The position numbers and the translations under genes were made by a program. The notes beneath the pieces are model-generated. The model made no database searches. It had not been told where the DNA came from and saw nothing but the letters and a program-made list of their open reading frames with translations. Shown here one piece after another: positions 1 to 64,000 of a stretch of DNA of 64,000 nucleotides (positions within the stretch are counted from its first letter, which is position 1; each line of letters starts with the position of its first letter). Source of the stretch: Ancylobacter amanitiformis (GTDB lineage: Bacteria > Pseudomonadota > Alphaproteobacteria > Rhizobiales > Xanthobacteraceae); the NCBI RefSeq assembly GCF_030814815.1, contig NZ_JAUSVR010000017.1:1-64000 (forward strand), given 5' to 3'.

Positions 1-95
1 CTCAGGTGTTGGTGCCTCAGGTGTTGGTGCCTCAGGTGTTGGTGCCTCAGGTGTTGGTGCCTCAGGTGTTGGTGCCTCAGGTGTTGGTGCCTCAG
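1..95. repeat. 15-bp minisatellite, six perfect copies plus a partial
   Basis: Six identical tandem copies of CTCAGGTGTTGGTGC start at base 1, followed by a 5-bp partial copy, so the array probably extends left of the window. It could be read through as a 5-residue peptide repeat, but there is no start signal or family match, so I treat it as noncoding. The bases from 96 to the chpT start hold no recognisable gene. Similar 15-bp arrays recur in this window, for example at 11325 and 44536. Confidence 0.9.
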
Positions 96-274
96 TCATG
101 GCGTGCTGGTCTCCGCGGCGGCGCTCGCTCGGCTGTGGCCAAGCGTGCCGGGTCGGTTGGCGCGATCGGTGGCGCGGTGTATCACATGCCCCGCGTCGCC
201 CGCACCGTGTGCGGGCGATTCGTTGTATTTGTCCCGCAGGACGCTTGCGTCCCGAAGGTTCGGAAGGGGACCCG

Positions 275-970
275 ATGACGACCGCCGTCGATCTCGACAA
301 GCTCGACCTTGCCGCGCTGCTGTGCTCGCGGGTGTGCCATGACGTGATCAGCCCGGTCGGGGCCATCGTCAACGGACTCGAAGTTCTGGAGGACGAGGAC
401 GACGCCAGCATGAAGGCGTTCGCGCTCGACCTCATCGCCAAAAGCGCGCGACAGGCGTCCGCCCGCCTGCAGTTCGCCCGCCTCGCCTTCGGCGCCGCCG
501 GTTCCGCTGGCGCGCAGATCGACACGGGCGACGCCGAGAGCGTGGCGCGCGGCTTCATCCAGGATGACCGCACCAGCCTCGAATGGCAGGTGCCGCGCAC
601 CCTGTCGCCGAAGAACAAGGTCAAGCTGCTGCTGAACCTCATCATGGTGGCGGCCTCGACCATTCCGCGCGGCGGGCGCATTTCCGTCGTGGCGACGGGC
701 GAGGGCGAGGAGGGCGGCTTCCGCCTCACCACACAGGGCAGCCATTCGCGCATTCCCCCCCATCTCGTCGACCTGCTCGCCGGCCATGCCTCCGAGGGCG
801 GCTCGGTCGACGCCCACGCCATCCAGCCGCACTATACCGGCCTGCTGGCGCGCGCGACCGGCTATGGCATCTGTCTCGCCGTCGAGGGTGATGGCGTGGC
901 GATCGTCGTCGAGCGGGATGGATCGGCTTTCGCAGCGTTACCTTCAGACGACATTAACGTGATCCGGTGA
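275..970 (+). CDS. chpT: ChpT histidine phosphotransferase
   Basis: Cytoplasmic phosphotransferase of the CckA-ChpT-CtrA relay that controls the alphaproteobacterial cell cycle; it carries phosphate from CckA to CtrA and CpdR. The 231-residue product has the family H-box near the N-terminus (CSRVCHDVISPVGAIVNG), with the phospho-accepting His at residue 22. The rest resembles a degenerate histidine-kinase ATPase fold without ATP-binding boxes, as is normal for ChpT. ATG 275 is chosen because a purine-rich Shine-Dalgarno (GGAAGGGGA) ends 4 nt before it. The frame is open further upstream, but that part has no conserved content. The next gene overlaps its stop by 4 nt, and ctrA lies 2.5 kb away on the other strand, so two relay partners sit at one locus. 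Confidence 0.93.
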   Translation: MTTAVDLDKLDLAALLCSRVCHDVISPVGAIVNGLEVLEDEDDASMKAFALDLIAKSARQASARLQFARLAFGAAGSAGAQIDTGDAESVARGFIQDDRTSLEWQVPRTLSPKNKVKLLLNLIMVAASTIPRGGRISVVATGEGEEGGFRLTTQGSHSRIPPHLVDLLAGHASEGGSVDAHAIQPHYTGLLARATGYGICLAVEGDGVAIVVERDGSAFAALPSDDINVIR

Positions 971-2169
971 AACTCGCCCTGTGTCCCGAACGGGGCGCAG
1001 GTGCAGTTTCGAATCGCCGGTCATTCATGTTGTCTGCTGATATGTCTTCCGCCGCTCGCGGCGCTGTTCCGGCCGCCCCCCTCGCCTTGCCGGGGGCTCC
1101 GGGCGAAGAAGCGGCCGGACCGGTCGCGCTGCTGGCGTTTCAGCTTCACGGCATGCGTTTTACCCTGCCGGCGGAGCGCGTGCTGGAAGCGATGACGCTG
1201 TCCGGGGAGCGCTGGCGGCGCATGGTGGAGATGGCCAGGCTCGGCACGCTCGGGCAGAGCGGCCTGCCGCTCATCCGCCTTTCGGCACGGCTCGGCCTGG
1301 AGCCGCCGCGCACCGAGCGCGGCGCGCTGGTGCTGTTCGGCACCGCCGACAAGGTGCGGGCAACCCTGCTGATCGACGACCTTCCCGAGCGCACCCATGG
1401 ACGCGTGACCGTGCTGCCCGACGCCTGGCGTGCGGCATTTGGCCCGTGCGAGGACATGATCGGCGGCGTGGCGCGACTTGCCGATGGCGCGCAGGCGGCG
1501 GTGATCGACCTTGCCATCGGCGTGGCGGAACGGCGGGCGCCGCCTGCCCGCGCTGACCGGCAGGATAGCGCCCATCTGCTGGTGCGGACGGGCCGCGCGG
1601 AACTGGAGGCGGTGCGCGTGGCCTCGCTCAGCGGCATCCGGGCGATTGCACAATCGCAGCCCGAGGCCGGCCCGCGCATGCTGCTTCTGCTCGGCGGCGC
1701 CGGCGAGGCGCTGGCGGTGGACGAAGTGGTGGGCCTGGCGCCCGAGGGGCGCATCGAGCGGCTGGGCGAGGCACGCATGCTGGTGACGCCGAGCGGGCGC
1801 TACCGGCTGCTGGAGCCCGACGCCACGGCGCCGGTGGCGATGGAAGGCGCGCGCATCCTGCTCACCGCCCCGGCCGGGGAGGCCCGCACGCGGCTGCGCG
1901 ATCTCGTGCGGTCCATGGGCCACCGGGTGTCTCTGGCCGACGATCCCCGCGCGGCACGGCTGGTGGGCGGTCGGTTCGACATTCTGCTGTTCGATCTCGA
2001 TGCGTATGACGCGGGCGCGGACCGGGGCATGCCAACCCGTGCGCGCCGCATCGGCGTGAGTTCCGCCGCGCTCGCCACGCTTCCTCCCGGCTTCGAGGCG
2101 GTGGTGCCGGCGCAGGATCCGGTGGCGCTGGTGGCGGCTCTCCTGCAGACGCCCGCGCGCGCCGCCTGA
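967..2169 (+). CDS. CheW-like protein with degenerate receiver-like C-terminus
   Basis: About 400 residues. Residues ~50-190 look like a CheW fold (VALLAFQLHGMRFTLPAERV, later LPLIRLSARLGL). Residues ~205-295 look like a second, weaker CheW-type domain. The last ~100 residues resemble a response-regulator receiver (ILLTAPAGEARTRLRDLV, then LLFDLDAYD), but the usual acidic pocket and the conserved Lys are not evident. There is no HPt or kinase ATPase domain. In relatives I recall the gene next to chpT encoding a longer CheA-like hybrid, so this may be a reduced form; that is inference. GTG 967 overlaps the chpT TGA, suggesting translational coupling. ATG 1027 and ATG 1042 are alternative starts, and none has a strong Shine-Dalgarno. 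Confidence 0.7.
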   Translation: MKLALCPERGAGAVSNRRSFMLSADMSSAARGAVPAAPLALPGAPGEEAAGPVALLAFQLHGMRFTLPAERVLEAMTLSGERWRRMVEMARLGTLGQSGLPLIRLSARLGLEPPRTERGALVLFGTADKVRATLLIDDLPERTHGRVTVLPDAWRAAFGPCEDMIGGVARLADGAQAAVIDLAIGVAERRAPPARADRQDSAHLLVRTGRAELEAVRVASLSGIRAIAQSQPEAGPRMLLLLGGAGEALAVDEVVGLAPEGRIERLGEARMLVTPSGRYRLLEPDATAPVAMEGARILLTAPAGEARTRLRDLVRSMGHRVSLADDPRAARLVGGRFDILLFDLDAYDAGADRGMPTRARRIGVSSAALATLPPGFEAVVPAQDPVALVAALLQTPARAA

Positions 2170-2279
2170 GGCGCGCGGATCACAGCTGCGGCATAGGCAT
2201 TTGCCCGGCCTCAACGGCAAGAGGCGCGGCTGCTAGTCTGGCCCGCAGGCGAGGGATTCCCGCGGAGACGAAGGCCGGC

Positions 2280-2334
2280 GTGAGACGGGCATGAAACGGG
2301 CATGAGACGGGCATGAGACGGGCATGAGACGGGA
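2280..2334. repeat. 11-bp tandem repeat, five copies
   Basis: Five head-to-tail copies of an 11-bp unit (ATGAGACGGGC, with GTGAGACGGGC and ATGAAACGGGC variants; the last copy is incomplete) lie directly before the next gene. Each copy carries an ATG or GTG in a different frame, which muddles start-codon choice for that gene. Confidence 0.85.
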
Positions 2335-2353
2335 ATGGGCCATAGGGTTCGGC

Positions 2354-2758
2354 ATGCGCGGACGGGACCGCATCGGTCTGGCCGCTGGCCTGCGGCTGCT
2401 GCTGGCCTTGTTCGCGCTCAGTGGCGTGCTGGCCGGCCCGGCGGCGGCGAGCATGGTGATCATCGGCGGCAGCGTGGCGCCAGCGGGCATGCCTTGCCAT
2501 GAGACGGCGGGGGACGTGGCCGGCGCCGCCTCGACGTATTCTGCCTCCAGTCCCTCCGCCTACATGCCTTCCGTGCAACTGCCCGATCCGGCGCGCCGGC
2601 ACCTGTGCTGCGTGATCGGCCAGATCGTCGCGCCGCCGCACGCCGCGCCGTCCTTTTCCCACCCCGAGGCGCGCCGCGTGCCGCCCGTGCTGCGGCCCGG
2701 CCAGCGCCTCGCGGGTCACGAGCCGCTGACGCCGGTACCGCCGCCCCGCGCCGTCTGA
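2354..2758 (+). CDS. Small exported Cys/His-containing hypothetical protein
   Basis: Product of about 134 residues with an N-terminal signal peptide (basic MRGRDRIG, then a Leu/Ala-rich core ending near GPAAA). The mature part contains a lone MPCHE motif and a later HLCCVIGQ motif. Cys and His pairs in a small exported protein suggest metal binding; it loosely resembles DUF2946-type proteins but I do not assign it. It lies 62 nt upstream of the DUF305 gene on the same strand, so the two are probably co-transcribed. ATG 2324, inside the 11-bp repeat, is an alternative start that adds 10 residues; 2354 gives a more typical signal peptide. Confidence 0.6.
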   Translation: MRGRDRIGLAAGLRLLLALFALSGVLAGPAAASMVIIGGSVAPAGMPCHETAGDVAGAASTYSASSPSAYMPSVQLPDPARRHLCCVIGQIVAPPHAAPSFSHPEARRVPPVLRPGQRLAGHEPLTPVPPPRAV

Positions 2759-2820
2759 TCGTCGATAGCTGCGCGCGGTGGGTCCCGCCGCGCCTTTTCA
2801 CGATCTCACGGAGAAAACTC

Positions 2821-3273
2821 ATGTCGAACCTGACCCGGGTGGCGCTCGTCGCGGCCACGCTCTCATGTGCCAGTTCATTTGCGGGTACCTTCGCGTTTGC
2901 CCAGAGCGCGGCGCCGAACTCGTCCATGCCTATGCAGAACATGCCTATGCAGAACATGCCGATGCCGCATGGCGCCACGCCGATGGACCACAGCGCCCAT
3001 ATGGCCTCACCCTCCGATGCCGCCTCGACCAAAGCCTTCGAGGAGGCCAATGCGCGCATGCACGAGGGCATGGCCATCCCCTTCACCGGCAACACCGATG
3101 TCGACTTCGCCAGCGGCATGATCCCCCATCACCAGGGCGCCATCGACATGGCGAAGATTGAACTGCGCTACGGCAAGGACCCCGAATTGCGGAAGCTGGC
3201 GGAGGCGATCATCGCCGCGCAGGAGAGCGAGATCGCCTTCCTGAAGGCATGGCTGGGCAAGAACGCGAAATAG
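2821..3273 (+). CDS. DUF305 family exported protein, Met/His-rich
   Basis: 150 residues with a signal peptide (hydrophobic run ending at FAFAQ, about residue 28) and a C-terminal DUF305 domain carrying the family signature MIPHHQGAIDMAK, then LRKLAEAIIAAQ and SEIAFLKAWL. DUF305 proteins are periplasmic, ferritin-like four-helix proteins often linked to copper. Between signal peptide and domain is a Met/His-rich linker (MPMQN twice, then MPMPH and MDHSAHM), typical of copper-binding segments and partly built from a 15-bp tandem duplication. The start has a GGAGAAA Shine-Dalgarno. Periplasmic copper handling is inferred from the linker and family. Confidence 0.85.
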   Translation: MSNLTRVALVAATLSCASSFAGTFAFAQSAAPNSSMPMQNMPMQNMPMPHGATPMDHSAHMASPSDAASTKAFEEANARMHEGMAIPFTGNTDVDFASGMIPHHQGAIDMAKIELRYGKDPELRKLAEAIIAAQESEIAFLKAWLGKNAK

Positions 3274-3351
3274 TGGGGCGGGGGCGGTGCCGGTACCCGC
3301 CGGCATCGCTGCGCCCCGCGTGCCGGGCATGCCGGGCAGGGCTCGGCCGGC

Positions 3352-3380
3352 AAACAAAAACCCCGCCTTGCGGCGGGGTT
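3352..3380 (-). terminator. Rho-independent terminator after ctrA
   Basis: A 9-bp perfect stem (AACCCCGCC pairing with GGCGGGGTT) with a 4-nt loop. On the minus strand it is followed by a run of T, as expected for termination of ctrA transcription. Read on the plus strand it lacks the T run, so it serves ctrA rather than the DUF305 gene. Confidence 0.85.
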
Positions 3381-3424
3381 GAAGTTCGGGAGGGCCCCGG
3401 TGTGCGGGGAGGGGCAGGGACGGC

Positions 3425-4126
3425 TCAGGCCGGGATGCGCTGCTCCTGGTCGCCGGTCTCGCGCAGCACATAGCCGCGGCCCCAGACGGTCTCGATGAAA
3501 TTGTGGCCCTGGCTGGCATTCGCAAGCTTCTTGCGCAGCTTGCAGATGAACACGTCGATGATCTTCAACTCGGGCTCGTCCATGCCGCCATAGAGATGGT
3601 TGAGGAACATCTCCTTGGTGAGCGTGGTGCCCTTGCGCAGGGAGAGCAGCTCCAGCATCTGGTATTCCTTTCCGGTGAGGTGCACGCGGTTTCCCGCCAC
3701 CTCGACCGTCTTGGTGTCCAGATTGACCACCAGATCGCCCGTCGTGATGACGGACTGGGCGTGCCCCTTGGAGCGGCGCACGATGGCGTGAATGCGGGCG
3801 ACCAGCTCATCCTTGTGGAACGGCTTGGTCAGATAGTCGTCGGCGCCGAAGCCCAGGCCCTTCACCTTGTCCTCGATGCCGGCGAGGCCGGAGAGGATGA
3901 GGATGGGGGTCTTCACCTTCGCGACGCGCAGGCCCTTCAGCACATCATAGCCCGACATGTCGGGCAGGTTCAGATCGAGCAGGATGATGTCGTAATCATA
4001 GAGCTTGCCGAGATCCACGCCTTCTTCGCCGAGATCCGTCGTGTAGACGTTGAAACTCTCGGACTTGAGCATCAGCTCGATGCTCTGCGCGGTCGCGCGG
4101 TCATCCTCGATAAGCAAGACGCGCAT
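3425..4126 (-). CDS. ctrA: CtrA cell-cycle response regulator
   Basis: Master response regulator of the alphaproteobacterial cell cycle; when phosphorylated it binds TTAA-N7-TTAA sites to control replication, division and flagellar genes. The 233-residue product has an N-terminal receiver with acidic pocket (LLIEDD), phosphorylation site Asp51 in ILLDLNLPD, and the conserved Lys in [12 protein letters not shown]-terminal OmpR/PhoB winged helix follows ([32 protein letters not shown]). The sequence is very close to known CtrA proteins, and the ATG is the first codon of the receiver. It sits between chpT and fliJ, with its own terminator at 3352 and a GANTC-rich upstream region. Confidence 0.97.
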
Positions 4127-4500
4127 GCCAATCCCCTTCCCTCGCCACGGCCCCGGGGGTTTCAGCGCTCGACTCGGAACAACTCCCGGCCCGAGCGTGA
4201 CCCCTCCCGCGCCCGGCCCGGCACACCGATTCGTTTACTTGGTCCTTAGAGGTAGCAAGAGCGGATTCCGGAGCGCAAGCGAAGACGCGAAAATTCTTCG
4301 AGTCTCCACAAGCATCTGGCCGGAAATCAGAATTTGCCAGATCGTCAGTTCAAGTCGAATCTTAAGGTGTGCCCGTAAGTGAGTCCGGCGACTCTGCTTT
4401 TCGGCAGATGCCGCCGGTCCGCACCGGACGATGGACCGATCATTAACGAGGCCGGTAAACAAAACGTTTCGATCGCCTTGACGATTCACCGAATCGGTCG
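4127..4500 (-). promoter_or_regulatory. ctrA upstream region with nine GANTC sites
   Basis: The 534-base gap between ctrA and fliJ contains nine GANTC sequences, starting at 4171, 4228, 4264, 4300, 4357, 4381, 4390, 4483 and 4491. GANTC is the CcrM methylation site in this group, and methylation regulates ctrA P1 in Caulobacter. A degenerate CtrA-like site, TTAC-N7-TTAG at 4235-4249, is a weak candidate for autoregulation. The region is AT-richer than its surroundings. Promoter positions were not determined. Confidence 0.6.
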
Positions 4501-4660
4501 GCAAGTACCGTCAAAAGCCGCCGGAGTAAGGATCCGGCAACATCTGTTGGCGATCATGGGCGTGCCGCCGCGTAAAGGGCGGCTCGACCGGACGCGCGTC
4601 GGTGCCAGCCCTGGTGCCCCCTGTCGTGCGTCGGCCCGACAGAGTGGAGTAACGCCGGCC

Positions 4661-5059
4661 ATGAAGTCGCTCGATACGCTCGTCCGCCTCAAGCGGTTCC
4701 AGGTGGACGAAAAGCGCCGTCATTTTACGCAGATCCAGACCATGATCGCGGATTTCGATCGGATGGCGCGTGACCTCGACCGCGAGATCGAAGCCGAGGA
4801 GCAGCGCTCCGGCATCACCGACACCCAGCATTTCGCCTATTCGACCTATGCGCGCGCCGCCGCCACCCGCCGCGACAATCTGCGTCGCTCGGCGGACGAA
4901 CTGAAGCAGCAGCTCGACGAGGCCAGCGTCCAGCTGGAAGGGGCGCTGGACGACCTCAAGAAAGTCGAGGCGCTCAACGAGCGCGAGCGCGGCGTGGAAG
5001 CGCCGGTCGAGATCCCCGTGCGGGCCGGGCGCGCCGCGCGCCTTGCCGTCGGTGCCTGA
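4661..5059 (+). CDS. fliJ: FliJ-type flagellar export protein
   Basis: 132 residues, predicted mostly helical coiled coil (KSLDTLVRLKRFQVDEKRR, then charged heptad-like runs to about residue 115). This matches FliJ, the soluble stalk-like component of the flagellar type III export ATPase complex. In alphaproteobacteria fliJ usually follows fliI and lies near ctrA; here ctrA is the divergent neighbour but fliI and other flagellar genes are absent from the window. ATG 4661 has a GGAG 10 nt upstream. The C-terminal ~20 residues are Arg/Ala-rich and probably disordered. FliJ is poorly conserved, so the call rests on fold pattern, size and neighbourhood. Confidence 0.75.
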   Translation: MKSLDTLVRLKRFQVDEKRRHFTQIQTMIADFDRMARDLDREIEAEEQRSGITDTQHFAYSTYARAAATRRDNLRRSADELKQQLDEASVQLEGALDDLKKVEALNERERGVEAPVEIPVRAGRAARLAVGA

Positions 5060-5080
5060 GGATCCCGCGGCGCGTGACGA

Positions 5081-5707
5081 TCACTCCGCGATCGGCGGGG
5101 CATGGCGGCCGGCGCCGCGGGCGATGAGCCCCGTCAGGCGCGGGTCGTCCGCAACCTCGATGGCGCGGGCATAGGGGCGGAAGCCGGCGCGCATGTAGAA
5201 GGCGACCGCGGCCTGATGATCCAGCGTGCATGTGTGCACATGCACCCGCGCCGGGCGGCTCGCCCAGGCCAGCGCCAGCGCGCGGTTCATCATGAAGCGC
5301 CCGGCGCCGCTGCCGACCAGTTCCGGCGCCACGCCGAAGAATGCCAGCTCGACCTCGCCGGGCACGCGGAAGTCCAGCTCCAGCAGCCCGATATCTTCCC
5401 CGCCACGCCGCAGCGCATGGATCGAGACATCCGGGCTGGCGAGCACCGCGGCCAGTTCCGCATCGTCCATCGCCAGCCGCGAGAACCACAGCCATTCCTC
5501 GCCGACGCGGCGGAACAGGGCGCGATACCAGCCCGGATCCGGCGCGGTGACATGGTGCAGCGTCAGCCCGCCGTCGCCGCGCTCCTCCAGGGGGCGGGGC
5601 GGGGCGGTCATGTCAAGGAAGGTCACCACGGCGGCGATCTTGCCGGGCGGCAGGCTCGTATAGCCGTTGAGGTTGAGGTGCGGGGCGGTAGTGGCGATGT
5701 CGTTCAT
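5081..5707 (-). CDS. GNAT family N-acetyltransferase
   Basis: 208 residues. The C-terminal ~130 residues follow the GNAT pattern: [20 protein letters not shown] (strands 3-4), the acetyl-CoA loop [15 protein letters not shown] in place of Q/RxxGxG/A, and [19 protein letters not shown] for the last helix and strand. The product would transfer an acetyl group to an amine; the substrate cannot be read from sequence. It is convergent with fliJ (22 bp apart) and divergent from the CysA-type gene. ATG 5707 is chosen over an upstream ATG at 5806 because the extra 33 residues are Arg/Ala/Pro-rich and not part of the domain. Confidence 0.8.
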
Positions 5708-5869
5708 GGCGGCTGGCCTACATGCTTCGCGGCACCGAGAAAAGCGCAAAGGCAGTGTCGGGCGGGCGTGAGCGCGAGCGCGGGCGCGGGTGTTTCGGGG
5801 GTTCACAGCCGCGAATTTTCAGATATCTTGCGGAGAATTGAATTTAATACATATAAAGAGAGTGAATTC

Positions 5870-6970
5870 ATGACCGTCGCCGTCACGATCGACCAGGTGG
5901 GAAAGAGCTTCGGCACCGGCCCCGCCGCCCTCGATAACGTGTCGCTGGAGGTTCGCCCGAGCGAACTGGTGGCGTTGCTCGGTCCTTCCGGCTCCGGCAA
6001 GACGACGCTGCTGCGCATTGTCGCCGGCCTTGAGCAGCCCAGCCACGGCCGCGTGCTGTTTGACGGGCATGACGCGCTCTCGGTACCGGTGCGTCGGCGG
6101 GGCATCGGCTTCGTGTTCCAGAATTACGCGCTGTTCCGTCACATGACGGTGGCGGAGAACGTCGCGTTCGGCCTGCGCTCGCGCCCGCGCGCCGAGCTTC
6201 CCACCGAGACGGAAATCCGGTCGCGCGTCGCCGATCTCCTGGCTCTGGTGCAACTGGAGACTTATGGCGGGCGCTTCCCGGCGCAGCTTTCCGGTGGTCA
6301 GCGCCAGCGCGTGGCGCTTGCCCGCGCGCTGGCCATCGAGCCGAAGGTTCTGCTGCTCGACGAGCCGTTCGGCGCGCTCGATGCGCTGGTGCGCAAGGAA
6401 CTGCGCAAATGGCTGCGCGAACTGCACGACCGCACCGGCCACACCACGCTGTTCGTCACCCATGACCAGGAGGAGGCGCTCGAACTCGCCGACCGCGTGG
6501 TGGTGATGGGCAAAGGCCGGATCGAGCAGGTGGGCACGCCCGACGATGTCTATGACCGGCCCGCCAGCGCCACGGTGTTCGGCTTCATGGGCGAATCCAG
6601 CCGGATCGAGGTCGAGGTGAAGGACGGCGTCGCCCATGCCGGCACGACCGCCATCGCCGCCGCCACCCAGCCGGTTCCCGACGGGCCGGGGCTGCTCTAT
6701 GTGCGCCCGCACGACGTCTCGCTCGGCCTGCCGGGAACGCCGGGCCTCAAGGGCGAGGTGCGCGCCTTCCGGCGCCATGGCGCGATCCGCCGGGTGGAGA
6801 TCGGTGTCGGCTCGGCGCTGTTCGAGGCCGATATCGCCCCGACCGTTCGCGTGCCGATCGGCGAGCCGGTGGCGGTGCGGCTGGACCGCGCCCGGCTGTT
6901 CGCCAGCGGCGGGCCCGGCGTCGACTGCCGCGCCCCCTCCGCGCAGCAGACCGGCGAATACGCGATCTGA
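5870..6970 (+). CDS. cysA: CysA-type sulfate/thiosulfate ABC transporter ATPase
   Basis: Cytoplasmic ATPase of a sulfate/thiosulfate-type importer, 366 residues. Walker A is GPSGSGKTT (38-46), the Q-loop is VFQNYALF, the signature LSGGQ is at 140-144, Walker B LLLDEP at 161-166, and the switch His is in [16 protein letters not shown]-terminal TOBE-like domain follows ([11 protein letters not shown]). These features fit CysA. It is an orphan here: no permease or sulfate-binding gene is adjacent. It starts from its own AT-rich upstream region with an AAAGAGAG Shine-Dalgarno before ATG 5870. Specificity (sulfate versus another CysA-like oxyanion) is inferred from similarity only. Confidence 0.82.
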
Positions 6971-7005
6971 TTCCCCGCCCGATCGCGCTCCATCCGGCCG
7001 GCGCG

Positions 7006-7644
7006 TCAGCGCGCGGTGAGGAGAAAGGCGCTCTCGCGGACGGGATGGACACCCTTCAACCCCTGCGTCAGCGCGCGCGTCTCGATGCCGGCCACGTGAT
7101 AGGCCGCGCCATAGAGGCGGCGCACCTCGTGCTCGTTCACCGCGAAGGGCGGGCCGATGGCGAGAGAGGGATCGTAATCGAGCGTGATGAGCAGTTGCGG
7201 CGCGTGGCGGCTGGCGGCCGCCAGATGCGCGGCATAGCGCGTGCGCACCGCCTCGGGCAGGGCGACCAGCGCGGCGCGGTCATAGACGGCATCCACATGG
7301 CCCAGCGTGGCGTGGTCCAGATCGAAGATGTCGCCGACGAAAACGGTGAGCCGCTCCGCCTCGAAGCGCTTCAGCGTGCCTTCATGGGTGATGCGCGGGG
7401 GGAGGGCCAACTCGGCGAAGAGCTGTTCCACCGCCAGCCGGCTGAGTTCGGCACCGACCACCTCATGTCCCTGCGCGAGCAGCCAGTGCAGATCGCGGCT
7501 CTTGCCGCAGAGCGGCACGAACACGCGCGCCCCCGCTGCGAGGCCGAGCGCGGAGACATGACGCAGCAGGAGCGGATTGGTCTCGGCCTGGTGAAAGGCA
7601 ATCTCGTTCCTTTCCCATTTGCGGTGCCAGAACTCAGGTTCCAT
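7006..7644 (-). CDS. tpm: TPMT-family S-adenosylmethionine methyltransferase
   Basis: 212 residues matching the bacterial thiopurine S-methyltransferase family: N-terminal EFWHRKWERNEIAFHQ, SAM-binding VFVPLCGKSRDLHWLL, then GAELSRLAVEQLF, and VDAVYDRAALVALP. Bacterial members methylate thiopurines and, in several species, selenium or tellurium compounds to volatile products; the physiological substrate is usually unknown. It is convergent with the CysA-type gene (35 bp apart) and transcribed alone. Length and motifs are normal for the family. Confidence 0.9.
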   Translation of the reverse strand: MEPEFWHRKWERNEIAFHQAETNPLLLRHVSALGLAAGARVFVPLCGKSRDLHWLLAQGHEVVGAELSRLAVEQLFAELALPPRITHEGTLKRFEAERLTVFVGDIFDLDHATLGHVDAVYDRAALVALPEAVRTRYAAHLAAASRHAPQLLITLDYDPSLAIGPPFAVNEHEVRRLYGAAYHVAGIETRALTQGLKGVHPVRESAFLLTAR

Positions 7645-7763
7645 CGCGCGGCCCTCCTGCGAGCCAACATGGCGGTGCGGCCGGGTCGTCCCGGCCTTGC
7701 TTCTGCATAGGCCGATGGCGCGGCGGGTTCAAATGGCCGGTCTGCGTGGGGCGCGATCCGCGC

Positions 7764-8756
7764 TCAGCGCCCGGTGCGCCGGATGAAGGCGCCGAAGGCG
7801 CGCGGCCCGTCCGCCACCGCGATGTCGTCGACAACCTTCAGCGTCGCGGTGTCGATCACGCTCAGCGTATTGGCTTCCCAGTTGGCGACATAGACGAAGG
7901 CCCCGTCCTCGCTCGCCGCGATGCCTTCGGGATAGTCGCCGACCGGAAGGGTGGCGAGGGTCGCCAGCGTCGCCACATCGAACACGCTGACCGTGGAATC
8001 ATACTGGTCGGTGACGAAGGCGCGGCCGCCGGCCAGCGCCACCGCATAGGGGCGCTGGCCCACCTTCACCGTGGCGATCACCTTGCGGGCGGCGATGTCG
8101 ATCACGCTCACATCATTCGAGGCCACATTGGCGGAGTAGGCGCGCCGGCCCGCCGCATCGATGGTCACGCCGAACGGGCGCGCGCCGACAGGGATCGAGG
8201 CGAGGCGGGTGAGGGTCAATGTGTCGATGACGCTCACCGCATCGGAAACGCGGTCGGCGGAGAGCAGCAGCGCGCCGTCGGGCGTGACCGCGAGGCCCGA
8301 GGGGGAGTTGCCCACCTTCACCTCCCCGGTGACGGCGCCGCTCGCCGCGTCCACGGCGACGATGCGGTGCTGGTACCAGTCCGCGACATAGGCGGGGCTG
8401 CCGGACGGGTGCACCGCGACGCCGAGCGGCCCGCCGCCGACCTCGACGCGGTGGGTAATGGTGCGGCTGGCGGCATCCACGATGGTGAGCGCCTTGCCAT
8501 CCGGCGAGGTGACGAAGGCGCGGGCGCCATCCGGCGACACGGCGATGCCCGCCGGCTTGCCGGGAATGGGCAGTGTGGCGACGACCTTCCGGCTCGCGAG
8601 ATCGACAATGGAGAGCATTTCCGCTGGCTGCGAGGTGATGAAGGCCTCGTCCGCCCGGGCGGGGAGGGTACCAGAAAGGGCAAGCGTCGCCATGAGCACG
8701 ACCAGAAGCCCTCTTCCCGAGGGCGTGGGCCGGGTGAGGGGGCCGGCGCCATCCAT
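7764..8756 (-). CDS. Exported YVTN-type beta-propeller protein
   Basis: Seven-bladed propeller of ~40-residue repeats (such as GKPAGIAVSPDGARAFVTS, SVIDTLTLTRLASIPVG, VYVANWEANTLSVID), with a signal peptide ending at PARA-DEAF. Such periplasmic proteins often accompany PQQ- or cytochrome-based oxidation systems, but no dehydrogenase is nearby, so the role is unknown. The SRPBCC gene lies just upstream on the same strand. The start is uncertain: the frame is open to ATG 8843, but codons 5' of the signal core are mostly palindromic-repeat DNA (8709-8823). ATG 8756 gives a plausible signal peptide; ATG 8693 is a shorter option. Confidence 0.8.
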   Translation of the reverse strand: MDGAGPLTRPTPSGRGLLVVLMATLALSGTLPARADEAFITSQPAEMLSIVDLASRKVVATLPIPGKPAGIAVSPDGARAFVTSPDGKALTIVDAASRTITHRVEVGGGPLGVAVHPSGSPAYVADWYQHRIVAVDAASGAVTGEVKVGNSPSGLAVTPDGALLLSADRVSDAVSVIDTLTLTRLASIPVGARPFGVTIDAAGRRAYSANVASNDVSVIDIAARKVIATVKVGQRPYAVALAGGRAFVTDQYDSTVSVFDVATLATLATLPVGDYPEGIAASEDGAFVYVANWEANTLSVIDTATLKVVDDIAVADGPRAFGAFIRRTGR

Positions 8757-8823
8757 GGCCCTGCGGCGGATCGGCGGACGGCGTTCCCCCTCACCCCAAC
8801 CCTCTCCCCGCCGGGGAGAGGGA
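8709..8823. repeat. Palindromic CCCTCTCCCC-type repeat pair
   Basis: Two arms of the dispersed repeat seen also at 12505, 19101 and 19975. The arm at 8785-8823 has CCCTCACCCCAACCCTCTCC followed by the complementary GGGGAGAGGG. The arm at 8709-8745 has CCCTCTTCCC then GGGTGAGGGGG. It overlaps the 5' end of the beta-propeller reading frame and may have replaced the original start region. Confidence 0.75.
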
Positions 8824-8846
8824 GCGAGGGCCGGCATGCGCACCGC

Positions 8847-9401
8847 TCAGTTTCCGCCTTCGATCTGCTTCTTCAGGCCGTCGAGCCCGGCCTTGTAGAG
8901 CCCGGTCACGGCCGCGATGGCGGCGTCGTCGTTCAGTTCCGGCGGCGGATCGTTATTGGGGAAGCCTCGGTAGAACGCGCCCCGCCATTCGACCTCGGAC
9001 TTGGTGCCGTCGCCGGTCGGCGTCACGATCAGCCAGGAGGAGTAATTGGTGACGGGCAGAACCTTCACGTCCACCTTGTCGATGCGGTACATGAGCGTCA
9101 TCTTTTCCGGGTCGAGCTTGGCGACTTCCTCGTCCACGGTCGCGCCGTTCTTCAGCGTGAGCGTGCGCTTGGCGCCGGGCGCATTGCCGCCCGTGCCCTC
9201 GGTCTTGGCGACCACGGGAATCCACCCGCCGTCCTGGAAATTGGAGACGACCGCCCACACCTTTTCCGGCGTGGCGTTGATCTCGATTTTCTCGGAGACC
9301 TTCTGCCGCGTCGGGCCATGCGCGGAGGCGGCGCCGACGGCGGCAATCATCGAGGTGGCGGCCAGCGCCGCGGCAAACAGCTGAAGTTTCATCGTTTCCA
9401 T
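8847..9401 (-). CDS. Exported SRPBCC family protein, MxaD-like
   Basis: 184 residues with a signal peptide (hydrophobic LFAAALAATSMIAAVGAASA) and a START/SRPBCC ligand-binding fold (EKIEINATPEKVWAVVSNFQ, later SEVEWRGAFYRG). Similar small periplasmic proteins (MxaD type) occur beside methanol or alcohol dehydrogenase genes, which agrees with the beta-propeller gene just downstream on the same strand. No dehydrogenase is present in the window. Start is ATG 9401 or ATG 9392; the second has a GGGATGGA upstream that could serve as Shine-Dalgarno. Ligand and function are unknown. Confidence 0.78.
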   Translation of the reverse strand: METMKLQLFAAALAATSMIAAVGAASAHGPTRQKVSEKIEINATPEKVWAVVSNFQDGGWIPVVAKTEGTGGNAPGAKRTLTLKNGATVDEEVAKLDPEKMTLMYRIDKVDVKVLPVTNYSSWLIVTPTGDGTKSEVEWRGAFYRGFPNNDPPPELNDDAAIAAVTGLYKAGLDGLKKQIEGGN

Positions 9402-9519
9402 CCCGGACAGGGTTCGTTGCGGACTTTTCTCGTCCGTTGGGAACTAATCTAGGGACAGAATCGACGTTCGTGAACTCTCCACGCGGCGAAAAATAGCGAC
9501 CGTGAATTCTTAGAGAATC

Positions 9520-11403
9520 TTAAGAGAATTCTTTCAGTATTTTCAGGAATGCCGTGCCGAACGCCTCCAGCTTGGCGGCGCCGACACCCTTGATGCCGGC
9601 CAGTTCGGTGCGGTTGCGCGGGTGCTCCACCGCCATTTCCTCCAGCGTCTTGTCGGCAAACACCACATAGGCCGGCACGCCGCGATCGGCGGCGAGTTCG
9701 CGGCGCAGCGCCTTGAGCTTGCCGAGCAGCGCGCTCTCCGCCGGGGCAAGTTCGGCCCCGCGCTCGGAGCGGGCGAAGCGGTTGCGCTCGCGCTTGGCGG
9801 GCGCGCGCAGGGTGAAGGCCTTGGTGCCGGCGAGCACGGCGAGGCCGGCCTCGGTGAGGGTGAGGGCGCCATAGCGCTGCGGGTCGGCGTGGAGCGCGTT
9901 GGTGGCCACCAGCTGGCGCAGCAGCGCGCGCCACTCGGTCGCCGGCTTGTCCGCCCCCGTGCCGAAATCGGCCAGCCGGTCATGGCCCCGCGCCGTCACC
10001 GGATCGGTGCGCTGGCCGGTGACGATGCCCGCGACATAGGCCGCACCATAGCGCTCGCCCGTCGCGCGGACGATGCGCAGCACGAGCTGGGCGTCGCGGC
10101 TGGCATCCACCACCTTCGGGGGATCGCGGCACACGTCGCAGGCGCCGCAGGGCTTGGCCCGCTCGCCGAAATAGCCGAGCAGCACCGCGCGCCGGCAGGT
10201 CACGGCCTCGCAGAAGCCGACCATGGCGTCGAGCCGGCGGGCCTCCACCATCTTGCGCTCGGGCGCGGAGGGTTCCTCATCGAGGAAGCGGCGGCGGGTG
10301 GCGATGTCGCCGGCCGAATAGAGCAGCAGCGCCTCGGCCGGCTGGCCATCGCGCCCGGCACGGCCGATCTCCTGGTAATAGGCCTCCAGCGTGCCGGGGG
10401 AATCGGCGTGCAGCACATAGCGCACATCGGACTTGTCGATGCCCATGCCGAAGGCGACGGTGGCGACCATCACCACCCCGTCCTCGGCGAGGAAGACTTC
10501 CTGGTTGGCCCCGCGCACCTCGGGCGTCAGGCCGGCATGATAGGGCAGGGCGCGGATGCCGGCGGCGGAAAGGCGCTCGGCGGTCTCGTCCACCTTCTTG
10601 CGCGAGATGCGGTAGACGATGCCCGACAGCCCCTCGCGGGCCCGCACGAAGCTCTCGATCTGCCGGGCCGGATCCTTCTTGTCCTCGACGCCGATGAAGA
10701 TGTTCGGCCGGTCGAAGCCGGAAACGAAGACACGCGCCTGTCCGCCGAACAGCCGCTCCACGATGTCGTCGCGCGTCGCCTTGTCGGCGGTGGCGGTGAG
10801 CGCGACCAGCGGCACGTCCGGGAAGATTTCGCGCAGCCGGCCGAGGCCGAGATATTCGTTGCGGAAGGAATGGCCCCATTGCGAGATGCAATGCGCCTCG
10901 TCCACCGCCACCAGGCCGAGCGTGAGGCGGGAGAGCGCGGCGAGCATGCGCTCGGTCATCAGCCGCTCAGGCGCGAGATAGAGAAGGCTTATCTCGCCCG
11001 CCGCGACACGGCGCCAGATGGCGACATTGTCGTCACGGGATTTGCCGGAGTGAATGGCCTCGGCGGCGACGCCCTGAAGCTTGAGCGCGTTGACCTGATC
11101 GTCCATCAGCGCGATCAGCGGCGAGATGACGATGGAGAGCCCGCCAAAGACCAGGGCGGGCAGCTGGTAGCACAGCGACTTGCCCGCGCCGGTGGGCATC
11201 ACCGCCAGCGTCGGCACGCCGGCCAGCACCGCGTCCACCACATCCTGCTGGCCCGGCCGGAATCGATCGAAGCCGAACACCTCCGCCAGCCGGGTGCGCT
11301 TCATCGCCTCGATTTCCGGCGGCAGCAAACCTGGGGGATGCAGACCTGGGGTGTGCAAACCTGGGGTGTGCTGGCCCGGCGTGGGGGGAACGGAAATGTT
11401 CAT
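9520..11403 (-). CDS. recQ: RecQ ATP-dependent DNA helicase
   Basis: 3'-5' helicase for recombination and repair, 627 residues. Walker A TGAGKS at 71-76, DEAH at 168-171, helicase motifs through VATVAFGMGIDKSDVRYV and QEIGRAGRDG, a zinc-binding Cys set (EAVTCRRAVLL, then CGACDVC), an RQC region, and a C-terminal HRDC domain (YVVFADKTLEEMAVEHP). The first ~33 residues are a low-complexity leader made by a 15-bp tandem repeat (HTPGL units). ATG 11304 (MKRTRLAEVF) is the likely ancestral start. The gene is divergent from cobD and otherwise standard. Confidence 0.95.
   Translation of the reverse strand: MNISVPPTPGQHTPGLHTPGLHPPGLLPPEIEAMKRTRLAEVFGFDRFRPGQQDVVDAVLAGVPTLAVMPTGAGKSLCYQLPALVFGGLSIVISPLIALMDDQVNALKLQGVAAEAIHSGKSRDDNVAIWRRVAAGEISLLYLAPERLMTERMLAALSRLTLGLVAVDEAHCISQWGHSFRNEYLGLGRLREIFPDVPLVALTATADKATRDDIVERLFGGQARVFVSGFDRPNIFIGVEDKKDPARQIESFVRAREGLSGIVYRISRKKVDETAERLSAAGIRALPYHAGLTPEVRGANQEVFLAEDGVVMVATVAFGMGIDKSDVRYVLHADSPGTLEAYYQEIGRAGRDGQPAEALLLYSAGDIATRRRFLDEEPSAPERKMVEARRLDAMVGFCEAVTCRRAVLLGYFGERAKPCGACDVCRDPPKVVDASRDAQLVLRIVRATGERYGAAYVAGIVTGQRTDPVTARGHDRLADFGTGADKPATEWRALLRQLVATNALHADPQRYGALTLTEAGLAVLAGTKAFTLRAPAKRERNRFARSERGAELAPAESALLGKLKALRRELAADRGVPAYVVFADKTLEEMAVEHPRNRTELAGIKGVGAAKLEAFGTAFLKILKEFS
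11325..11384. repeat. 15-bp tandem repeat in the recQ 5' end
   Basis: Three close copies of a 15-bp unit (plus strand GCAAACCTGGGGTGT and variants) and a fourth diverged copy. If recQ starts at 11403 they encode the HTPGL/HPPGL repeats; if it starts at 11304 the array lies in the 5' leader. Confidence 0.85.
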
Positions 11404-11517
11404 CGCGTGGATGCGTGCCCCTTGGTGGCGTTCGGACCCTTGAAGGTTGGCGTGCAGACGGAAATGGTGGGGCCGCTCGCCGACCGGATTCGCGAGCCCG
11501 CCAGAGAATCACTCGCC

Positions 11518-12492
11518 ATGGCCCTCGAACTGACCCTTGGTTTAACCCTCGTCGCGCTGCTGTTCGAGGCCGCTTTAGGCTATCCGCCGCTTTTGCTCAA
11601 GGCGATCGGCCATCCCGTCATGTGGGCGGGCCGGCTGATCGGCGGGCTCGACGCCACGATCAACCGTGACAGCGACAGCCCCCGCACGCGCCGGCTTGCC
11701 GGCGTGGCGGCGCTGGCGATCCTCCTGCTGGTGGCGCTGGCGGCGGGTGCCGGCGTGCAGAACCTGTTGCTGCGACTGCCGTTCGGCCTACTGCTCGTGG
11801 CTTTGGTGGCCTCCTCGCTCTTCGCCCAGCGCAGCCTTTATGATCACGTGGCGCGCGTGGCGGACGGGCTCGACGCCAGCCTGGAAGCGGGGCGCGCGGC
11901 GGTGTCGCATATTGTCGGGCGCGACCCGGAGCGGCTGGACGAGGCGGGTGTGGCGCGTGCCGCCATCGAGAGCCTGGCGGAGAATTTCTCCGACGGCATC
12001 GTCGCGCCTGCCCTGTGGATGGTGGTCGGCGGGCTGCCGGGCGGGGTCGCCTACAAGATGGTGAACACCGCCGACAGCATGATCGGCCATCGCGACAGCC
12101 GCCACCTTCACTTCGGCTGGGCGGCGGCGCGGTTCGATGATCTGGTCAACCTGCCGGCCTCGCGCCTCGCGGGGGTGCTGATGGTGGCCGGGGCGGTATT
12201 CGTACGCGGCGCCTCGCCCCTCCGTGCGTGGCGGGCCATGCTGCGCGACGCCGCCAAGCACCGTTCGCCCAATGCCGGCTGGCCGGAGGCGGCGCTGGCC
12301 GGCGCGCTCGGCATCGGCATTGCCGGCCCGCGCTATTATGGCGGCAAGCTTTCCACCGATGGGGTGATGGGCGAGGGCGGCCGGCGCGACTGCACCGCCG
12401 ACGATATCCGCCGCTCGCTCGCGCTCTATCGCGCGGCCGATGGCGTGATGCTCGCCCTGCTGGCGGCCGGCGCGCTGGCGATGGCGCTGTGA
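11518..12492 (+). CDS. cobD: Adenosylcobinamide-phosphate synthase CobD (CbiB)
   Basis: Integral membrane enzyme that attaches aminopropanol phosphate to adenosylcobyric acid to form adenosylcobinamide phosphate. The 324-residue protein has the CbiB arrangement: a hydrophobic N-terminus (LTLVALLFEAALGYPP), GRLIGGLDATIN, the conserved ESLAENFSDGIVAPALW, YKMVNTADSMIGH, HFGWAAARFDDLVNLPASR, and the C-terminal YYGGKLSTD. It is divergent from recQ and convergent with cobQ, separated from the latter by a palindromic repeat. Confidence 0.95.
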   Translation: MALELTLGLTLVALLFEAALGYPPLLLKAIGHPVMWAGRLIGGLDATINRDSDSPRTRRLAGVAALAILLLVALAAGAGVQNLLLRLPFGLLLVALVASSLFAQRSLYDHVARVADGLDASLEAGRAAVSHIVGRDPERLDEAGVARAAIESLAENFSDGIVAPALWMVVGGLPGGVAYKMVNTADSMIGHRDSRHLHFGWAAARFDDLVNLPASRLAGVLMVAGAVFVRGASPLRAWRAMLRDAAKHRSPNAGWPEAALAGALGIGIAGPRYYGGKLSTDGVMGEGGRRDCTADDIRRSLALYRAADGVMLALLAAGALAMAL

Positions 12493-12504
12493 GAGAGCGG
12501 GGAA

Positions 12505-12618
12505 TCCCCCTCTCCCCCACGGGGAGAGGGCTGGGGTGAGGGGATCACCAACACTCGGCCATCGCGTCGCCCCTCACCGACCCGCGTCGCGGGCCCCCTC
12601 TCCCCGATGGCGAGAGGG
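12505..12618. repeat. Intergenic palindromic repeat between cobD and cobQ
   Basis: Two inverted arms: 12505-12544 (CCCCTCTCCCCCACGGGGAG, then GGGCTGGGGTGAGGGG) and 12570-12618 (CCCCTCACCGACCC, then CCCCCTCTCCCC and GAGAGGG). Each arm folds by itself and the arms are roughly inverse to each other. Lying between convergent genes, it could act as a terminator, but it is the same dispersed element found inside cobN. Confidence 0.8.
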
Positions 12619-12737
12619 AAGGAAAGATGCCCGCTGCGCGCCTCTTCTGGCTTTATCCGCTCCGGGATCGCGCGCAAACCGGAGAGCGATCTCGGCTCAT
12701 CTCGGCGCTCGGCTGCGATGACGGTCGCGGAGGGCGA

Positions 12738-14204
12738 TCAACGCGCCAATTCCAGCAGCCGGTCGAGGTCGACATGCCGCTCCAGATGCGCAGCCAGCGC
12801 GTCGAGCGTCTCCTCCACGCCGGTTTCATAGGCGAGCGGGCTCGGCGCCGCGCCAAGTCGCGCCAGCCAATGGGCACGCTGGCGATCGTCGGCGAACAGG
12901 CCATGCGCATAGGTGCCGATCACCCGCCCGTCGGCGGAGACGGCGCCCTCCGGCATCGGGCCGTCCGGCCCGTCGATCTGCGCGAAGGGGCGGGTCCGGC
13001 CCGGCCCCTGCGTCACGCCCATATGCATTTCATACCCCGCGAAGGGGATGTCAGCGGCGGTGCCGGTGATGGCGACCAGCCGCTTGTCGCCGGAGAGCAC
13101 CGTTTCCACATCGAGCAGGCCAAGGCCGGCCACGCTGCCGGGCTGGCCCTCGATGCCATCCGGGTCGGCGATGGTGCGGCCCAGCATCTGGTAGCCGCCG
13201 CACAGCCCGAGAACCTGACCGCCGCGCCGCACATGGGCGAGGAGGTCGATATCCCAGCCGTGGCGGCGGAAATCTTCCAGATCGGCGATGGTGGATTTCG
13301 AGCCGGGCAGGATGACGAGGTCGGCATCGCCCGGCAGCGCGCCGCCGGGGCGGATGCGCATCACCTCCACCGCCGGCTCGGCCTCCAGCGGGTCGAGATC
13401 GTCGAAATTGGCGATGCGCGGCAGGATCGGCACGGCGATTCGCAGCGTCGCATCCGGCTTGGGCCGGGCGGGGGCGTCGAGGGCGAGAGCGTCCTCGGCC
13501 GGCAGGCGCCGGGCGTCGGGAAAGAAGGGAATGAGGCCGAGCGGCTCCCAGCCGGTTCGCCGCGCGATCTCCGCCATGCCGGGGGCAAACAATGCGGGGT
13601 CGCCGCGGAAACGGTTGACGAGGAATCCGCGGATCATCGAAGCGTCATCCTCGGGCAGCACGGCGCCGGTGCCGACCAGACTGGCGATCACGCCGCCGCG
13701 GTCGATATCGCCGATCAGCACCACGGGCACGTTGGCGGCGCGGGCGAAGCCCATATTGGCGATGTCGCCGGCACGCAGATTGATCTCGGAGGCCGAGCCC
13801 GCGCCTTCCACCAGCACAAGGTCGGCCTGCGCCCGCAGCGTCTCAAAGCTCTCCAGCACCGCCGCCATCAGGGCGGGCTTGAGCGCCTGATACTCGCTCG
13901 CCCGCGCGTTGCCGCGCGCGCGACCCTGCACCACGACCTGCGCGCCGATCTCGCTCTGCGGCTTCAGCAGAACGGGGTTCATGTGGACGGAAGGCGGCAC
14001 GCCTGCCGCGCGGGCCTGCAGCGCCTGGGCGCGGCCGATCTCGCCACCATCCGGCGTGACGGCGGCATTGTTCGACATGTTCTGCGGCTTGAACGGGCGG
14101 ACTCGGAGCCCGCGCTGCGTGAAGGCGCGGGCAAGGCCGGCGACGATGAGCGACTTGCCGACATCCGAGCCGGTGCCCTGGAACATGAGGGCGCGCGTTG
14201 TCAC
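12738..14204 (-). CDS. cobQ: Cobyric acid synthase CobQ
   Basis: ATP- and glutamine-dependent amidation of adenosylcobyrinic acid a,c-diamide at positions b, d, e and g to give adenosylcobyric acid. The 488-residue protein has an N-terminal dethiobiotin-synthase-like ATPase domain ([28 protein letters not shown]) and a C-terminal class I glutamine amidotransferase domain with the nucleophile Cys in [11 protein letters not shown] and the His in GTYAHGLF. Full length. The start lies 26 bp downstream of the TM2-domain gene, so the two may be co-transcribed. Confidence 0.96.
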
Positions 14205-14229
14205 CGCCCGCCCTCATTCCGCAACGACA

Positions 14230-14454
14230 TCAGCCTCTGCGCGCTTCGAGATAATCGATGCGGCGTTCCAGATTGGCTTCGCGCACCATGCCGGGAATGA
14301 GGAACAGGTCGACCAGCTGGCCGATGCCGAGCAGGCCGAGCGTCAGCAGCCACAGCGCGCCGGTCCAGTAGCGCCCGGCATAGAAGCGATGAATGCCGCA
14401 AACGCCGATCAGGCAGAAGAACCAGAACAGGTAGGCGACAGGGGTGGAACGCAT
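14230..14454 (-). CDS. TM2 domain membrane protein
   Basis: 74 residues with two membrane helices around the TM2 signature (AYLFWFFCLIGVCGIHRFYAG, then WLLTLGLLGIGQLVDLFLIPGMV). Function of TM2 proteins is unknown. It sits between cobO and cobQ on the same strand, most likely by chance of position rather than as a B12 gene. ATG 14454 is preferred because the domain starts straight after it; an upstream ATG at 14508 would add a polar leader. Confidence 0.8.
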   Translation of the reverse strand: MRSTPVAYLFWFFCLIGVCGIHRFYAGRYWTGALWLLTLGLLGIGQLVDLFLIPGMVREANLERRIDYLEARRG

Positions 14455-14578
14455 CGAGGCGTTTCTCCGTAGATGGGTCACGCCGCGAGTTTCGGCGTCT
14501 CTCATCACATAGGAATGTCATCGGCAAATTGTGAGAGCGCACGGTTCAATTCCTCACCGGAAAGGCATCGGGACGGCG

Positions 14579-15196
14579 TCAGAACTCGATGCCTGGCTGC
14601 GCCTTCACCCCGGCTTTGAAGTGGTGCTTCACCAGGCTCATCTCGGTGACGAGATCGGCGGCTTCCACCAGCGCCGACTTGGCGTTGCGTCCGGTCACGA
14701 CGACATGCAGCCCCGACCGGCGCGCGGCGAGCGCACCGATCACCTCCTCCAGCGGGAGATAGTCGTAGCGCAGCGCGATGTTGAGCTCGTCGAGAATGAC
14801 GAGGCCGATGGTCGGATCCGCCATCAATTCCCGGGCCTTTTCCCAGGCCCGGCGCGCGGCCGCGATGTCGCGGGCGAGGTCCTGCGTCTCCCAGGTGAAG
14901 CCCTCGCCCATGGCGTGCCAGTCGACCCGGTCGCCGAAGCTCGCCAGCGCGTCGCGCTCGCCGGACTGCCAGGCGCCCTTGATGAACTGCACGACGCCGA
15001 CCCTCCAGCCGTGGCCCAGCGTGCGCAGCGCGAGGCCGAAGGCGGCGGTGGACTTGCCCTTGCCGGCGCCGGTATGGACGATGAGAAGACCCTTCTCCAC
15101 CGTCTTGCCCGCCACTTCGGCGTCCTGCACCGCCTTGCGCTTTTCCATCTTGGCGCGATGGCGGGCGGCATCCTCATCGGAAATGTCGGTCATCAT
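14579..15196 (-). CDS. cobO: Cob(I)yrinic acid a,c-diamide adenosyltransferase CobO
   Basis: Transfers the 5'-deoxyadenosyl group of ATP to Co(I) corrinoid. The 205-residue protein has the unusual P-loop HTGAGKGKST at 41-50, then STAAFGLALRTLGHGWRVGV and VILDELNIALRYDYLP, and ends in the typical KAQPGIEF. Its ATG overlaps the stop of cobP by 4 nt, so it is translated from the same message. Confidence 0.96.
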   Translation of the reverse strand: MMTDISDEDAARHRAKMEKRKAVQDAEVAGKTVEKGLLIVHTGAGKGKSTAAFGLALRTLGHGWRVGVVQFIKGAWQSGERDALASFGDRVDWHAMGEGFTWETQDLARDIAAARRAWEKARELMADPTIGLVILDELNIALRYDYLPLEEVIGALAARRSGLHVVVTGRNAKSALVEAADLVTEMSLVKHHFKAGVKAQPGIEF

Positions 15197-15696
15197 TTCA
15201 CTTTCATCGGCAGCCCGGCGACCATGAAGATCACCGTGTCGGCGTGGGCCGCCACCATCTGGTTGAGCCGGCCCTGCGCGTCGCGGAAGCGGCGGGCCAG
15301 CGCGTTGTCGGGCACGATGCCGAGGCCGGTCTCGTTGGAGACCACCACGACCGGGCCGTCATGGGCGCCCAGCGCGTCGACCAGCGCCGCGCATTCGGCC
15401 GCAAGGTCCGCCTCGGCGAGAAGGCGGTTGGTGAGCCACAATGTCAGGCAGTCGACCAGCACCGGCTGGCCGGGGGTGAGCCCGGCCAGTGTGCCCGGGA
15501 GATCGTGCGGGGCATCCAGCGTCTGCCAGCCCTCGCCCCGGCGGGCGCGATGCAGGCCGATGCGCTCGGTCATCTCGGCATCATAGGCCTCAGCCGTGGC
15601 GATATAGATCCACGGCGGCGGCAGGCGCTCGACGATTTCCTCGGCATGGCGGCTCTTGCCGGAGCGGGCGCCGCCGAGAACGAAGATGAGGCTCAT
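15193..15696 (-). CDS. cobP: Adenosylcobinamide kinase/guanylyltransferase CobP (CobU)
   Basis: Bifunctional enzyme that phosphorylates adenosylcobinamide and adds GMP, giving adenosylcobinamide-GDP. 167 residues with the N-terminal P-loop LGGARSGKSRHAE, YIATAEAYDAEMTERI, HRARRGEGWQTLDAP, LVDCLTLWLTN and VVVSNETGLGIVP, all typical. It lies 6 bp after cbtA and overlaps cobO, so cbtB-cbtA-cobP-cobO looks like one riboswitch-controlled operon. Confidence 0.95.
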   Translation of the reverse strand: MSLIFVLGGARSGKSRHAEEIVERLPPPWIYIATAEAYDAEMTERIGLHRARRGEGWQTLDAPHDLPGTLAGLTPGQPVLVDCLTLWLTNRLLAEADLAAECAALVDALGAHDGPVVVVSNETGLGIVPDNALARRFRDAQGRLNQMVAAHADTVIFMVAGLPMKVK

Positions 15697-15702
15697 CGCC
15701 CG

Positions 15703-16434
15703 TCAGGCCGCGGGCGCTGCGAGGCGCGGGCGCAGCCAGCCGGCGAGGCCGCCGAGCAGCGTCCAGAACACGAAGCTCACCGCCACGCTCGCCACCACGA
15801 AATTGTGGTGCAGAGCCTCCGGAATCGCCGTCTCGAAGCTCTCGGGTTGCGGCGCGCCGATCAGCTGGGGCGCGACGATGAGCGCGACGCCGGTCAATGC
15901 GAGCAGGGGCGAGCGGCCGAAGGCGAGGAGCGCGAGACCGCCGGCGGTCGCGGCTGCCGTGCCCACCCACCAGATCTGGCGGGCGGCGAGGTCGCCGGCG
16001 GGCATGGCGGGCAACTCGGGAGGCAGGCCGAGCCCCGGCGCCAGAGTGAAGACGGCAAAGCCCGCCAGCCCCCAGATCACGCCCTGATGCCAGTTCTGCA
16101 ACCCGCCGGCGATCTCGCTCGCCGCCACCAGCAGCAGCGCGAAGCCGAAGCCGGTGAGCACGGTGAACAGCAGCGTGAGGCCGTTGCGCTCCAGCCCGTC
16201 GGCCGGTGCCCAGGCCTCGTCGTCATGCTCGTGCGCAGCCGATTCCTGCGCGCCGGCCGTATGCGCGGCGGCATCCGCATGGGAATGCGCGGGCGCGGCG
16301 GCTTCCGCCTGCTCGAAGGTCTCGGCCTTGAGGATCAGCGGGACGGTGGTGAGGAGATGGAGGGCGGCGCCCACCAGCCCGGTGCCGATACCGGCAAGCG
16401 CGGCGACGAACAGAATCGTCCTGAAAAGCGACAT
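15703..16434 (-). CDS. cbtA: CbtA cobalt transporter membrane subunit
   Basis: 243-residue membrane protein with about five to six hydrophobic segments (FRTILFVAALAGIGTGLVGAA, LTLLFTVLTGFGFALLLVA, and a C-terminal FVFWTLLGGLAGWLRPR). A His/Asp/Glu-rich extramembrane stretch (HSHADAAAH and HEHDDEAW, ~residues 45-75) probably binds cobalt. CbtA is the predicted B12-regulated cobalt permease that pairs with CbtB. ATG 16434 has a GGAACCTCC-like region upstream and directly begins the first helix. It lies 19 bp after cbtB, under the minus-strand riboswitch. Confidence 0.92.
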   Translation of the reverse strand: MSLFRTILFVAALAGIGTGLVGAALHLLTTVPLILKAETFEQAEAAAPAHSHADAAAHTAGAQESAAHEHDDEAWAPADGLERNGLTLLFTVLTGFGFALLLVAASEIAGGLQNWHQGVIWGLAGFAVFTLAPGLGLPPELPAMPAGDLAARQIWWVGTAAATAGGLALLAFGRSPLLALTGVALIVAPQLIGAPQPESFETAIPEALHHNFVVASVAVSFVFWTLLGGLAGWLRPRLAAPAA

Positions 16435-16453
16435 GGAGGTTCCCCCGGCACGG

Positions 16454-16639
16454 TCAGTGGCAGGGGAAGGCGTTGGCGTGCCGCACGTCATGCGTCGCGT
16501 TGTGCATGGCGCTGACATGGGAGAACCCCACGCCGCCGAGCACGACCACGCCGATGAGGGCCGCGAAGGTGATGGCCACCGCGCGGGCGGCGAGCGAATC
16601 GTGAGCAGCGGCCAGATTCTGGCCGTTCCGGGTCGTCAT
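16454..16639 (-). CDS. cbtB: CbtB cobalt transporter small subunit
   Basis: 61 residues with one membrane helix (AVAITFAALIGVVVLGGVGF) and a C-terminal His-rich metal site (HVSAMHNATHDVRHANAFPCH), as in CbtB. It has a strong AAAGGAGA Shine-Dalgarno 6 nt before its ATG. It is the first gene after the minus-strand cobalamin riboswitch, so cobalt import should fall when adenosylcobalamin is plentiful. Confidence 0.93.
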   Translation of the reverse strand: MTTRNGQNLAAAHDSLAARAVAITFAALIGVVVLGGVGFSHVSAMHNATHDVRHANAFPCH

Positions 16640-16683
16640 GACAGTCTCCTTTGGCCCTCCACCCGAGGGCCGTTGCGGTTTCC

Positions 16684-16867
16684 GTCGCCGGCCGGTCTCC
16701 TGGCTCGCGGGTCGCGGCCCGGCCTCCGCCTTCCCGGCGCGGGCGCCAGTGGCTGATGGAGGAGGGCTCGCCGCTCACAGTTGCGGGGGCAGCCGCGGAT
16801 TCGGCGGATCTCTCCGCCCCACCGCGTTCCCGTCTTGCGTCCCGTGCGTCTCACGGGAACCGACGAC
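16684..16867 (-). promoter_or_regulatory. Cobalamin riboswitch controlling cbtBA
   Basis: On the minus strand the leader contains the conserved core GCTGCCCCCGCAACTGTGAG, then CCACTGG, GGGAAGGCGG, GCGACCCGCG and the B12 box GAGCCAGGAGACCGGCC. The outer ends can pair as P1 (GTCGTCGG with CCGGCGAC, one G-U). It lies 44 nt before cbtB, so translational or early transcriptional control of cbtBA is expected on adenosylcobalamin binding. Boundaries are from the P1 pairing. Confidence 0.92.
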
Positions 16868-16874
16868 GCTCGCG

Positions 16875-16902
16875 ACTATAGCCGCCAATCGCCTCGCCGC
16901 AA
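16875..16902 (-). promoter_or_regulatory. Candidate sigma70-type promoter for the cbtB riboswitch
   Basis: On the minus strand, TTGCGG and TATAGT are separated by 16 bp, with TATAGT about 7 bp before the predicted riboswitch 5' end. Position relative to the riboswitch supports it; it was not otherwise tested. Confidence 0.5.
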
Positions 16903-16938
16903 TGGTCCGGCAAAGCGGGATGGGGGCGGGCGTGCGGT

Positions 16939-16967
16939 TTGACATTCCCTGCGGACGCTCCTTAAGT
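16939..16967 (+). promoter_or_regulatory. Candidate sigma70-type promoter for the cobW riboswitch
   Basis: A perfect -35 TTGACA and a -10-like TTAAGT are separated by 17 bp. The predicted transcription start would fall at the first base of the plus-strand riboswitch P1 stem. It stands back-to-back with the minus-strand promoter in a ~107-bp spacer. Confidence 0.55.
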
Positions 16968-16974
16968 GGCCTCG

Positions 16975-17167
16975 ACCATCGGTTCTCTCTTTCCGGAGAG
17001 GGACGAAAAGGGAATGCGGTGCGGAGCGGGCCTTCAGGCGGCGTGTTCCAATTCCGCGGCTGCCCCCGCAACTGTAAGCGGCGAGCCCGTCTCCATCAGC
17101 CACTGGCCTCGTGCCGGGAAGGCGGAGACCGGGCCGTGACCCGCGAGCCAGGAGACCTGCCGACGGT
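16975..17167 (+). promoter_or_regulatory. Cobalamin riboswitch controlling cobW-cobN operon
   Basis: Contains AAAAGGGAATGCGGTG, the core GGCTGCCCCCGCAACTGTAA, CCACTGG, GGGAAGGCGG, GTGACCCGCG and the B12 box GAGCCAGGAGACCTGCC. P1 forms between ACCATCGG (16975) and CCGACGGT (17160), one mismatch. It ends 129 nt before cobW. The core is nearly identical to the divergent minus-strand copy, suggesting a shared origin. Confidence 0.94.
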
Positions 17168-17296
17168 TCGGTCTTGTCCGCCGGCGGGGTGCCCGGCAGC
17201 AGGCAGAGCGGCGCTCCACCGGCGCGGCTTCGCGCGGAATTCCGTTCCGCGACCGGCGCATCCCATGAACCTCTTGGGCTTTCGTGGAGACGCCGC

Positions 17297-18364
17297 ATGT
17301 CCGCCGCCGCAACCAGTTCGACCGTTCTTTCGCGAGTGCCGTGCACCATCGTCACCGGTTTTCTCGGATCGGGTAAGACCACGCTCATCCGCCATGTGCT
17401 GGAAAATGCGCGGGGCAAGCGCCTCGCGGTCATCGTCAACGAGTTCGGCGATGTCGGCATCGACGGCGAGATCCTGAAGGGCTGCGGCATCGATACCTGC
17501 CCGGAGGAGAACATCGTCGAGCTGGCCAATGGCTGCATCTGCTGCACCGTGGCGGATGATTTCGTGCCCGCGCTCGATGCCATTCTCGCGCTGGAGCCGA
17601 AGGTCGACCATATCCTCATCGAGACCTCGGGCCTTGCCCTGCCCAAGCCGCTGGTGCAGGCCTTCCACTGGCCGGCGATCCGGAGCCGCGTGACGGTGGA
17701 CGGCGTCGTCGCCGTGGTGGACGGGGAGGCGCTGGCCTCGGGCCGGGTTGCCCACGATCATGACGCGCTGGCCGAACAGCGTGCGGCCGATGCCTCGCTC
17801 GACCATGACGACCCGATCGAGGAAGTGTTCGACGACCAGATCGCCTGCGCCGATCTCGTCATCCTCACCAAGGGCGACCTCATCGACGCAGCCGGCGAGG
17901 CCCGCGCCCGCGCCGCGCTCGACGCCGAGCTGCCGCGGGGCGTGCGCGTGGTGCCGGTGACGGGCGGGGTGATCGATCCGGCGATCCTCATGGGCCTCGG
18001 GGTGGGCACCGAGGACGATATCGAGAACCGCCGCACCCATCACGACGATGAGGCCGACCACGACCACGACGACTTCGACAGCTTCATCGTCGAGGTGCCG
18101 GAAATCGCCGACCCCGCCGAATTCGCCACCCGCATCGCCCGCGCGGCCGAGGAGGCGGACGTGCTGCGGGTGAAGGGCTTCCTGCCGGTTGCCGACAAGC
18201 CGATGCGGCTTCTGGTGCAGGCGGTCGGCCCGCGCGTGGCGCATCATTATGACCGGGCATGGGGCGCGGAGCCGCGCCGCGGCCGGCTGGTGGCGATCGG
18301 TCTCAAGGGGCTGGACCGCGCGAAGGTGGAGGCGATCCTCGCCGGAGCCTTGGCGGCCGCATGA
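17297..18364 (+). CDS. cobW: CobW-type GTPase of cobalamin synthesis
   Basis: G3E-family GTPase and metal chaperone thought to deliver cobalt to the CobNST chelatase. The 355-residue protein has Walker A GFLGSGKTT at 21-29, NEFGDVGIDGE, the metal-site CxCC motif (GCICCT, Cys at 80, 82, 83), ETSGLALP, the guanine-specificity TKGD, and a His/Asp-rich loop (HHDDEADHDHDD) likely to hold metal. A CobW C-terminal domain follows. ATG 17297 is 6 nt after GTGGAGA. It is the first gene behind the plus-strand cobalamin riboswitch, and cobN follows after a 127-bp spacer. Confidence 0.95.
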   Translation: MSAAATSSTVLSRVPCTIVTGFLGSGKTTLIRHVLENARGKRLAVIVNEFGDVGIDGEILKGCGIDTCPEENIVELANGCICCTVADDFVPALDAILALEPKVDHILIETSGLALPKPLVQAFHWPAIRSRVTVDGVVAVVDGEALASGRVAHDHDALAEQRAADASLDHDDPIEEVFDDQIACADLVILTKGDLIDAAGEARARAALDAELPRGVRVVPVTGGVIDPAILMGLGVGTEDDIENRRTHHDDEADHDHDDFDSFIVEVPEIADPAEFATRIARAAEEADVLRVKGFLPVADKPMRLLVQAVGPRVAHHYDRAWGAEPRRGRLVAIGLKGLDRAKVEAILAGALAAA

Positions 18365-18374
18365 GCCAACCCGT

Positions 18375-18480
18375 GATCCCGAACGGCCGACAGGCCGATC
18401 CGGGATCGCCCGCCCGATCGCGAATGGCAGCGGTTCCCGACTCTGCCCGCCGCTTCGGCCGGGATGACGATTACAGGAGC
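18375..18480. repeat. REP-like imperfect palindrome between cobW and cobN
   Basis: The spacer holds GATCCCGAACGGCC and GGCCGATCCGGGATC as inverse arms, then CTTCGGCCGGGATGACGA, a tail style common in alphaproteobacterial dispersed repeats. A similar GGGGATGACG stretch lies before modB at ~44700. It may act as an intra-operon processing or attenuation element; this is not shown. Confidence 0.4.
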
Positions 18481-18491
18481 GCCGACGCCGC

Positions 18492-21400
18492 ATGCACATT
18501 CTCACCACCACTTCCTCCAGCCTCGACGACCTCGTCGAGCCGGTCGATCTCGGCCAGACGCCGGGCGAGGTGGTGGTGCTGTCCTTCACCGACAGCGATC
18601 TGGTGGGGCTGGCCTCGGCGCGGGCACATGCGGAGGCGGAGCAACGGGCGGAGGGCACTGGCCGCGAGGGACTGCCGAGCCTGCGTCTCGTGAACCTGCG
18701 GGATCTACGGCACCCGATGTCGGTCGATCTGTGGATCGACCGCAGCGCGGTGCAGGCGCGCGTCATCGTTGTCCGCCTGCTCGGCGGGCTCGACTGGTGG
18801 CGCTACGGCGTGGAGCGGCTGGCGGATGTGGCGCGCGCGCGGGGCATCCGCCTCGCCTTGCTGCCGGGCGAGGACCGCGACGACCCGCGCCTTGCCGCCG
18901 CCTCGACCCTGCCGGGCGAGGAACTGGACGCGCTGCTCGGCTATTTCCGCGCCGGTGGCCCGGCGAACCTGCGCGCGCTGCTGCGACGGCTGGCCCGGCA
19001 TGCGGGGCACGCCCTCGACGCCCCCCCGCCGCAGCCGGTGCCGTTGGCGGGATTTTATGAATGGGCGGGTGAAGCCCCTTCGCGGCCGTTTCGCACCGCT
19101 TCCCCCTCACCCCGTCCTCTCCCCGAGGCGGAGAGGGCTTTCGCGAATCGGGCCGCCTTCTCCACTCCCTCTCCCTTGGGAAAGAGGATGGAATATTCCG
19201 GCGCTGGCTCTGCCGAAGCCCTCTCCCCAGCGGGGCGAGGGGTGGGTGAGGGCGAACCCGCTCGCCCCGCCATTCCCGTCATCTTTTACCGCTCCATGTG
19301 GCTGGCGGGGGATACCGCGCCGGTCGAGGCGCTGTGCGCCGCGCTGGCCGCGCGCGGGCTCGCGCCGCACCCGATCTTCGTCGCCTCGCTGCGTGAGCCG
19401 GCCTCCGTCGCCTTCCTGCGCGCCGCGCTGGTGGAGATGAACCCGGCGGCCATCGTCACGCTCACCGCCTTCGCCGCCGCCGATCCGGGCGAGGAGACCG
19501 TGCTCGACGCGCCCGGCGTGCCGGTGCTGCAGGCCATCCTTGCCACCACGCCGCGCGCGGCCTGGGCGGAGGGCGTGCGCGGGCTGGTGAGCGCGGATCT
19601 CGCCATGCATGTGGTGCTGCCCGAGCTTGACGGGCGTGTGCTGGCCGGCGCGCTCTCCTTCAAGGCGCCGGCCGACGTCGCCGTTGTGCCGGGCTTCACC
19701 GCGCTGGTCAACCGGCCCGAGCCCGACCGGGTGGAGCAGGTGGCCGACCGGGTGGCCGCGCTGGTCCGGCTGCAGGCCATGCCGCGTGGCGCCCGTCGCA
19801 TCGCCGTGCTCATGCCGGAATATGCTGGCGCGCCCGGCCGCACCGGCTGGGCGGTGGGGCTCGACGTGCCGGCGAGCGTTCTGGCGCTGATGGCGGACCT
19901 CAGCACGGCGGGCTATCGCGTGGAGGGCGCCCCGGGGAATGAGCGGGCGCTGCTGGACGCGGTGCAGGGAAGGCTCTCTCTCCCCGGCGGGGAGAGGGAT
20001 GGGGTGAGGGGCGCTCTCCGCACCACACCGGCCATCCCCGTCACCCAGCCCTCTCCCTACGGAGGAGAGGGCTTTGCCGACGATCAGGCTCTCTCCCTCA
20101 CCGATTACCGCGCCCATCTGGCGACGCTGCCGCTCGCTTCCGTTGCGGCTGTTCATGCGGCGTGGGGGGAGCCGGAGGACGATCCGGACCTCTTCGCGGA
20201 CGCCTTCCGCTTCCGCGCGGCCCGCTTCGGCCACCTCACCGTTGCCATCGCGCCCGATCGCGGCGCACGCGCCGAGCGGCGGGCGCAATATCATGACCCG
20301 GCGCTGCCGCCGCGCCATGGGCTGCTCGCCTTCGGCCTGTGGCTGCGGCGCGAGGCGGAGGCGCTGGTGCATATGGGCGCGCATGGCACGCTGGAATGGC
20401 TGCCGGGAAAGCATGTGGCGCTTGCACGCGGCTGTTTCCCCGAACTGGTGCTGGGCAGCCTGCCGGTGGCCTATCCCTTCATCGTCTCCAATCCCGGCGA
20501 GGCGGCGCAGGCCAAGCGCCGCATCGCCGCCGTCACGCTCGGCCACCTGCCGCCGCCCACGCTGGAGGCCGGGCTGACTGGCGAGGGGCGCGAGCTGGAG
20601 CGGCTGGTCGATGAATATGCGCAGGCCGACGGGCTCGACCGCCGCCGCCGCGAGCGGCTGGCGCGGCTGATCGTGGAGGAGACCACCCGCACCGGCTTTG
20701 CCCGTGACGCCGGGCTCTCCACGGATGCGACGGCGGACGAGGCGCTGAAGCAGATCGACGCCTTTCTGTGCGACATCAAGGAGATGCGCCTCAAGGACGG
20801 CTTCCATGTCTATGGTCGCGGCCCGTGCGGAGCGGCGGAACGGGGCGGGCTGCTCGCCGCGCTGGACGGGCGACGCGTGGCGGCGGGCCCGGCCGGGGCG
20901 CCGGGGCGCGGGCGTACCGATGTGATGCCGACCGGGCGCAACCTGTTCGCCAGCGATCCGCGCGCCCTGCCGACGGCGACCGCGATGGATCTCGGCCGGC
21001 TGGCGGCCGAGGAAGTGCTGCGCGCCTATGCGCAGGCGCATGGCGACTGGCCGCGCGCACTGGTGCTGGATCTGTGGGGCAGCGCCACGCTGCGCACCGG
21101 CGGCGAGGAGATGGCGCAAGGGCTGGCGCTGATCGGCGCGCGCCCGCTCTGGGACCCCGCCACCGGCCGGGTGACGGGGGTCGAGGTGCTGCCGACCGCT
21201 GTGCTGGGGCGCCCGCGTGTCGACGTCACGTTCCGCATTTCCGGGCTGTTCCGCGACCTGTTCCCCGCGCAGATCGCGCTGCTCGACGCCGCGCTGCGGG
21301 CGGTGGCGCGGCGCGAGGAGACGGCGGACGAGAACCCCTTGCGCGCGCATGGCGAGGGCGCGCCGCGCATCTTCGGCAGTGCGCCGGGCGCCTATGGCGC

Positions 21401-22055
21401 GGGGCTCGACCGGGCCGGCGAGGGCATCGCGCCCGAGGCTCTGGGCGAGGCCTATCTCGCCAGCGCCTCGCACGCCTATGGCGGTGCGGAAGGTTCGGCG
21501 TTTGAGGCCGGCGCGGCCTTCGCGGCGCGGGTGGCGGCGGCGGACCTGCTGGTGCACGGCGCCGATGATCCCGGCCGCGACCTGCTGGAAGGCGATGCCG
21601 ACCTCGCCTTCATCGGCGGTTTCGCGGCGGCGGCCGAACGGTTGGGGCGCATGCCCGATCTGGTCGTGCTCGATACGTCCGATCCCGCCCGCCCCATCGC
21701 CCGCCCGCTCGGCCAGGCCATCGCCCGCCTCGTGCGCGGGCGCACCAACCCGCACTATATCGCGGGGCTGATGCGGCACGGTCCGCGCGGGGCGGCCGAG
21801 ATCGCCGAGACCGTGGACCGGCTGATCGGCTTCGCGGAAGCCACCCGCGTGGTGCCCGGCGCACTCATCGACGCGCTGCATGAAGCCTATGTCGGCGACG
21901 AGAGCGTGCGCGATTTCCTGCGCGCCGCCTCGCCGGAGGCCGCGCGCTTCGTTGCCGCCCGTTTCGAGCGGGCGCGGCTGAACGGCCTCTGGCATCCCCG
22001 CCGCAACGATATCGGCGCGGATCTCGCCACCCTTTCCGGGGAGGCGGCGGAATGA
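18492..22055 (+). CDS. cobN: Cobaltochelatase subunit CobN with two repeat-derived insertions
   Basis: Large subunit of the aerobic ATP-dependent CobNST chelatase that puts cobalt into hydrogenobyrinic acid a,c-diamide. 1187 residues with the CobN/Mg-chelatase H fold: HMGAHGTLEWLPGKHVAL near the middle, FHVYGRGPCG, MPTGRNLFASDPRALP, VLDLWGSATLRTGGE, TFRISGLFRDLFPAQI, and C-terminal NPHYIAGLMRHG. The frame is intact, but residues ~204-254 and ~495-526 are translated palindromic-repeat DNA, low in complexity and unlike CobN; the conserved sequence resumes directly after each. The stop overlaps the cobG start by 4 nt. Activity is probably kept, since the inserts fall in variable connectors, but this is inference. 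Confidence 0.94.
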   Translation: MHILTTTSSSLDDLVEPVDLGQTPGEVVVLSFTDSDLVGLASARAHAEAEQRAEGTGREGLPSLRLVNLRDLRHPMSVDLWIDRSAVQARVIVVRLLGGLDWWRYGVERLADVARARGIRLALLPGEDRDDPRLAAASTLPGEELDALLGYFRAGGPANLRALLRRLARHAGHALDAPPPQPVPLAGFYEWAGEAPSRPFRTASPSPRPLPEAERAFANRAAFSTPSPLGKRMEYSGAGSAEALSPAGRGVGEGEPARPAIPVIFYRSMWLAGDTAPVEALCAALAARGLAPHPIFVASLREPASVAFLRAALVEMNPAAIVTLTAFAAADPGEETVLDAPGVPVLQAILATTPRAAWAEGVRGLVSADLAMHVVLPELDGRVLAGALSFKAPADVAVVPGFTALVNRPEPDRVEQVADRVAALVRLQAMPRGARRIAVLMPEYAGAPGRTGWAVGLDVPASVLALMADLSTAGYRVEGAPGNERALLDAVQGRLSLPGGERDGVRGALRTTPAIPVTQPSPYGGEGFADDQALSLTDYRAHLATLPLASVAAVHAAWGEPEDDPDLFADAFRFRAARFGHLTVAIAPDRGARAERRAQYHDPALPPRHGLLAFGLWLRREAEALVHMGAHGTLEWLPGKHVALARGCFPELVLGSLPVAYPFIVSNPGEAAQAKRRIAAVTLGHLPPPTLEAGLTGEGRELERLVDEYAQADGLDRRRRERLARLIVEETTRTGFARDAGLSTDATADEALKQIDAFLCDIKEMRLKDGFHVYGRGPCGAAERGGLLAALDGRRVAAGPAGAPGRGRTDVMPTGRNLFASDPRALPTATAMDLGRLAAEEVLRAYAQAHGDWPRALVLDLWGSATLRTGGEEMAQGLALIGARPLWDPATGRVTGVEVLPTAVLGRPRVDVTFRISGLFRDLFPAQIALLDAALRAVARREETADENPLRAHGEGAPRIFGSAPGAYGAGLDRAGEGIAPEALGEAYLASASHAYGGAEGSAFEAGAAFAARVAAADLLVHGADDPGRDLLEGDADLAFIGGFAAAAERLGRMPDLVVLDTSDPARPIARPLGQAIARLVRGRTNPHYIAGLMRHGPRGAAEIAETVDRLIGFAEATRVVPGALIDALHEAYVGDESVRDFLRAASPEAARFVAARFERARLNGLWHPRRNDIGADLATLSGEAAE
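19101..19253. repeat. Palindromic repeat inserted in frame in cobN, copy 1
   Basis: Arm one at 19101-19138 reads TCCCCCTCACCCCGTCCTCT then CCCCGAGGCGGAGAGGG. A middle hairpin-like stretch follows at 19164-19190. Arm two at 19219-19253 reads CCCTCTCCCCAGCGGGGCGA then GGGGTGGGTGAGGG, roughly the reverse complement of arm one. This is the same family as the intergenic copies at 8709 and 12505. Confidence 0.85.
19975..20070. repeat. Palindromic repeat inserted in frame in cobN, copy 2
   Basis: Arm one at 19975-20010 (CTCTCCCCGGCGGGGAGAGG then GATGGGGTGAGGG) and arm two at 20036-20070 (CCCCGTCACCCAGCCCTCTC then CCTACGGAGGAGAGGG) are inverse to each other around a 25-bp spacer. Orientation is opposite to copy 1. 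Confidence 0.85.
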
Positions 22056-23308
22056 GCGCGGCACATCTTCGGCGCGGGGCCTGCCCGACGCTGCCCCGGC
22101 CGATGCCGACCGGCGACGGGTTGCTGGCGCGGATCCCGCCGGTGGAACCAGTGTCGGTGGACCAGTTGGAAGGGCTGGCGCGCCTCGCCGCCACGCTCGG
22201 CAACGGCATCCTTGAGGTGACGGCGCGCGGAAAATTGCAGCTGCGTGGTTTGACCGAGGCGAGCGCGCAGAGGCTTCCGGCGGCAGTGGCGGGGCTGGGC
22301 ATCGAGGTGCCCACCGGCTTTCCCGTCGAGACGAGCGCGCTGGCCGGGCTCGATCCCGCCGAGCGGGCCGATCCGCGCCCGCTCGCCCGCGCCCTCACGG
22401 AGCGGGCGGCGGGGCTGGTGGCGCGCCTCGCGCCCAAGGTCTCGCTGGTGGTCGACGGCGGCGGGGCGCTCCACGCGGGCGCGCTCACGGCGGATATCGC
22501 GCTGGCGGCCGACGCGAATCAGCTCTGGCGTGTGGTTCTGGCGGGGCGGACGGTCGGGCGCGTTGCGCAGGCGGATGCCGGGCGGCTGGTGATGCATCTC
22601 ATGGAGCGCCTCGCCGCGCACGGGCCCGCCGCCCGCATGGGCGACCTGATGGCGGGGGAGGTCGGCGGCTCGGGTGTTTTCAGTCTCGATTTCGGCCTCG
22701 ATTTCGGCCTCGAGGCCCTGCCGGCCCCGCCGGGCGAGGAGGCGACACGGCCGGGTGCCGAGCCGGTGGGGCGACATGTATTGACGGACGGCACCGTGGC
22801 GCTGGGCCTCGGCCTCGCCTTCGGGCAGGTGCGCGCGGAGACGCTGGCGGCGCTGGCGGCGCTGGCGCGGGGCGCCCGAGTGCGCCATGTCGAGCCGGCG
22901 GCGGGGCGGGCGCTGCTGCTGGTCGGGCTCGCGCCCGAGGCGGCGGAGCGGCTGGAACGCGGCGCGGCGGCGCTGGGCTTCATCACCGATCCGGCCGATC
23001 CGCGCCGGCGCGTCTTCGCCTGCGCCGGGCGGCCCGCCTGCGCCTCCGCCCGGCTGGAAACGCATGTGCTGGCAGCGCAGATGGCCCCGCTCCTGGCGCG
23101 CGGCACGCTGCATGTGTCGGGCTGCGTCAAGGGCTGCGCGCATCCCCGTGTGGCGACGCTCACCATCGTGGGGCTGGACGAAGGGGCGGGTCTCGTGGTC
23201 GAAGGCACGCCGCGCGACATTCTCGCGGCGACCTTGCCGGTGCGCATCGTGCCCGTGGCGCAGCTGCGGGACGCGGTGCCGGACGGCCTGCGGAAGGCGA
23301 ATACGTGA
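22052..23308 (+). CDS. cobG: Precorrin-3B synthase CobG
   Basis: Iron-sulfur monooxygenase that turns precorrin-3A into precorrin-3B, the oxygen-dependent step of the aerobic B12 route. 418 residues of the nitrite/sulfite reductase-like type, with siroheme/Fe-S cysteines in the C-terminal half (FACAGRPACASA and SGCVKGCAHP). A 12-bp tandem duplication gives a small LDFGLDFGL repeat near residue 213. It overlaps the cobN stop (ATGA), so it is translationally coupled. Confidence 0.93.
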   Translation: MSAAHLRRGACPTLPRPMPTGDGLLARIPPVEPVSVDQLEGLARLAATLGNGILEVTARGKLQLRGLTEASAQRLPAAVAGLGIEVPTGFPVETSALAGLDPAERADPRPLARALTERAAGLVARLAPKVSLVVDGGGALHAGALTADIALAADANQLWRVVLAGRTVGRVAQADAGRLVMHLMERLAAHGPAARMGDLMAGEVGGSGVFSLDFGLDFGLEALPAPPGEEATRPGAEPVGRHVLTDGTVALGLGLAFGQVRAETLAALAALARGARVRHVEPAAGRALLLVGLAPEAAERLERGAAALGFITDPADPRRRVFACAGRPACASARLETHVLAAQMAPLLARGTLHVSGCVKGCAHPRVATLTIVGLDEGAGLVVEGTPRDILAATLPVRIVPVAQLRDAVPDGLRKANT

Positions 23309-23342
23309 GGAAGGCGGCTGCACGATGAAGGATCTGGCCTGA

Positions 23343-23978
23343 GTGTCCATCCCGTTCGACTATGTGCGCGACGGCACGGCGATTTATGAGCGCTCCTTCG
23401 CCATCATCCGCGCGGAGGCCGATCTCGGCCGCTTCACGCCCGATGAGGCGGATGTGGCGGTGCGGATGATCCATGCCTGCGGGCTGGTGGAAGCCGCCTT
23501 CGCCATCGATTTCGCGCCCGATCTGGTGCGCGCGGCGCGCGGCGCGCTCAAGGCCGGCGCGCCGATCCTGTGCGATGCGCAGATGGTGGCGCACGGCATC
23601 ACCCGCGCGCGGCTGCCGGCGGGCAACGAGGTGATCTGCACCCTGCGCGACCCTTCCGTGCCGGGCCTTGCCGAACGGCTCGGCACCACGCGCTCGGCCG
23701 CGGCGCTGGAATTGTGGCGCGAGACCATGGGCGGCGCGGTCATTGCCATCGGCAACGCGCCGACCGCGCTGTTCCGGCTTCTGGAAATGATCGATGCCGG
23801 CGCGCCGAGGCCGGCGGCGATCCTGGGCATTCCGGTCGGCTTCGTCGGCGCGGCGGAATCCAAGGATGCGCTCGCCGCCGGCGACCATGGCGTGCCATGG
23901 CTGGTGGTGCGCGGGCGGCTCGGCGGCTCGGCCATGACGGCGGCGGCGGTGAACGCGCTGGCGAGGCCGGGCCTATGA
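23343..23978 (+). CDS. cobH: Precorrin-8X methylmutase CobH
   Basis: Moves the C11 methyl to C12, giving hydrogenobyrinic acid. 211 residues with RDGTAIYERSFAIIRAEADL, the catalytic-His region MIHACGLVEAA, LCDAQMVAHGI and a C-terminal GVPWLVVRGRLGGSAMTAAA. The GTG start at 23343 is forced because TGA immediately precedes it in frame. That TGA ends a five-codon frame (MKDLA, ATG 23325), which may couple translation from cobG. The cobI ATG overlaps its stop. Confidence 0.94.
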   Translation: MSIPFDYVRDGTAIYERSFAIIRAEADLGRFTPDEADVAVRMIHACGLVEAAFAIDFAPDLVRAARGALKAGAPILCDAQMVAHGITRARLPAGNEVICTLRDPSVPGLAERLGTTRSAAALELWRETMGGAVIAIGNAPTALFRLLEMIDAGAPRPAAILGIPVGFVGAAESKDALAAGDHGVPWLVVRGRLGGSAMTAAAVNALARPGL

Positions 23979-24712
23979 CGGGACCCTCCTGCGGCCGGCT
24001 GATCGGCGTCGGCGTCGGGCCGGGCGATCCGGAACTCCTGACGCTGAAGGCGGTGCGCGCGCTCGGCGCGGCGGATGTCGTCGCCTATTTCTCCAAGCTC
24101 GGCAATGGCAGCCATGCCCGGGCCATAGCCCATGCCCATTTCCGTCCCGGCATTCACGAATTGCCGCTCGGCTATCCCGTGACCACGGAAATGCCGAAGG
24201 ACGAGGCGCCCTATCGCACGGCGATCGCCGCGTTCTACGATGCCTCGGCGGCCCGTGTCGCCGCCCATCTCGATGCCGGGCGCACGGTGGCGGTGCTGTC
24301 GGAGGGCGACCCGCTCTTCTATGGTTCCTACATGCATCTGCATGTGCGCCTCGCCGAGCGCTACCCCACGCAGGTCATTGCCGGCGTCACCGGCATGTCG
24401 GGCTGCTGGTCGCAGGCCGGCGCGCCGATCGCGCAGGGCGACGATGTGCTGAGCGTGCTGCCGGGCACGCTGCCCGAGGCCGAGCTGGCGCGCCGGCTGG
24501 CGGAGGCGGATGCGGCGGTCATCATGAAGGTCGGGCGCAACCTGCCGAAGATCCGGCGGGCGCTCGAAGCCTCCGGCCGGCTGGAACGCGCGCTCTATGT
24601 GGAGCGCGGCACGATGACGGGCAGCCTGTGCGAGCGGCTGGCGACGCGGGGCGAGGCACCAGCGCCCTATTTCGCCATCGTGCTGGTGCCGGGATGGAGA
24701 GAGCGGGCATGA
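23975..24712 (+). CDS. cobI: Precorrin-2 C20-methyltransferase CobI
   Basis: SAM-dependent methyltransferase making precorrin-3A. 245 residues with the tetrapyrrole methylase motifs GVGVGPGDPELLTLKAVRAL, the second SAM loop VLSEGDPLFYGSYMHLHVRL, and VIAGVTGMSGCWS. Start ATG 23975 overlaps the cobH stop by 4 nt and its stop overlaps cobJ, so it is tightly coupled. Confidence 0.95.
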   Translation: MTGPSCGRLIGVGVGPGDPELLTLKAVRALGAADVVAYFSKLGNGSHARAIAHAHFRPGIHELPLGYPVTTEMPKDEAPYRTAIAAFYDASAARVAAHLDAGRTVAVLSEGDPLFYGSYMHLHVRLAERYPTQVIAGVTGMSGCWSQAGAPIAQGDDVLSVLPGTLPEAELARRLAEADAAVIMKVGRNLPKIRRALEASGRLERALYVERGTMTGSLCERLATRGEAPAPYFAIVLVPGWRERA

Positions 24713-25527
24713 TCGGCAACCTGACGGGCGGCAATCCCACGGACGGGAAACCGATGGCCGGAAAGATCGCCCCCGGAAAAATCGCCGTCGTCGGCCTCGG
24801 CCCGGGCGAGGCGCGCTTCCTGACCCCGCAGGCCAGCGCCGCTCTGGAGGAGGCCGAGGCGCTCTATGGCTACATGCCCTATCTGGAGCGTGTACCGGTG
24901 CGCGAAGGCCAGCAGCGTTTCGCCTCGGATAATCGCGAGGAACTGGCGCGGGCCGGCGCCGCGCTCGCCCACGCCGCCGCCGGCGCCCGGGTGGCGATGG
25001 TCTCGGGCGGCGATCCCGGCGTGTTCGCCATGGCGGCGGCGGTGATCGAGGCGATCGAGACGGGGCCGGCCGAATGGCGCGCGCTCGACCTCACCATCGT
25101 GCCGGGCATCACCGCGATGCTGGCGGTGGCGGCGCGGGCGGGGGCGCCGCTCGGGCATGATTTCTGCGCCGTCTCGCTCTCCGACAATCTGAAGCCGTGG
25201 GAGGTCATCGAGACGCGGCTGCGCCTCGCCGCGCAGGCGGGCTTCGCCATGGCCTTCTACAATCCGGTGTCGAAGGCTCGCCCGCACCAGCTCGACCGGG
25301 CGTTCGACGTCCTGCGCGAGGAACTCGCCGGCACCGTGCCGGTGATCTTCGGCCGTGCGGTGGGGCGGCCGGACGAGCGCATGCGGCTGGTGCCGCTGGC
25401 CAATGCGCGCGGCCACATGGCGGACATGGCGACCTGCATCATCGTCGGCTCGCCGGAGACACGCATGGTCGAGCGCCCCGGCCTGCCGGCGCTGGTCTAC
25501 ACGCCGCGCCGGGCCGGGGATGCGTGA
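24709..25527 (+). CDS. cobJ: Precorrin-3B C17-methyltransferase CobJ
   Basis: Methylates C17 with ring contraction, giving precorrin-4. 272 residues with IAVVGLGPGEARFLTPQAS, GYMPYLERV, MVSGGDPGVFAMAAAVIE, VPGITAMLAVAARAGAPLGHDF and SLSDNLKPW, all CobJ-typical. ATG 24709 has GGAGAGAG upstream and overlaps the cobI stop; ATG 24754 would drop a Gly-rich 15-residue leader. It is convergent with cobK, 17 bp away, so the first plus-strand transcript probably ends here. Confidence 0.95.
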   Translation: MIGNLTGGNPTDGKPMAGKIAPGKIAVVGLGPGEARFLTPQASAALEEAEALYGYMPYLERVPVREGQQRFASDNREELARAGAALAHAAAGARVAMVSGGDPGVFAMAAAVIEAIETGPAEWRALDLTIVPGITAMLAVAARAGAPLGHDFCAVSLSDNLKPWEVIETRLRLAAQAGFAMAFYNPVSKARPHQLDRAFDVLREELAGTVPVIFGRAVGRPDERMRLVPLANARGHMADMATCIIVGSPETRMVERPGLPALVYTPRRAGDA

Positions 25528-25544
25528 TGGGGCCGCCGCTCGCG

Positions 25545-26330
25545 TCAGGCGTTCTCCCGCGCGATCCGCGCCAGCCACGCCATGGCCGCCGCGATGCTCG
25601 CCACCGTCGCGACGTCGGGGCGGGCGGGCCGGGCGACCATGATCACCTCGATGCCCAGCGCGCGGGCGGCGGCGATCTTGCCATAGGTCGCCGCGCCGCC
25701 GCTATTCTTGGAGAGGATGGCGTCGATACGGTTGTCCACCAGCAGGGCCCGTTCCCCGGCTTCCTCGAACGGGCCTCGCGCCTCGATATAGCGGGCAAAC
25801 GCCAGCGCCAGCGGCGGCTCGATGGCATCGATGCTGCGCACGAGATAATCATGTTGCGGCGCGGCTTCCAGCGCGTGCACCTCATTGCGCCCGAGCGTCA
25901 CCAGCACGCGGCGGGGACGCGCGCCCAGCTTGCCGACAGCCTCGGGAATATCGCTCGCCGCGGTCCAGATGTCGCCGGCGCGGCGCTCCCATGCCGGGCG
26001 CACCAGGGCGAGCAGCGGCACGCCGGCGCGGCGGGCGGCCTCCGCGGCATTGCGCGAGATGATGGCGGCGAAGGGATGGGTGGCGTCGACCAGCGCGTCG
26101 ATGCGTTCTGCCTTCAGGTGCTCGACAAGCCCCTCGACACCGCCGAATCCGCCCGAGCGCAGCGGCAGGGGCTGACCGTGCGGGTTGCGCGTGCGCCCGG
26201 CAAGCGACAGGCTGGCGTCATAGCCTCCCTGCGCGGCAATCGTCGCCGCCAGTTCGCGGGCTTCCAACGTGCCGCCGAGGATGAGCAGGCGCGGGGCGCC
26301 GGCCTCCCGGCCGGGAGAAGGCGGGTTCAT
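25545..26330 (-). CDS. cobK: Precorrin-6A reductase CobK
   Basis: NADPH-dependent reductase making precorrin-6B. About 261 residues, with N-terminal RLLILGGTLEARELAATIAA, ALVDATHPFAAIISRNA, VTLGRNEVHAL and a C-terminal AILSKNSGGAATYGKIAAAR. It runs against the rest of the cluster, an arrangement I recall from other Rhizobiales B12 clusters. Its ATG (26330) overlaps the divergent cobL ATG (26329) in a shared CATG, so each gene's promoter must lie in the other's coding DNA or in the cluster read-through. Confidence 0.93.
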   Translation of the reverse strand: MNPPSPGREAGAPRLLILGGTLEARELAATIAAQGGYDASLSLAGRTRNPHGQPLPLRSGGFGGVEGLVEHLKAERIDALVDATHPFAAIISRNAAEAARRAGVPLLALVRPAWERRAGDIWTAASDIPEAVGKLGARPRRVLVTLGRNEVHALEAAPQHDYLVRSIDAIEPPLALAFARYIEARGPFEEAGERALLVDNRIDAILSKNSGGAATYGKIAAARALGIEVIMVARPARPDVATVASIAAAMAWLARIARENA

Positions 26331-27714
26331 GTCGCAGGCTGAATCCATCGCGCCGGAATCGGCGACACCACAGGGCGCGTCCCTGGATACTTCTTCGGTG
26401 GCCCCGTTGGGAACGCGCCGCGACGATGCCCCGGAAGCGCGCTGGTTGTCCATTGTCGGCATCGGCGAAGACGGTCTCGCCGGTCTCTCCCCTGCCGCGC
26501 GTGCCGCCATCGAGGCGGCCGATATCGTGTTCGGCGGCGCGCGTCATCTGGCGCTGGCGGGCGCGGCGGTGAGGGGGCGGGGCGAGCCGTGGCCGACGCC
26601 GTTCGAGCGCGGGCTGCATTCGGTGCTGGCGCGGCGCGGTCAACGCGTCTGCGTGCTCGCCTCCGGCGATCCGTTCCTTCATGGCGTCGGCGCCACGCTG
26701 GCGCGGCACGTATCGGCGCAGGAGATGCGGGTATTTCCCGCGCCGTCCTCGTTCAGTCTCGCGGCCGCCCGGCTCGGCTGGGCGCTGGGGGAGGTGGCGT
26801 GCCTCACCGTGCATGGGCGGGACCTCGCCCTGATTCGCGCGCATCTCCATCCCGGCCGCCGCCTTCTGGTGCTGACCTCCGATGCCGATGGGCCCGGCGC
26901 CATCGCGCGCCTGCTGGTGGAGGGCGGCTTCGGCGGCTCAACGCTGCATGTGGGCGAAGCGCTGGGCGGGCCGCGCGAGCGGCTGCGCAGCACCGTCGCC
27001 GGCGACTTCGCGCTCGCCGATGTCGATCCGCTCAACCTCGTCGGCATCGCGGTGGAGGCGGACGACGGCGCGTGCGTCATTCCCCGCGCGCCAGGCCTGC
27101 CGGACGCCTGGTTCGAGAATGACGGCCAGCTGACCAAGCGCGAGATCCGCGCGGTCACGCTGTCCGCGCTCGCCCCGCGCCGGGGCGAGCTCTTGTGGGA
27201 TATCGGCGCGGGGGCGGGGTCGGTCGCCATCGAATGGATGCTGGCGGATCCCTCGCTCGCCGCCATCGCCATCGAGGAGCGGGCGGACCGCGCGGCGCGC
27301 ATCCGTCGCAATGCCCATGCGCTCGGCGTGCCGGGGCTCCAGCTGGTGGAAGGGCGCGCGCCCGCGTCGCTGGCCGGCCTGCCGGCGCCGGATGCGATCT
27401 TCATCGGTGGCGGGGCGGGCGACGCCGGTGTCATGGAAGCGGCGCTCGCGTGCCTGAAGCCCGGCGGGCGGCTGGTGGTCAACGCGGTGACGCTGGAGAC
27501 CGAGGCCGTGCTGCTGGCGCAGCATGCCGCGCGCGGGGGCGACCTCGTTCGCCTGTCGCTCGCCCGCGCCGCGCCGGTGGGCGGGCTCTCCGGCTGGCGT
27601 GCCGCCATGCCGGTAACGCAATGGAGCTGGGTGAAGCCCCGGAGCTGGGTGAAGCCCGGGAGCTGGGTGAAGCCCGGTGTGCCGGGTGAAGCCGTGAAGG
27701 GAACGCCCGCATGA
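26329..27714 (+). CDS. cobL: Precorrin-6Y C5,15-methyltransferase (decarboxylating) CobL
   Basis: Bifunctional enzyme that methylates C5 and C15 and decarboxylates the C12 side chain. 461 residues: a CbiE-like tetrapyrrole methylase ([20 protein letters not shown]) and a CbiT-like Rossmann methyltransferase ([20 protein letters not shown]). The first ~38 residues are non-conserved and GTG 26398 is an alternative start. The C-terminus ends in an added low-complexity tail, SWVKP repeated three times by an 18-bp tandem repeat. Its stop overlaps cobE by 4 nt. Confidence 0.93.
27625..27678. repeat. 18-bp tandem repeat in the 3' end of cobL
   Basis: Three copies of AGCTGGGTGAAGCCCGGG (one-base variants), followed by a partial GGGTGAAGCC. 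They are in frame and encode [12 protein letters not shown] units at the CobL C-terminus. Confidence 0.92.
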
Positions 27715-28109
27715 TCGTCGCCGGGGTCGGCAGCCGTCGCGGCGTGACGGCGGAGGAAGTCTGCGCCGCCGTGCGCGGGGCGCTGGCGCGCCATCAGGTG
27801 AAGCTGAGCGAGGTTTCGCTGATGGCGACGCCGGCGATGAAGGGCAGCGAGGCCGGCATCCTGAAGGCGGCGCTCGATCTCGGCCTTTTGCTGGTCATGG
27901 TGCCGCAGGCGCAGCTGGAGGCGGCCGGCGCGCGCGCGGTCACCCGCTCCGAGCGGGTGGTGGCGCTGATGGGCCTGCCCTCGGTGGCGGAGGCCGCGGC
28001 GCTGGCGGTGGCCGGGCGACGCTCCACGCTGATCGGCCCGCGCTTCGTGCTGGGGCCGGTGACCTGCGCGCTGGCACGGGAAGCGCAGCCGGGAGGCGAG
28101 GTGGCGTGA
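27711..28109 (+). CDS. cobE: Cobalamin biosynthesis protein CobE
   Basis: 132 residues, similar to the C-terminal part of CbiG ([59 protein letters not shown]). CobE is a small B12-pathway protein of uncertain role, proposed to help ring opening or to deliver intermediates in the aerobic route. It overlaps cobL upstream and cobM downstream by 4 nt each. Confidence 0.9.
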
Positions 28110-28864
28110 CGGTTCATTTCATCGGCGCGGGACCCGGCGCGGCGGACCTGATGACGCTGCGCGGGCGCGACCTCATCAGCCGTTGTCCCGTCTGCCTCTA
28201 TGCCGGTTCCATCGTGCCGCCGGAGGTGCTCGCCTGGTGCCCGCCGGGTGCGCGCATCGTCGATACGGCGCCGCTGTCGCTGGACGAGATCGAGGCGGAA
28301 TATGTGGCGGCCGATGCCGCCGGGCAGGACGTGGCGCGGCTGCACTCGGGCGACCTGTCCATCTATTCCGCGGTGGCCGAGCAGGTCCGCCGGCTGGAGC
28401 GGGCCGGCATTGCCTATACGCTCACCCCCGGCGTTCCGGCCTTCGCCGCCGCCAGCGCGGTGCTGGGGCGCGAATTGACCGTGCCGGGGCTGGCGCAGAG
28501 CGTGGTGCTCACGCGCGTTTCGGGCCGCGCCTCCGCCATGCCGGAGGGCGAGACGCTCAGGGCTTTCGGGGCGACGGGGGCGACGCTCGCGATCCATCTC
28601 GCCATCCATGCGCTGGATCAGGTGGTGGCCGATCTCACCCCGCTCTACGGTGCCGATTGCCCCGTGGCGGTGGTGGTGGAGGCGACGCGCCCGAGCGAGC
28701 GTGTGATGCGCGGAACGCTCGGGGAAATCCTCGCTCTGGTCGCGGCCGAGCCGGTGGAGCGCACCGCGCTCATTCTGGTGGGGCGGGCACTGGCGGCCGC
28801 GCAGTTTCGCGAGAGCGCGCTGTACGATGCCGCCTATCAGCGCCGCTTCCGGGGGCGGGAATGA
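28106..28864 (+). CDS. cobM: Precorrin-4 C11-methyltransferase CobM
   Basis: SAM-dependent methylation of precorrin-4 at C11. 252 residues with [74 protein letters not shown] and [20 protein letters not shown] 28106 overlaps the cobE TGA, and its own stop overlaps cobB. Fully typical. Confidence 0.96.
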
Positions 28865-30192
28865 GCGCGCGCGGCCTCATCATCGCCGCCCCGCGCTCCG
28901 GCTCGGGCAAGACCACGCTGACGCTGGGCGTGACCGCGGCGCTGGCGCGGCGCGGGCTCCGGGTGCGGGCGGCCAAGTCCGGGCCGGATTATATCGACCC
29001 CGCCTTCCACGCCGCCGCGACGGGCCGGCCGGGGCTCAACCTTGACAGTTTCGCCATGCCGCCCGCCCTCGTCGACGCGCTGGCGGGGGAGGCGGCGGCG
29101 GGCGCCGATCTCGTCATCATCGAAGCCTCGATGGGCCTGTTCGACGGCATATCCGGCGAGCCCGGGCGCAGCGGCGCGGCGGCCGACCTCGCCGCCCGGC
29201 TCGCGCTGCCGGTGGTGCTGGTATTGGACATTTCCGGCCAGTCGCAATCGGCGGCGGCTGTGGTGCGGGGGTTTGCCACGCATGACCCGGCCGTGCGCAT
29301 CGCCGGCGTGGTGCTCAACAAGGTGGCGAGCGAGCGCCACCGGCTGCAGGCGAGCGAGGCGATCGCGGCGCTGGGTATCCAGATATTGGGCAGCCTGCCG
29401 CGCGATGCCTCGACCAGCCTGCCCGAGCGACATCTCGGCCTCGTGCAGGCCGGCGAACATGCCGAACTGAAGGCGCATCTGGCACGCCTCGCCGCGCTTG
29501 CCGAGGCGCATGTCGATCTCGACGCGCTGGTCGCGCTGGCCGCGCCGTTCGCAGCGCAGGACGACGTTTTCCCGCCCATCGCCCCGCCATCCATCGCCCT
29601 GCCGCCGCCGGGCCAGCGCATCGCGCTGGCGCAGGACGTGGCGTTTTCCTTCGCCTATGAGCATCTCATCGCGGGCTGGCGGCGGGCGGGGGCGCAGATC
29701 CTGCCCTTCTCGCCGCTGACCGATGAAGCGCCGGATCCGAGCTGCGATGCGTGCTGGCTGCCGGGCGGCTATCCCGAGCTTCACGGCGGTCGGCTGGCGG
29801 CGGCCACGACCTTTCTCGCCGGCGTGCGGTGTGTCGCGCAAACCCGCCCGGTGCATGGCGAATGCGGGGGCTTCATGGTGCTGGGCCAGTCGATCGAGGA
29901 TGCCGAGGGGGTGCGCCACCCGATGCTCGGCCTGCTCGGCCACGCCACCAGCTTTGCCCGGCGCCGGCTCAATCTGGGCTACCGCCGGGCGGTGACGCTG
30001 GCGGCTTCCCCGCTCGGCCCGGAAGGTATGCGGCTGCGCGGCCACGAGTTCCATTATGCCAGCGTCACATCGCCGGGCGAAGATGCGCCGCTTGTCGCGC
30101 TGAGCGACGGGCAGGGCAGGGAGATGGGGCCGGCGGGCGCGCGTCGCGGCCTGGTCTCGGGTACCTTCTTTCACGCCATTGCCCGCGAGTGA
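28861..30192 (+). CDS. cobB: Hydrogenobyrinic acid a,c-diamide synthase CobB
   Basis: Glutamine-dependent amidation of side chains a and c of hydrogenobyrinic acid, giving the substrate of the CobNST chelatase. 443 residues: an N-terminal ATPase domain with [15 protein letters not shown] and [19 protein letters not shown], and a C-terminal glutaminase with nucleophile Cys in [11 protein letters not shown] and the GHEFHYAS His. ATG 28861 overlaps the cobM stop. It is the last gene of the cobL-cobE-cobM-cobB string. A short GTGAGC hexamer repeat follows before the next gene. Confidence 0.95.
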
Positions 30193-30244
30193 GCGGGCGG
30201 GGCGCGAGTGTGAGCGTGAGCGTGAGTGTGAACTGGAGTGGGTC

Positions 30245-30622
30245 ATGAATGGGTTGCGGCGTCTCCTTATTCTGGGTGCCGGGCTGATCGGGGCGGTCGG
30301 TGTCGCCGCCGCGGCGGCCGGCGCGCATGTGAACGCCGACCCCAACCTGACCACCGCGGCCTATTTCCTCATGCTCGGCGCTGCGGGCGCGACGGGCGCG
30401 GCGGCGCTGGCGGCCGCGCGGGGGCCGCACCTGTCCTTCGCCGATGCGGGCGGGTCGGTGATCGCGCTCGGGGCGGCGCTGTTCGGCGGCGCACTGGCGG
30501 CGCGAGCCCTTTGGGGCATCATCATTTTTCCTATGGCCGCCCCGATCGGTGGCACTATGCTGATCTTCGGGTGGCTGGTGCTGGGGCTTGCCGCCTTCGA
30601 GCGGGGCGGCCGTTCGGCCTGA
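30245..30622 (+). CDS. DUF423-like small membrane protein
   Basis: 125 residues with about four membrane segments, beginning LRRLLILGAGLIGAVGVAAAAAGAH, which follows the DUF423 pattern (LGA...G.FGAH). DUF423 proteins are inner-membrane proteins of unknown function. It lies 52 bp after cobB across a GTGAGC hexamer repeat and 85 bp before glgP, so it may simply be a spacer gene. ATG 30245 is the first codon after the repeat and starts the first helix. Confidence 0.7.
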   Translation: MNGLRRLLILGAGLIGAVGVAAAAAGAHVNADPNLTTAAYFLMLGAAGATGAAALAAARGPHLSFADAGGSVIALGAALFGGALAARALWGIIIFPMAAPIGGTMLIFGWLVLGLAAFERGGRSA

Positions 30623-30707
30623 GTTGGCCAAAAGGTTGCATGACTACAGACGGCACCGCTTCTCCGGCAGGGACGGAGGCGGGAGGCCGCAACGGGAGCA
30701 GAGCTGG

Positions 30708-33212
30708 ATGTCAGTCGAGGTCGAAGACAAGATGCTGGAAAAGCCGGAGGCCACCCCCCGCCCCGCCGTTGCTGCCATGGGGGACGACGTCGCCAAGTTT
30801 CGCGCGGCGGTGATCTCCAAGCTCACCTATGCCGTGGGCAAAAATCCGGCTGCCGCGAGCGACCGCGACTGGTTTCTCGCCACCGCCTTTGCCACGCGCG
30901 ACCGGATCGTCGATCGCTGGATCACGTCCACCCGTCAGACCTATTCGGAAGGCCGCAAGCGGGTCTATTACCTCTCGCTGGAATTTCTCATCGGCCGCCT
31001 GCTGTTCGATGCGCTGACCAATATCGAGATGCTGGAAACCGCCCGCTCCGCGCTGGGCGATCTCGGCGTCGATCTCGATCGGCTGCGGCAGGTGGAGCCG
31101 GACGCGGCGCTGGGCAATGGCGGCCTCGGCCGTCTGGCCGCCTGTTTCATGGACAGCATGGCGACGCTCTCCGTCGCCGCCTACGGCTACGGCATCCGTT
31201 ACGAGAACGGCCTGTTCCGCCAGCGGATCAAGAATGGCTGGCAGCAGGAATTTCCCGAGGACTGGCTGTCCTTCGGCAATCCGTGGGAGTTCGAGCGGCC
31301 CGAGGTCTATTACGATGTCGGCTTCGGCGGCTCGGTCGAGGCGGTCGCGGTCGGCAGCGACCGTAAGAAGCAGGTCTGGCACCCCAGCGAGACGGTCGAG
31401 GCGGTGGCGTATGATACGCCGATCGTCGGCTGGCGCGGGCGCCATGTGAATACGCTGCGCCTGTGGTCGGCGCGTGCCGCCGATCCGCTCCGGCTGGACA
31501 CCTTCAACCAGGGCGACCATGTCGGCGCGCTGGTCGACCAGGTGAAGGCCGAGGCCATTTCCAAGGTGCTCTACCCGAGCGACGCGACCCCGGCGGGCCA
31601 GGAATTGCGGCTGCGGCAGGAATATTTCTTCACCGCCGCCTCGCTGCGCGACCTGATCCGCCGCCATGTCGACAGCTTCGGCGATATCCGCTCGCTGCCC
31701 GACAAGGTGGCCATCCAGCTCAACGACACGCACCCTTCCATCGCGGTCGCCGAGCTGATGCGCACCCTTGTCGACGAGAACGATATCGAGTGGGACGAGG
31801 CGTTCGACATCACGGTGCGCACCATCTCCTACACCAACCACACGCTGCTTCCGGAGGCGCTGGAGACCTGGCCGGTGCCGCTGATGGAGCGCGTGCTGCC
31901 CCGCCACATGCAGATCATCTATCTGCTCAACGCCAAGCATCTGGAGCGGGTTCGCGCCGAGTTCCCCGGCGACGACGCGTTGCTCTCCTCCGTCTCGCTG
32001 ATCCAGGAGGATCACGGCCGGCGCGTGCGCATGGGCAACCTCGCCTTCCTCGGCTCGCATTCCATCAACGGCGTCGCCGCGCTGCATAGCGAGCTGATGA
32101 AGACCACGGTATTCAAGGACTTCTACCGGCTGTTCCCCGACCGGATGAACAACAAGACCAACGGCATCACCTTCCGCCGCTGGCTTTACCAGTCCAATCC
32201 CGGCCTCACCAACCTGCTGGTGGACGTGTGCGGCCCGGCCGTGCTGGACGACCCGGCCAATCTCCAGAAACTGGCTGAAAATGCCGGCGACAGCGCGCTG
32301 CACGACCGGCTGGCGGCGGTGCGGCGGCAGAACAAGGTCGCGCTGGCGCGCCTCATCCGCGACCGGCTGGACATCAAGGTCAATCCCGGCGCGCTGTTCG
32401 ACGTGCAGATCAAGCGCATCCACGAATATAAGCGCCAGCTGCTCAACGTGCTGGAGACCATTGCGCTCTACGAATCGATGCGCTCCAACCCGGCGAAGAA
32501 CTGGGCGCCGCGGGTGAAGATCTTCTCCGGCAAGGCGGCGGCCAGCTATCATATGGCCAAGCTGATCATCAAGCTGGCCAATGACGTGGCGAAGATCGTG
32601 AACGACGACCCCACCGTGCGCGACCTGCTCAAGGTGGTGTTCCTGCCGAACTACAACGTCTCGCTGGCCGAGGTGATCATTCCCGCGGCGGATCTCTCCG
32701 AGCAGATCTCCACCGCCGGCATGGAAGCCTCGGGCACCGGCAATATGAAGATGGCGCTCAACGGCGCGCTCACCATCGGCACGCTGGACGGCGCCAATGT
32801 GGAGATCAAGGAGCATGTCGGCGACGACAACATCTTCATCTTCGGCCTGACCGCCCAGGAGGTGGAGGAGCGCCGCGCGGCGGGAATCGACGAATACGGC
32901 ACCATCCAGCGCTCGCCGCTGCTCGCGGAAGTGCTGGACGCGGTCGAATCGGGCGTGTTCTCGCCCGACGAGCCGGACCGCTTCAAGCCGCTGGTCGATG
33001 CGCTGCGCCACCATGACTATTTCCTGGTGACGACCGACTTCGATGCCTACTGGGAGGCCCAGCGCAAGGTGGACCAGCGCTGGAACGCGCGCGCGCAGTG
33101 GTGGACGTCGAGCGCGATCAACACCGCCAACATGGGCTGGTTCTCGTCCGATCGCACCATCACCGAATACGCTACCGACATCTGGAACGTGCCGGTCCGG
33201 CCGGTCCGTTGA
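30708..33212 (+). CDS. glgP: Glycogen phosphorylase GlgP
   Basis: PLP enzyme that releases glucose 1-phosphate from glycogen ends. 834 residues, with YYLSLEFLIGRLL, ALGNGGLGRLAACFMDSMAT and GYGIRYENGLFRQ at the N-terminal side, and the PLP-binding Lys681 in GTGNMKMALNGALTIG at the C-terminal side. QIKRIHEYKRQLLN is also present. ATG 30708 is chosen; ATG 30732 is a shorter alternative. It heads a five-gene glycogen operon. A strong hairpin separates it from glgB. Confidence 0.96.
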   Translation: MSVEVEDKMLEKPEATPRPAVAAMGDDVAKFRAAVISKLTYAVGKNPAAASDRDWFLATAFATRDRIVDRWITSTRQTYSEGRKRVYYLSLEFLIGRLLFDALTNIEMLETARSALGDLGVDLDRLRQVEPDAALGNGGLGRLAACFMDSMATLSVAAYGYGIRYENGLFRQRIKNGWQQEFPEDWLSFGNPWEFERPEVYYDVGFGGSVEAVAVGSDRKKQVWHPSETVEAVAYDTPIVGWRGRHVNTLRLWSARAADPLRLDTFNQGDHVGALVDQVKAEAISKVLYPSDATPAGQELRLRQEYFFTAASLRDLIRRHVDSFGDIRSLPDKVAIQLNDTHPSIAVAELMRTLVDENDIEWDEAFDITVRTISYTNHTLLPEALETWPVPLMERVLPRHMQIIYLLNAKHLERVRAEFPGDDALLSSVSLIQEDHGRRVRMGNLAFLGSHSINGVAALHSELMKTTVFKDFYRLFPDRMNNKTNGITFRRWLYQSNPGLTNLLVDVCGPAVLDDPANLQKLAENAGDSALHDRLAAVRRQNKVALARLIRDRLDIKVNPGALFDVQIKRIHEYKRQLLNVLETIALYESMRSNPAKNWAPRVKIFSGKAAASYHMAKLIIKLANDVAKIVNDDPTVRDLLKVVFLPNYNVSLAEVIIPAADLSEQISTAGMEASGTGNMKMALNGALTIGTLDGANVEIKEHVGDDNIFIFGLTAQEVEERRAAGIDEYGTIQRSPLLAEVLDAVESGVFSPDEPDRFKPLVDALRHHDYFLVTTDFDAYWEAQRKVDQRWNARAQWWTSSAINTANMGWFSSDRTITEYATDIWNVPVRPVR

Positions 33213-33220
33213 ACCCGACG

Positions 33221-33247
33221 GGCCGCCCGGCATGCCCCCGGGCGGCC
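33221..33247 (+). terminator. Strong hairpin between glgP and glgB
   Basis: Perfect 10-bp stem (GGCCGCCCGG with CCGGGCGGCC) around a 7-nt loop, directly after the glgP stop, with no T run. It could be an mRNA-stability or partial-termination element that makes glgP more abundant than the downstream genes. Confidence 0.5.
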
Positions 33248-33382
33248 TTCCCGCGTTGCCTGACCGTGGTTGAGTGAACGCCGATTGTGGACTTCTGGTC
33301 GACGGTAAAGGAACCTTCACGGCGCGTGGGTTTTGATGGTGGCCACCTTGAAGGTGGCGGCTCGGCGCAGAGGGTTGGTGAC

Positions 33383-35635
33383 ATGTGTGAGTGGCAGGCG
33401 CCCGATCGTGAGGTCGAGCAACTGGTCGAAGGCCGTCATCCCGACCCGTTTGCGTTGCTGGGGCCGCATGAGGCGGCGGAGGGGCTGGTCATCCGCGCCT
33501 TCGTGCCGCATGCCGCCACGCTGGAGGCGATCGAGGCCGATGGCCGCGTGATCGTCGAGCTTGCGCGGCGCGACGATGCGGGCTTCTTCGAAGGGCTGGT
33601 GCCCGGCCGCCCGGCATGGGCGCGCTATCGGCTGCGCGCCGGCAATCTCGGCGGCACCTGGATACTGGACGATCCCTATTCCTTCGGCCCGGTGCTGGGG
33701 CCGATGGACGATTACCTTCTGGTCGAGGGCACGCACAGGGCGCTCTACGAGCGGCTCGGCGCGCATCCCTGCACGCATGAGGGCGTGGAGGGCGTGCGCT
33801 TCGCGGTGTGGGCGCCGAATGCCTCGCGCGTCTCGGTGGTGGGTGATTTCAACCAGTGGGACGGGCGCCGCCACCAGATGCGCAAGCGCATCGACAGTGG
33901 CCTGTGGGAGATCTTCGCGCCGGCCGTGGGCGAGGGGAGCATCTACAAATACGAGATCGTCGCTGCCGACGGCCGACTGCTGCCGCTGAAGGCGGATCCG
34001 TTCGGCTTTCGCGGCGAGTTCCGCCCGGCCACCGGCTCCGTGGTGGCGCGGACCGACACCTTCGAATGGAACGACGCCGCGCATATCGCCGTGCGCAGCC
34101 AGGGCGCGGCGCGCGAGAAGCCGATGTCCATCTACGAGGTGCATCTGGGCTCATGGCGGCGCGGGGAGGGCAACCGCTTCCTCACCTATGACGAACTTGC
34201 CGATCAACTCATCGGCTATGTCGCGTGGATGGGCTTCACCCATATCGAACTGCTGCCCATCTCCGAACATCCGCTCGACGCTTCCTGGGGCTACCAGCCG
34301 ATCGGCCTGTTCGCGCCGACCAGCCGGTTCGGCGAGCCCGCCGGTTTCGCCCGCTTCGTCGATCGCGCGCATCAGGCCGGCCTGTCGGTGATCCTCGACT
34401 GGGTGCCGGCGCATTTCCCCACCGACATTCACGGTCTCGCGCATTTCGATGGCGGCCCGCTCTATGAGCATGCCGACCCGCGGCGCGGTTTTCATCCGGA
34501 CTGGAATACGGCGATCTACGACTTCGGCCGGCGCGAAGTGGCGAATATGCTGATCGCCAACGCGCTCTTTTGGCTCGACCGATTCCACATTGATGGGCTG
34601 AGGGTCGATGCGGTGGCCTCGATGCTCTATCTCGACTATTCGCGCCGCGATGGCGAGTGGGCGCCGAACCCGGACGGCTCGAACGACAACAAGGACGCGG
34701 TCGCCTTCCTGCAGCGCGCAAACGAGACCATCTATGCCGAGCATCCCGGCACGGTGGTGATCGCCGAGGAATCCACCTCCTGGGCCGGGGTGTCGCAGCC
34801 CGTCTATGCCGGCGGCCTCGGCTTCGGCTTCAAGTGGAACATGGGCTGGATGCACGACACGCTCGACTATCTCTCGGTCTCGTCCGTGTACCGGCGCTGG
34901 CACCACGACCGCATCACCTTCGGGCTGGTCTATGCCTTCTCGGAGAACTTCGTGCTGCCGATCTCCCATGACGAGGTGGTGCACGGCAAGGGCACGGTGC
35001 TGACCCGCATGCCCGGCGACGACTGGCAGCGCTTCGCCACGGTGCGTGCCTATTACGCGATGATGTGGGCCTATCCCGGCAAGAAGCTCTTGTTCATGGG
35101 CCAGGAATTCGCCCAGCGCGGCGAGTGGAGCGAGGAGCGCTCGCTCGACTGGCATCTCATTGACATGGGCCCGCACCATCGCGGCACGCAGCTTCTGGTG
35201 CGCGAGATCAACCAGCTCTATCGCGACACCGTCGCGCTGCATGCCCGCGACTGCGACCCGGAAGGGTTCCGCTGGATCGTGGTGGACGACCGGGAGCAGT
35301 CGATCTTCGCCTGGCTGCGCACCGGCCGGGAGGGCGATGCGCCGGTGGTGATGATCGCCAATTTCACCCCGGTTCCGCGCCCGAACTACCGTCTCGGCCT
35401 GCCTCTGGCCGGCCGCTGGCGGGAAATGCTCAATACTGACGCCGAAATCTATGGCGGCTCGGGGATGGGCAATCTCGGGTCGGTGACGGCCGCCAACGCG
35501 CCTGCGCACGGCCTGCCGGCGAGTGCGGAGGTGACTTTGCCCCCGCTGGCAACGCTTTACTTCACATGGGAACCGGGCCCTGCAGAGCCGCCGCTCGCCA
35601 AGGCGCGCCGCACGGTCCGCAAGCAGACAAACTAG
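33383..35635 (+). CDS. glgB: 1,4-alpha-glucan branching enzyme GlgB
   Basis: GH13 enzyme that forms alpha-1,6 branches in glycogen. About 750 residues: an N-terminal CBM48-type domain ([20 protein letters not shown]), then the barrel with the nucleophile Asp in [16 protein letters not shown] (D409) and the acid/base Glu in VIAEESTSW (E462), and [18 protein letters not shown] 33383 starts at the conserved N-terminus; an upstream GTG at 33287 would add 32 residues of unlikely sequence. It is followed by glgC after 13 bp. Confidence 0.95.
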
Positions 35636-35648
35636 GGAGAGACGCCAC

Positions 35649-36917
35649 ATGGCACGGCCGACGGTCCAGAACGCCCCCCTCGCGCGAACGGCTATGGCCT
35701 ATGTGCTGGCCGGTGGCCGCGGTAGCCGCCTCATGGAGCTGACGGATCGTCGCGCCAAGCCGGCGGTCTATTTCGGCGGCAAGTCGCGCATCATCGATTT
35801 CGCGCTCTCCAACGCCCTCAATTCCGGCATCCGCCGCATCGGGGTGGCGACGCAGTACCAGGCGCACAGCCTCATCCGCCATATGCAGCGCGGCTGGAAC
35901 TTCTTCCGGCACGAGCGCAACGAGAGCTTCGACGTGCTGCCGGCCAGCCAGCGCGTCTCGGAAACCATGTGGTATCTTGGCACGGCCGACGCGGTGTTCC
36001 AGAACCTCGACATCGTGGAGGCCTATGACACCCGGCACATCATCATCCTGGCCGGAGACCACATCTACAAGCAAGACTACGAGATCATGCTGCAGGAGCA
36101 TGTCGACAAGGGCGCCGACGTCACGGTCGGCTGCCTCGAAGTGCCGCGTCTGGAGGCCAGCGCCTTCGGCGTGATGCATGTCGACGCCAGCGACCGCATC
36201 ATCTCCTTCCTCGAAAAGCCGAAGGACCCGCCCGCCATGCCCGGCCAGCCGGACAAGGCGCTGGCCTCGATGGGCATCTATATTTTCGAGACCAAGTTCC
36301 TGATCGACCAGCTGCGGCGCGACGCGGCGGACCCGCTCTCGACGCATGATTTCGGCAAGGACATCATTCCCTACCTCGTCAAGCACGGGAAGGCGCACGC
36401 GCATCACTTCGCCCGCTCCTGCGTGCGCTCCGACATGGAAACCGCGCCCTACTGGCGCGATGTCGGCACGGTGGACGCCTATTGGGAGGCGAATATCGAC
36501 CTCACCGGCGTGGTGCCGGAGCTTGACCTGTATGATCGCGACTGGCCGATCTGGACCTATGCCGAGATCACCCCGCCGGCGAAATTCGTGCATGACGACG
36601 AGGGCCGGCGCGGGCAGGCCATTTCCTCGCTGGTCTCCGGCGGCTGCATCGTTTCCGGCTCCTCGCTGCGCCGCGCCCTGCTGTTCACCGGCGTGCGGGT
36701 GAATTCCTACGGGGCGATCGAGAACGGCGTCATCCTGCCCTATGTCGAGGTCGGTCGCGGGGCGCGGCTGAAGAACGTGGTGATCGATGCGCATGTGCGC
36801 ATTCCCGAGGGGCTCGTGGTGGGCGAGGATCCCGAGGAGGATGCGCGGCGCTTTCGTCGGACTGACAAGGGAATCTGTCTCATTACGCAATCGATGATCA
36901 ACCGGCTCGAACTCTAG
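35649..36917 (+). CDS. glgC: Glucose-1-phosphate adenylyltransferase GlgC
   Basis: Makes ADP-glucose from glucose 1-phosphate and ATP, the committed step of glycogen synthesis. 422 residues with the nucleotide-binding [64 protein letters not shown], and a C-terminal left-handed beta-helix region ([18 protein letters not shown]). GGGAGAG precedes the ATG. Allosteric behaviour is not readable from sequence. Confidence 0.97.
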
Positions 36918-37065
36918 CCCGACGCAGGTTTCAGGGGCACGTCCGAATGGCGCGTCCGGACGGGGCAGGTTGCTTCCGGCTGGCAGGGGCCATGCCGGTC
37001 GGCTTGGGCCAGGCGGGCGCGCGGGTGGGCTGGGTCGAGGCAAGGCAACAGGGGCAACGGGGCTG

Positions 37066-38523
37066 GTGACGGATCTGAAGGTACTATCGGTCGCTTCCGA
37101 GATTTATCCGCTGGTGAAGACCGGCGGCCTGGCCGATGTGGTCGGCGCGCTGCCGGCGGCGCTGGTGCCGCACGGCATCGAGATGCGCACGCTGGTGCCG
37201 GGCTATCCCGCCGTGATGGGGGGGCTGGAGAAGGCCGAGCCGGTCCACCATTTCGATCATCTGTTCGGCGGCCCGGCGCGCCTGCTGGCGGCGGAGGCGG
37301 CGGGTCTGAAGCTGTTCGTCATCGAGGCCGGCCATCTCTACGACCGGCCGGGCGGGCCCTATGTCGGGCCGAACGGGCTCGACTGGGAGGACAACGCCGT
37401 GCGCTTCGCGGCGCTGGGGGCGGTGGGCTCGGGCCTCGGGCTGGGCCTGGTGCCGGCCTTCGTGCCCGACACGGTGCATGCGCATGACTGGCAGGCGGGC
37501 CTCACGCCGGCCTATCTGCATTATTCCGGCGGGCGTCGGCCCGGCTCCGTGATGACGATCCACAACATCGCCTTCCAGGGCAAGTTCGACGCCGAACTCG
37601 CGCCGGTGCTGGGTTTCCCGGCCGATGCCTTCTCGATCCACGGCATCGAGTATTATGGCACGGTCGGCTATCTCAAGGCCGGGCTGAAATTCGCCGACCG
37701 CATCACCACCGTCTCGCCCGGCTATGCCGGGGAAATTCTGCTGCCGGAGGGCGGCATGGGGCTGGAGGGGCTGCTGAACGACCGCAGTTCCGTCGTCTCC
37801 GGCATTCTCAACGGGCTCGACACGGCGGCGTGGAACCCGGCGACCGATCCGCTCATCGCCGCCCGCTTCGACACGCGGCGGATGAAGGCGCGCGCCGCCA
37901 ACAAGGTGGAACTGCAGCGGCGCTTCGGCCTCGATCCCGACCCGGACGCGCTGCTGTTCGGCGTGGTCAGCCGGCTGTCCTGGCAGAAGGGGCTCGATCT
38001 CATCGCCGACAATATCGGCACGCTGCTCGGCCTCGGCGCGCAGATGGCGCTGCTCGGCACCGGCGATCCCGATCTTGCCGGCCGCTTCGCCGGCGCGGCG
38101 CAGGCCCATCCCGGGCGGATCGGCGTGTGGCTCGGCTATGACGAGGCGGTGGCCCATCTTGTGCAGGCGGGGGCGGACGCGCTGCTCGTGCCTTCGCGAT
38201 TCGAGCCCTGCGGCCTCACCCAGCTTTCCGCCCTGCGCTACGGCGCATTGCCGGTGGTGGCGCGGGTGGGCGGGCTGGCCGACACGGTCATCGATGTCAA
38301 CGAGATGGCTCGCTCGGTCGGGGTCGGCACGGGCGTGCAGTTTTCGCCCGTGACGCCCTCGGCGCTGCACCTCGCCCTCAATCGCACGCATCGGCTTTGG
38401 CAGGACAAGGTGCTGTGGAAGAAGCTGCAGCGCAACGCGATGGCGACGGACGTGTCCTGGGAGCGCGCCGCCCGCGACTATGACCGGCTGTTCCGCGATC
38501 TGGTCGCGGAGCGTGGCGCGTGA
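37066..38523 (+). CDS. glgA: Glycogen synthase GlgA
   Basis: GT5 enzyme that extends the alpha-1,4 chain from ADP-glucose. 485 residues, with the ADP-glucose-binding [16 protein letters not shown] near the N-terminus, [38 protein letters not shown] and [18 protein letters not shown] near the C-terminus. GTG 37066 is chosen as the first codon of conserved sequence; the frame is open further upstream but reads as Gly/Arg-rich filler. Its stop overlaps the glgX-malQ start by 4 nt. Confidence 0.96.
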
Positions 38524-41500
38524 GCGAGTGGCGGGTCTCGGACGGCGCGCCCGAGCCGCTCGGCGTTACAGCGGATGCACGCGGCGTCAATGTCGCGGTG
38601 TTCTCCGCCCATGCCACTCGCATCGAGTTCTGCCTGTTCGACGCGGCGGGTGCGCGCGAACTGGCCCGGTTCGCCCTGCCGGCGCGGCTCGGCGACGTTT
38701 TCCACGGCCATATTGCCGGCGTGCCGCCCGGCGCGCGCTATGGCCTGCGCGCCGGCGGCCCGTGGGCGCCGGGGGAGGGGCACCGCTTCAACCCCTGCAA
38801 GCTGCTGGTCGATCCCTATGCCAGCCGGCTCGATCGGCCGTTTCGGCTCGATGGCTCGATGTTCGACGCGCGCGCCCGTGGGCTTGAGCGCGACGAGACC
38901 GACAGCGCGGCCGCGGTGCCCAAGGCCATCGTCACCCCGGCGATCGTGCCCCATGTCGAGAGGAGCAGAGTCGCATCCGGTGCGGCGGGGCCGGCCTTCC
39001 GCTGGGATGACGAGGTGTTCTACGAGCTGCATGTGCGCGGCTTCACCATGCTCAATCCGGGCATTCCCGTTGCGCTGCGCGGCACGTTCGCGGCGCTGGC
39101 CGAGCCGGCGGCGCTCGATCATCTCGTCAATCTCGGCATCACCACGGTCGAACTGATGCCGGCCATGGCCTGGATCGACGAGCGGCACCTGCCGCCGCTG
39201 GGGCTGAGCAATTACTGGGGCTACAACCCGGTCGTGTTCGGCGCTCCCGATCCGCGCCTCGCGCCCGGCGGCTTCGAGGAGGTGGCGCGCGCGGTGGCGG
39301 CGCTGCACGGTGCGGGCATCAAGGTCGTGCTGGACGTGGTGCTGAACCATAGCGGCGAGAGCGATGCGCTGGGGCCGACGCTCAGTCTGCGCGGCCTCGA
39401 CAACGCGACCTATTACCGGCACGCGCGGGACGATGCCGGCCGTCTGCTCAACGATGCCGGCACCGGCAACACGCTGGCGCTGGAGCGCCCGCCAGTGCTG
39501 CGGCTCGGCATGGACATGCTGCGGCGCTGGGCGGCCACCGGTCTGGATGGGTTCCGCTTCGATCTCGCGGCCACGCTCGGCCGGCGCGTCGACGGCTTCG
39601 ATCCCGAGGCGCCCTTCCTCGCGGCGCTGCAGCAGGACCCGTTGCTGCGCGATCTCGCCCTCATCGCCGAACCCTGGGATATCGGCCCGGGCGGCTATCA
39701 GGTCGGCCAGTTTCCCTCCGGCTGGGGCGAGTGGAACGACAAGTTCCGCGATGCCGTGCGGCGCTTCTGGCGCGGCGATGCGGGCCTGACGGGCGAACTC
39801 GCCACGCGGCTCGCCGGCTCGGCGGATGTCTTCGCGCGGCGCACGCGGCCACTCTCGCGCGCCATCAATTTCGTCACCGCCCATGACGGCTTCACGCTCG
39901 CCGATCTCGTCTCCTATGCGGGCAAGCATAATGAGGCGAATGGCGAGGATAATCGCGACGGCACGGGCGAGAACCACAGCTGGAATCATGGCGTCGAGGG
40001 ACCCAGCGACAACCCGGCGCTGATCGCGGCGCGACGGGGGGATGCCCGCGCCCTGCTGGCAACGCTGCTGACGGCGCGCGGCACGCCGATGCTCACCATG
40101 GGCGACGAATGCGGGCGCTCGCAGGCCGGCAACAACAATGCCTATGCGCAGGACAACGAACTCACCTGGCTGGACTGGTCGAAGCTGGACGGCGCTCTCA
40201 CCGCCTTCACGGCGCGGCTGGTCAAGCTCCGCCGCGCGCATCGTGCCTTGCGGCTGGAAGCGCCGCTGACCGGCCTGCCGCTCGACGCCAGCGGCATTGC
40301 CGATGTGGAATGGCGGGCGCCCTCGGGCGGCTCTCCGGCCTGGGATGATCCTTCCGCCCCCTGCCTGGTGGCGGTGTTCTATGCGCCGGCGCGGGATGAC
40401 GCGGTGGCGGACCGGGTGGCGGTGGCGCTCAACGCCTCGGCGAGGCCCATGGAACTGGTGCTGCCCGAGCCGCGCGACGGCTTTGCCTGGCGGCTCGCGG
40501 CCGACACGGGCCAGCCGGAGCGCGAGGGCGATGCCGGCGGCACGCTGCCGGCGCGCACCGCGTTCATCCTTGCCGAGGTGGCGGCACCGGGTGCCTTGCG
40601 CCGGCCGGCGGATCCGGCGCTGCTGGAGACGCTCGCTGCCGCCGCCGGCATCACTCACGAATGGTGGGATGTCGAAGGCACGCATCACCTTGTGAGCGAC
40701 GACACCAAGCGCGCCCTGCTCGGGGCCTTGCGGCTGCCGGCCGCCAGCAGGGGCGAAGTGCGCGACAGCCTGGCGACGCTCTCCGAACAGCGTTTCGGCC
40801 GCGCGGTTCCCTTCGCCCGCGTGCTGCGGCAGGGGCTGCCGGGCGGACAGGCGCAGACCCTGGCGCTCTCGGCCGACGCGGCCGATGCGGTGCGCCGGCT
40901 CGATCTGGTTATCCGGCTGGAGGATGGCGGCGAGATCGATTTCGCCGTGCGACCGGAGGACGGGCATCGCACGCACGTCATGCGTCCGGACGGGCGGCGG
41001 GGGCTGACCCGCACGATCGACCTGCCCGAACTGCCGGTGGGGCGTCATACGCTGGTGCTGGGCGCGGATGAATGCCGCCTCACCGTGGCGCCGCACGCGT
41101 GCTACGTGCCGCCCGAACTGGCGGAGGGCGGACGCCGCTTCGGTGTCGGTGCCCATCTCTACATGCTACGGCGGCAGCACGAGGACCAGGGCATCGGCGA
41201 CTTCACGGCGCTCGGCGAACTGGCGGCACTCGCCGCCGCGCGCGGCGCGGATGTGATCGGGCTCAATCCGCTGCACGCGCTGTTCGCGCAGGATCGCGAG
41301 CGGGCGAGCCCCTATTCGCCCTCCGACCGGCGCTTCCTCGACCCGATCTATATTGATGTCGCGGCGCTGGGTGCCGATGTCTCCGGCTTCGCGGCGCTCG
41401 CGGCCCGCCCGGCGGTGGACTATCGCGCCGTGTGGGACATGAAGGAGGCGGCGCTGCGCGCGGCCTTCGCCGCTTTCGAGCAGCAGCCCGATGCCGGTTT

Positions 41501-42704
41501 CGCCCGCTTCGTCACGGAGGGCGGGCCGACGCTGCGCCGCTTCGCCATTTTCCAGGCCATCGCGGCGGCGCATCCGCAACAGGGCTGGCGCCAGTGGCCG
41601 GAGGGCTTGAGTGATGCGACAGGCGCGGCGGTGGAGAGCTTTGCGAGCGCCCATGCCGGCGAGGTGCGCTTCGCCCTGTGGCAGCAATGGGTGGCGGACA
41701 CGCAGCTGGCGGCGGCATCGCGCTTTGCCCGCCAGTCGGGACTGTCGCTCGGTTTCTATCGCGACCTCGCGGTGGGCACCGCGCCGGACGGGGCGGAGGC
41801 GTGGTCCGAGGCGGCGCAGCTCATGTCGGGCGTGAACATTGGCGCGCCGCCCGACCCGCTGGGGCCGGAAGGGCAGAACTGGTGCCTGCCGCCGTTCGAT
41901 CCGCTGGCCTGGCAACGCGAGGGCTATGAGGGCTTCGCCCGGCTGGTCGCGGCCAATATGCGCCATGCCGGCGCGCTCAGGATTGACCATGTGATGGGGC
42001 TGCGCCGGCTGTTCCTCATCCCCGAGGGCGCCAGCGGGACGGAGGGGACCTATCTCGCCATGCCGTTCGACGACCTCGCCGGGCAGGTGGCGCTGGAGAG
42101 CCATCGCGCCCGCTGCCTCGTGGTGGGCGAGGATCTCGGCACAGTGCCGGCGGGCATGCGCGAGCAGTTGAGTGACGAGCGCATGCTGTCCTACCGGGTG
42201 CTGTGGTTCGAGCGGCTGGGATCGCGTTTCCTGCCGCCGGAGGACTATCCCGTGCTGGCGGCGGCGTGCGTGTCCACTCATGACCTGCCGACGCTGGCCG
42301 GCTGGTGGGATGGCGTCGACCTCGCCGAGCGTCACGTGCTGGGACTGGAGAATGACGCCTCTCTGGCCACGGCGCTTGCCGCGCGGGCGGTGGAAAAGGC
42401 CGAGCTTGCCGCGGCGCTGCTGGGCGAGGGGCTCATCGCCGCCGCGCCGGAGCCGGGGGCGGCTTTGTCGGATGCCTTCGTCGCGGCGCTGCACGCCTAT
42501 GTGGCGCGCACCCGATCCGCGCTGGCGCTGGCGCAGCTCGACGATCTCGCCGGCGAGACGGTGGCCGTCAACCTGCCGGGGACGGACCGCGAACGGCCCA
42601 ACTGGCGGCGGCGGATTGGCCACAGCCTTCAGAGCGTGATGAGCGAACCGCGGGCGGTCGCGGCGCTCAACGCCATGGCACGGGAACGCGGCGCGAATAG
42701 CTGA
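38520..42704 (+). CDS. glgX: GlgX-MalQ fusion: debranching enzyme plus 4-alpha-glucanotransferase
   Basis: One 1394-residue frame joining two glycogen-breakdown enzymes. Residues 1-~690 are GlgX (isoamylase-type GH13): FELHVRGF-like [25 protein letters not shown], nucleophile D348 in [12 protein letters not shown], acid/base E384 in [11 protein letters not shown]456 in [16 protein letters not shown]. Residues ~695-1394 are MalQ (GH77): [34 protein letters not shown], nucleophile D1156 in [11 protein letters not shown]1204 in [11 protein letters not shown]1255 in [12 protein letters not shown]. All catalytic residues of both halves are present. GTG 38520 overlaps the glgA TGA. GlgX would cut alpha-1,6 branches left by GlgP, and MalQ would recycle the released short chains. 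Confidence 0.95.
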
Positions 42705-42924
42705 ATCGCGCGGGGTCATCCAGCGGCTCGCGGTCCGGCTCGTCAATGCCGGTAGGACCGGCGGTGTCGCTCTCCGTGACGCCGCCCGTATCCGCCTCGA
42801 CGATCGGCGGCGGGTGCGTGTCGGCAGCCATGTGCAGGGAACTGCCCCCCATGCCCTGCATGAGCACGAAGGCGCCGAGGGCAAACGCGGCGGTGGCGAT
42901 GACAAGTGTTGTCGTGCGGCTCAT
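42667..42924 (-). CDS. Small single-helix hypothetical protein
   Basis: 85 residues: an N-terminal membrane helix or signal (TTTLVIATAAFALGAFVLMQG) and a polar acidic Thr/Asp/Pro-rich tail. ATG 42924 has a clear AGGAGA 6 nt upstream. No family recognised. Its 3' end overlaps the 3' end of glgX-malQ by 38 bp on the opposite strand. The divergent gap from 42925 to 43234 holds no further gene I can support. Confidence 0.55.
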   Translation of the reverse strand: MSRTTTLVIATAAFALGAFVLMQGMGGSSLHMAADTHPPPIVEADTGGVTESDTAGPTGIDEPDREPLDDPARFSYSRRVPVPWR

Positions 42925-43234
42925 GGTGCATCTCCTGCCTGCCGCTGCTGCGGAGATCGGCTGGACGGTGCGAGGCTGCGCGGTGCCGGTATCGTTGCGG
43001 TCCTGCGCCGGATATCCGGCGGCGATTGCGGACCTGCCGTGTCGTGTTGGACTGGCTCCAAATGTCGCCGCTGCGCCCATTCCGGACAGATTTCCGTTGT
43101 CTCAACGCCGCAATTGAACGAAAGTTCCATTTGTCATTCCGCACGCCACATTCGCGGGGCGGCAATCAACGCCGGGGCTGTTTCGCCCGGCAGCTTCCGG
43201 CGGCGAACGCCGGGACAACACAGGGAGGATGGTC

Positions 43235-43474
43235 ATGCCGCACGCCGATTTTGACGTGGTCACGCTTTCGCCTTCCACCGTGCGTGTCATGCATCGAACC
43301 GCGTATCACATCTACGAATTCGCCGTCGTCGATGACGGCTGCGGGCGGCGCGTCGTCTCCGGCGGCCCGTCCATCGTGTTCGGCTGCGGCGATCCTGTGC
43401 CGGCCTGGGATCTGGTCGCGGCGGCCGAGCGCGTCGCGGCCGACACGGCCCGCCAGACCGGCGTCATCGACTGA
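43235..43474 (+). CDS. Small hypothetical protein
   Basis: 79 residues, no recognised family: a compact alpha/beta-looking sequence (DVVTLSPSTVRVMHRTAYHIYEF, then ending in helical AWDLVAAAERVAADTA). ATG 43235 is chosen because GGGAGG sits 6 nt before it; ATG 43229 directly abuts that Shine-Dalgarno. It is followed by a hairpin and then by the modA promoter region. Confidence 0.55.
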   Translation: MPHADFDVVTLSPSTVRVMHRTAYHIYEFAVVDDGCGRRVVSGGPSIVFGCGDPVPAWDLVAAAERVAADTARQTGVID

Positions 43475-43515
43475 GCATCGCGCAGATACGGCCATAACCG
43501 GCAGAGCATCGAGAC

Positions 43516-43566
43516 AGGCGGGGCTGAGCGACCGGAAGGACGGTCGCGCGGCCCCGTCTGCCTTTG
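43516..43566 (+). terminator. Hairpin terminator after the small hypothetical gene
   Basis: Outer stem AGGCGGGGC pairs with GCCCCGTCT (one G-U) and the inner stem GCGACCG pairs with CGGTCGC, followed by GCCTTTG. A weak T run makes it a probable rather than certain terminator. Confidence 0.55.
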
Positions 43567-43646
43567 CCGTGCCCGATCAAGGCCGGGCTGCCGATCCTCG
43601 ACCGGCCCGTGGTGGGGTTTTGGGCTGGCATTACCTATCTCTTCCT

Positions 43647-43682
43647 GTATATGAATGGATACATGTATATGGGTGGATATAC
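43647..43682. promoter_or_regulatory. Two tandem ModE-like boxes before modA
   Basis: Two 18-bp units in tandem: GTATAT-GAATGG-ATACAT (43647-43664) and GTATAT-GGGTGG-ATATAC (43665-43682). The second is a perfect inverted repeat with a 6-bp spacer. This layout resembles the TATATA-N6-TATATA form of ModE boxes. They end 17 bp before the modA GTG and a modE-type gene lies 2.3 kb downstream of modA, so repression by molybdate-loaded ModE is a reasonable inference. Confidence 0.6.
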
Positions 43683-43699
43683 GTAAAGGGAGCCCCGCC

Positions 43700-44533
43700 G
43701 TGTTCTTGCGCCTCACGTCCCTGCGCCTCACGTCCCTGCGATTGCCGACATCACGCGGTCTCTTCCTTCGCTGTGCGGCGGCGGCAGTCGCGTTCGCCGC
43801 GCTGGTCGCCGCGCCCTCCGCCGGCGCGCGCGCGCAGGAGGCGCCGACGGTGTTCGCCGCCGCGAGCCTGACCAATGCCTTGCAGGACATCGGCAAGCTC
43901 TACAAGGTGCAGGCGGGCGGGGATGTGACGTTCTCCTTTGCCGCCTCCTCGGCGCTGGCCAAGCAACTGGAAGCGGGCGCGCCGGCGGCGATCTTCGCCT
44001 CCGCCGACACCAAGTGGATGGACTATGCCGAGAGCCGGGACCTGACGCTCAAGGCCACACGCGTCACGCCGATCGGCAACAGCCTCGTGCTCATCATGCC
44101 GGCGGACGAGGCGAAGGCCGTGACGATCGACAGGACGTTCGACTGGCTCGCCTTCCTCGGCACGGACGGCAAGATCGCCACCGGCCTGACCGACAGCGTG
44201 CCGATCGGCATCTATGCCAAGGCGGCGCTCACCAGTCTCGGCCAGTGGGACACGGTGAAGGAGCGCATCGTCGGCGCGGAAAGCGTGCGCGCGGCGCTGG
44301 CGCTGGTGGAGCGCGGCGAGGCGACTGCCGGCATCGTCTATTCCACCGACGCAGCCATCGCGAAGAACGTGAAGATCGTCGCCACCTTCCCGGCCGACAG
44401 CCACCCGCCGGTGGAATATCCGTTCGAACTGGTGAAGGGGCAGGACACGCTGGCGGCGAAGGCGCTGCTCGCCTTCCTCGTCGGCCCGCAGGCGAAAGCC
44501 GTCTATGCCCGGTACGGCTTCGTCGTGAAGTGA
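43700..44533 (+). CDS. modA: Molybdate-binding periplasmic protein ModA
   Basis: Periplasmic receptor of the molybdate ABC transporter. 277 residues: a signal peptide whose n-region is lengthened by a 15-bp duplication (LRLTSLRLTSLRL) and which ends near ARAQ, then VFAAASLTNALQDIGKLY, FSFAASSALAKQLEAGAPA, FASADTKWMDYA, NSLVLIMP and a C-terminal KALLAFLVGPQAKAVYARYGF. GTG 43700 follows AAAGGGAG. It lies 212 bp before modB across a tandem repeat. Confidence 0.93.
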   Translation: MFLRLTSLRLTSLRLPTSRGLFLRCAAAAVAFAALVAAPSAGARAQEAPTVFAAASLTNALQDIGKLYKVQAGGDVTFSFAASSALAKQLEAGAPAAIFASADTKWMDYAESRDLTLKATRVTPIGNSLVLIMPADEAKAVTIDRTFDWLAFLGTDGKIATGLTDSVPIGIYAKAALTSLGQWDTVKERIVGAESVRAALALVERGEATAGIVYSTDAAIAKNVKIVATFPADSHPPVEYPFELVKGQDTLAAKALLAFLVGPQAKAVYARYGFVVK

Positions 44534-44535
44534 AC

Positions 44536-44591
44536 CAAGCACTCGGTTGTCAAGCACTCGGTTGTCAAGCGCTTGGTTGTCAAGCGCTTGG
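44536..44591. repeat. 15-bp tandem repeat between modA and modB
   Basis: Four copies: CAAGCACTCGGTTGT twice, CAAGCGCTTGGTTGT once, and a partial CAAGCGCTTGG. The last two contain the palindrome CAAGCGCTTG, so the array could also form hairpins between modA and modB. It begins 2 bases after the modA stop. A REP-like GGGGATGACG sequence follows at ~44700. Confidence 0.9.
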
Positions 44592-44745
44592 CCTGCACCC
44601 TCGCGGGCAGCCGAGCGGCGGCATCTCGCGAGGGTGTAGGCCGCATTCGAGATCGCGTGCACAATGATGGCCCGTGTCCCGGCTCTCGCCTGGCTCGGTC
44701 GGGGGATGACGGCAACAGTTTCCAGGCGGGGATGACGACGTTTCG

Positions 44746-45444
44746 ATGGATGTGCTGCTCACCCCGGACGAATGGACCGCCGTCTATCTCAGCCTCAAGG
44801 TCGCCTTCTGGGCGACCTTCTGGAGCCTGCCCTTCGCCATTCTCACCGCCTGGCTGCTGGCGCGCACGCGCTTTCCCGGCAGGGGGCTGTTCGACGGGCT
44901 CATCTACCTGCCGCTGGTTCTGCCCAAGGTCGTGGTGGGCTACATATTGCTGCTCACCCTCGGCGCGCGGGGCTTCATCGGCCAATATCTGGACGCGTGG
45001 TTCGGCATCAAGCTGATCTTCTCCACCGCCGGTGCCACGGTGGCGGCGGCGGTGGTCAGCTTTCCGCTGACGGTGAACGCCATCCGGCTGGCGCTGGAGG
45101 CGGTGGATCGCGGGCTGGAGACGGCGGCGCGCACGCTCGGGGCGTCGCGGCTGGACGTGTTCGTCTCCATCACGCTGCCGCTGATGCTGCCGGGCGTGCT
45201 CTCCGGCGCGCTGCTCGCCATTGCCTCGGCGCTGGGCGAATTCGGCGCGACCATTACCTTCGTCTCCAATGTCGAGGGCAAGACCCGCACAATTCCGCTC
45301 GCCATCTACAGCGCTACCCACATGCCGGACGGCGACGCCATGGCCCTGAGGCTGACACTGGTGTCGATCGTGCTGGCCTTCGGCGCGCTGCTGCTGGCCA
45401 GCCTGGTGGACCGGCGCATCCGGGCGATGATCGGGCGCGCATGA
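44746..45444 (+). CDS. modB: Molybdate ABC transporter permease ModB
   Basis: Inner-membrane permease, 232 residues with about five to six helices (AVYLSLKVAFWATFWSLPFA, LIYLPLVLPKVVVGYILLLT) and the ABC-permease EAA loop (ETAARTLGASRLDVFVSITLP). C-terminal RRIRAMIGRA is basic. Its stop overlaps the modC start. Separated from modA by the repeat array, which may set a lower level of the membrane subunits. Confidence 0.94.
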   Translation: MDVLLTPDEWTAVYLSLKVAFWATFWSLPFAILTAWLLARTRFPGRGLFDGLIYLPLVLPKVVVGYILLLTLGARGFIGQYLDAWFGIKLIFSTAGATVAAAVVSFPLTVNAIRLALEAVDRGLETAARTLGASRLDVFVSITLPLMLPGVLSGALLAIASALGEFGATITFVSNVEGKTRTIPLAIYSATHMPDGDAMALRLTLVSIVLAFGALLLASLVDRRIRAMIGRA

Positions 45445-46541
45445 TCGAGATCGACATTCGCCTGCGCCGTCCGGGCTTCACGCTGGAGGCGGCCTTCGCC
45501 GCGCCGGATGCCGGCATCACCGCGCTGTTCGGCCGCTCGGGCGCGGGCAAGACGACCATCATCCAGGCGGTGGCCGGGGTGGTGCGCCCCGATGGCGGGC
45601 GAATCGTGGTGAAGGGCGAGGTATATTTCGATGCCGCCGCGCGGATCGACCTGCCCATCGAGCGGCGGCGGGTCGGCTATGTCTTCCAGGATTCGCGGCT
45701 GTTTCCTCATCTGTCGGTCGAGGGCAACCTGCGCTATGGCGAGCGCCGCAGCCGGCTGGCGCTCAAGCCGATCGGCTTTGCCGCCGTGGTCGACCTGCTC
45801 GGCATCGGCCATCTGCTCGGCCGCCGGCCGCATTCGCTGTCGGGGGGCGAGCGACAGCGTGTGGCGATCGGCCGGGCGCTGCTCTCGCAGCCGCGCCTGC
45901 TGCTGATGGACGAGCCGCTCGCCGCGCTGGACGAGGCGCGCAAGGCGGAGATCCTGCCCTATCTGGAGCGGCTGCGCGACGCGATGGGCCTGCCCATTCT
46001 CTATGTCAGCCATGCCGTCGACGAAGTCCTGCGCCTTGCCGACGTGGTTGTGGCGCTGCGGGACGGGCGCCCGCTCGCCATCGGCCCGGTGGCGGATGTG
46101 ATGTCGCGCCCCGAGATCCTGCCGGTCATCGGACGTTTCGATGTCGGCACATTGCTGGAATGCGTGGTCAGCCGGCACGATGGGGACTACGCGCTGTCCA
46201 CGCTGAGCTTTGCCGGCGGCGAGTTGCGCGTGCCGCAGGTGGCGATGCCGATCGGCAGCGCGGTGCGGGCGCGGGTGCGCGCGCGGGATGTCGCTCTCGC
46301 GCTGGCAAGGCCTGAAGGCGTTTCAGTCTCGAACCTGCTGGCGGCGCGGATCGAAGCCGTGCGGCAGCAGGAAGGGCCCTATGCCGACATCGAACTCGTG
46401 GTCGGAGAGGTGCGTCTGGCCGCTACCGTGACCCGCGAGAGCGTGGATCGGCTCACACTCCGCCCCGGCCTTGCGGTGTGGGCCATGGTCAAATCGGTGG
46501 CGGTGGAGAGCCGCAGCCCGGATTTCGGGGAGCCCGGCTGA
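45441..46541 (+). CDS. modC: Molybdate ABC transporter ATPase ModC
   Basis: Cytoplasmic ATPase, 366 residues: Walker A GRSGAGKTT, the Q-loop YVFQDSRLFPHLSV, signature HSLSGGERQRVAIGRAL, Walker B LLLMDEPLAALDEARK, switch His in YVSHAVDEVLRLAD, and a C-terminal Mop/TOBE molybdate-binding domain (SNLLAARIEAVRQQEG). ATG 45441 overlaps the modB TGA. It ends next to a convergent small-protein gene. Confidence 0.95.
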   Translation: MIEIDIRLRRPGFTLEAAFAAPDAGITALFGRSGAGKTTIIQAVAGVVRPDGGRIVVKGEVYFDAAARIDLPIERRRVGYVFQDSRLFPHLSVEGNLRYGERRSRLALKPIGFAAVVDLLGIGHLLGRRPHSLSGGERQRVAIGRALLSQPRLLLMDEPLAALDEARKAEILPYLERLRDAMGLPILYVSHAVDEVLRLADVVVALRDGRPLAIGPVADVMSRPEILPVIGRFDVGTLLECVVSRHDGDYALSTLSFAGGELRVPQVAMPIGSAVRARVRARDVALALARPEGVSVSNLLAARIEAVRQQEGPYADIELVVGEVRLAATVTRESVDRLTLRPGLAVWAMVKSVAVESRSPDFGEPG

Positions 46542-46739
46542 TTATTTCGGCGCTTCCATGATGGGGGCGACGCCGGGGCCGATGGCGAACTCGTCGCTGA
46601 AGAAGCCGACCACGGCGAGGACCAGCAGGGCGATCACCAGCGCGATGATCACGCCGCGCACACCATTGGCGCGATGGCCGAAATAGCCGGTCGCGGTGAG
46701 CAGCACGAGAATGAGGATGATGATGATGAGGGTCTGCAT
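46542..46739 (-). CDS. Small two-helix membrane protein
   Basis: 65 residues, almost all membrane: LIIIILILVLLTATGYF, then VIIALVIALLVLAVVGFF and a short polar end. No family recognised. Its stop abuts the modC stop. The ATG (46739) has AGGCACC upstream, a weak Shine-Dalgarno. Composition and helices suggest a real small membrane protein, but conservation is needed to be sure. Confidence 0.55.
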   Translation of the reverse strand: MQTLIIIILILVLLTATGYFGHRANGVRGVIIALVIALLVLAVVGFFSDEFAIGPGVAPIMEAPK

Positions 46740-46790
46740 GGTGCCTCCGATGCTACCCCAGAACCGTCGAGCCCGGCGAAAGGTTCCTTC

Positions 46791-47216
46791 CTACCCCTCG
46801 TTCGTCGCCACTTCCGCCTCCGCCGCGACCGGGAGGGGGGCAAGGCCCGCGCGCAGTTCCTCCATCGCCGCACGGCTGGCGGCGGCGCTGCTCTGCTCGA
46901 TGCCGCGATAGAGCGCGATCAGCCGCTCGCCGAAGGCGGTGAGATTGGTGCCCGCCCCGCGCCGGCCGGGATGGGTCTCGACGACAGGCTCGCGAAAGGT
47001 GCGGGCCATGGCATCCACCAGCAGCCAGGCGCGGCGATAGCTCATGCCCATGTGACGCGCGGCCGAAAGGATCGAGCGCTCGCGGCGGATGGTCTCCAGC
47101 AGATCGATCATGCCGGGGCCGATATGGCGCCCGTCGCCGAAATAGACCCGGATGAACAGGCCGTCGCGCGCCCGCGCGGGCCGGCCCGGTATGTCGTCGA
47201 TATCTGTCGGAGCCAT
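46791..47216 (-). CDS. modE: ModE-type winged-helix regulator without Mop domain
   Basis: About 141 residues equal to the DNA-binding half of ModE: LLETIRRERSILSAARHMGMSYRRAWLLVDAM (helix-turn-helix), then GRRGAGTNLTAFGERLIALYRGIE. The C-terminal molybdate-binding (Mop) domains are absent, a form common in alphaproteobacteria. Located just after modABC on the other strand, it is the likely partner of the two boxes at 43647. ATG 47216 is preferred over ATG 47237. Confidence 0.82.
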   Translation of the reverse strand: MAPTDIDDIPGRPARARDGLFIRVYFGDGRHIGPGMIDLLETIRRERSILSAARHMGMSYRRAWLLVDAMARTFREPVVETHPGRRGAGTNLTAFGERLIALYRGIEQSSAAASRAAMEELRAGLAPLPVAAEAEVATNEG

Positions 47217-47324
47217 CGTGCCGCCAATCCTGCGCATCCCGTGCGGGGCGCGCCTCCCGCCCGTGATGTTAGGGCAAGAGGCGCGCAGCAGGAACGGGGA
47301 AGGCTGCTCGCGCGGCGCGGGCCG

Positions 47325-48707
47325 TTAGGCGACGCGGGCGCTTGACCGGCGGCGGTAGGCGAAGGCGAGGTCGAGCAGCACCATCACGAGCAGCGACGCG
47401 CCGACCAGCGGGAAGATCAGCCCCACCACCGCCATGATGGCGATCAGCCCGCGCATCACCGAGCGATCGGCCGGCGCGGGGGGAATGCCGAGCGAGCCCT
47501 TCGGCCGGCGCTTCCACCACATGATGCCGGCCGAGACCGACATCAGGATCGTGGCGAGGCACAGCGCCAGCATGAAGAGCTGGTTGGCGAGGCCGAATTC
47601 CTGGCCCATATGCACGTTGATGCCGAATTCCATCGCCTTGGCGACAGGCCCGTAATCGGCATAGCTCATGTCGATCAGGGGCTTGCCGCTATACTGGTCG
47701 AGGTGAATCACCCGCTGCTTCGACAGGTCGTCGGGATAGACGGCGGCCGAATAGACGCCGGTGGGCTTGCCCGGCAGGCTCAGCGTGTAGCCGGGGGAGA
47801 TGCCGAGCCGCTCGACGGTCGCGGCGGCGGCATCGAGGCCGATGGGCGGCGGCAGGGCGGTTGCGGCGGTGCCGGAGGCGGGGATCGATTCCGGCATTTT
47901 CGCCTGTTCCAGCGACCAGGCGGTCGGCCCGTTGGCATGGGCGAGATGCTCGTCCGACATCGGCACGTCGGTATAGACGCCGGCGGGGTAGCCGTAATTC
48001 GAGCTGTTGGCGAACTCGTTGACCTTCTCGCCCCACAGGATGGACCACGGCATGCCCGACAGCGCCATGAAGCCGATGGCGACGCCGGCAAAGGCGCCGG
48101 TGACGGCGTGCAGGTCGCGCCAGAACAGGCGCTGGCGCGGCGCGCCGCGCACGCTCACCACGCCGCCGGTCTGCCGACGCGGCCACCAGAGATAGAAGCC
48201 GGTGCCGACCAGCAGGATGGCCCAGCCACCGACAATCTCGATGATGCCATTGGCGATCGCCCCGAATTCGGCGAGGCTGTGCAGCCGGCGCACCAGCCAC
48301 ATCACGGTGCCGCGATCGGCGAGATCGCCGAGCACGCGCGAATCATAGGGGTCGACATAGACCGAGCGGCGCGCGCCGTCCGCGGTCTTGATCACCACTT
48401 CGGCCGAGGCCGCCGGTGTCGCGGGGGTGATGATCTTCAGCGCGGTGCCGGGATGGGCCTTGAGCGCGGCATCGAGCCACGCGCTCGGCACTTCAACCGG
48501 CGTCGCCCGCACCTCGACCTGCTTGAGGTCGCGGTGCCACAGCCCGTCCAGTTCGTCGCGGAAGAGGTAGAGCCCGCCGGTTACCGCAAGCAGGATCATG
48601 AAGGGCAGCACCAGCAGGCCGGCATAGAAGTGCCAGCGCCAGACGGCGCGGTAGAGATTGGCCGCGTGCTCGGCCGTGTCGGCGGCAGGCAAAGGGGTAG
48701 CGCTCAT
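47325..48707 (-). CDS. PepSY-associated membrane reductase-like protein
   Basis: About 460 residues with four membrane helices and PepSY_TM features: RWHFYAGLLVLPFMILLAVTGGLYLF, WLVRRLHSLAEFGAIANGIIE, VGTGFYLWWPRR, then RLFWRDLHAVTGAFAGVAIGFMALSG, with His residues in the helices that can hold haem. Such proteins are linked to iron or siderophore reduction. It lies downstream of PCu(A)C and DUF2946 genes on the same strand, so a shared metal role is likely. Start ATG 48707; ATG 48719 and ATG 48743 are alternatives. Confidence 0.82.
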   Translation of the reverse strand: MSATPLPAADTAEHAANLYRAVWRWHFYAGLLVLPFMILLAVTGGLYLFRDELDGLWHRDLKQVEVRATPVEVPSAWLDAALKAHPGTALKIITPATPAASAEVVIKTADGARRSVYVDPYDSRVLGDLADRGTVMWLVRRLHSLAEFGAIANGIIEIVGGWAILLVGTGFYLWWPRRQTGGVVSVRGAPRQRLFWRDLHAVTGAFAGVAIGFMALSGMPWSILWGEKVNEFANSSNYGYPAGVYTDVPMSDEHLAHANGPTAWSLEQAKMPESIPASGTAATALPPPIGLDAAAATVERLGISPGYTLSLPGKPTGVYSAAVYPDDLSKQRVIHLDQYSGKPLIDMSYADYGPVAKAMEFGINVHMGQEFGLANQLFMLALCLATILMSVSAGIMWWKRRPKGSLGIPPAPADRSVMRGLIAIMAVVGLIFPLVGASLLVMVLLDLAFAYRRRSSARVA

Positions 48708-48825
48708 CGGAAAGGGCATCCGGAAAAGAGGGTTTGGGCGCACGCTGTCGCGGCACCCGGAGAGGCTCCGGGCGGCGGTGCTGGCGCGTCGGGATGGGGT
48801 TAGGAGATGGGGCTAGGAGATAGGG

Positions 48826-49374
48826 CTAGTTGGCCGGCATCGGCATGGTGTGGTCGCCATGCGCGGGCTCTGTGCCCTTCGGCCCGCCCATGCCCTCGAT
48901 CTTGAACACCACGTTCACCGTGCCGGCCTTGGCGAAGGTGAGGGTGCCCTTGAAGCTGTCGCCTTCCTTCAGCGGCTGCTTGAGGTCCATCAGCATGAGA
49001 TGGTAGCCGCCGGGCGCCAGCTTCACCTCGCCGCCAGCCGGAATGGCGATGCCATCGGGCAGCAGGCGCATCGTCATGATGCCGTCCTTGACCGCCATTT
49101 CGTGGATCTCGACATGGCCGGCGGCCTCGGCGGTGACGGAGACCAGCGTGTCGGCCTCCTTGCCCTCGTTCTCGATGGAGAGGTAGCCGCCGCCGACCTT
49201 GGCCCCGGCCGGCGTCATCCGCGCCCAGGGATGGCCGATTTCCAGCTCGCCGATCTTGAAGCCATGGGCGAAGGCCGGCTGGATGGCGAACAAAGCGAGG
49301 GCGGTGGCGAGGATGAGGAAGCCGATGCGGTCCTCGGCGTGGCGCAGCACGCGCGTGAAGGCGAAGCGAATCAT
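48826..49374 (-). CDS. PCu(A)C-family periplasmic copper chaperone
   Basis: 182 residues with a signal peptide (FLILATALALFAIQPAFAHG) and a PCu(A)C domain: IGHPWARMTPAGAKVGGGYLSI, GHVEIHEMAVKDGIMTMRLL and PGGYHLMLMDLKQPLKEGD, where the Met and His residues form the Cu(I) site. A His/Met-rich tail (HGDHTMPMPAN) adds copper ligands. Members deliver copper to cytochrome oxidase. ATG 49374 follows GGGAG. It sits between DUF2946 and PepSY genes. Confidence 0.9.
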   Translation of the reverse strand: MIRFAFTRVLRHAEDRIGFLILATALALFAIQPAFAHGFKIGELEIGHPWARMTPAGAKVGGGYLSIENEGKEADTLVSVTAEAAGHVEIHEMAVKDGIMTMRLLPDGIAIPAGGEVKLAPGGYHLMLMDLKQPLKEGDSFKGTLTFAKAGTVNVVFKIEGMGGPKGTEPAHGDHTMPMPAN

Positions 49375-49466
49375 GGAGAGCACTCCCAGAGTGCCGGCAT
49401 GCCTATCGCGGCAGCGGCCGGCGCGGTTCGACTGACAGGATGAAAGGACCGCCTGCAGGCGGCGTG

Positions 49467-49862
49467 TCAGGCGAGGGGAGGCGCTCGGGCGTTTTTCGGC
49501 GAGCGCTGGAGCCCGGCGGCGACGGCGGCATCCGCCGGCAGCAGCGCGCGCTCCGCGACCACCGGGCGAGGAGCGGCAATACCCGCCGCTGCCGGCGGCA
49601 GGGCGGCCAGCGCCGATATCTGGCAGCCGGTGGTGCAGCAATCGGGCGCGTGGTGGGCGGGGGCGGAGGGCGAGTCGGGGGGCGAGGCGGGGGTCTGGTG
49701 CCCCGTGAGGCACAGCACCTGCCCGAAGGCATCGACCGTGGCGAGGTTGCCCGCGTGCGCGCCGGAAGCCGCGCCGCCGAGCAGCGACTGCAACACGAGC
49801 AGATAGGCGACGGCGAGAGCCATCACTATCCGGCGCAGCGTGTGGCGGTCGGTGGTCTTCAT
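49467..49862 (-). CDS. DUF2946-type exported protein
   Basis: 131 residues with an N-terminal hydrophobic segment (IVMALAVAYLLVLQSLLGGAA) and a Cys/His-containing region (QVLCLTGHQT, HHAPDCCTTGCQ), as in DUF2946 proteins found with copper or haem uptake genes. First gene of the string DUF2946 - PCu(A)C - PepSY on the minus strand. ATG 49862 begins a basic n-region; the upstream ATG at 49895 is less likely. Confidence 0.72.
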   Translation of the reverse strand: MKTTDRHTLRRIVMALAVAYLLVLQSLLGGAASGAHAGNLATVDAFGQVLCLTGHQTPASPPDSPSAPAHHAPDCCTTGCQISALAALPPAAAGIAAPRPVVAERALLPADAAVAAGLQRSPKNARAPPLA

Positions 49863-49962
49863 TGTCGCGGCTTTCCCCTGACCAGCCTGTAGCACGGGCC
49901 TGAAGGGCGGGGAACAGCGGCGCGGTGCCGCTGCCCCCCGGAGGTCTCTCGACGTCCTGCCG

Positions 49963-50778
49963 TCAGTTGGAGGCGCCGGGCCCGGCCACGGCGCCGGGCG
50001 GGCTCTTGCCGAGGATGATCATGCCCAGCACCTCGTCCTTGGTCACGTCGGCAGTCGAGGCGGTGCCCACCAGCTTGCCGTTCTTCATCACGCTCACGCG
50101 ATCCGCGAGGTCGAAGACGTCGTGAATGTCGTGGCTGATGAGGAAGATGCCGATGCCCTCGGCCTTGAGGTGCTTGATCAGCTCGGCCACCTGCGCTGTT
50201 TCCTGCGGCCCGAGCGCGGCGGTGGGCTCGTCCATGATCAGGATCTTGGCGTTGAAGTGGATGGCGCGGGCGATGGCGACCGACTGGCGCTGGCCGCCGG
50301 AGAGGCCGCGCACGGGCTCCTTGAACTTGCGGAAGTTCGGATTGAGCCGGCCCATCACCTCGCGGGTCGCCGCCTCCATCGCCACGTCGTCGAGCGTGCC
50401 CCAGGGCGTCATCAACTCGCGGCCGAGGAACAGGTTGGCGGCGGCGTCGACATTGTCGGCGAGCGCGAGGGTCTGGTAGATCGTCTCAATACCGTAACGC
50501 TTCGCATCGCGCGGGTTGCCGATATCGGCCTTGGCGCCATTGATGCGGATCTCGCCGGAATCGGGCCGGTAGGCGCCGGCGAGGATCTTGATGAGCGTCG
50601 ACTTGCCGGCGCCGTTATGGCCGAGCAGGCCGACGACCTCCCCGGGATACAGATCGACGGAGACGCCGTCGACGGCGTGGACGCCGCCAAAGGCGATGCG
50701 GATGTCGCGCATTTCCACCAGCGGGGTGCCCGTGCGGGCGGAGGGCGTGGCGACGGGGGACGAGGCGAGGTTGTTCAT
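49963..50778 (-). CDS. xylG: Sugar ABC transporter ATPase, single domain, xylose locus
   Basis: 271 residues: Walker [11 protein letters not shown]-loop [14 protein letters not shown], signature [15 protein letters not shown], Walker [12 protein letters not shown], switch His in [10 protein letters not shown]. Only one ABC domain is present, whereas the classical XylG has two (~500 residues); the FrcA-type sugar ATPases also have one. It is the last gene of the xylF-xylH-xylG set on the minus strand, so it should power xylose import, presumably as a homodimer. Confidence 0.85.
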
Positions 50779-50788
50779 CTGCCGGCCC

Positions 50789-52108
50789 TCACTTGAAGCG
50801 CTTGCGGTAGACGGTATCGATCCACACCGCGAAAACGAGCACGATGCCGACGACGATGTTTTGGTAGGGCGTGTCGACCCGCATCAGCACCATGCCCGAC
50901 TGCAGGCTCTGCATCACCAGCGCGCCGATCATCGCGCCCGCGATGGTGCCCGAGCCGCCGGCCAGCGAGGTGCCGCCGATGACCGCCGCGGCGATCACAT
51001 AGAGCTCGTCGAGCGTGCCCTGCGCGTTGGTCGCCGAGTTGAGCCGCGCAGTGGAAATGGCGGCGCCGATGGCGGCGAGCGCGCCCATCAGCGCGAAGAC
51101 GGTGAGCGTGACGCGCTTGGTGTTGATGCCGGCCAGTTCAGCCGCCTCCGGGTTGCCGCCAATGGCGAACACGTAGCGGCCGAAGCGGGTGCGGGTGGTG
51201 ATGAAGGTCATGACGATGCCGACCGCGACCGCCACCAGCACCGGCACGGCATAGCCGAAGCTGATGGAGATGCCTTCGGGGGGAATGGTCAGGCCGGCGG
51301 ATTCGGCATAGCGGCGGGCGAGGTTGGCGGGCAGCGTGTAGGCGTTCACCACCAGCGTGGCGGCGACCACCGCGAGACAGCCGACCGAGATGGTGACGAC
51401 TTCGGCCCAGAGCGGCTTCAGCGGGAAGTGGAAGCGCTGGCGCTGGCGGCGCGCCTGAATCGCGGCGAACACGATGGCGAGGCAGGCAATGGCGGCGACG
51501 ACCCAACTCCAGGTGGCGCCGATCGAGCCGTCGGCACCGCCGCCGAGCAGCTTGAAATTGTCGTCGGTGAGGGGAATGGTCTTGCCCTGCGCGACAGCCC
51601 AGGCCGCGCCGCGCCACACCAGCAGCCCGCCCAGCGTGACGATGAAGGCCGGCACGCCGAGATAGGCGATGACGAAGCCGTGCAGCGCGCCGATGGCGGC
51701 ACCCGCCGCGATGCCGGCGACAAGCGTCAGCGCCATCACCGCCGGATTGTTGAAGCCGAAGGTTGGCATGAGGTAGCTGGCCTGGAACACCGCCATGATC
51801 ATGCCGGTGACGCCGAGGATCGAGCCCACCGACAGGTCGATGTGGCGCATCACGATCACCAGCACCATGCCGGTGGACATCACCGCGATCGACGAGCTCT
51901 GGACCGAGAGGTTCCAGAGATTGCGGGGCGTCAGGAAGGTGCCGTCCGCGAGGAAATCGAACACGATCCAGATGGCGGCGAGCGCCCCGATCATGCCGAG
52001 AAAGCGGATGTCGATCTCCAGCGCCCCGACGAATGTCGTCGGCGCCGTGGCCGGCGCGCCCTTTGGCGCCGAAGTCGGGGCCGGGGGGGCCGTCGTGGTG
52101 TCGCTCAT
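50789..52108 (-). CDS. xylH: Xylose ABC transporter permease XylH
   Basis: 439 residues, about ten membrane helices, of the ribose/xylose permease type: [74 protein letters not shown]. The N-terminal ~25 residues are Pro/Ala-rich cytoplasmic sequence. It lies 11 bp before xylG and 88 bp after xylF. Confidence 0.92.
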
Positions 52109-52196
52109 GAGCGTCCTCCTTCTGCCCGCGCTTTGCCGCGCGGTGCGCTCACAGGGCGGACGGCGGGACGATGCCCGCCGCCGCGCGTTGCGTCGT

Positions 52197-53237
52197 TCAG
52201 TTGCAGGCCTTCACGGTGCCGGGCTTCACGCCCTGGCAGACGGTGGCCTTCGGCACCCAGCCGGCCTCGATGATCACGTCGAGATTGTCCTTGGTGATCG
52301 GCAGCGGCTTGAGGAAGGTGGAGTTCATCGCCTGCTTCTTCGGGCCGCCGGTGAAGGTGGCGGTGCCGGGGATCGCCTTGGCGTCGGTGCCCTTGGCGAG
52401 GGCGAGGGCGATCTCGGCGGCCTTCTTGCCGAGTTCGCGGCTGTCCTTCCACACCGAAACCGTCTGCGTGCCGAGCGCCACGCGGTTGAGCGCGGCGAAG
52501 TCGGCGTCCTGGCCGGAAACCGGCACCGAGCCGGCAAGGCCCTGCGCCGCGAGCGCCGCGATGGCGCCGCCGGCCGTACCGTCATTCGAGGCGACGACGG
52601 CGTCGACCTTGTTGTTGTTCGCGGTCAGCAGCTGCTCGGTGTTGCGCTGGGCATTGGCCGGCAGCCAGCTGTCGGTATAGGCCTCGCCGACATTCTTGAT
52701 GTCGCCCTTGTCCATCGCGGCCTTCAGCTGTTCCATCTGGCCGGAGAACAGGAAGTCGGCATTGGGGTCGGAGGCCGAGCCCTTGATGAAGAGGTAGTTG
52801 CCCTTCGGCTTCAGCTTCTGCACCTCGGCGGCCTGGAGGCGGCCGACTTCCTTGTTGTCGAAGGTGATGTAGTAGGCGTACGGGATCTCGATCAGCCGGT
52901 CATAGCCGACCACCGGAATGCCCTCGGCCTGCGCCTTGGCGATCGCCGGGGCGATGGCGTCGGAATCCTGCGCCAGGATGATGAGGGCGTTGGCGCCCTG
53001 CGCGATCAGCGCCTCGACATCGGAAAGCTGCTTGGAGGCGGACGACTGCGCGTCGGCCGAGATGTACTTGGCACCGGCCGCGGCGAGCGCCTTCTTGATG
53101 GCGGCCTCGTCGGTCTTCCAGCGTTCTTCCTGGAAGTTCGACCAGCTCACGCCGACCACGGTGTCGGCCGCGCGGGCCACGCCGATGGTGGCGACCGTCG
53201 CCAGCGCGGCGAGGGTAAGGGTCAGTTTCGACGTCAT
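52197..53237 (-). CDS. xylF: Xylose-binding periplasmic protein XylF
   Basis: 346 residues: signal peptide ending at VARA-ADT, then [78 protein letters not shown] and [13 protein letters not shown], which match XylF of xylose importers closely. AGGAAAAG precedes the ATG. It is transcribed divergently from the LacI-type regulator, from a shared 280-bp control region. Confidence 0.94.
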
Positions 53238-53489
53238 GCTTTTCCTCCCAAGGGATGCCACGGGTTGTTGCGCCCGGCCTGCGCCAGGTGAGGCGCTGCC
53301 GTGATCCGTTTTCTGATGTCCGAACCTCAGAATGAAGCCGGAACATCGACTTGTTGGCCGATCCTCACAGATCGACAGGCCTTTTGAAAACCCCGAAAAA
53401 TCGGTAAGCGGGCGAGAATTAACAGATATGCCGCGCCTTGACCCTTCGCTTTTGGTTGTAAACAGGCGCTTCATGTCTTGAGTTGCGTA

Positions 53490-53504
53490 CCTCAGATTTT
53501 GAGG
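53490..53504. promoter_or_regulatory. Candidate operator in the xyl control region
   Basis: CCTCA-GATTT-TGAGG, perfect 5-bp arms, lies 13 bp before the regulator start. A related CCTCAGAATGAAG occurs at 53326. It could be a binding site for the adjacent LacI-type protein; this is a guess from position and symmetry. Confidence 0.35.
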
Positions 53505-53517
53505 GCATCCTTGCCGT

Positions 53518-54555
53518 ATGTCCAGAGGTGTTTCGCGCATCACATTGCAGGATGTCGCCCGCGAGGCCGGTGTCTCGCTGGCCACGGCCGACCGTGTGCT
53601 CAACGGCCGGGCCGGCGTGCGCGGCGCTACCGCCGATCGGGTGAAGGATGCGGTGGCCCGGCTCGGCTACCGTCCGAACCTTGCCGCCGCACGGCTGGCG
53701 CGGGGCGAGACCTATCGTTTCTGCTTCGTGCTGCCGGCCGGCGCCAATGTCTTCATGCGCATGCTGGCCGAGCAGGTGGCGAACACCGCGAACTGGCTGG
53801 CCACCAACAACGCCTATATCGACACGTTGCGCGTCGACGTGTTCGCGCCCGAGACGCTGGCCTCGGCGCTGGAGGGGCTGATCGGGCGCTATGACGGCGT
53901 CGCCGTGGTGGCGCTCGACCATCCCCGCGTCCGGGCGGCGATCGACGACCTCACCGCCTCCGGCATCGCGGTGGTGACGCTGGTGTCGGACGTGCCGTCC
54001 TCGCACCGGCTGCACTATGTCGGCATAGACAACATCGCCGCCGGGCGGACCGCCGGCACGCTGATCGGCCGTTTCGCCGCCGGGCGGCGCGGCGCGGTCG
54101 GCCTCATCGTCGGCACGCCGGCGCTGCGCGACCATGCCGAGCGGCAATTCGGCTTCACCCAGGTTCTGGCCGGCGAATACCCGGCCCTCAAGGTGCTGGC
54201 GGCGCAGGAGAGCCTGGACGAGGACGAGCGCACCGAGGCGATCGCGTCCCGCCTGCTGCGCGAGGCGCCCGACCTTGTCGGCCTCTACAATGTCGGCGCC
54301 GGCAATCGCGGCATCGCGGCGGCGATCTCGGCGGCCAATCGCGCGTCCGACCTCATCTTCATCGGCCATGACCTCACCGAGGATACCAGCCGCTTCCTGC
54401 TGCGCGGCGTGATGGACGCGGTGATCAACCAGGATGCCGGCCACCAGTCGCGTTCGGCGGCCCGCGTGCTGCTGTCCCATTGCGCCGGCGAGCCGCTGCT
54501 CAGCGAGCAGGAGCGTATCCGCATCGACATCTTCCTGCGGGACAATCTGCCGTGA
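53518..54555 (+). CDS. LacI family transcriptional regulator of the xylose locus
   Basis: 345 residues: N-terminal LacI helix-turn-helix ([23 protein letters not shown]) and hinge, then a periplasmic-binding-like sugar domain ([51 protein letters not shown]). It lies between the divergent transporter genes and xylBA, so it probably represses them until xylose binds. It is a LacI-type regulator, not the AraC-type XylR of enterobacteria. Confidence 0.88.
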
Positions 54556-54593
54556 CCCGCCCAAACCCGTACATAAAGCAAGGAATCTGAGGC

Positions 54594-56051
54594 ATGTTTC
54601 TCGGCCTCGACATTGGTACATCCGCCGTCAAGGCGGTGCTGGTCGATGGCGACCAGAAGGTCGTCGCCACCACGGAGACGGCGCTCGCCATCTCCCGCCC
54701 GCAGCCGGGCTTCAGCGAACAGAATCCGGAGGACTGGTGGCAGGCCACGCTCACCAGCATCGATGCGCTGAAGCAGGAGGCGCCGGCCGCGCTCTCGGCG
54801 GTGCAGGGTATCGGCCTGTCCGGCCAGATGCACGGCGCGGTGCTGCTCGATGCCGCCGGCGCGGTGCTGCGGCCGGCCATCCTGTGGAATGACGGGCGTG
54901 CCTTCGCCGAGTGCCGCGAGCTGGAGGCGCGTTTTCCGGCGCTGCACGCCACCGCCGGCAATCTCGCCTTTCCCGGCTTCACCGCGCCCAAGCTGCTGTG
55001 GGTTCGCCACCATGAGCCGGACATCTTCGCCCGCACCGCGAAGGTGCTGCTGCCCAAGGCCTATGTCGGCTACCGCCTGACCGGCGAGATGGTCGAGGAA
55101 ATGTCGGATGCCTCCGGCACGCTCTGGCTCGATGTCGGCGCGCGCGACTGGTCGGACGAGGCGCTGGCGGCGACGCATCTGACGCGCGCGCAAATGCCGC
55201 GCCTGGTCGAGGGCAGCGCGGCGGCCGGGCGCATCACGCCGGAACTGGCGGCGCGCTGGGGCATGGCGAGCCCGCCGGTGCTGGCGGGCGGGGCGGGCGA
55301 CAATGCCGCCGGCGCCATCGGCCTTGGCGCCATCCAGGCGGGCGATGCCTTCGTCTCGCTGGGCACCTCGGGCGTGCTGTGGGCCACCACGGACCGCTAC
55401 GCGCCCAACCCCGAATCCAGCGTGCACGCCTTCTGCCATGCCATTCCCGCCACCTGGCACCAGATGGGGGTGATCCTGTCCGCCGCCTCGGCGCTGGGCT
55501 GGTGGTCCGAGGTCTCCAAGGTGTCGCCCGGCGACCTGCTGGCGCCGCTGGGCGAGGCTCCCGCCGCGCCCTCGCGCGTCACCTTCCTGCCCTATCTCTC
55601 GGGCGAGCGGACCCCGCACAATGACACCGCCATTCGCGGCGCCTTCATCGGCCTCGATCACGACACCTCGCGCGAGACGCTGACGCAGGCGGTGCTGGAG
55701 GGCGTCGCCTTTGCCTTCAAGGACTGCCTCGACGCGCTCGGTGCCGCCGGCACCCGCCTGACGCAGGCCGATGTGATCGGCGGCGGCTCGCGCTCGCGCT
55801 TCTGGATCGCGGTGCTGGCCAATGTGCTGGGCCTGCCGCTCAACCGCATCGAGGACGGCGAGCGGGGCGGGGCGTTCGGCGCCGCGCGGCTCGCCCGCAT
55901 GGCGGCGACCGGCGAGACGCCGGACGCGATCTGCCTGCCGCCGCGCCGCATCGAGACCATCCATCCCGACCCTGTTCTTCAACAAGCCTATGCGGAACGG
56001 CACGCGCTCTACCGCGCGCTCTACCCCGCATTGAAGGGAGTGACGTCATGA
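54594..56051 (+). CDS. xylB: Xylulokinase XylB
   Basis: FGGY-family kinase that phosphorylates D-xylulose to xylulose 5-phosphate. 485 residues: [66 protein letters not shown] and C-terminal [33 protein letters not shown] precedes the ATG. Its stop overlaps the xylA start (ATGA), giving translational coupling. Confidence 0.95.
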
Positions 56052-57373
56052 CTGCCCCCACTCGTTTCTTTCCCGTCAGCGAGCCGCTGAAATATGCCGG
56101 CCCCGAGAGCCGCGACCCGTTCAGCTTCCGCTGGTACGACAAGGACCGCGTGGTGCTCGGCAAGCGGATGGAGGAGCATCTGCGCTTCGCCGTCGCCTAT
56201 TGGCACAGCTTCACCTGGCCGGGTGGCGACCCGTTCGGCGGCGAGACTTTCCTGCGCCCATGGATGCACGGTTCCGACGACATGGCGCTCGCCCGCGCCA
56301 AGGCGGATGTGGCGTTCGAGCTGTTCGATCTGCTCGACGTGCCGTTCTTCGCCTTCCATGACCGCGACATCGCCCCCGAAGGCGCAAGCCTGAAGGAGAG
56401 CAACGCGAATGTGCGCGCCATCGCCGACATCTTCGCGCGCAAGATGGAGACCTCGAAGACCAAGCTGCTCTGGGGCACGGCGAACCTGTTCTCCAACCGC
56501 CGCTTCATGTCCGGCGCCGCGACCAATCCCGATCCGGATGTCTTCGCCTATGGCGCCGCGCAGGTGAAGAACGTGCTGGAGATCACCCACGAACTGGGCG
56601 GTGAGAACTACGTGTTGTGGGGTGGTCGCGAGGGTTACGAGACGCTGCTCAACACGGATCTGAAGCGCGAACTCGACCAGATGGGTCGCTTCCTCAACCT
56701 GGTGGTGGAGCACAAGCACAAGATCGGCTTCAAGGGCACCATCCTGATCGAGCCCAAGCCGCAGGAGCCGACCAAGCACCAGTATGATTTCGACGTCAGC
56801 ACGGTCTATGGCCTGCTGTGCCGGGCGGGTCTCGAAAAGGAAGTGAAGCTCAACATCGAGGCGAACCACGCTACGCTGGCGGGCCACTCTTTCGAGCACG
56901 AGATCGCCATGGCGGCGGCGCTGGGCATTTTCGGCTCGATCGACATGAACAAGGGCGACGCGCAGTCCGGCTGGGATACCGACCAGTTCCCGACCAATGT
57001 CGAGGACACCGCGCTCGCCTTCTACGAGATCCTGCGGGCGGGCGGCTACACCACTGGCGGCACCAATTTCGACGCCAAGGTGCGGCGCCAGTCGATCGAT
57101 CCGGAAGATCTCATCCTCGCCCACGCGGCGGCGATGGATGTGTGTGCGCGCGCGCTTCTCGTGGCCGCCGACATGTATGAGGACGGCGCGCTGCAGCGTG
57201 CGGTCAATGAGCGCTATGCCGGCTGGGATGCACCGCAGAACCAGGCGATGCTCGCGCAGGGCTCCTCGCTCGATGCCATCGCCGCGCGCGTGGAGGCCGA
57301 AAATCTCGATCCGCAGCCGCGTTCGGGCCGTCAGGAGCGGCTTGAGGCGCTCGCGGTCAGCTATTTGCGCTGA
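56048..57373 (+). CDS. xylA: Xylose isomerase XylA
   Basis: Converts D-xylose to D-xylulose. 441 residues of class II type: [18 protein letters not shown], catalytic His in [13 protein letters not shown], metal-binding Glu/Asp in [35 protein letters not shown] and [19 protein letters not shown]. Complete length. Followed by a strong terminator, closing the xylR-type/xylB/xylA unit. Confidence 0.97.
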
Positions 57374-57386
57374 ACGGCGCAAATGA

Positions 57387-57433
57387 GCCTCCCGCACCGG
57401 CACCCCGCATGCCGGCGCGGGAGGCCCTTTTTC
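57387..57433 (+). terminator. Rho-independent terminator after xylA
   Basis: Stem GCCTCCCGC pairs with GCGGGAGGC, with an inner CCGGC/GCCGG pairing, followed by CCTTTTTC. Placed 14 bp after the xylA stop. Confidence 0.85.
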
Positions 57434-57605
57434 ACATTCGACTTCTGCGATTGACTTACGGGCATTTCCCCCGTTCGATCGGGCTCCGGGAGCGACTGTC
57501 TGAATCGCGCCCGATCGCTGGCGCCCGCGCGTCCCCTCGGATTCACTTCCGGCCGGGCGCGGTGGCAGACCGGCGGCCGGCGCGGGGCCTTGAGAGGGAA
57601 CGAGA

Positions 57606-58226
57606 ATGCGTCTGAGCGTCTTCGGGATCGCACTGGCCGTCATGGCCGGGCTTTCCCTGTCCGCGGCGAATGCCCAGATGCGGCCCGCGGCGGGCGTGGG
57701 CAGCGCGGGAATCGTCGATGTTCCGGAGAAGCCGGGCTATGTCCCGTCGCCGGACGAGGAGCAGCTGGATCCGGCATATCGCCGCCAGCCGGTCTATTTC
57801 CGCACCACCGAGCCGCCGGGCACCATCATCATCCACACCGATGAGCGCTTCCTCTATCTCGTGATGGGCGACAACCGCGCGCTGCGCTACGGCATCGGCG
57901 TCGGCCGCGACGGTTTCCAGTGGGCCGGCCTGCAGAAGGTGAGCCGCAAGGCGGAGTGGCCGGACTGGACGCCGCCGCCGGAAATGATCGAGCGCCAGCC
58001 CTATCTGCCGCGCTGGATGGCGGGCGGTCCGGGCAACCCGATGGGCGCGGCAGCGCTGTATCTCGGCCAGACCGTCTATCGCATCCACGGCACCAACATG
58101 CCCAGCACCATCGGCATGGCGGTATCGTCGGGCTGCTTCCGGCTGGTCAATTCGGACGTGGCGGACCTGTTCAGCCGCGTGCCGGTGGGCACCAAGGTCA
58201 TCATCCGCCAGGCGCCGGCGCTCTGA
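57606..58226 (+). CDS. L,D-transpeptidase (YkuD domain)
   Basis: 206 residues, exported (signal peptide ending near ANAQ). YkuD catalytic motif: HGTNMP (His161) and SSGCFRL with the nucleophile Cys177. The enzyme makes 3-3 cross-links in, or attaches proteins to, peptidoglycan in the periplasm. Length and motif match the short alphaproteobacterial members. AGAGGGAACGAGA precedes the ATG. Stand-alone gene. Confidence 0.92.
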   Translation: MRLSVFGIALAVMAGLSLSAANAQMRPAAGVGSAGIVDVPEKPGYVPSPDEEQLDPAYRRQPVYFRTTEPPGTIIIHTDERFLYLVMGDNRALRYGIGVGRDGFQWAGLQKVSRKAEWPDWTPPPEMIERQPYLPRWMAGGPGNPMGAAALYLGQTVYRIHGTNMPSTIGMAVSSGCFRLVNSDVADLFSRVPVGTKVIIRQAPAL

Positions 58227-58395
58227 CGCCGGGCACGGCGCTGCGATCGCCGCTGCACCGCCGGTTCGGCCGGCAGGTTGATGGCGATCGCGAAACGAGG
58301 GAATGGGACACGGGTCTGCGCCGGGGCAGGGGTCTGCACATCCGGGGCACGGTGCCAATGGCGGGACACGTGATCCGGGCTCGACTGGGGGAAAC

Positions 58396-59409
58396 ATGAA
58401 AAAGTTTGCTTTCGCGCTGGCGGTTGCCGGCGCCCTGATGTCCGCCTCGCTCGCGCAGGCGGACACGCTGTCCGAGGTGAAGGCTCGCGGCACGCTGAAA
58501 TGCGGCGTCAACCAGGGGCTGGATGGCTTCTCGGCGAAGGACGACAAGGGCCAGTGGACCGGCTTCGACGTCGACATGTGCCGGGCCGTGGCCGCGGCGG
58601 TGCTCGGCGATGCCGGCAAGGTGGAGTATGTGCCGCTCTCGGCCGAGGCGCGCTTCCCGGCGCTGCAGAAGGGCGAGATCGATCTGCTCTCGCGCAACTC
58701 CACCTGGACGCTGTCGCGCGAGGCCGATCTCAAGCTGATCTTCGCCGGCGTCTCCTATTATGACGGGCAGGGCTTCCTCGTGCCGATCGCCCGCAACATC
58801 AACGGCGCGCTGGAACTGGGCAGCGCGAAGGTCTGCGTGCAGGCCGGCACCACCAGCGTGCTGAACGCGCGCGACTACGCCCGGCAGAACAATCTGCAGT
58901 TGGAGATGATCGAGCTGCCGAGCGTCGACGATGTCGTCAAATCCTATGCCGACGGCAAGTGCGACGTGATCACCACCGATGTGTCGCAGCTCTATGCGCT
59001 GCGCCTGAAGCTGGCCAAGCCGGCCGATCACATCGTGCTGCCCGACGTCATCTCCAAGGAGCCGCTCGGCCCGGTGGTGCGGCAGGGCGATGATCGCTGG
59101 CTGAACGTGGTCAAGTGGAGCTTCTTCGCGCTGCTGAACGCCGAGGAACTCGGCATCAGCACGGCGACCCTCGACCAGGCGCTGGCTTCGGAGAAGCCGG
59201 ACGTGAAGCGCTTTGTCGGCACGGAAGGCAATTACGGCGAGCAGCTGGGCCTCGGCAAGGACTGGGCGGTGCGCATCGTGAAGAGTGTCGGCAACTACGG
59301 CGAGGTGTTCGAGCGCAATATCGGCGCGAACTCCAAGCTCGGCATTCCGCGCGGTATCAACCAGCTGTGGAGCGTCGGCGGCATCCAGTACGCGCCGCCG
59401 ATCCGCTGA
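58396..59409 (+). CDS. Amino-acid ABC transporter substrate-binding protein, AapJ type
   Basis: 337 residues: signal peptide (FALAVAGALMSASLAQA), then RGTLKCGVNQGLDGFS, GFDVDMCRAVAAAVLGD, LSRNSTWTLSREADL, SYYDGQGFLV and GIPRGINQLWSVGGIQYAPP, which match the general L-amino-acid-binding AapJ family. The permease (AapQM) and ATPase (AapP) genes are not adjacent, so it must work with a transporter encoded elsewhere. GGGGGAAAC precedes the ATG; a terminator follows. Confidence 0.88.
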   Translation: MKKFAFALAVAGALMSASLAQADTLSEVKARGTLKCGVNQGLDGFSAKDDKGQWTGFDVDMCRAVAAAVLGDAGKVEYVPLSAEARFPALQKGEIDLLSRNSTWTLSREADLKLIFAGVSYYDGQGFLVPIARNINGALELGSAKVCVQAGTTSVLNARDYARQNNLQLEMIELPSVDDVVKSYADGKCDVITTDVSQLYALRLKLAKPADHIVLPDVISKEPLGPVVRQGDDRWLNVVKWSFFALLNAEELGISTATLDQALASEKPDVKRFVGTEGNYGEQLGLGKDWAVRIVKSVGNYGEVFERNIGANSKLGIPRGINQLWSVGGIQYAPPIR

Positions 59410-59433
59410 GCGGCCGGCACGGCTGACGGCAGA

Positions 59434-59475
59434 AAGCCGGCACCCCGGGGGCGGGAGTGCCGGCTTTTCTGTTTT
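59434..59475 (+). terminator. Rho-independent terminator after the AapJ-type gene
   Basis: Perfect stem AAGCCGGCAC/GTGCCGGCTT with a 13-nt loop, followed by TTCTGTTTT. Confidence 0.85.
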
Positions 59476-59892
59476 CCCCGGCGGGACGTGCTCGCCGCAG
59501 CTATAGGCCGCGGACAAAATCCGGCCGGACGGGCTCGCCGGGAGACCTTGCCGCCACCACGGCGGTGGCCGGCACAGAGAACGCTGCCGGCCGATCGCAC
59601 GCGTCGATGGGAGAGGGGAGAGGGGAGGTGGGCCATCCACGTGATGGCGGGCTCTGCCGCCGCGAATCCCGCCACGCGCCGGCCGTCCGGCGAGTCCTGC
59701 CAATCACTTGCGGGAGGGCTTTGCCACGTCACATCGGGAGGGCGCCCGAGGGCTTGGCGCGCGCGCGGAGCGCTGCCTTTGCGAAAACCGGAATCACCTC
59801 AAGCCCTTGCGGGCAGGGGCTGCGGAAGTGAGTCAGGCAAGGCGCGCCGCCTTCACACGCCGCGCGGCCCGTGGCTCGCGCTACGGAGGCCT
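59476..59892. other. Stretch without a supportable gene
   Basis: No reading frame here shows family motifs or a start signal. Frames are open on both strands, as is usual at this GC content. The stretch begins the decayed region that continues into the broken azoR-like and gntR-like genes. Confidence 0.55.
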
Positions 59893-60469
59893 CCCATCCT
59901 CGGCCCGCATTCGGTGAGCCGGCAGGTTACGGCGGCCATCGTGGCGCGCCTGACCGCGCTCGATCCCTCGCCTGGCGCGGTCTATCGCGACCTCGCCGCC
60001 GATCCGCTGCCGCACGCCACCCCGGCCAGCATGCCGGCGGACCATCCGCTGTCGGGCGGCAAGGGCGACGAGGCGAGCCAGCAGGCGCTGGACGCGTTTC
60101 TCGCCGCGGACATCGTCGTCATCGGCGCGCCGATGTACAATTTCTCCATCCCCACCCAGCTGCGCGCCTGGATCGACCGCATTCCCGTGCCCGGCAAGAC
60201 CTTCGCCTATGGCGAGGATGGCACGGTGAAGGGGCTCAAGGGGGCTCAAGGGGGCCAAGCGGGTGATCGTGGCGCTGTCGCGCGGCGGGGTGCTCGAGGA
60301 TCCGGCCTTCGTGCAGGCGGCCGAGCATGCCGAGACCTATCTGACATGGATTTTCGGCTTCATCGGCATCGCGCCGGAATTCATCCGCGCCGACGGCATC
60401 GCGCGGGGCCGGCGCGACGCAGCGCTGAACGGCGCGCTGGTCCGCGCGGGCGAATTGCACGCGGCCTGA
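59893..60469 (+). pseudogene. azoR: Broken FMN-dependent NADH-azoreductase (AzoR-like)
   Basis: Recognisable AzoR sequence: [61 protein letters not shown], then in another frame [17 protein letters not shown] and [20 protein letters not shown] to the end. Two defects: the first ~10 residues (normally a start plus VDSS-like strand) are missing, and a perfect 10-bp duplication (GGGGCTCAAG at 60231 and 60241) shifts the frame. Removing one copy restores a continuous frame of [14 protein letters not shown]. It is unlikely to make active enzyme. Confidence 0.85.
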
Positions 60470-60560
60470 TCGAGGGCGGGACACGCGGACGCCCGGCTCG
60501 GGCCAGTGGCGATGAGCGATGCCTGCCTGCACCCTGGCGCTTTCGCCATCGCCCGTGCTG

Positions 60561-60822
60561 GCAGGCCTCCTCTCCGGCCAGCGCCTCCATCGCTGCGATG
60601 ATGGGCAACAACTCGTTCACCTCCTCGGGTGCGACGCTGGCGCCGCGAGTGAGCGAGAGGATGACCGACCCCTCAGTGGCCAGTACCTTCATCGCCTCGC
60701 GCAGCGGCGTGCGGGAGATGCCGAACCGGGTGCGCGGCGCCGGGTTCGGAGATCTTGTCGCCGGTCTCGAGGGCGCCGCGCGTAAGCCTGTCGCGCAGGC
60801 CGCGACGGGGAATGATGGCCCT
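60561..60822 (-). pseudogene. Fragment of a GntR/FCD-family regulator
   Basis: The N-terminal winged helix is split over two frames: [24 protein letters not shown] in one, then [22 protein letters not shown] in the next, followed by [20 protein letters not shown] and [12 protein letters not shown], the start of an FCD effector domain. The frame changes between SE and RFGIS, and the rest of the effector domain is missing. It has no function as written. Confidence 0.8.
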
Positions 60823-61136
60823 ACCCGACAACGCATGCGGTGACCCCTCCAGACGGGTCGCACCCCCTGCGGGGCGCCTGCGACCTGATTCGTCTCCAGA
60901 GTGTCCGGTCGCGCAATATTGGCAAGGTTCCCGAATCATCGCCGGAATCATCTTCGCCGCCATTGTCGGAGCCCGTTCCGCATCCCCGCGTTCATGCCGC
61001 ACAGGCTTGATCGCGGTGCCATCGCCACGCCGGCCTTGATCCTGTTGTTCGAGACGCTTATCGGAAGGCTCATCGACTTGATCCGCGGCACGGGCTCAGC
61101 CTCGAACGGCCTGGCCGCCAGCGAGAGTTAACGCCC
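60823..61136. other. Intergenic remnant region
   Basis: Between the gntR-like fragment and the GlcG/HbpS gene. A short plus-strand open stretch ending at 61131 (LILLFETLIGRLIDLIRG) may be the tail of a lost gene, but I cannot assign it. No other signal seen. Confidence 0.4.
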
Positions 61137-61571
61137 ATGACGCTCAGCCTGAAAGCCGCGCAGACCATTCTCACCACCGCGCTCGACCACAGCCGCAAGG
61201 GCAGCTTCAAGCCGATGGCGGTGGTGGTGCTGGATGCGCGCGGGGCGGTGAAGGCCTCCGCCGCCGAGGACGGCACCAGCCTCAAGCGGTTTGAGGTCGC
61301 CCATGGCAAGGCCTATGGCGGGCTCTCGCTCGGCATGGGCTCCCGCTCCATCCACAAGCGGGCCAAGGAACAGGCGTTCTTCGTGGCGGCGGTAAGCCAT
61401 GTGGTGGATGGCGCCCTGGTGCCGGTGCCCGGCGGCGTGCTGATCCGCGACGATGCCGGCGAGGTCATCGGCGCGGTCGGCATTTCCGGCGACACCTCGG
61501 ACAATGACGAGGCGGCGGCCATGGCCGGCATCGAGGCCGCGGGCTTCAAGGCCGATCCCGGCACCGACTGA
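61137..61571 (+). CDS. GlcG/HbpS family protein (DUF336)
   Basis: 144 residues: LSLKAAQTILTTALDHSRKG, MAVVVLDARGAVKASAAEDG, AHGKAYGGLSLGMGSR, PGGVLIRDDAGEVIGAVGIS and SGDTSDNDEAAAMAGIEAAG, all typical of the GlcG/HbpS fold. Members bind haem or degrade it, or accompany glycolate and other oxidation genes; the exact role is unknown. The neighbouring broken gntR-like gene may have been its regulator. It has AGCGAGAG before its start. Confidence 0.88.
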   Translation: MTLSLKAAQTILTTALDHSRKGSFKPMAVVVLDARGAVKASAAEDGTSLKRFEVAHGKAYGGLSLGMGSRSIHKRAKEQAFFVAAVSHVVDGALVPVPGGVLIRDDAGEVIGAVGISGDTSDNDEAAAMAGIEAAGFKADPGTD

Positions 61572-61844
61572 TCGGTTTTCCCTCCCGGTCTTCTTCCCCA
61601 ACGAAATCGTGAGGGCGCGCGGCGGGAACGTCGGGCGCCCTATTGCGTTTCCCCTGGGTTCAGCCCGTCCATCCGGACGGCAATCTATGACCCCTGCGCC
61701 TCCCGGAAGGATGGATCATCCGGCATCGCGCCCGTCAGGGCGTACGATGCCTTCCAGGAGGGGCCCCCGGCCCGACCCACGCGCTTGCCGACGGCTCCCG
61801 CCGCCGGTGGGGTCGGTTTGGACCGTATCCTGGAGGATGTGCCG

Positions 61845-62354
61845 ATGACGAAGAGCCCGATGAAGAAGACGGTCATGGTGATGACGGCGGCGGCCGCCCT
61901 GATGGCCACAAGCGCGTTTCCCGCGCTGTCGGCTCCGGTGAGCGCGAGCGCAATCGCGATCCCCGCGCCGATGGTCGAGAGCGTTCAATATCGCCCCGGC
62001 TATCAGTCCCGCCCGGCCTATCGGCAGGGGTATCGCCAGGGCCAGAGGCAGGGTTACCGGCAGGGCTTCTACAACAATAGGGGCAACTATTATTATAACG
62101 GCCATCGCGGCTACAATTATGCCCGGCCCGGCTATCGCCAGTATAATGGCTGGTGGTTCCCCGCCGGGGCCTTTGCCGCTGGCGCGTTGATCGGCGGCGC
62201 CATCGCCGCCCAGCCGGCGCCACGTCAGGTCGCGCCCGCCGGCAATGCTCACTACCAGTGGTGCGCGAGCCAGTATCGCTCCTATCGCGCCTCGGATAAC
62301 AGCTTCCAGCCCTATAACGGCCCGCGCCAGCAATGCGTGTCGCCCTATGGCTGA
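61845..62354 (+). CDS. BA14K family exported protein
   Basis: 169 residues: signal peptide (VMVMTAAAALMATSAFPALSA), a Tyr/Arg/Gln/Gly-rich middle made of RQGYRQG-like repeats, a hydrophobic segment (WFPAGAFAAGALIGGAIAA), and a C-terminal BA14K motif (YQWCASQYRSYRASDNSFQP, then YNGPRQQC). BA14K is a Brucella immunoreactive, lectin-like protein; most members have unknown roles at the cell surface. ATG 61845 has TGGAGGA upstream; ATG 61860 is possible. Confidence 0.85.
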   Translation: MTKSPMKKTVMVMTAAAALMATSAFPALSAPVSASAIAIPAPMVESVQYRPGYQSRPAYRQGYRQGQRQGYRQGFYNNRGNYYYNGHRGYNYARPGYRQYNGWWFPAGAFAAGALIGGAIAAQPAPRQVAPAGNAHYQWCASQYRSYRASDNSFQPYNGPRQQCVSPYG

Positions 62355-62429
62355 CGCTTCCTGAACGGCGCGCGGAACGGGCCCGGTTCGCCGGGCCCGG
62401 CCTGCCGGGCGGTGCACGACCTGCCGCGG

Positions 62430-63539
62430 TCAGATCGCCCGCAGCAGGTCGTGCACGGTCTGACCTATTCCTTCGGCGCTGTGGCTTGCCTCAACCCGCT
62501 GCAGCGCCTTCGCGCGGATGGAGGTCCACAAGGGCTCGCTGCCATGGAGGCGGATGCAGGCCCGCGCGATATCCTCCGGAGCATCCGCCACCAGTGCCTC
62601 GACGCCGTCCTGCCAGCCGAGCTGTTCGGCGAGCAACGAGGTCATGACGATCGGCACGCCGGCAGAGGCGGCGTCGAGCACCTTCAGCGGTATGCCGGCG
62701 GCGAAGCGTGTGGGTGCCACGAAGACCCGTGCCTCCCGGTAGACGCTGGAGAGGTCATCGAGCGCGCCGAGCTTCACCACCCCATCGTCATTGGTGGGAA
62801 TGTCGGCATGGGCGCGCCCTGCCAGCGTCAACCCCGCCTCGGGAAGGGCGCGACGCACCGAGGGCCATACGTGCTCGCTGAAGAAGCGGATACTGTCGCC
62901 GTTGGGGGTTGACGGATCGTAGATGGGGCCGACGAACAGGAAGCCGCTGCGTGCGTGGAAGCTTGGAGGCGTCGCCCGGTAGGTTGATGCATAGCCAAGA
63001 ACGCGCACGTCCTTGTGGCCGGCATTGCGGAAGATCGCCGCCTCCTGCCAGTTGACCGCCAGCACGACATCGGCATGGCGCACCAGCGCCAGCTCCCGGC
63101 TCATCTCCTCGTCGAGATCGGGGCCGTCGGCAAGGCCGAGCACCTTGCGCCGGATCCGCTCGCGGCTGGAGAACAAGGCTTCCGCATCATAGACCAGCCG
63201 CGCCCGCGGGCGCCGGCGCGCATTCCAGAGCGGCAGGAACCGGGCCATGTTGTGGGGGCGCGAAATGATCACCATGTCGGCCTGGCGGGCCTGCTCGCGA
63301 AATGACCTTTCAAGGCTGTTGGCGTAAGCTTGCCTCCCCTCGCGCGAGGAGTCGCCGTTCGGAGTCGCCCCCGAGGCCGCCAGCACCCGCACCTGCGCGC
63401 CCGAGCGGGCGAGCAGGGCGACGATCAGCGCCGCCCGCGGCTGACCCGCCCCCGCCCGCACATCGGGAACCGCGTCATCGACGAACAGCACGTCGGGCTG
63501 GCGAGCCGACCTTCCGGCGAACGGCCATCTCATCTGCAT
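62430..63539 (-). CDS. Glycosyltransferase (GT4-like)
   Basis: 369 residues with two Rossmann-like halves: N-terminal DVLFVDDAVPDVRAGAGQPR, MVIISRPHNMARFLP, LVYDAEALFSSRERIRR, and C-terminal FLFVGPIYDPSTPNGDSI, LGALDDLSSVYREARVFVAP, TRFAAGIPLKVLDAASAGVP, the last being the donor-binding region of GT4-type enzymes. The sugar and acceptor cannot be told; surface polysaccharide is likely. The opposite-strand neighbour is BA14K. Confidence 0.82.
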   Translation of the reverse strand: MQMRWPFAGRSARQPDVLFVDDAVPDVRAGAGQPRAALIVALLARSGAQVRVLAASGATPNGDSSREGRQAYANSLERSFREQARQADMVIISRPHNMARFLPLWNARRRPRARLVYDAEALFSSRERIRRKVLGLADGPDLDEEMSRELALVRHADVVLAVNWQEAAIFRNAGHKDVRVLGYASTYRATPPSFHARSGFLFVGPIYDPSTPNGDSIRFFSEHVWPSVRRALPEAGLTLAGRAHADIPTNDDGVVKLGALDDLSSVYREARVFVAPTRFAAGIPLKVLDAASAGVPIVMTSLLAEQLGWQDGVEALVADAPEDIARACIRLHGSEPLWTSIRAKALQRVEASHSAEGIGQTVHDLLRAI

Positions 63540-63753
63540 TGACCCGCACTCCTCCCCCGACCGGGCATAGCCGTGCCGCAGGCGGGCTGGGACTATACTG
63601 GTGATATGGGCAATTCAATGAGTAAACCGACTCGGTGAAGCTATTGCCTGCAGAATGGAAGTTTTCCGATCTAGAGTACGCGCATCCAGCGATATTTCCG
63701 AATGTGTCCTCAGCGGGCGGGCATGTCTTGAACCTTGAATTCACTCGTCGGGA
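63540..63753. other. AT-richer intergenic region
   Basis: Between the glycosyltransferase start and the partial gene at the right edge. It is visibly lower in GC than the flanks and probably holds the glycosyltransferase promoter; no gene or clear motif was identified. Confidence 0.4.
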
Positions 63754-64000
63754 TCAACCGGGAAAGGGCGCGTCAAACGCGATCGCTTCTATGCAGTCGA
63801 GGTTCGGCACGAATTCCGCCAGATCGAAACGCGTATCGGCAACGTTCACACCCTGCGCATCCAGCCGCACCCGGCCGTCCGCATACCAGCGGATCACCTG
63901 TACCAGCGATCGGCATTGCTGCACGAATACACGGTGGCGCCGCTCGGCCAGCGGCAGGGCCGGATCATTGGGCGCGCTGGCCTGGATCAGCGGTCGGCCG
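63754..64000 (-). CDS. Partial hypothetical protein running off the window
   Basis: The C-terminal 81 residues of a minus-strand gene, ending in a TGA at 63754-63756. The visible part includes RRHRVFVQQCRSLVQVIRWY, DGRVRLDAQGVNVADTRFD and FVPNLDCIEAIAFDAPFPG. No family recognised. Its start lies beyond base 64000. The upstream position relative to the glycosyltransferase suggests a linked polysaccharide role, but that is a guess. Confidence 0.6.
   Translation of the reverse strand, partial: GRPLIQASAPNDPALPLAERRHRVFVQQCRSLVQVIRWYADGRVRLDAQGVNVADTRFDLAEFVPNLDCIEAIAFDAPFPG

Follow-up and report, generated by a model that had tools for sequence, protein, structure and literature searches.

Palindromic repeats of several families occupy two linkers of the cobaltochelatase subunit CobN across the genus Ancylobacter

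Introduction

Translated palindromic repeats are best known from the obligate intracellular genus Rickettsia. Intergenic repeats are familiar in other Alphaproteobacteria and include RIME, Bru-RS, and CIR (rhizobia, Brucella, Caulobacter), of which RIME comprises two palindromes in about 100 bp. By general description, the elements reported here can be likened to these as alphaproteobacterial repeats.

Rickettsia palindromic elements (RPEs) are described, in the portions of PMC10969869, PMC2996958, and PMC3733652 available to us, as palindromes of ∼150 bp that lie in frame in unrelated genes at positions presumed compatible with the fold of the protein. The GTAG/CGTC REPs of free-living bacteria (Di Nocera et al. 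2013; PMC3733652) are mostly intergenic, and some lie in frame in genes. The available text of that paper names the DNA repair genes uvrABCD and a DNA ligase of O. terrae among the hosts, reports different REPs at about one recB position in two Xanthomonas species, and identifies two Rickettsia conorii elements, RPE-6 and RPE-4, as CGTC-1 and CGTC-4, respectively; a supplement legend places "S. novella" among the REP-rich species. REPINs and BIMEs (PMC3116915, PMC2817692), as far as the available text describes them, are inverted two-hairpin units with a spacer, present in many dispersed copies and moved by RAYT transposases.

The window analyzed here is a 64,000-nucleotide stretch of Ancylobacter amanitiformis. 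From its letters, an initial annotation proposed that two palindromic repeats are translated in frame inside cobN, and likened them to RPEs. Starkeya novella, presumably the species meant by the abbreviation above, is a close relative. We find that repeats of several families occupy the same two CobN linkers across this genus, which is the main phenomenon and is invisible from the window alone.

Results

Two family A inserts are read through in the window cobN.

The window CobN matched the CobN equivalog profile NF008973 with 1544 bits (cutoff, 1235), and cobN was the single match to a CobN query in its own genome (4.84 Mb in 44 contigs). A fold search of the PDB went no further than confirming the CobN/ChlH/dechelatase fold, and the TM scores over the whole chain were low. 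Two cobalamin riboswitches lie close together on opposite strands of the window (16673-16879, minus; 16963-17178, plus).

Table 1. Coordinates of cobN and of the repeat elements discussed in the text; positions without a prefix are those of the window.
Feature	Position	Strand	Remarks
cobN, cobaltochelatase subunit CobN	18492-22055	+	1187 aa, no stop, both inserts read through
Site 1, family A compound	19101-19253	+	about three half-elements, decayed; residues ∼204-254
Site 2, family A two-hairpin element	19975-20070	+	residues ∼495-527
Family A element	8709-8822		near the start of a mechanical minus-strand ORF (7764-8843), inside its span
Family A, full length (∼111 bp)	12508-12618		flanked by a plus-strand ORF ending at 12492 and by cobQ (minus strand, ends 12738)
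Family E element	18370-18469		cobW-cobN spacer of the window
uvrC copy of family A	G000:C1:636066-636177 (L105)		in frame; Pfam UvrC RNase H domain
ATP-dependent DNA ligase copy of family A	G000:C9:27072-27236 (L143)		in frame

Repeat half-sites in cobN cluster at 19104-19241 and 19976-20071, no more than 12 bases from where the initial annotation had put them, and residue 204 of CobN begins at 19101. As it had also proposed, the open frame continues through both repeats, with normal CobN sequence back after each. Both copies were predicted to fold better than all of 200 shuffled sequences (z, −4.7 and −4.2). The site 1 insert is compound and decayed and holds no single clean family A copy. 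In the closest relative found, A. tetraedralis (91% identity to the window CobN), site 1 spans 18 residues versus 77 in the window (+59), and site 2 spans 34 versus 66 (+32). The gains proposed by the initial annotation were about 51 and 32 residues.

Family A is built on the hairpin CCCTCTCCCC-NNN-GGGGAGAGGG, which is flanked on one side by a tag of the CTCACCCC type; its units read CTCACCCCAACCCTCTCCCC..., and a typical element of ∼110 bp has two such hairpins as paired units. CCCTCTCCCC occurs 72 + 65 times in the host genome versus 21 + 15 times for the reversed control. With up to three mismatches allowed, the hairpin occurs 101 times per strand versus 1 and 1 for the control, the matches on the two strands being mostly identical places because the hairpin is palindromic. 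The repeat is thus abundant in the genome and far from unique to cobN. Of the two further window copies, described by the initial annotation as lying between genes at 8709 and 12505, both exist; the latter is intergenic, and the status of the former depends on the true start of the ORF that spans it. Family A copies have on average 3.8 of the six frames open versus 3.5 of six in GC-matched random sequence, on which ground a special open-frame design was rejected. The translated copies are read in frames that differ between them.

Four repeat families are found at the same two sites across the genus.

CobN was present in all 30 genomes of the genus, identified from its named relatives as Ancylobacter in the GTDB sense, with coordinates used to match named to unnamed loci. 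Both sites could be read in 29. The exception was A. dichloromethanicus, with an empty site 1 and a family C element split by an assembly gap at site 2; it was excluded from the site counts and included in the copy number test below. In the record L066, an assembly gap of five N (L066:5315-5319) within a family C element of cobN makes the gene look broken. At least one element was found at the two sites in 21 of the 29 species, and no element was detected at either site in the remaining 8. By BLAST assignment, site 1 held family A in 13 species, A + B in 2, B in 3, C in 2, and none in 9; site 2 held A in 6, C in 5, B in 3, E in 3, B + C in 1, and none in 11. Each site held one family, except where two elements adjoin. 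Assignment by eye differed solely for A. gelatini, in which site 1 was called a decayed A element and site 2 was left undecided.

The families at the two linkers are therefore four: A, B (sub-types b, d, and f, with a CCGGGCTTGNCCCGG core), C, and E. The last three are themselves dispersed in many genomes of the genus. Copies of d, f, C, and E have common CGTCAT/CCTCAT-like ends, and the partial likeness of their ends may point to a distant relationship among families B, C, and E.

In 40 CobN rows from outside the genus, inspected by eye, the linkers are short and hold no recognized element, and none carried the residues of the window inserts. With the repeat also abundant elsewhere in the host genome, neither of the outcomes that the initial annotation had named as refuting occurred. 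In a family-level sample, 81 of the 149 genomes drawn gave a match, and 23 loci from other genera were read, some further matches with a gap at site 1 (e.g., G076) falling outside these 23. A long site 1 insert was found in two of the 23 loci, both of one genus, and a site 2 insert in none. The two inserts (L240 and L242, genus g14) are proline- and glycine-rich, repeat-like, and by eye unlike families A, B, C, and E.

Three Ancylobacter genomes (G007, G008, and G014; cob loci L025, L058, and L023) gave 0 to 2 pattern hits in total for families A, B, and C and lack CobN inserts. Nearly repeat-free genomes of this kind are useful for finding a mobilizer by its absence.

We consider it probable, at roughly 0.8, that REP/MITE-like palindromic elements have inserted into two unstructured CobN linkers that tolerate them, the linkers serving as revolving doors.

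The contents of the linkers have probably turned over within the genus.

Family identity was reconstructed (Fitch) on a tree of the CobN core from which the insert columns had been removed and in which some nodes are weak (supports, 48 to 53). Site 1 required 12 changes and site 2 required 15. When the labels were shuffled without regard to relatedness, the means were 14.05 and 16.32 changes, with 10.5% and 22.4% of shuffles as low. Inspection of the DNA by eye also revealed joined elements: in 501b and L006, the left half of an A element runs into b, and in L038, f runs into C. Site 2 of A. tetraedralis, which keeps GAGGGCTTCGC, is probably a deletion scar, as is site 1 of L021, where both ends of an A element are left (both judged by eye). 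Given the probable scar in A. tetraedralis, absence from the closest relative does not make the site 2 copy of the window new. With insert types found genus-wide as well, insertion in the window lineage alone was rejected.

The patchy distribution could also reflect old insertions redistributed by homologous recombination of cobN alleles between species, which we regard as possible, if doubtful. When trees were built from 603-bp flanks, changes at site 2 fell from 15 to 13 (1.7% of shuffles as low), so that allele exchange may explain part of the site 2 pattern. Moreover, the right-hand junction of element b at site 1 is common to four species in two clades (501b, rudongensis, polymorphus, and L006), where the element may derive from a single insertion. 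However, changes at site 1 remained at 12 on the flank tree, four families at two sites imply several insertions in any case, and the families in a species' CobN tend to be those abundant in its own genome. Specifically, genomes with a family in CobN had more pattern hits for it genome-wide (C, median of 231 versus 4, P = 0.0002; B, 86 versus 15, P = 0.02; A, 59.5 versus 15, P = 0.002), in a test that takes site states by eye for A, B, and C, ignores relatedness, and counts the CobN copies in. We continue to prefer the entry of elements into tolerant linkers as the principal explanation.

Coding copies are concentrated at few places.

The survey of coding copies covered family A alone, in 60 stretches around listed hits and the window, with 67 clusters in all, a few of them probably chance. 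Of these, five lay inside ORFs with gene-like codon usage on both sides, a lower bound for the genome. One of these, L120, was rejected as a coding copy, having no Pfam family and probably being an antisense ORF. Four of the 67 examined lie inside real genes: two in cobN, one in uvrC, and one in a gene for ATP-dependent DNA ligase. The UvrC RNase H match aligns 214 residues with a profile of 159 positions, and the linker that holds the insert is strongly variable in all 30 genomes, many with A-like remnants by eye. The ligase insert contains three tandem copies of a 48-bp unit; by eye, a clear family A insert is present at the same place in 8 of the 30 genomes, a half element or remnant in 2, and none in 20. 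A tag one base shorter (three C) occurs in 3 of 6 coding tags versus 1 of 28 others, and since the three short coding tags come from the one tandem duplication in the ligase, this is a mere hint of frame adjustment.

Across 19 named cob loci, some of which fall short of some genes, eight genes were located. Within them, cobN takes 22 clusters, each at one of the two sites, and cobG takes 1; cobW, cobH, cobI, cobO, cobP, and the gene at 15706 have none. Another 24 clusters lie outside the eight genes, often in the cobW-cobN spacer, a slot that holds an E, B, or C element in several Ancylobacter species other than that of the window. The cobG cluster is a family C element, open in frame, in a Xanthobacteraceae metagenome-assembled genome (L038:8178-8288).

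One reading of this concentration is that the sites are favored at the DNA level, beyond tolerance, by one common mobilizing system. The two CobN sites take 22 of the 23 clusters within the eight genes, the cobW-cobN spacer forms a third exchange slot, the ligase insert has a single position in the species that carry it, and the d, f, C, and E copies have similar ends. Against this, the sites match flexible or hypervariable linkers, as tolerance alone predicts, and another genus carries a different repeat-like insert at site 1. We judge such a preference unlikely and infer that tolerance, not a DNA target signal, accounts for the sites.

The inserts coincide with predicted flexible segments.

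In the AlphaFold2 model of the window CobN, pLDDT is below 50 at residues 196 to 254 and 496 to 528, coinciding with the inserts, and the flanks are mostly confident; a short helix is predicted at 212 to 221, within site 1. In the CobN of A. rudongensis, which carries B and C inserts, pLDDT is below 50 at 188 to 237 and 481 to 512. These low values may stem partly from the few aligned relatives at the inserts. In a solved CobN structure (9uk9), the two places span about nine residues each.

Pooled over nine species pairs sharing an element, hand-picked and partly overlapping, dN/dS was 0.89 in the inserts and 0.20 in the flanks. The synonymous difference was 0.117 in the inserts versus 0.236 in the flanks, which pure neutrality would not predict; possible causes are late insertion, copy-to-copy conversion, and a constraint that acts on the palindrome.

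Selection for the inserts, with mRNA hairpins or the linker peptide regulating CobN synthesis or assembly, would fit this lowered synonymous difference and the stable predicted folds of six translated copies (z, −2.3 to −9.8), of which E is the weakest (z, −2.3, with 4 of 200 shuffles as good). Nonetheless, no element was detected at either site in 8 of the 29 species, dN/dS is near 1, families replace one another, and probable deletion scars occur, all of which makes such a role distinctly improbable. Hardly credible is low-complexity expansion by slippage, which was rejected because elements of four families that match the inserts are dispersed elsewhere in the genomes, even though the tandem unit in the ligase indicates that local duplication happens.

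Discussion

If elements have entered tolerant linkers, as we propose, they would land or be copied genome-wide without a RAYT, and most insertions into genes would be lost again. Read-through would be possible where the length of the insert fits the frame; being GC-rich and ∼90 to 115 bp long, the elements, like any sequence of this kind, have several open frames among the six. A linker that is already flexible could take up ∼20 to 60 extra residues. Its contents would then be gained, lost by internal deletion, or joined or replaced among A, B, C, and E, and the family in a species' CobN would tend to be one abundant in its genome. The inserts are presumably translated, in a CobN that still functions.

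Family A resembles REPs and REPINs in having many dispersed, paired inverted palindromes that are mostly extragenic (5 of 67 clusters in scored ORFs before the rejection of L120). It differs in its mobilizer: PF01797 (Y1_Tnp) had no match in any of the 30 genus genomes, in a search whose control gave matches in 5 of 14, and mobilization by a RAYT was therefore rejected. We infer that the elements move by a non-RAYT process; the copying route could be another transposase or recombination or template switching at the hairpins.

In-frame REPs in genes of free-living bacteria are already in print (PMC3733652, as far as its available text goes), so that the phenomenon extends beyond Rickettsia-like bacteria, a point on which the initial annotation was incomplete. 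Those GTAG/CGTC REPs share with the Ancylobacter elements a small palindromic form, a mostly intergenic location, some in-frame copies, and repair genes as hosts. Here, in contrast, four families occupy two sites of one metabolic enzyme across a genus, and we found no mention of CobN in the available text of PMC3733652. Judged from that text, family A has neither a GTAG or CGTC (TGTC, CCTC) tag nor the AT-starting CGTC stem. A family B d copy (L032) reads CGTC, ATGGCCGGG, loop CTTGG, CCCGGCCAT, CCA, and so has the CGTC tag, AT stem start, short loop, and CCA tail given there for CGTC REPs; sub-type b starts differently. Identity of family B with CGTC-1 was rejected, since the d copy, with a stem of 9 bp and a loop of 5 bases, agrees with families 3 and 4 in the available text of PMC3733652. 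The claim is thus limited to the CGTC superfamily, which by description houses RPE-4 and RPE-6 and to which, on its sequence features, family B would belong.

The comparison with RPEs made by the initial annotation stands for in-frame insertion in a free-living alphaproteobacterium and does not by itself establish kinship of family A, which has no GTAG/CGTC tag. Both are dispersed palindromes inserted in frame in protein genes. In the RPE literature available to us, however, of the RPEs first reported, nearly half were genic, versus 4 of the 67 family A clusters examined; host lifestyle also differs, and family A is read in different frames. The window element would thus work like an RPE insertion, a likeness of process that does not itself imply membership.

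Among the literature matches listed, titles and abstracts mentioned no repeats in CobN and no exchange of families at one protein site, an absence that falls short of proof. No match listed described what is seen here, one enzyme in which the same two linkers hold several families across a genus. In Ancylobacter, which is free-living and has many species in culture, the process can be followed at species resolution, and elements appear to have been gained, lost, and joined and to have left scars. Two questions thereby become testable: by what route palindromic repeats lacking a RAYT move, and whether mobile DNA regularly enters proteins through flexible linkers. A wider proposal, which we offer tentatively and think rather unlikely, is that the linkers of CobN, uvrC, and the ligase, together with the cobW-cobN spacer, are recurrent integration slots of several palindromic families mobilized by one common, RAYT-independent alphaproteobacterial process. 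If this is true, orthologous linkers would record element activity naturally and would keep supplying new protein sequence.
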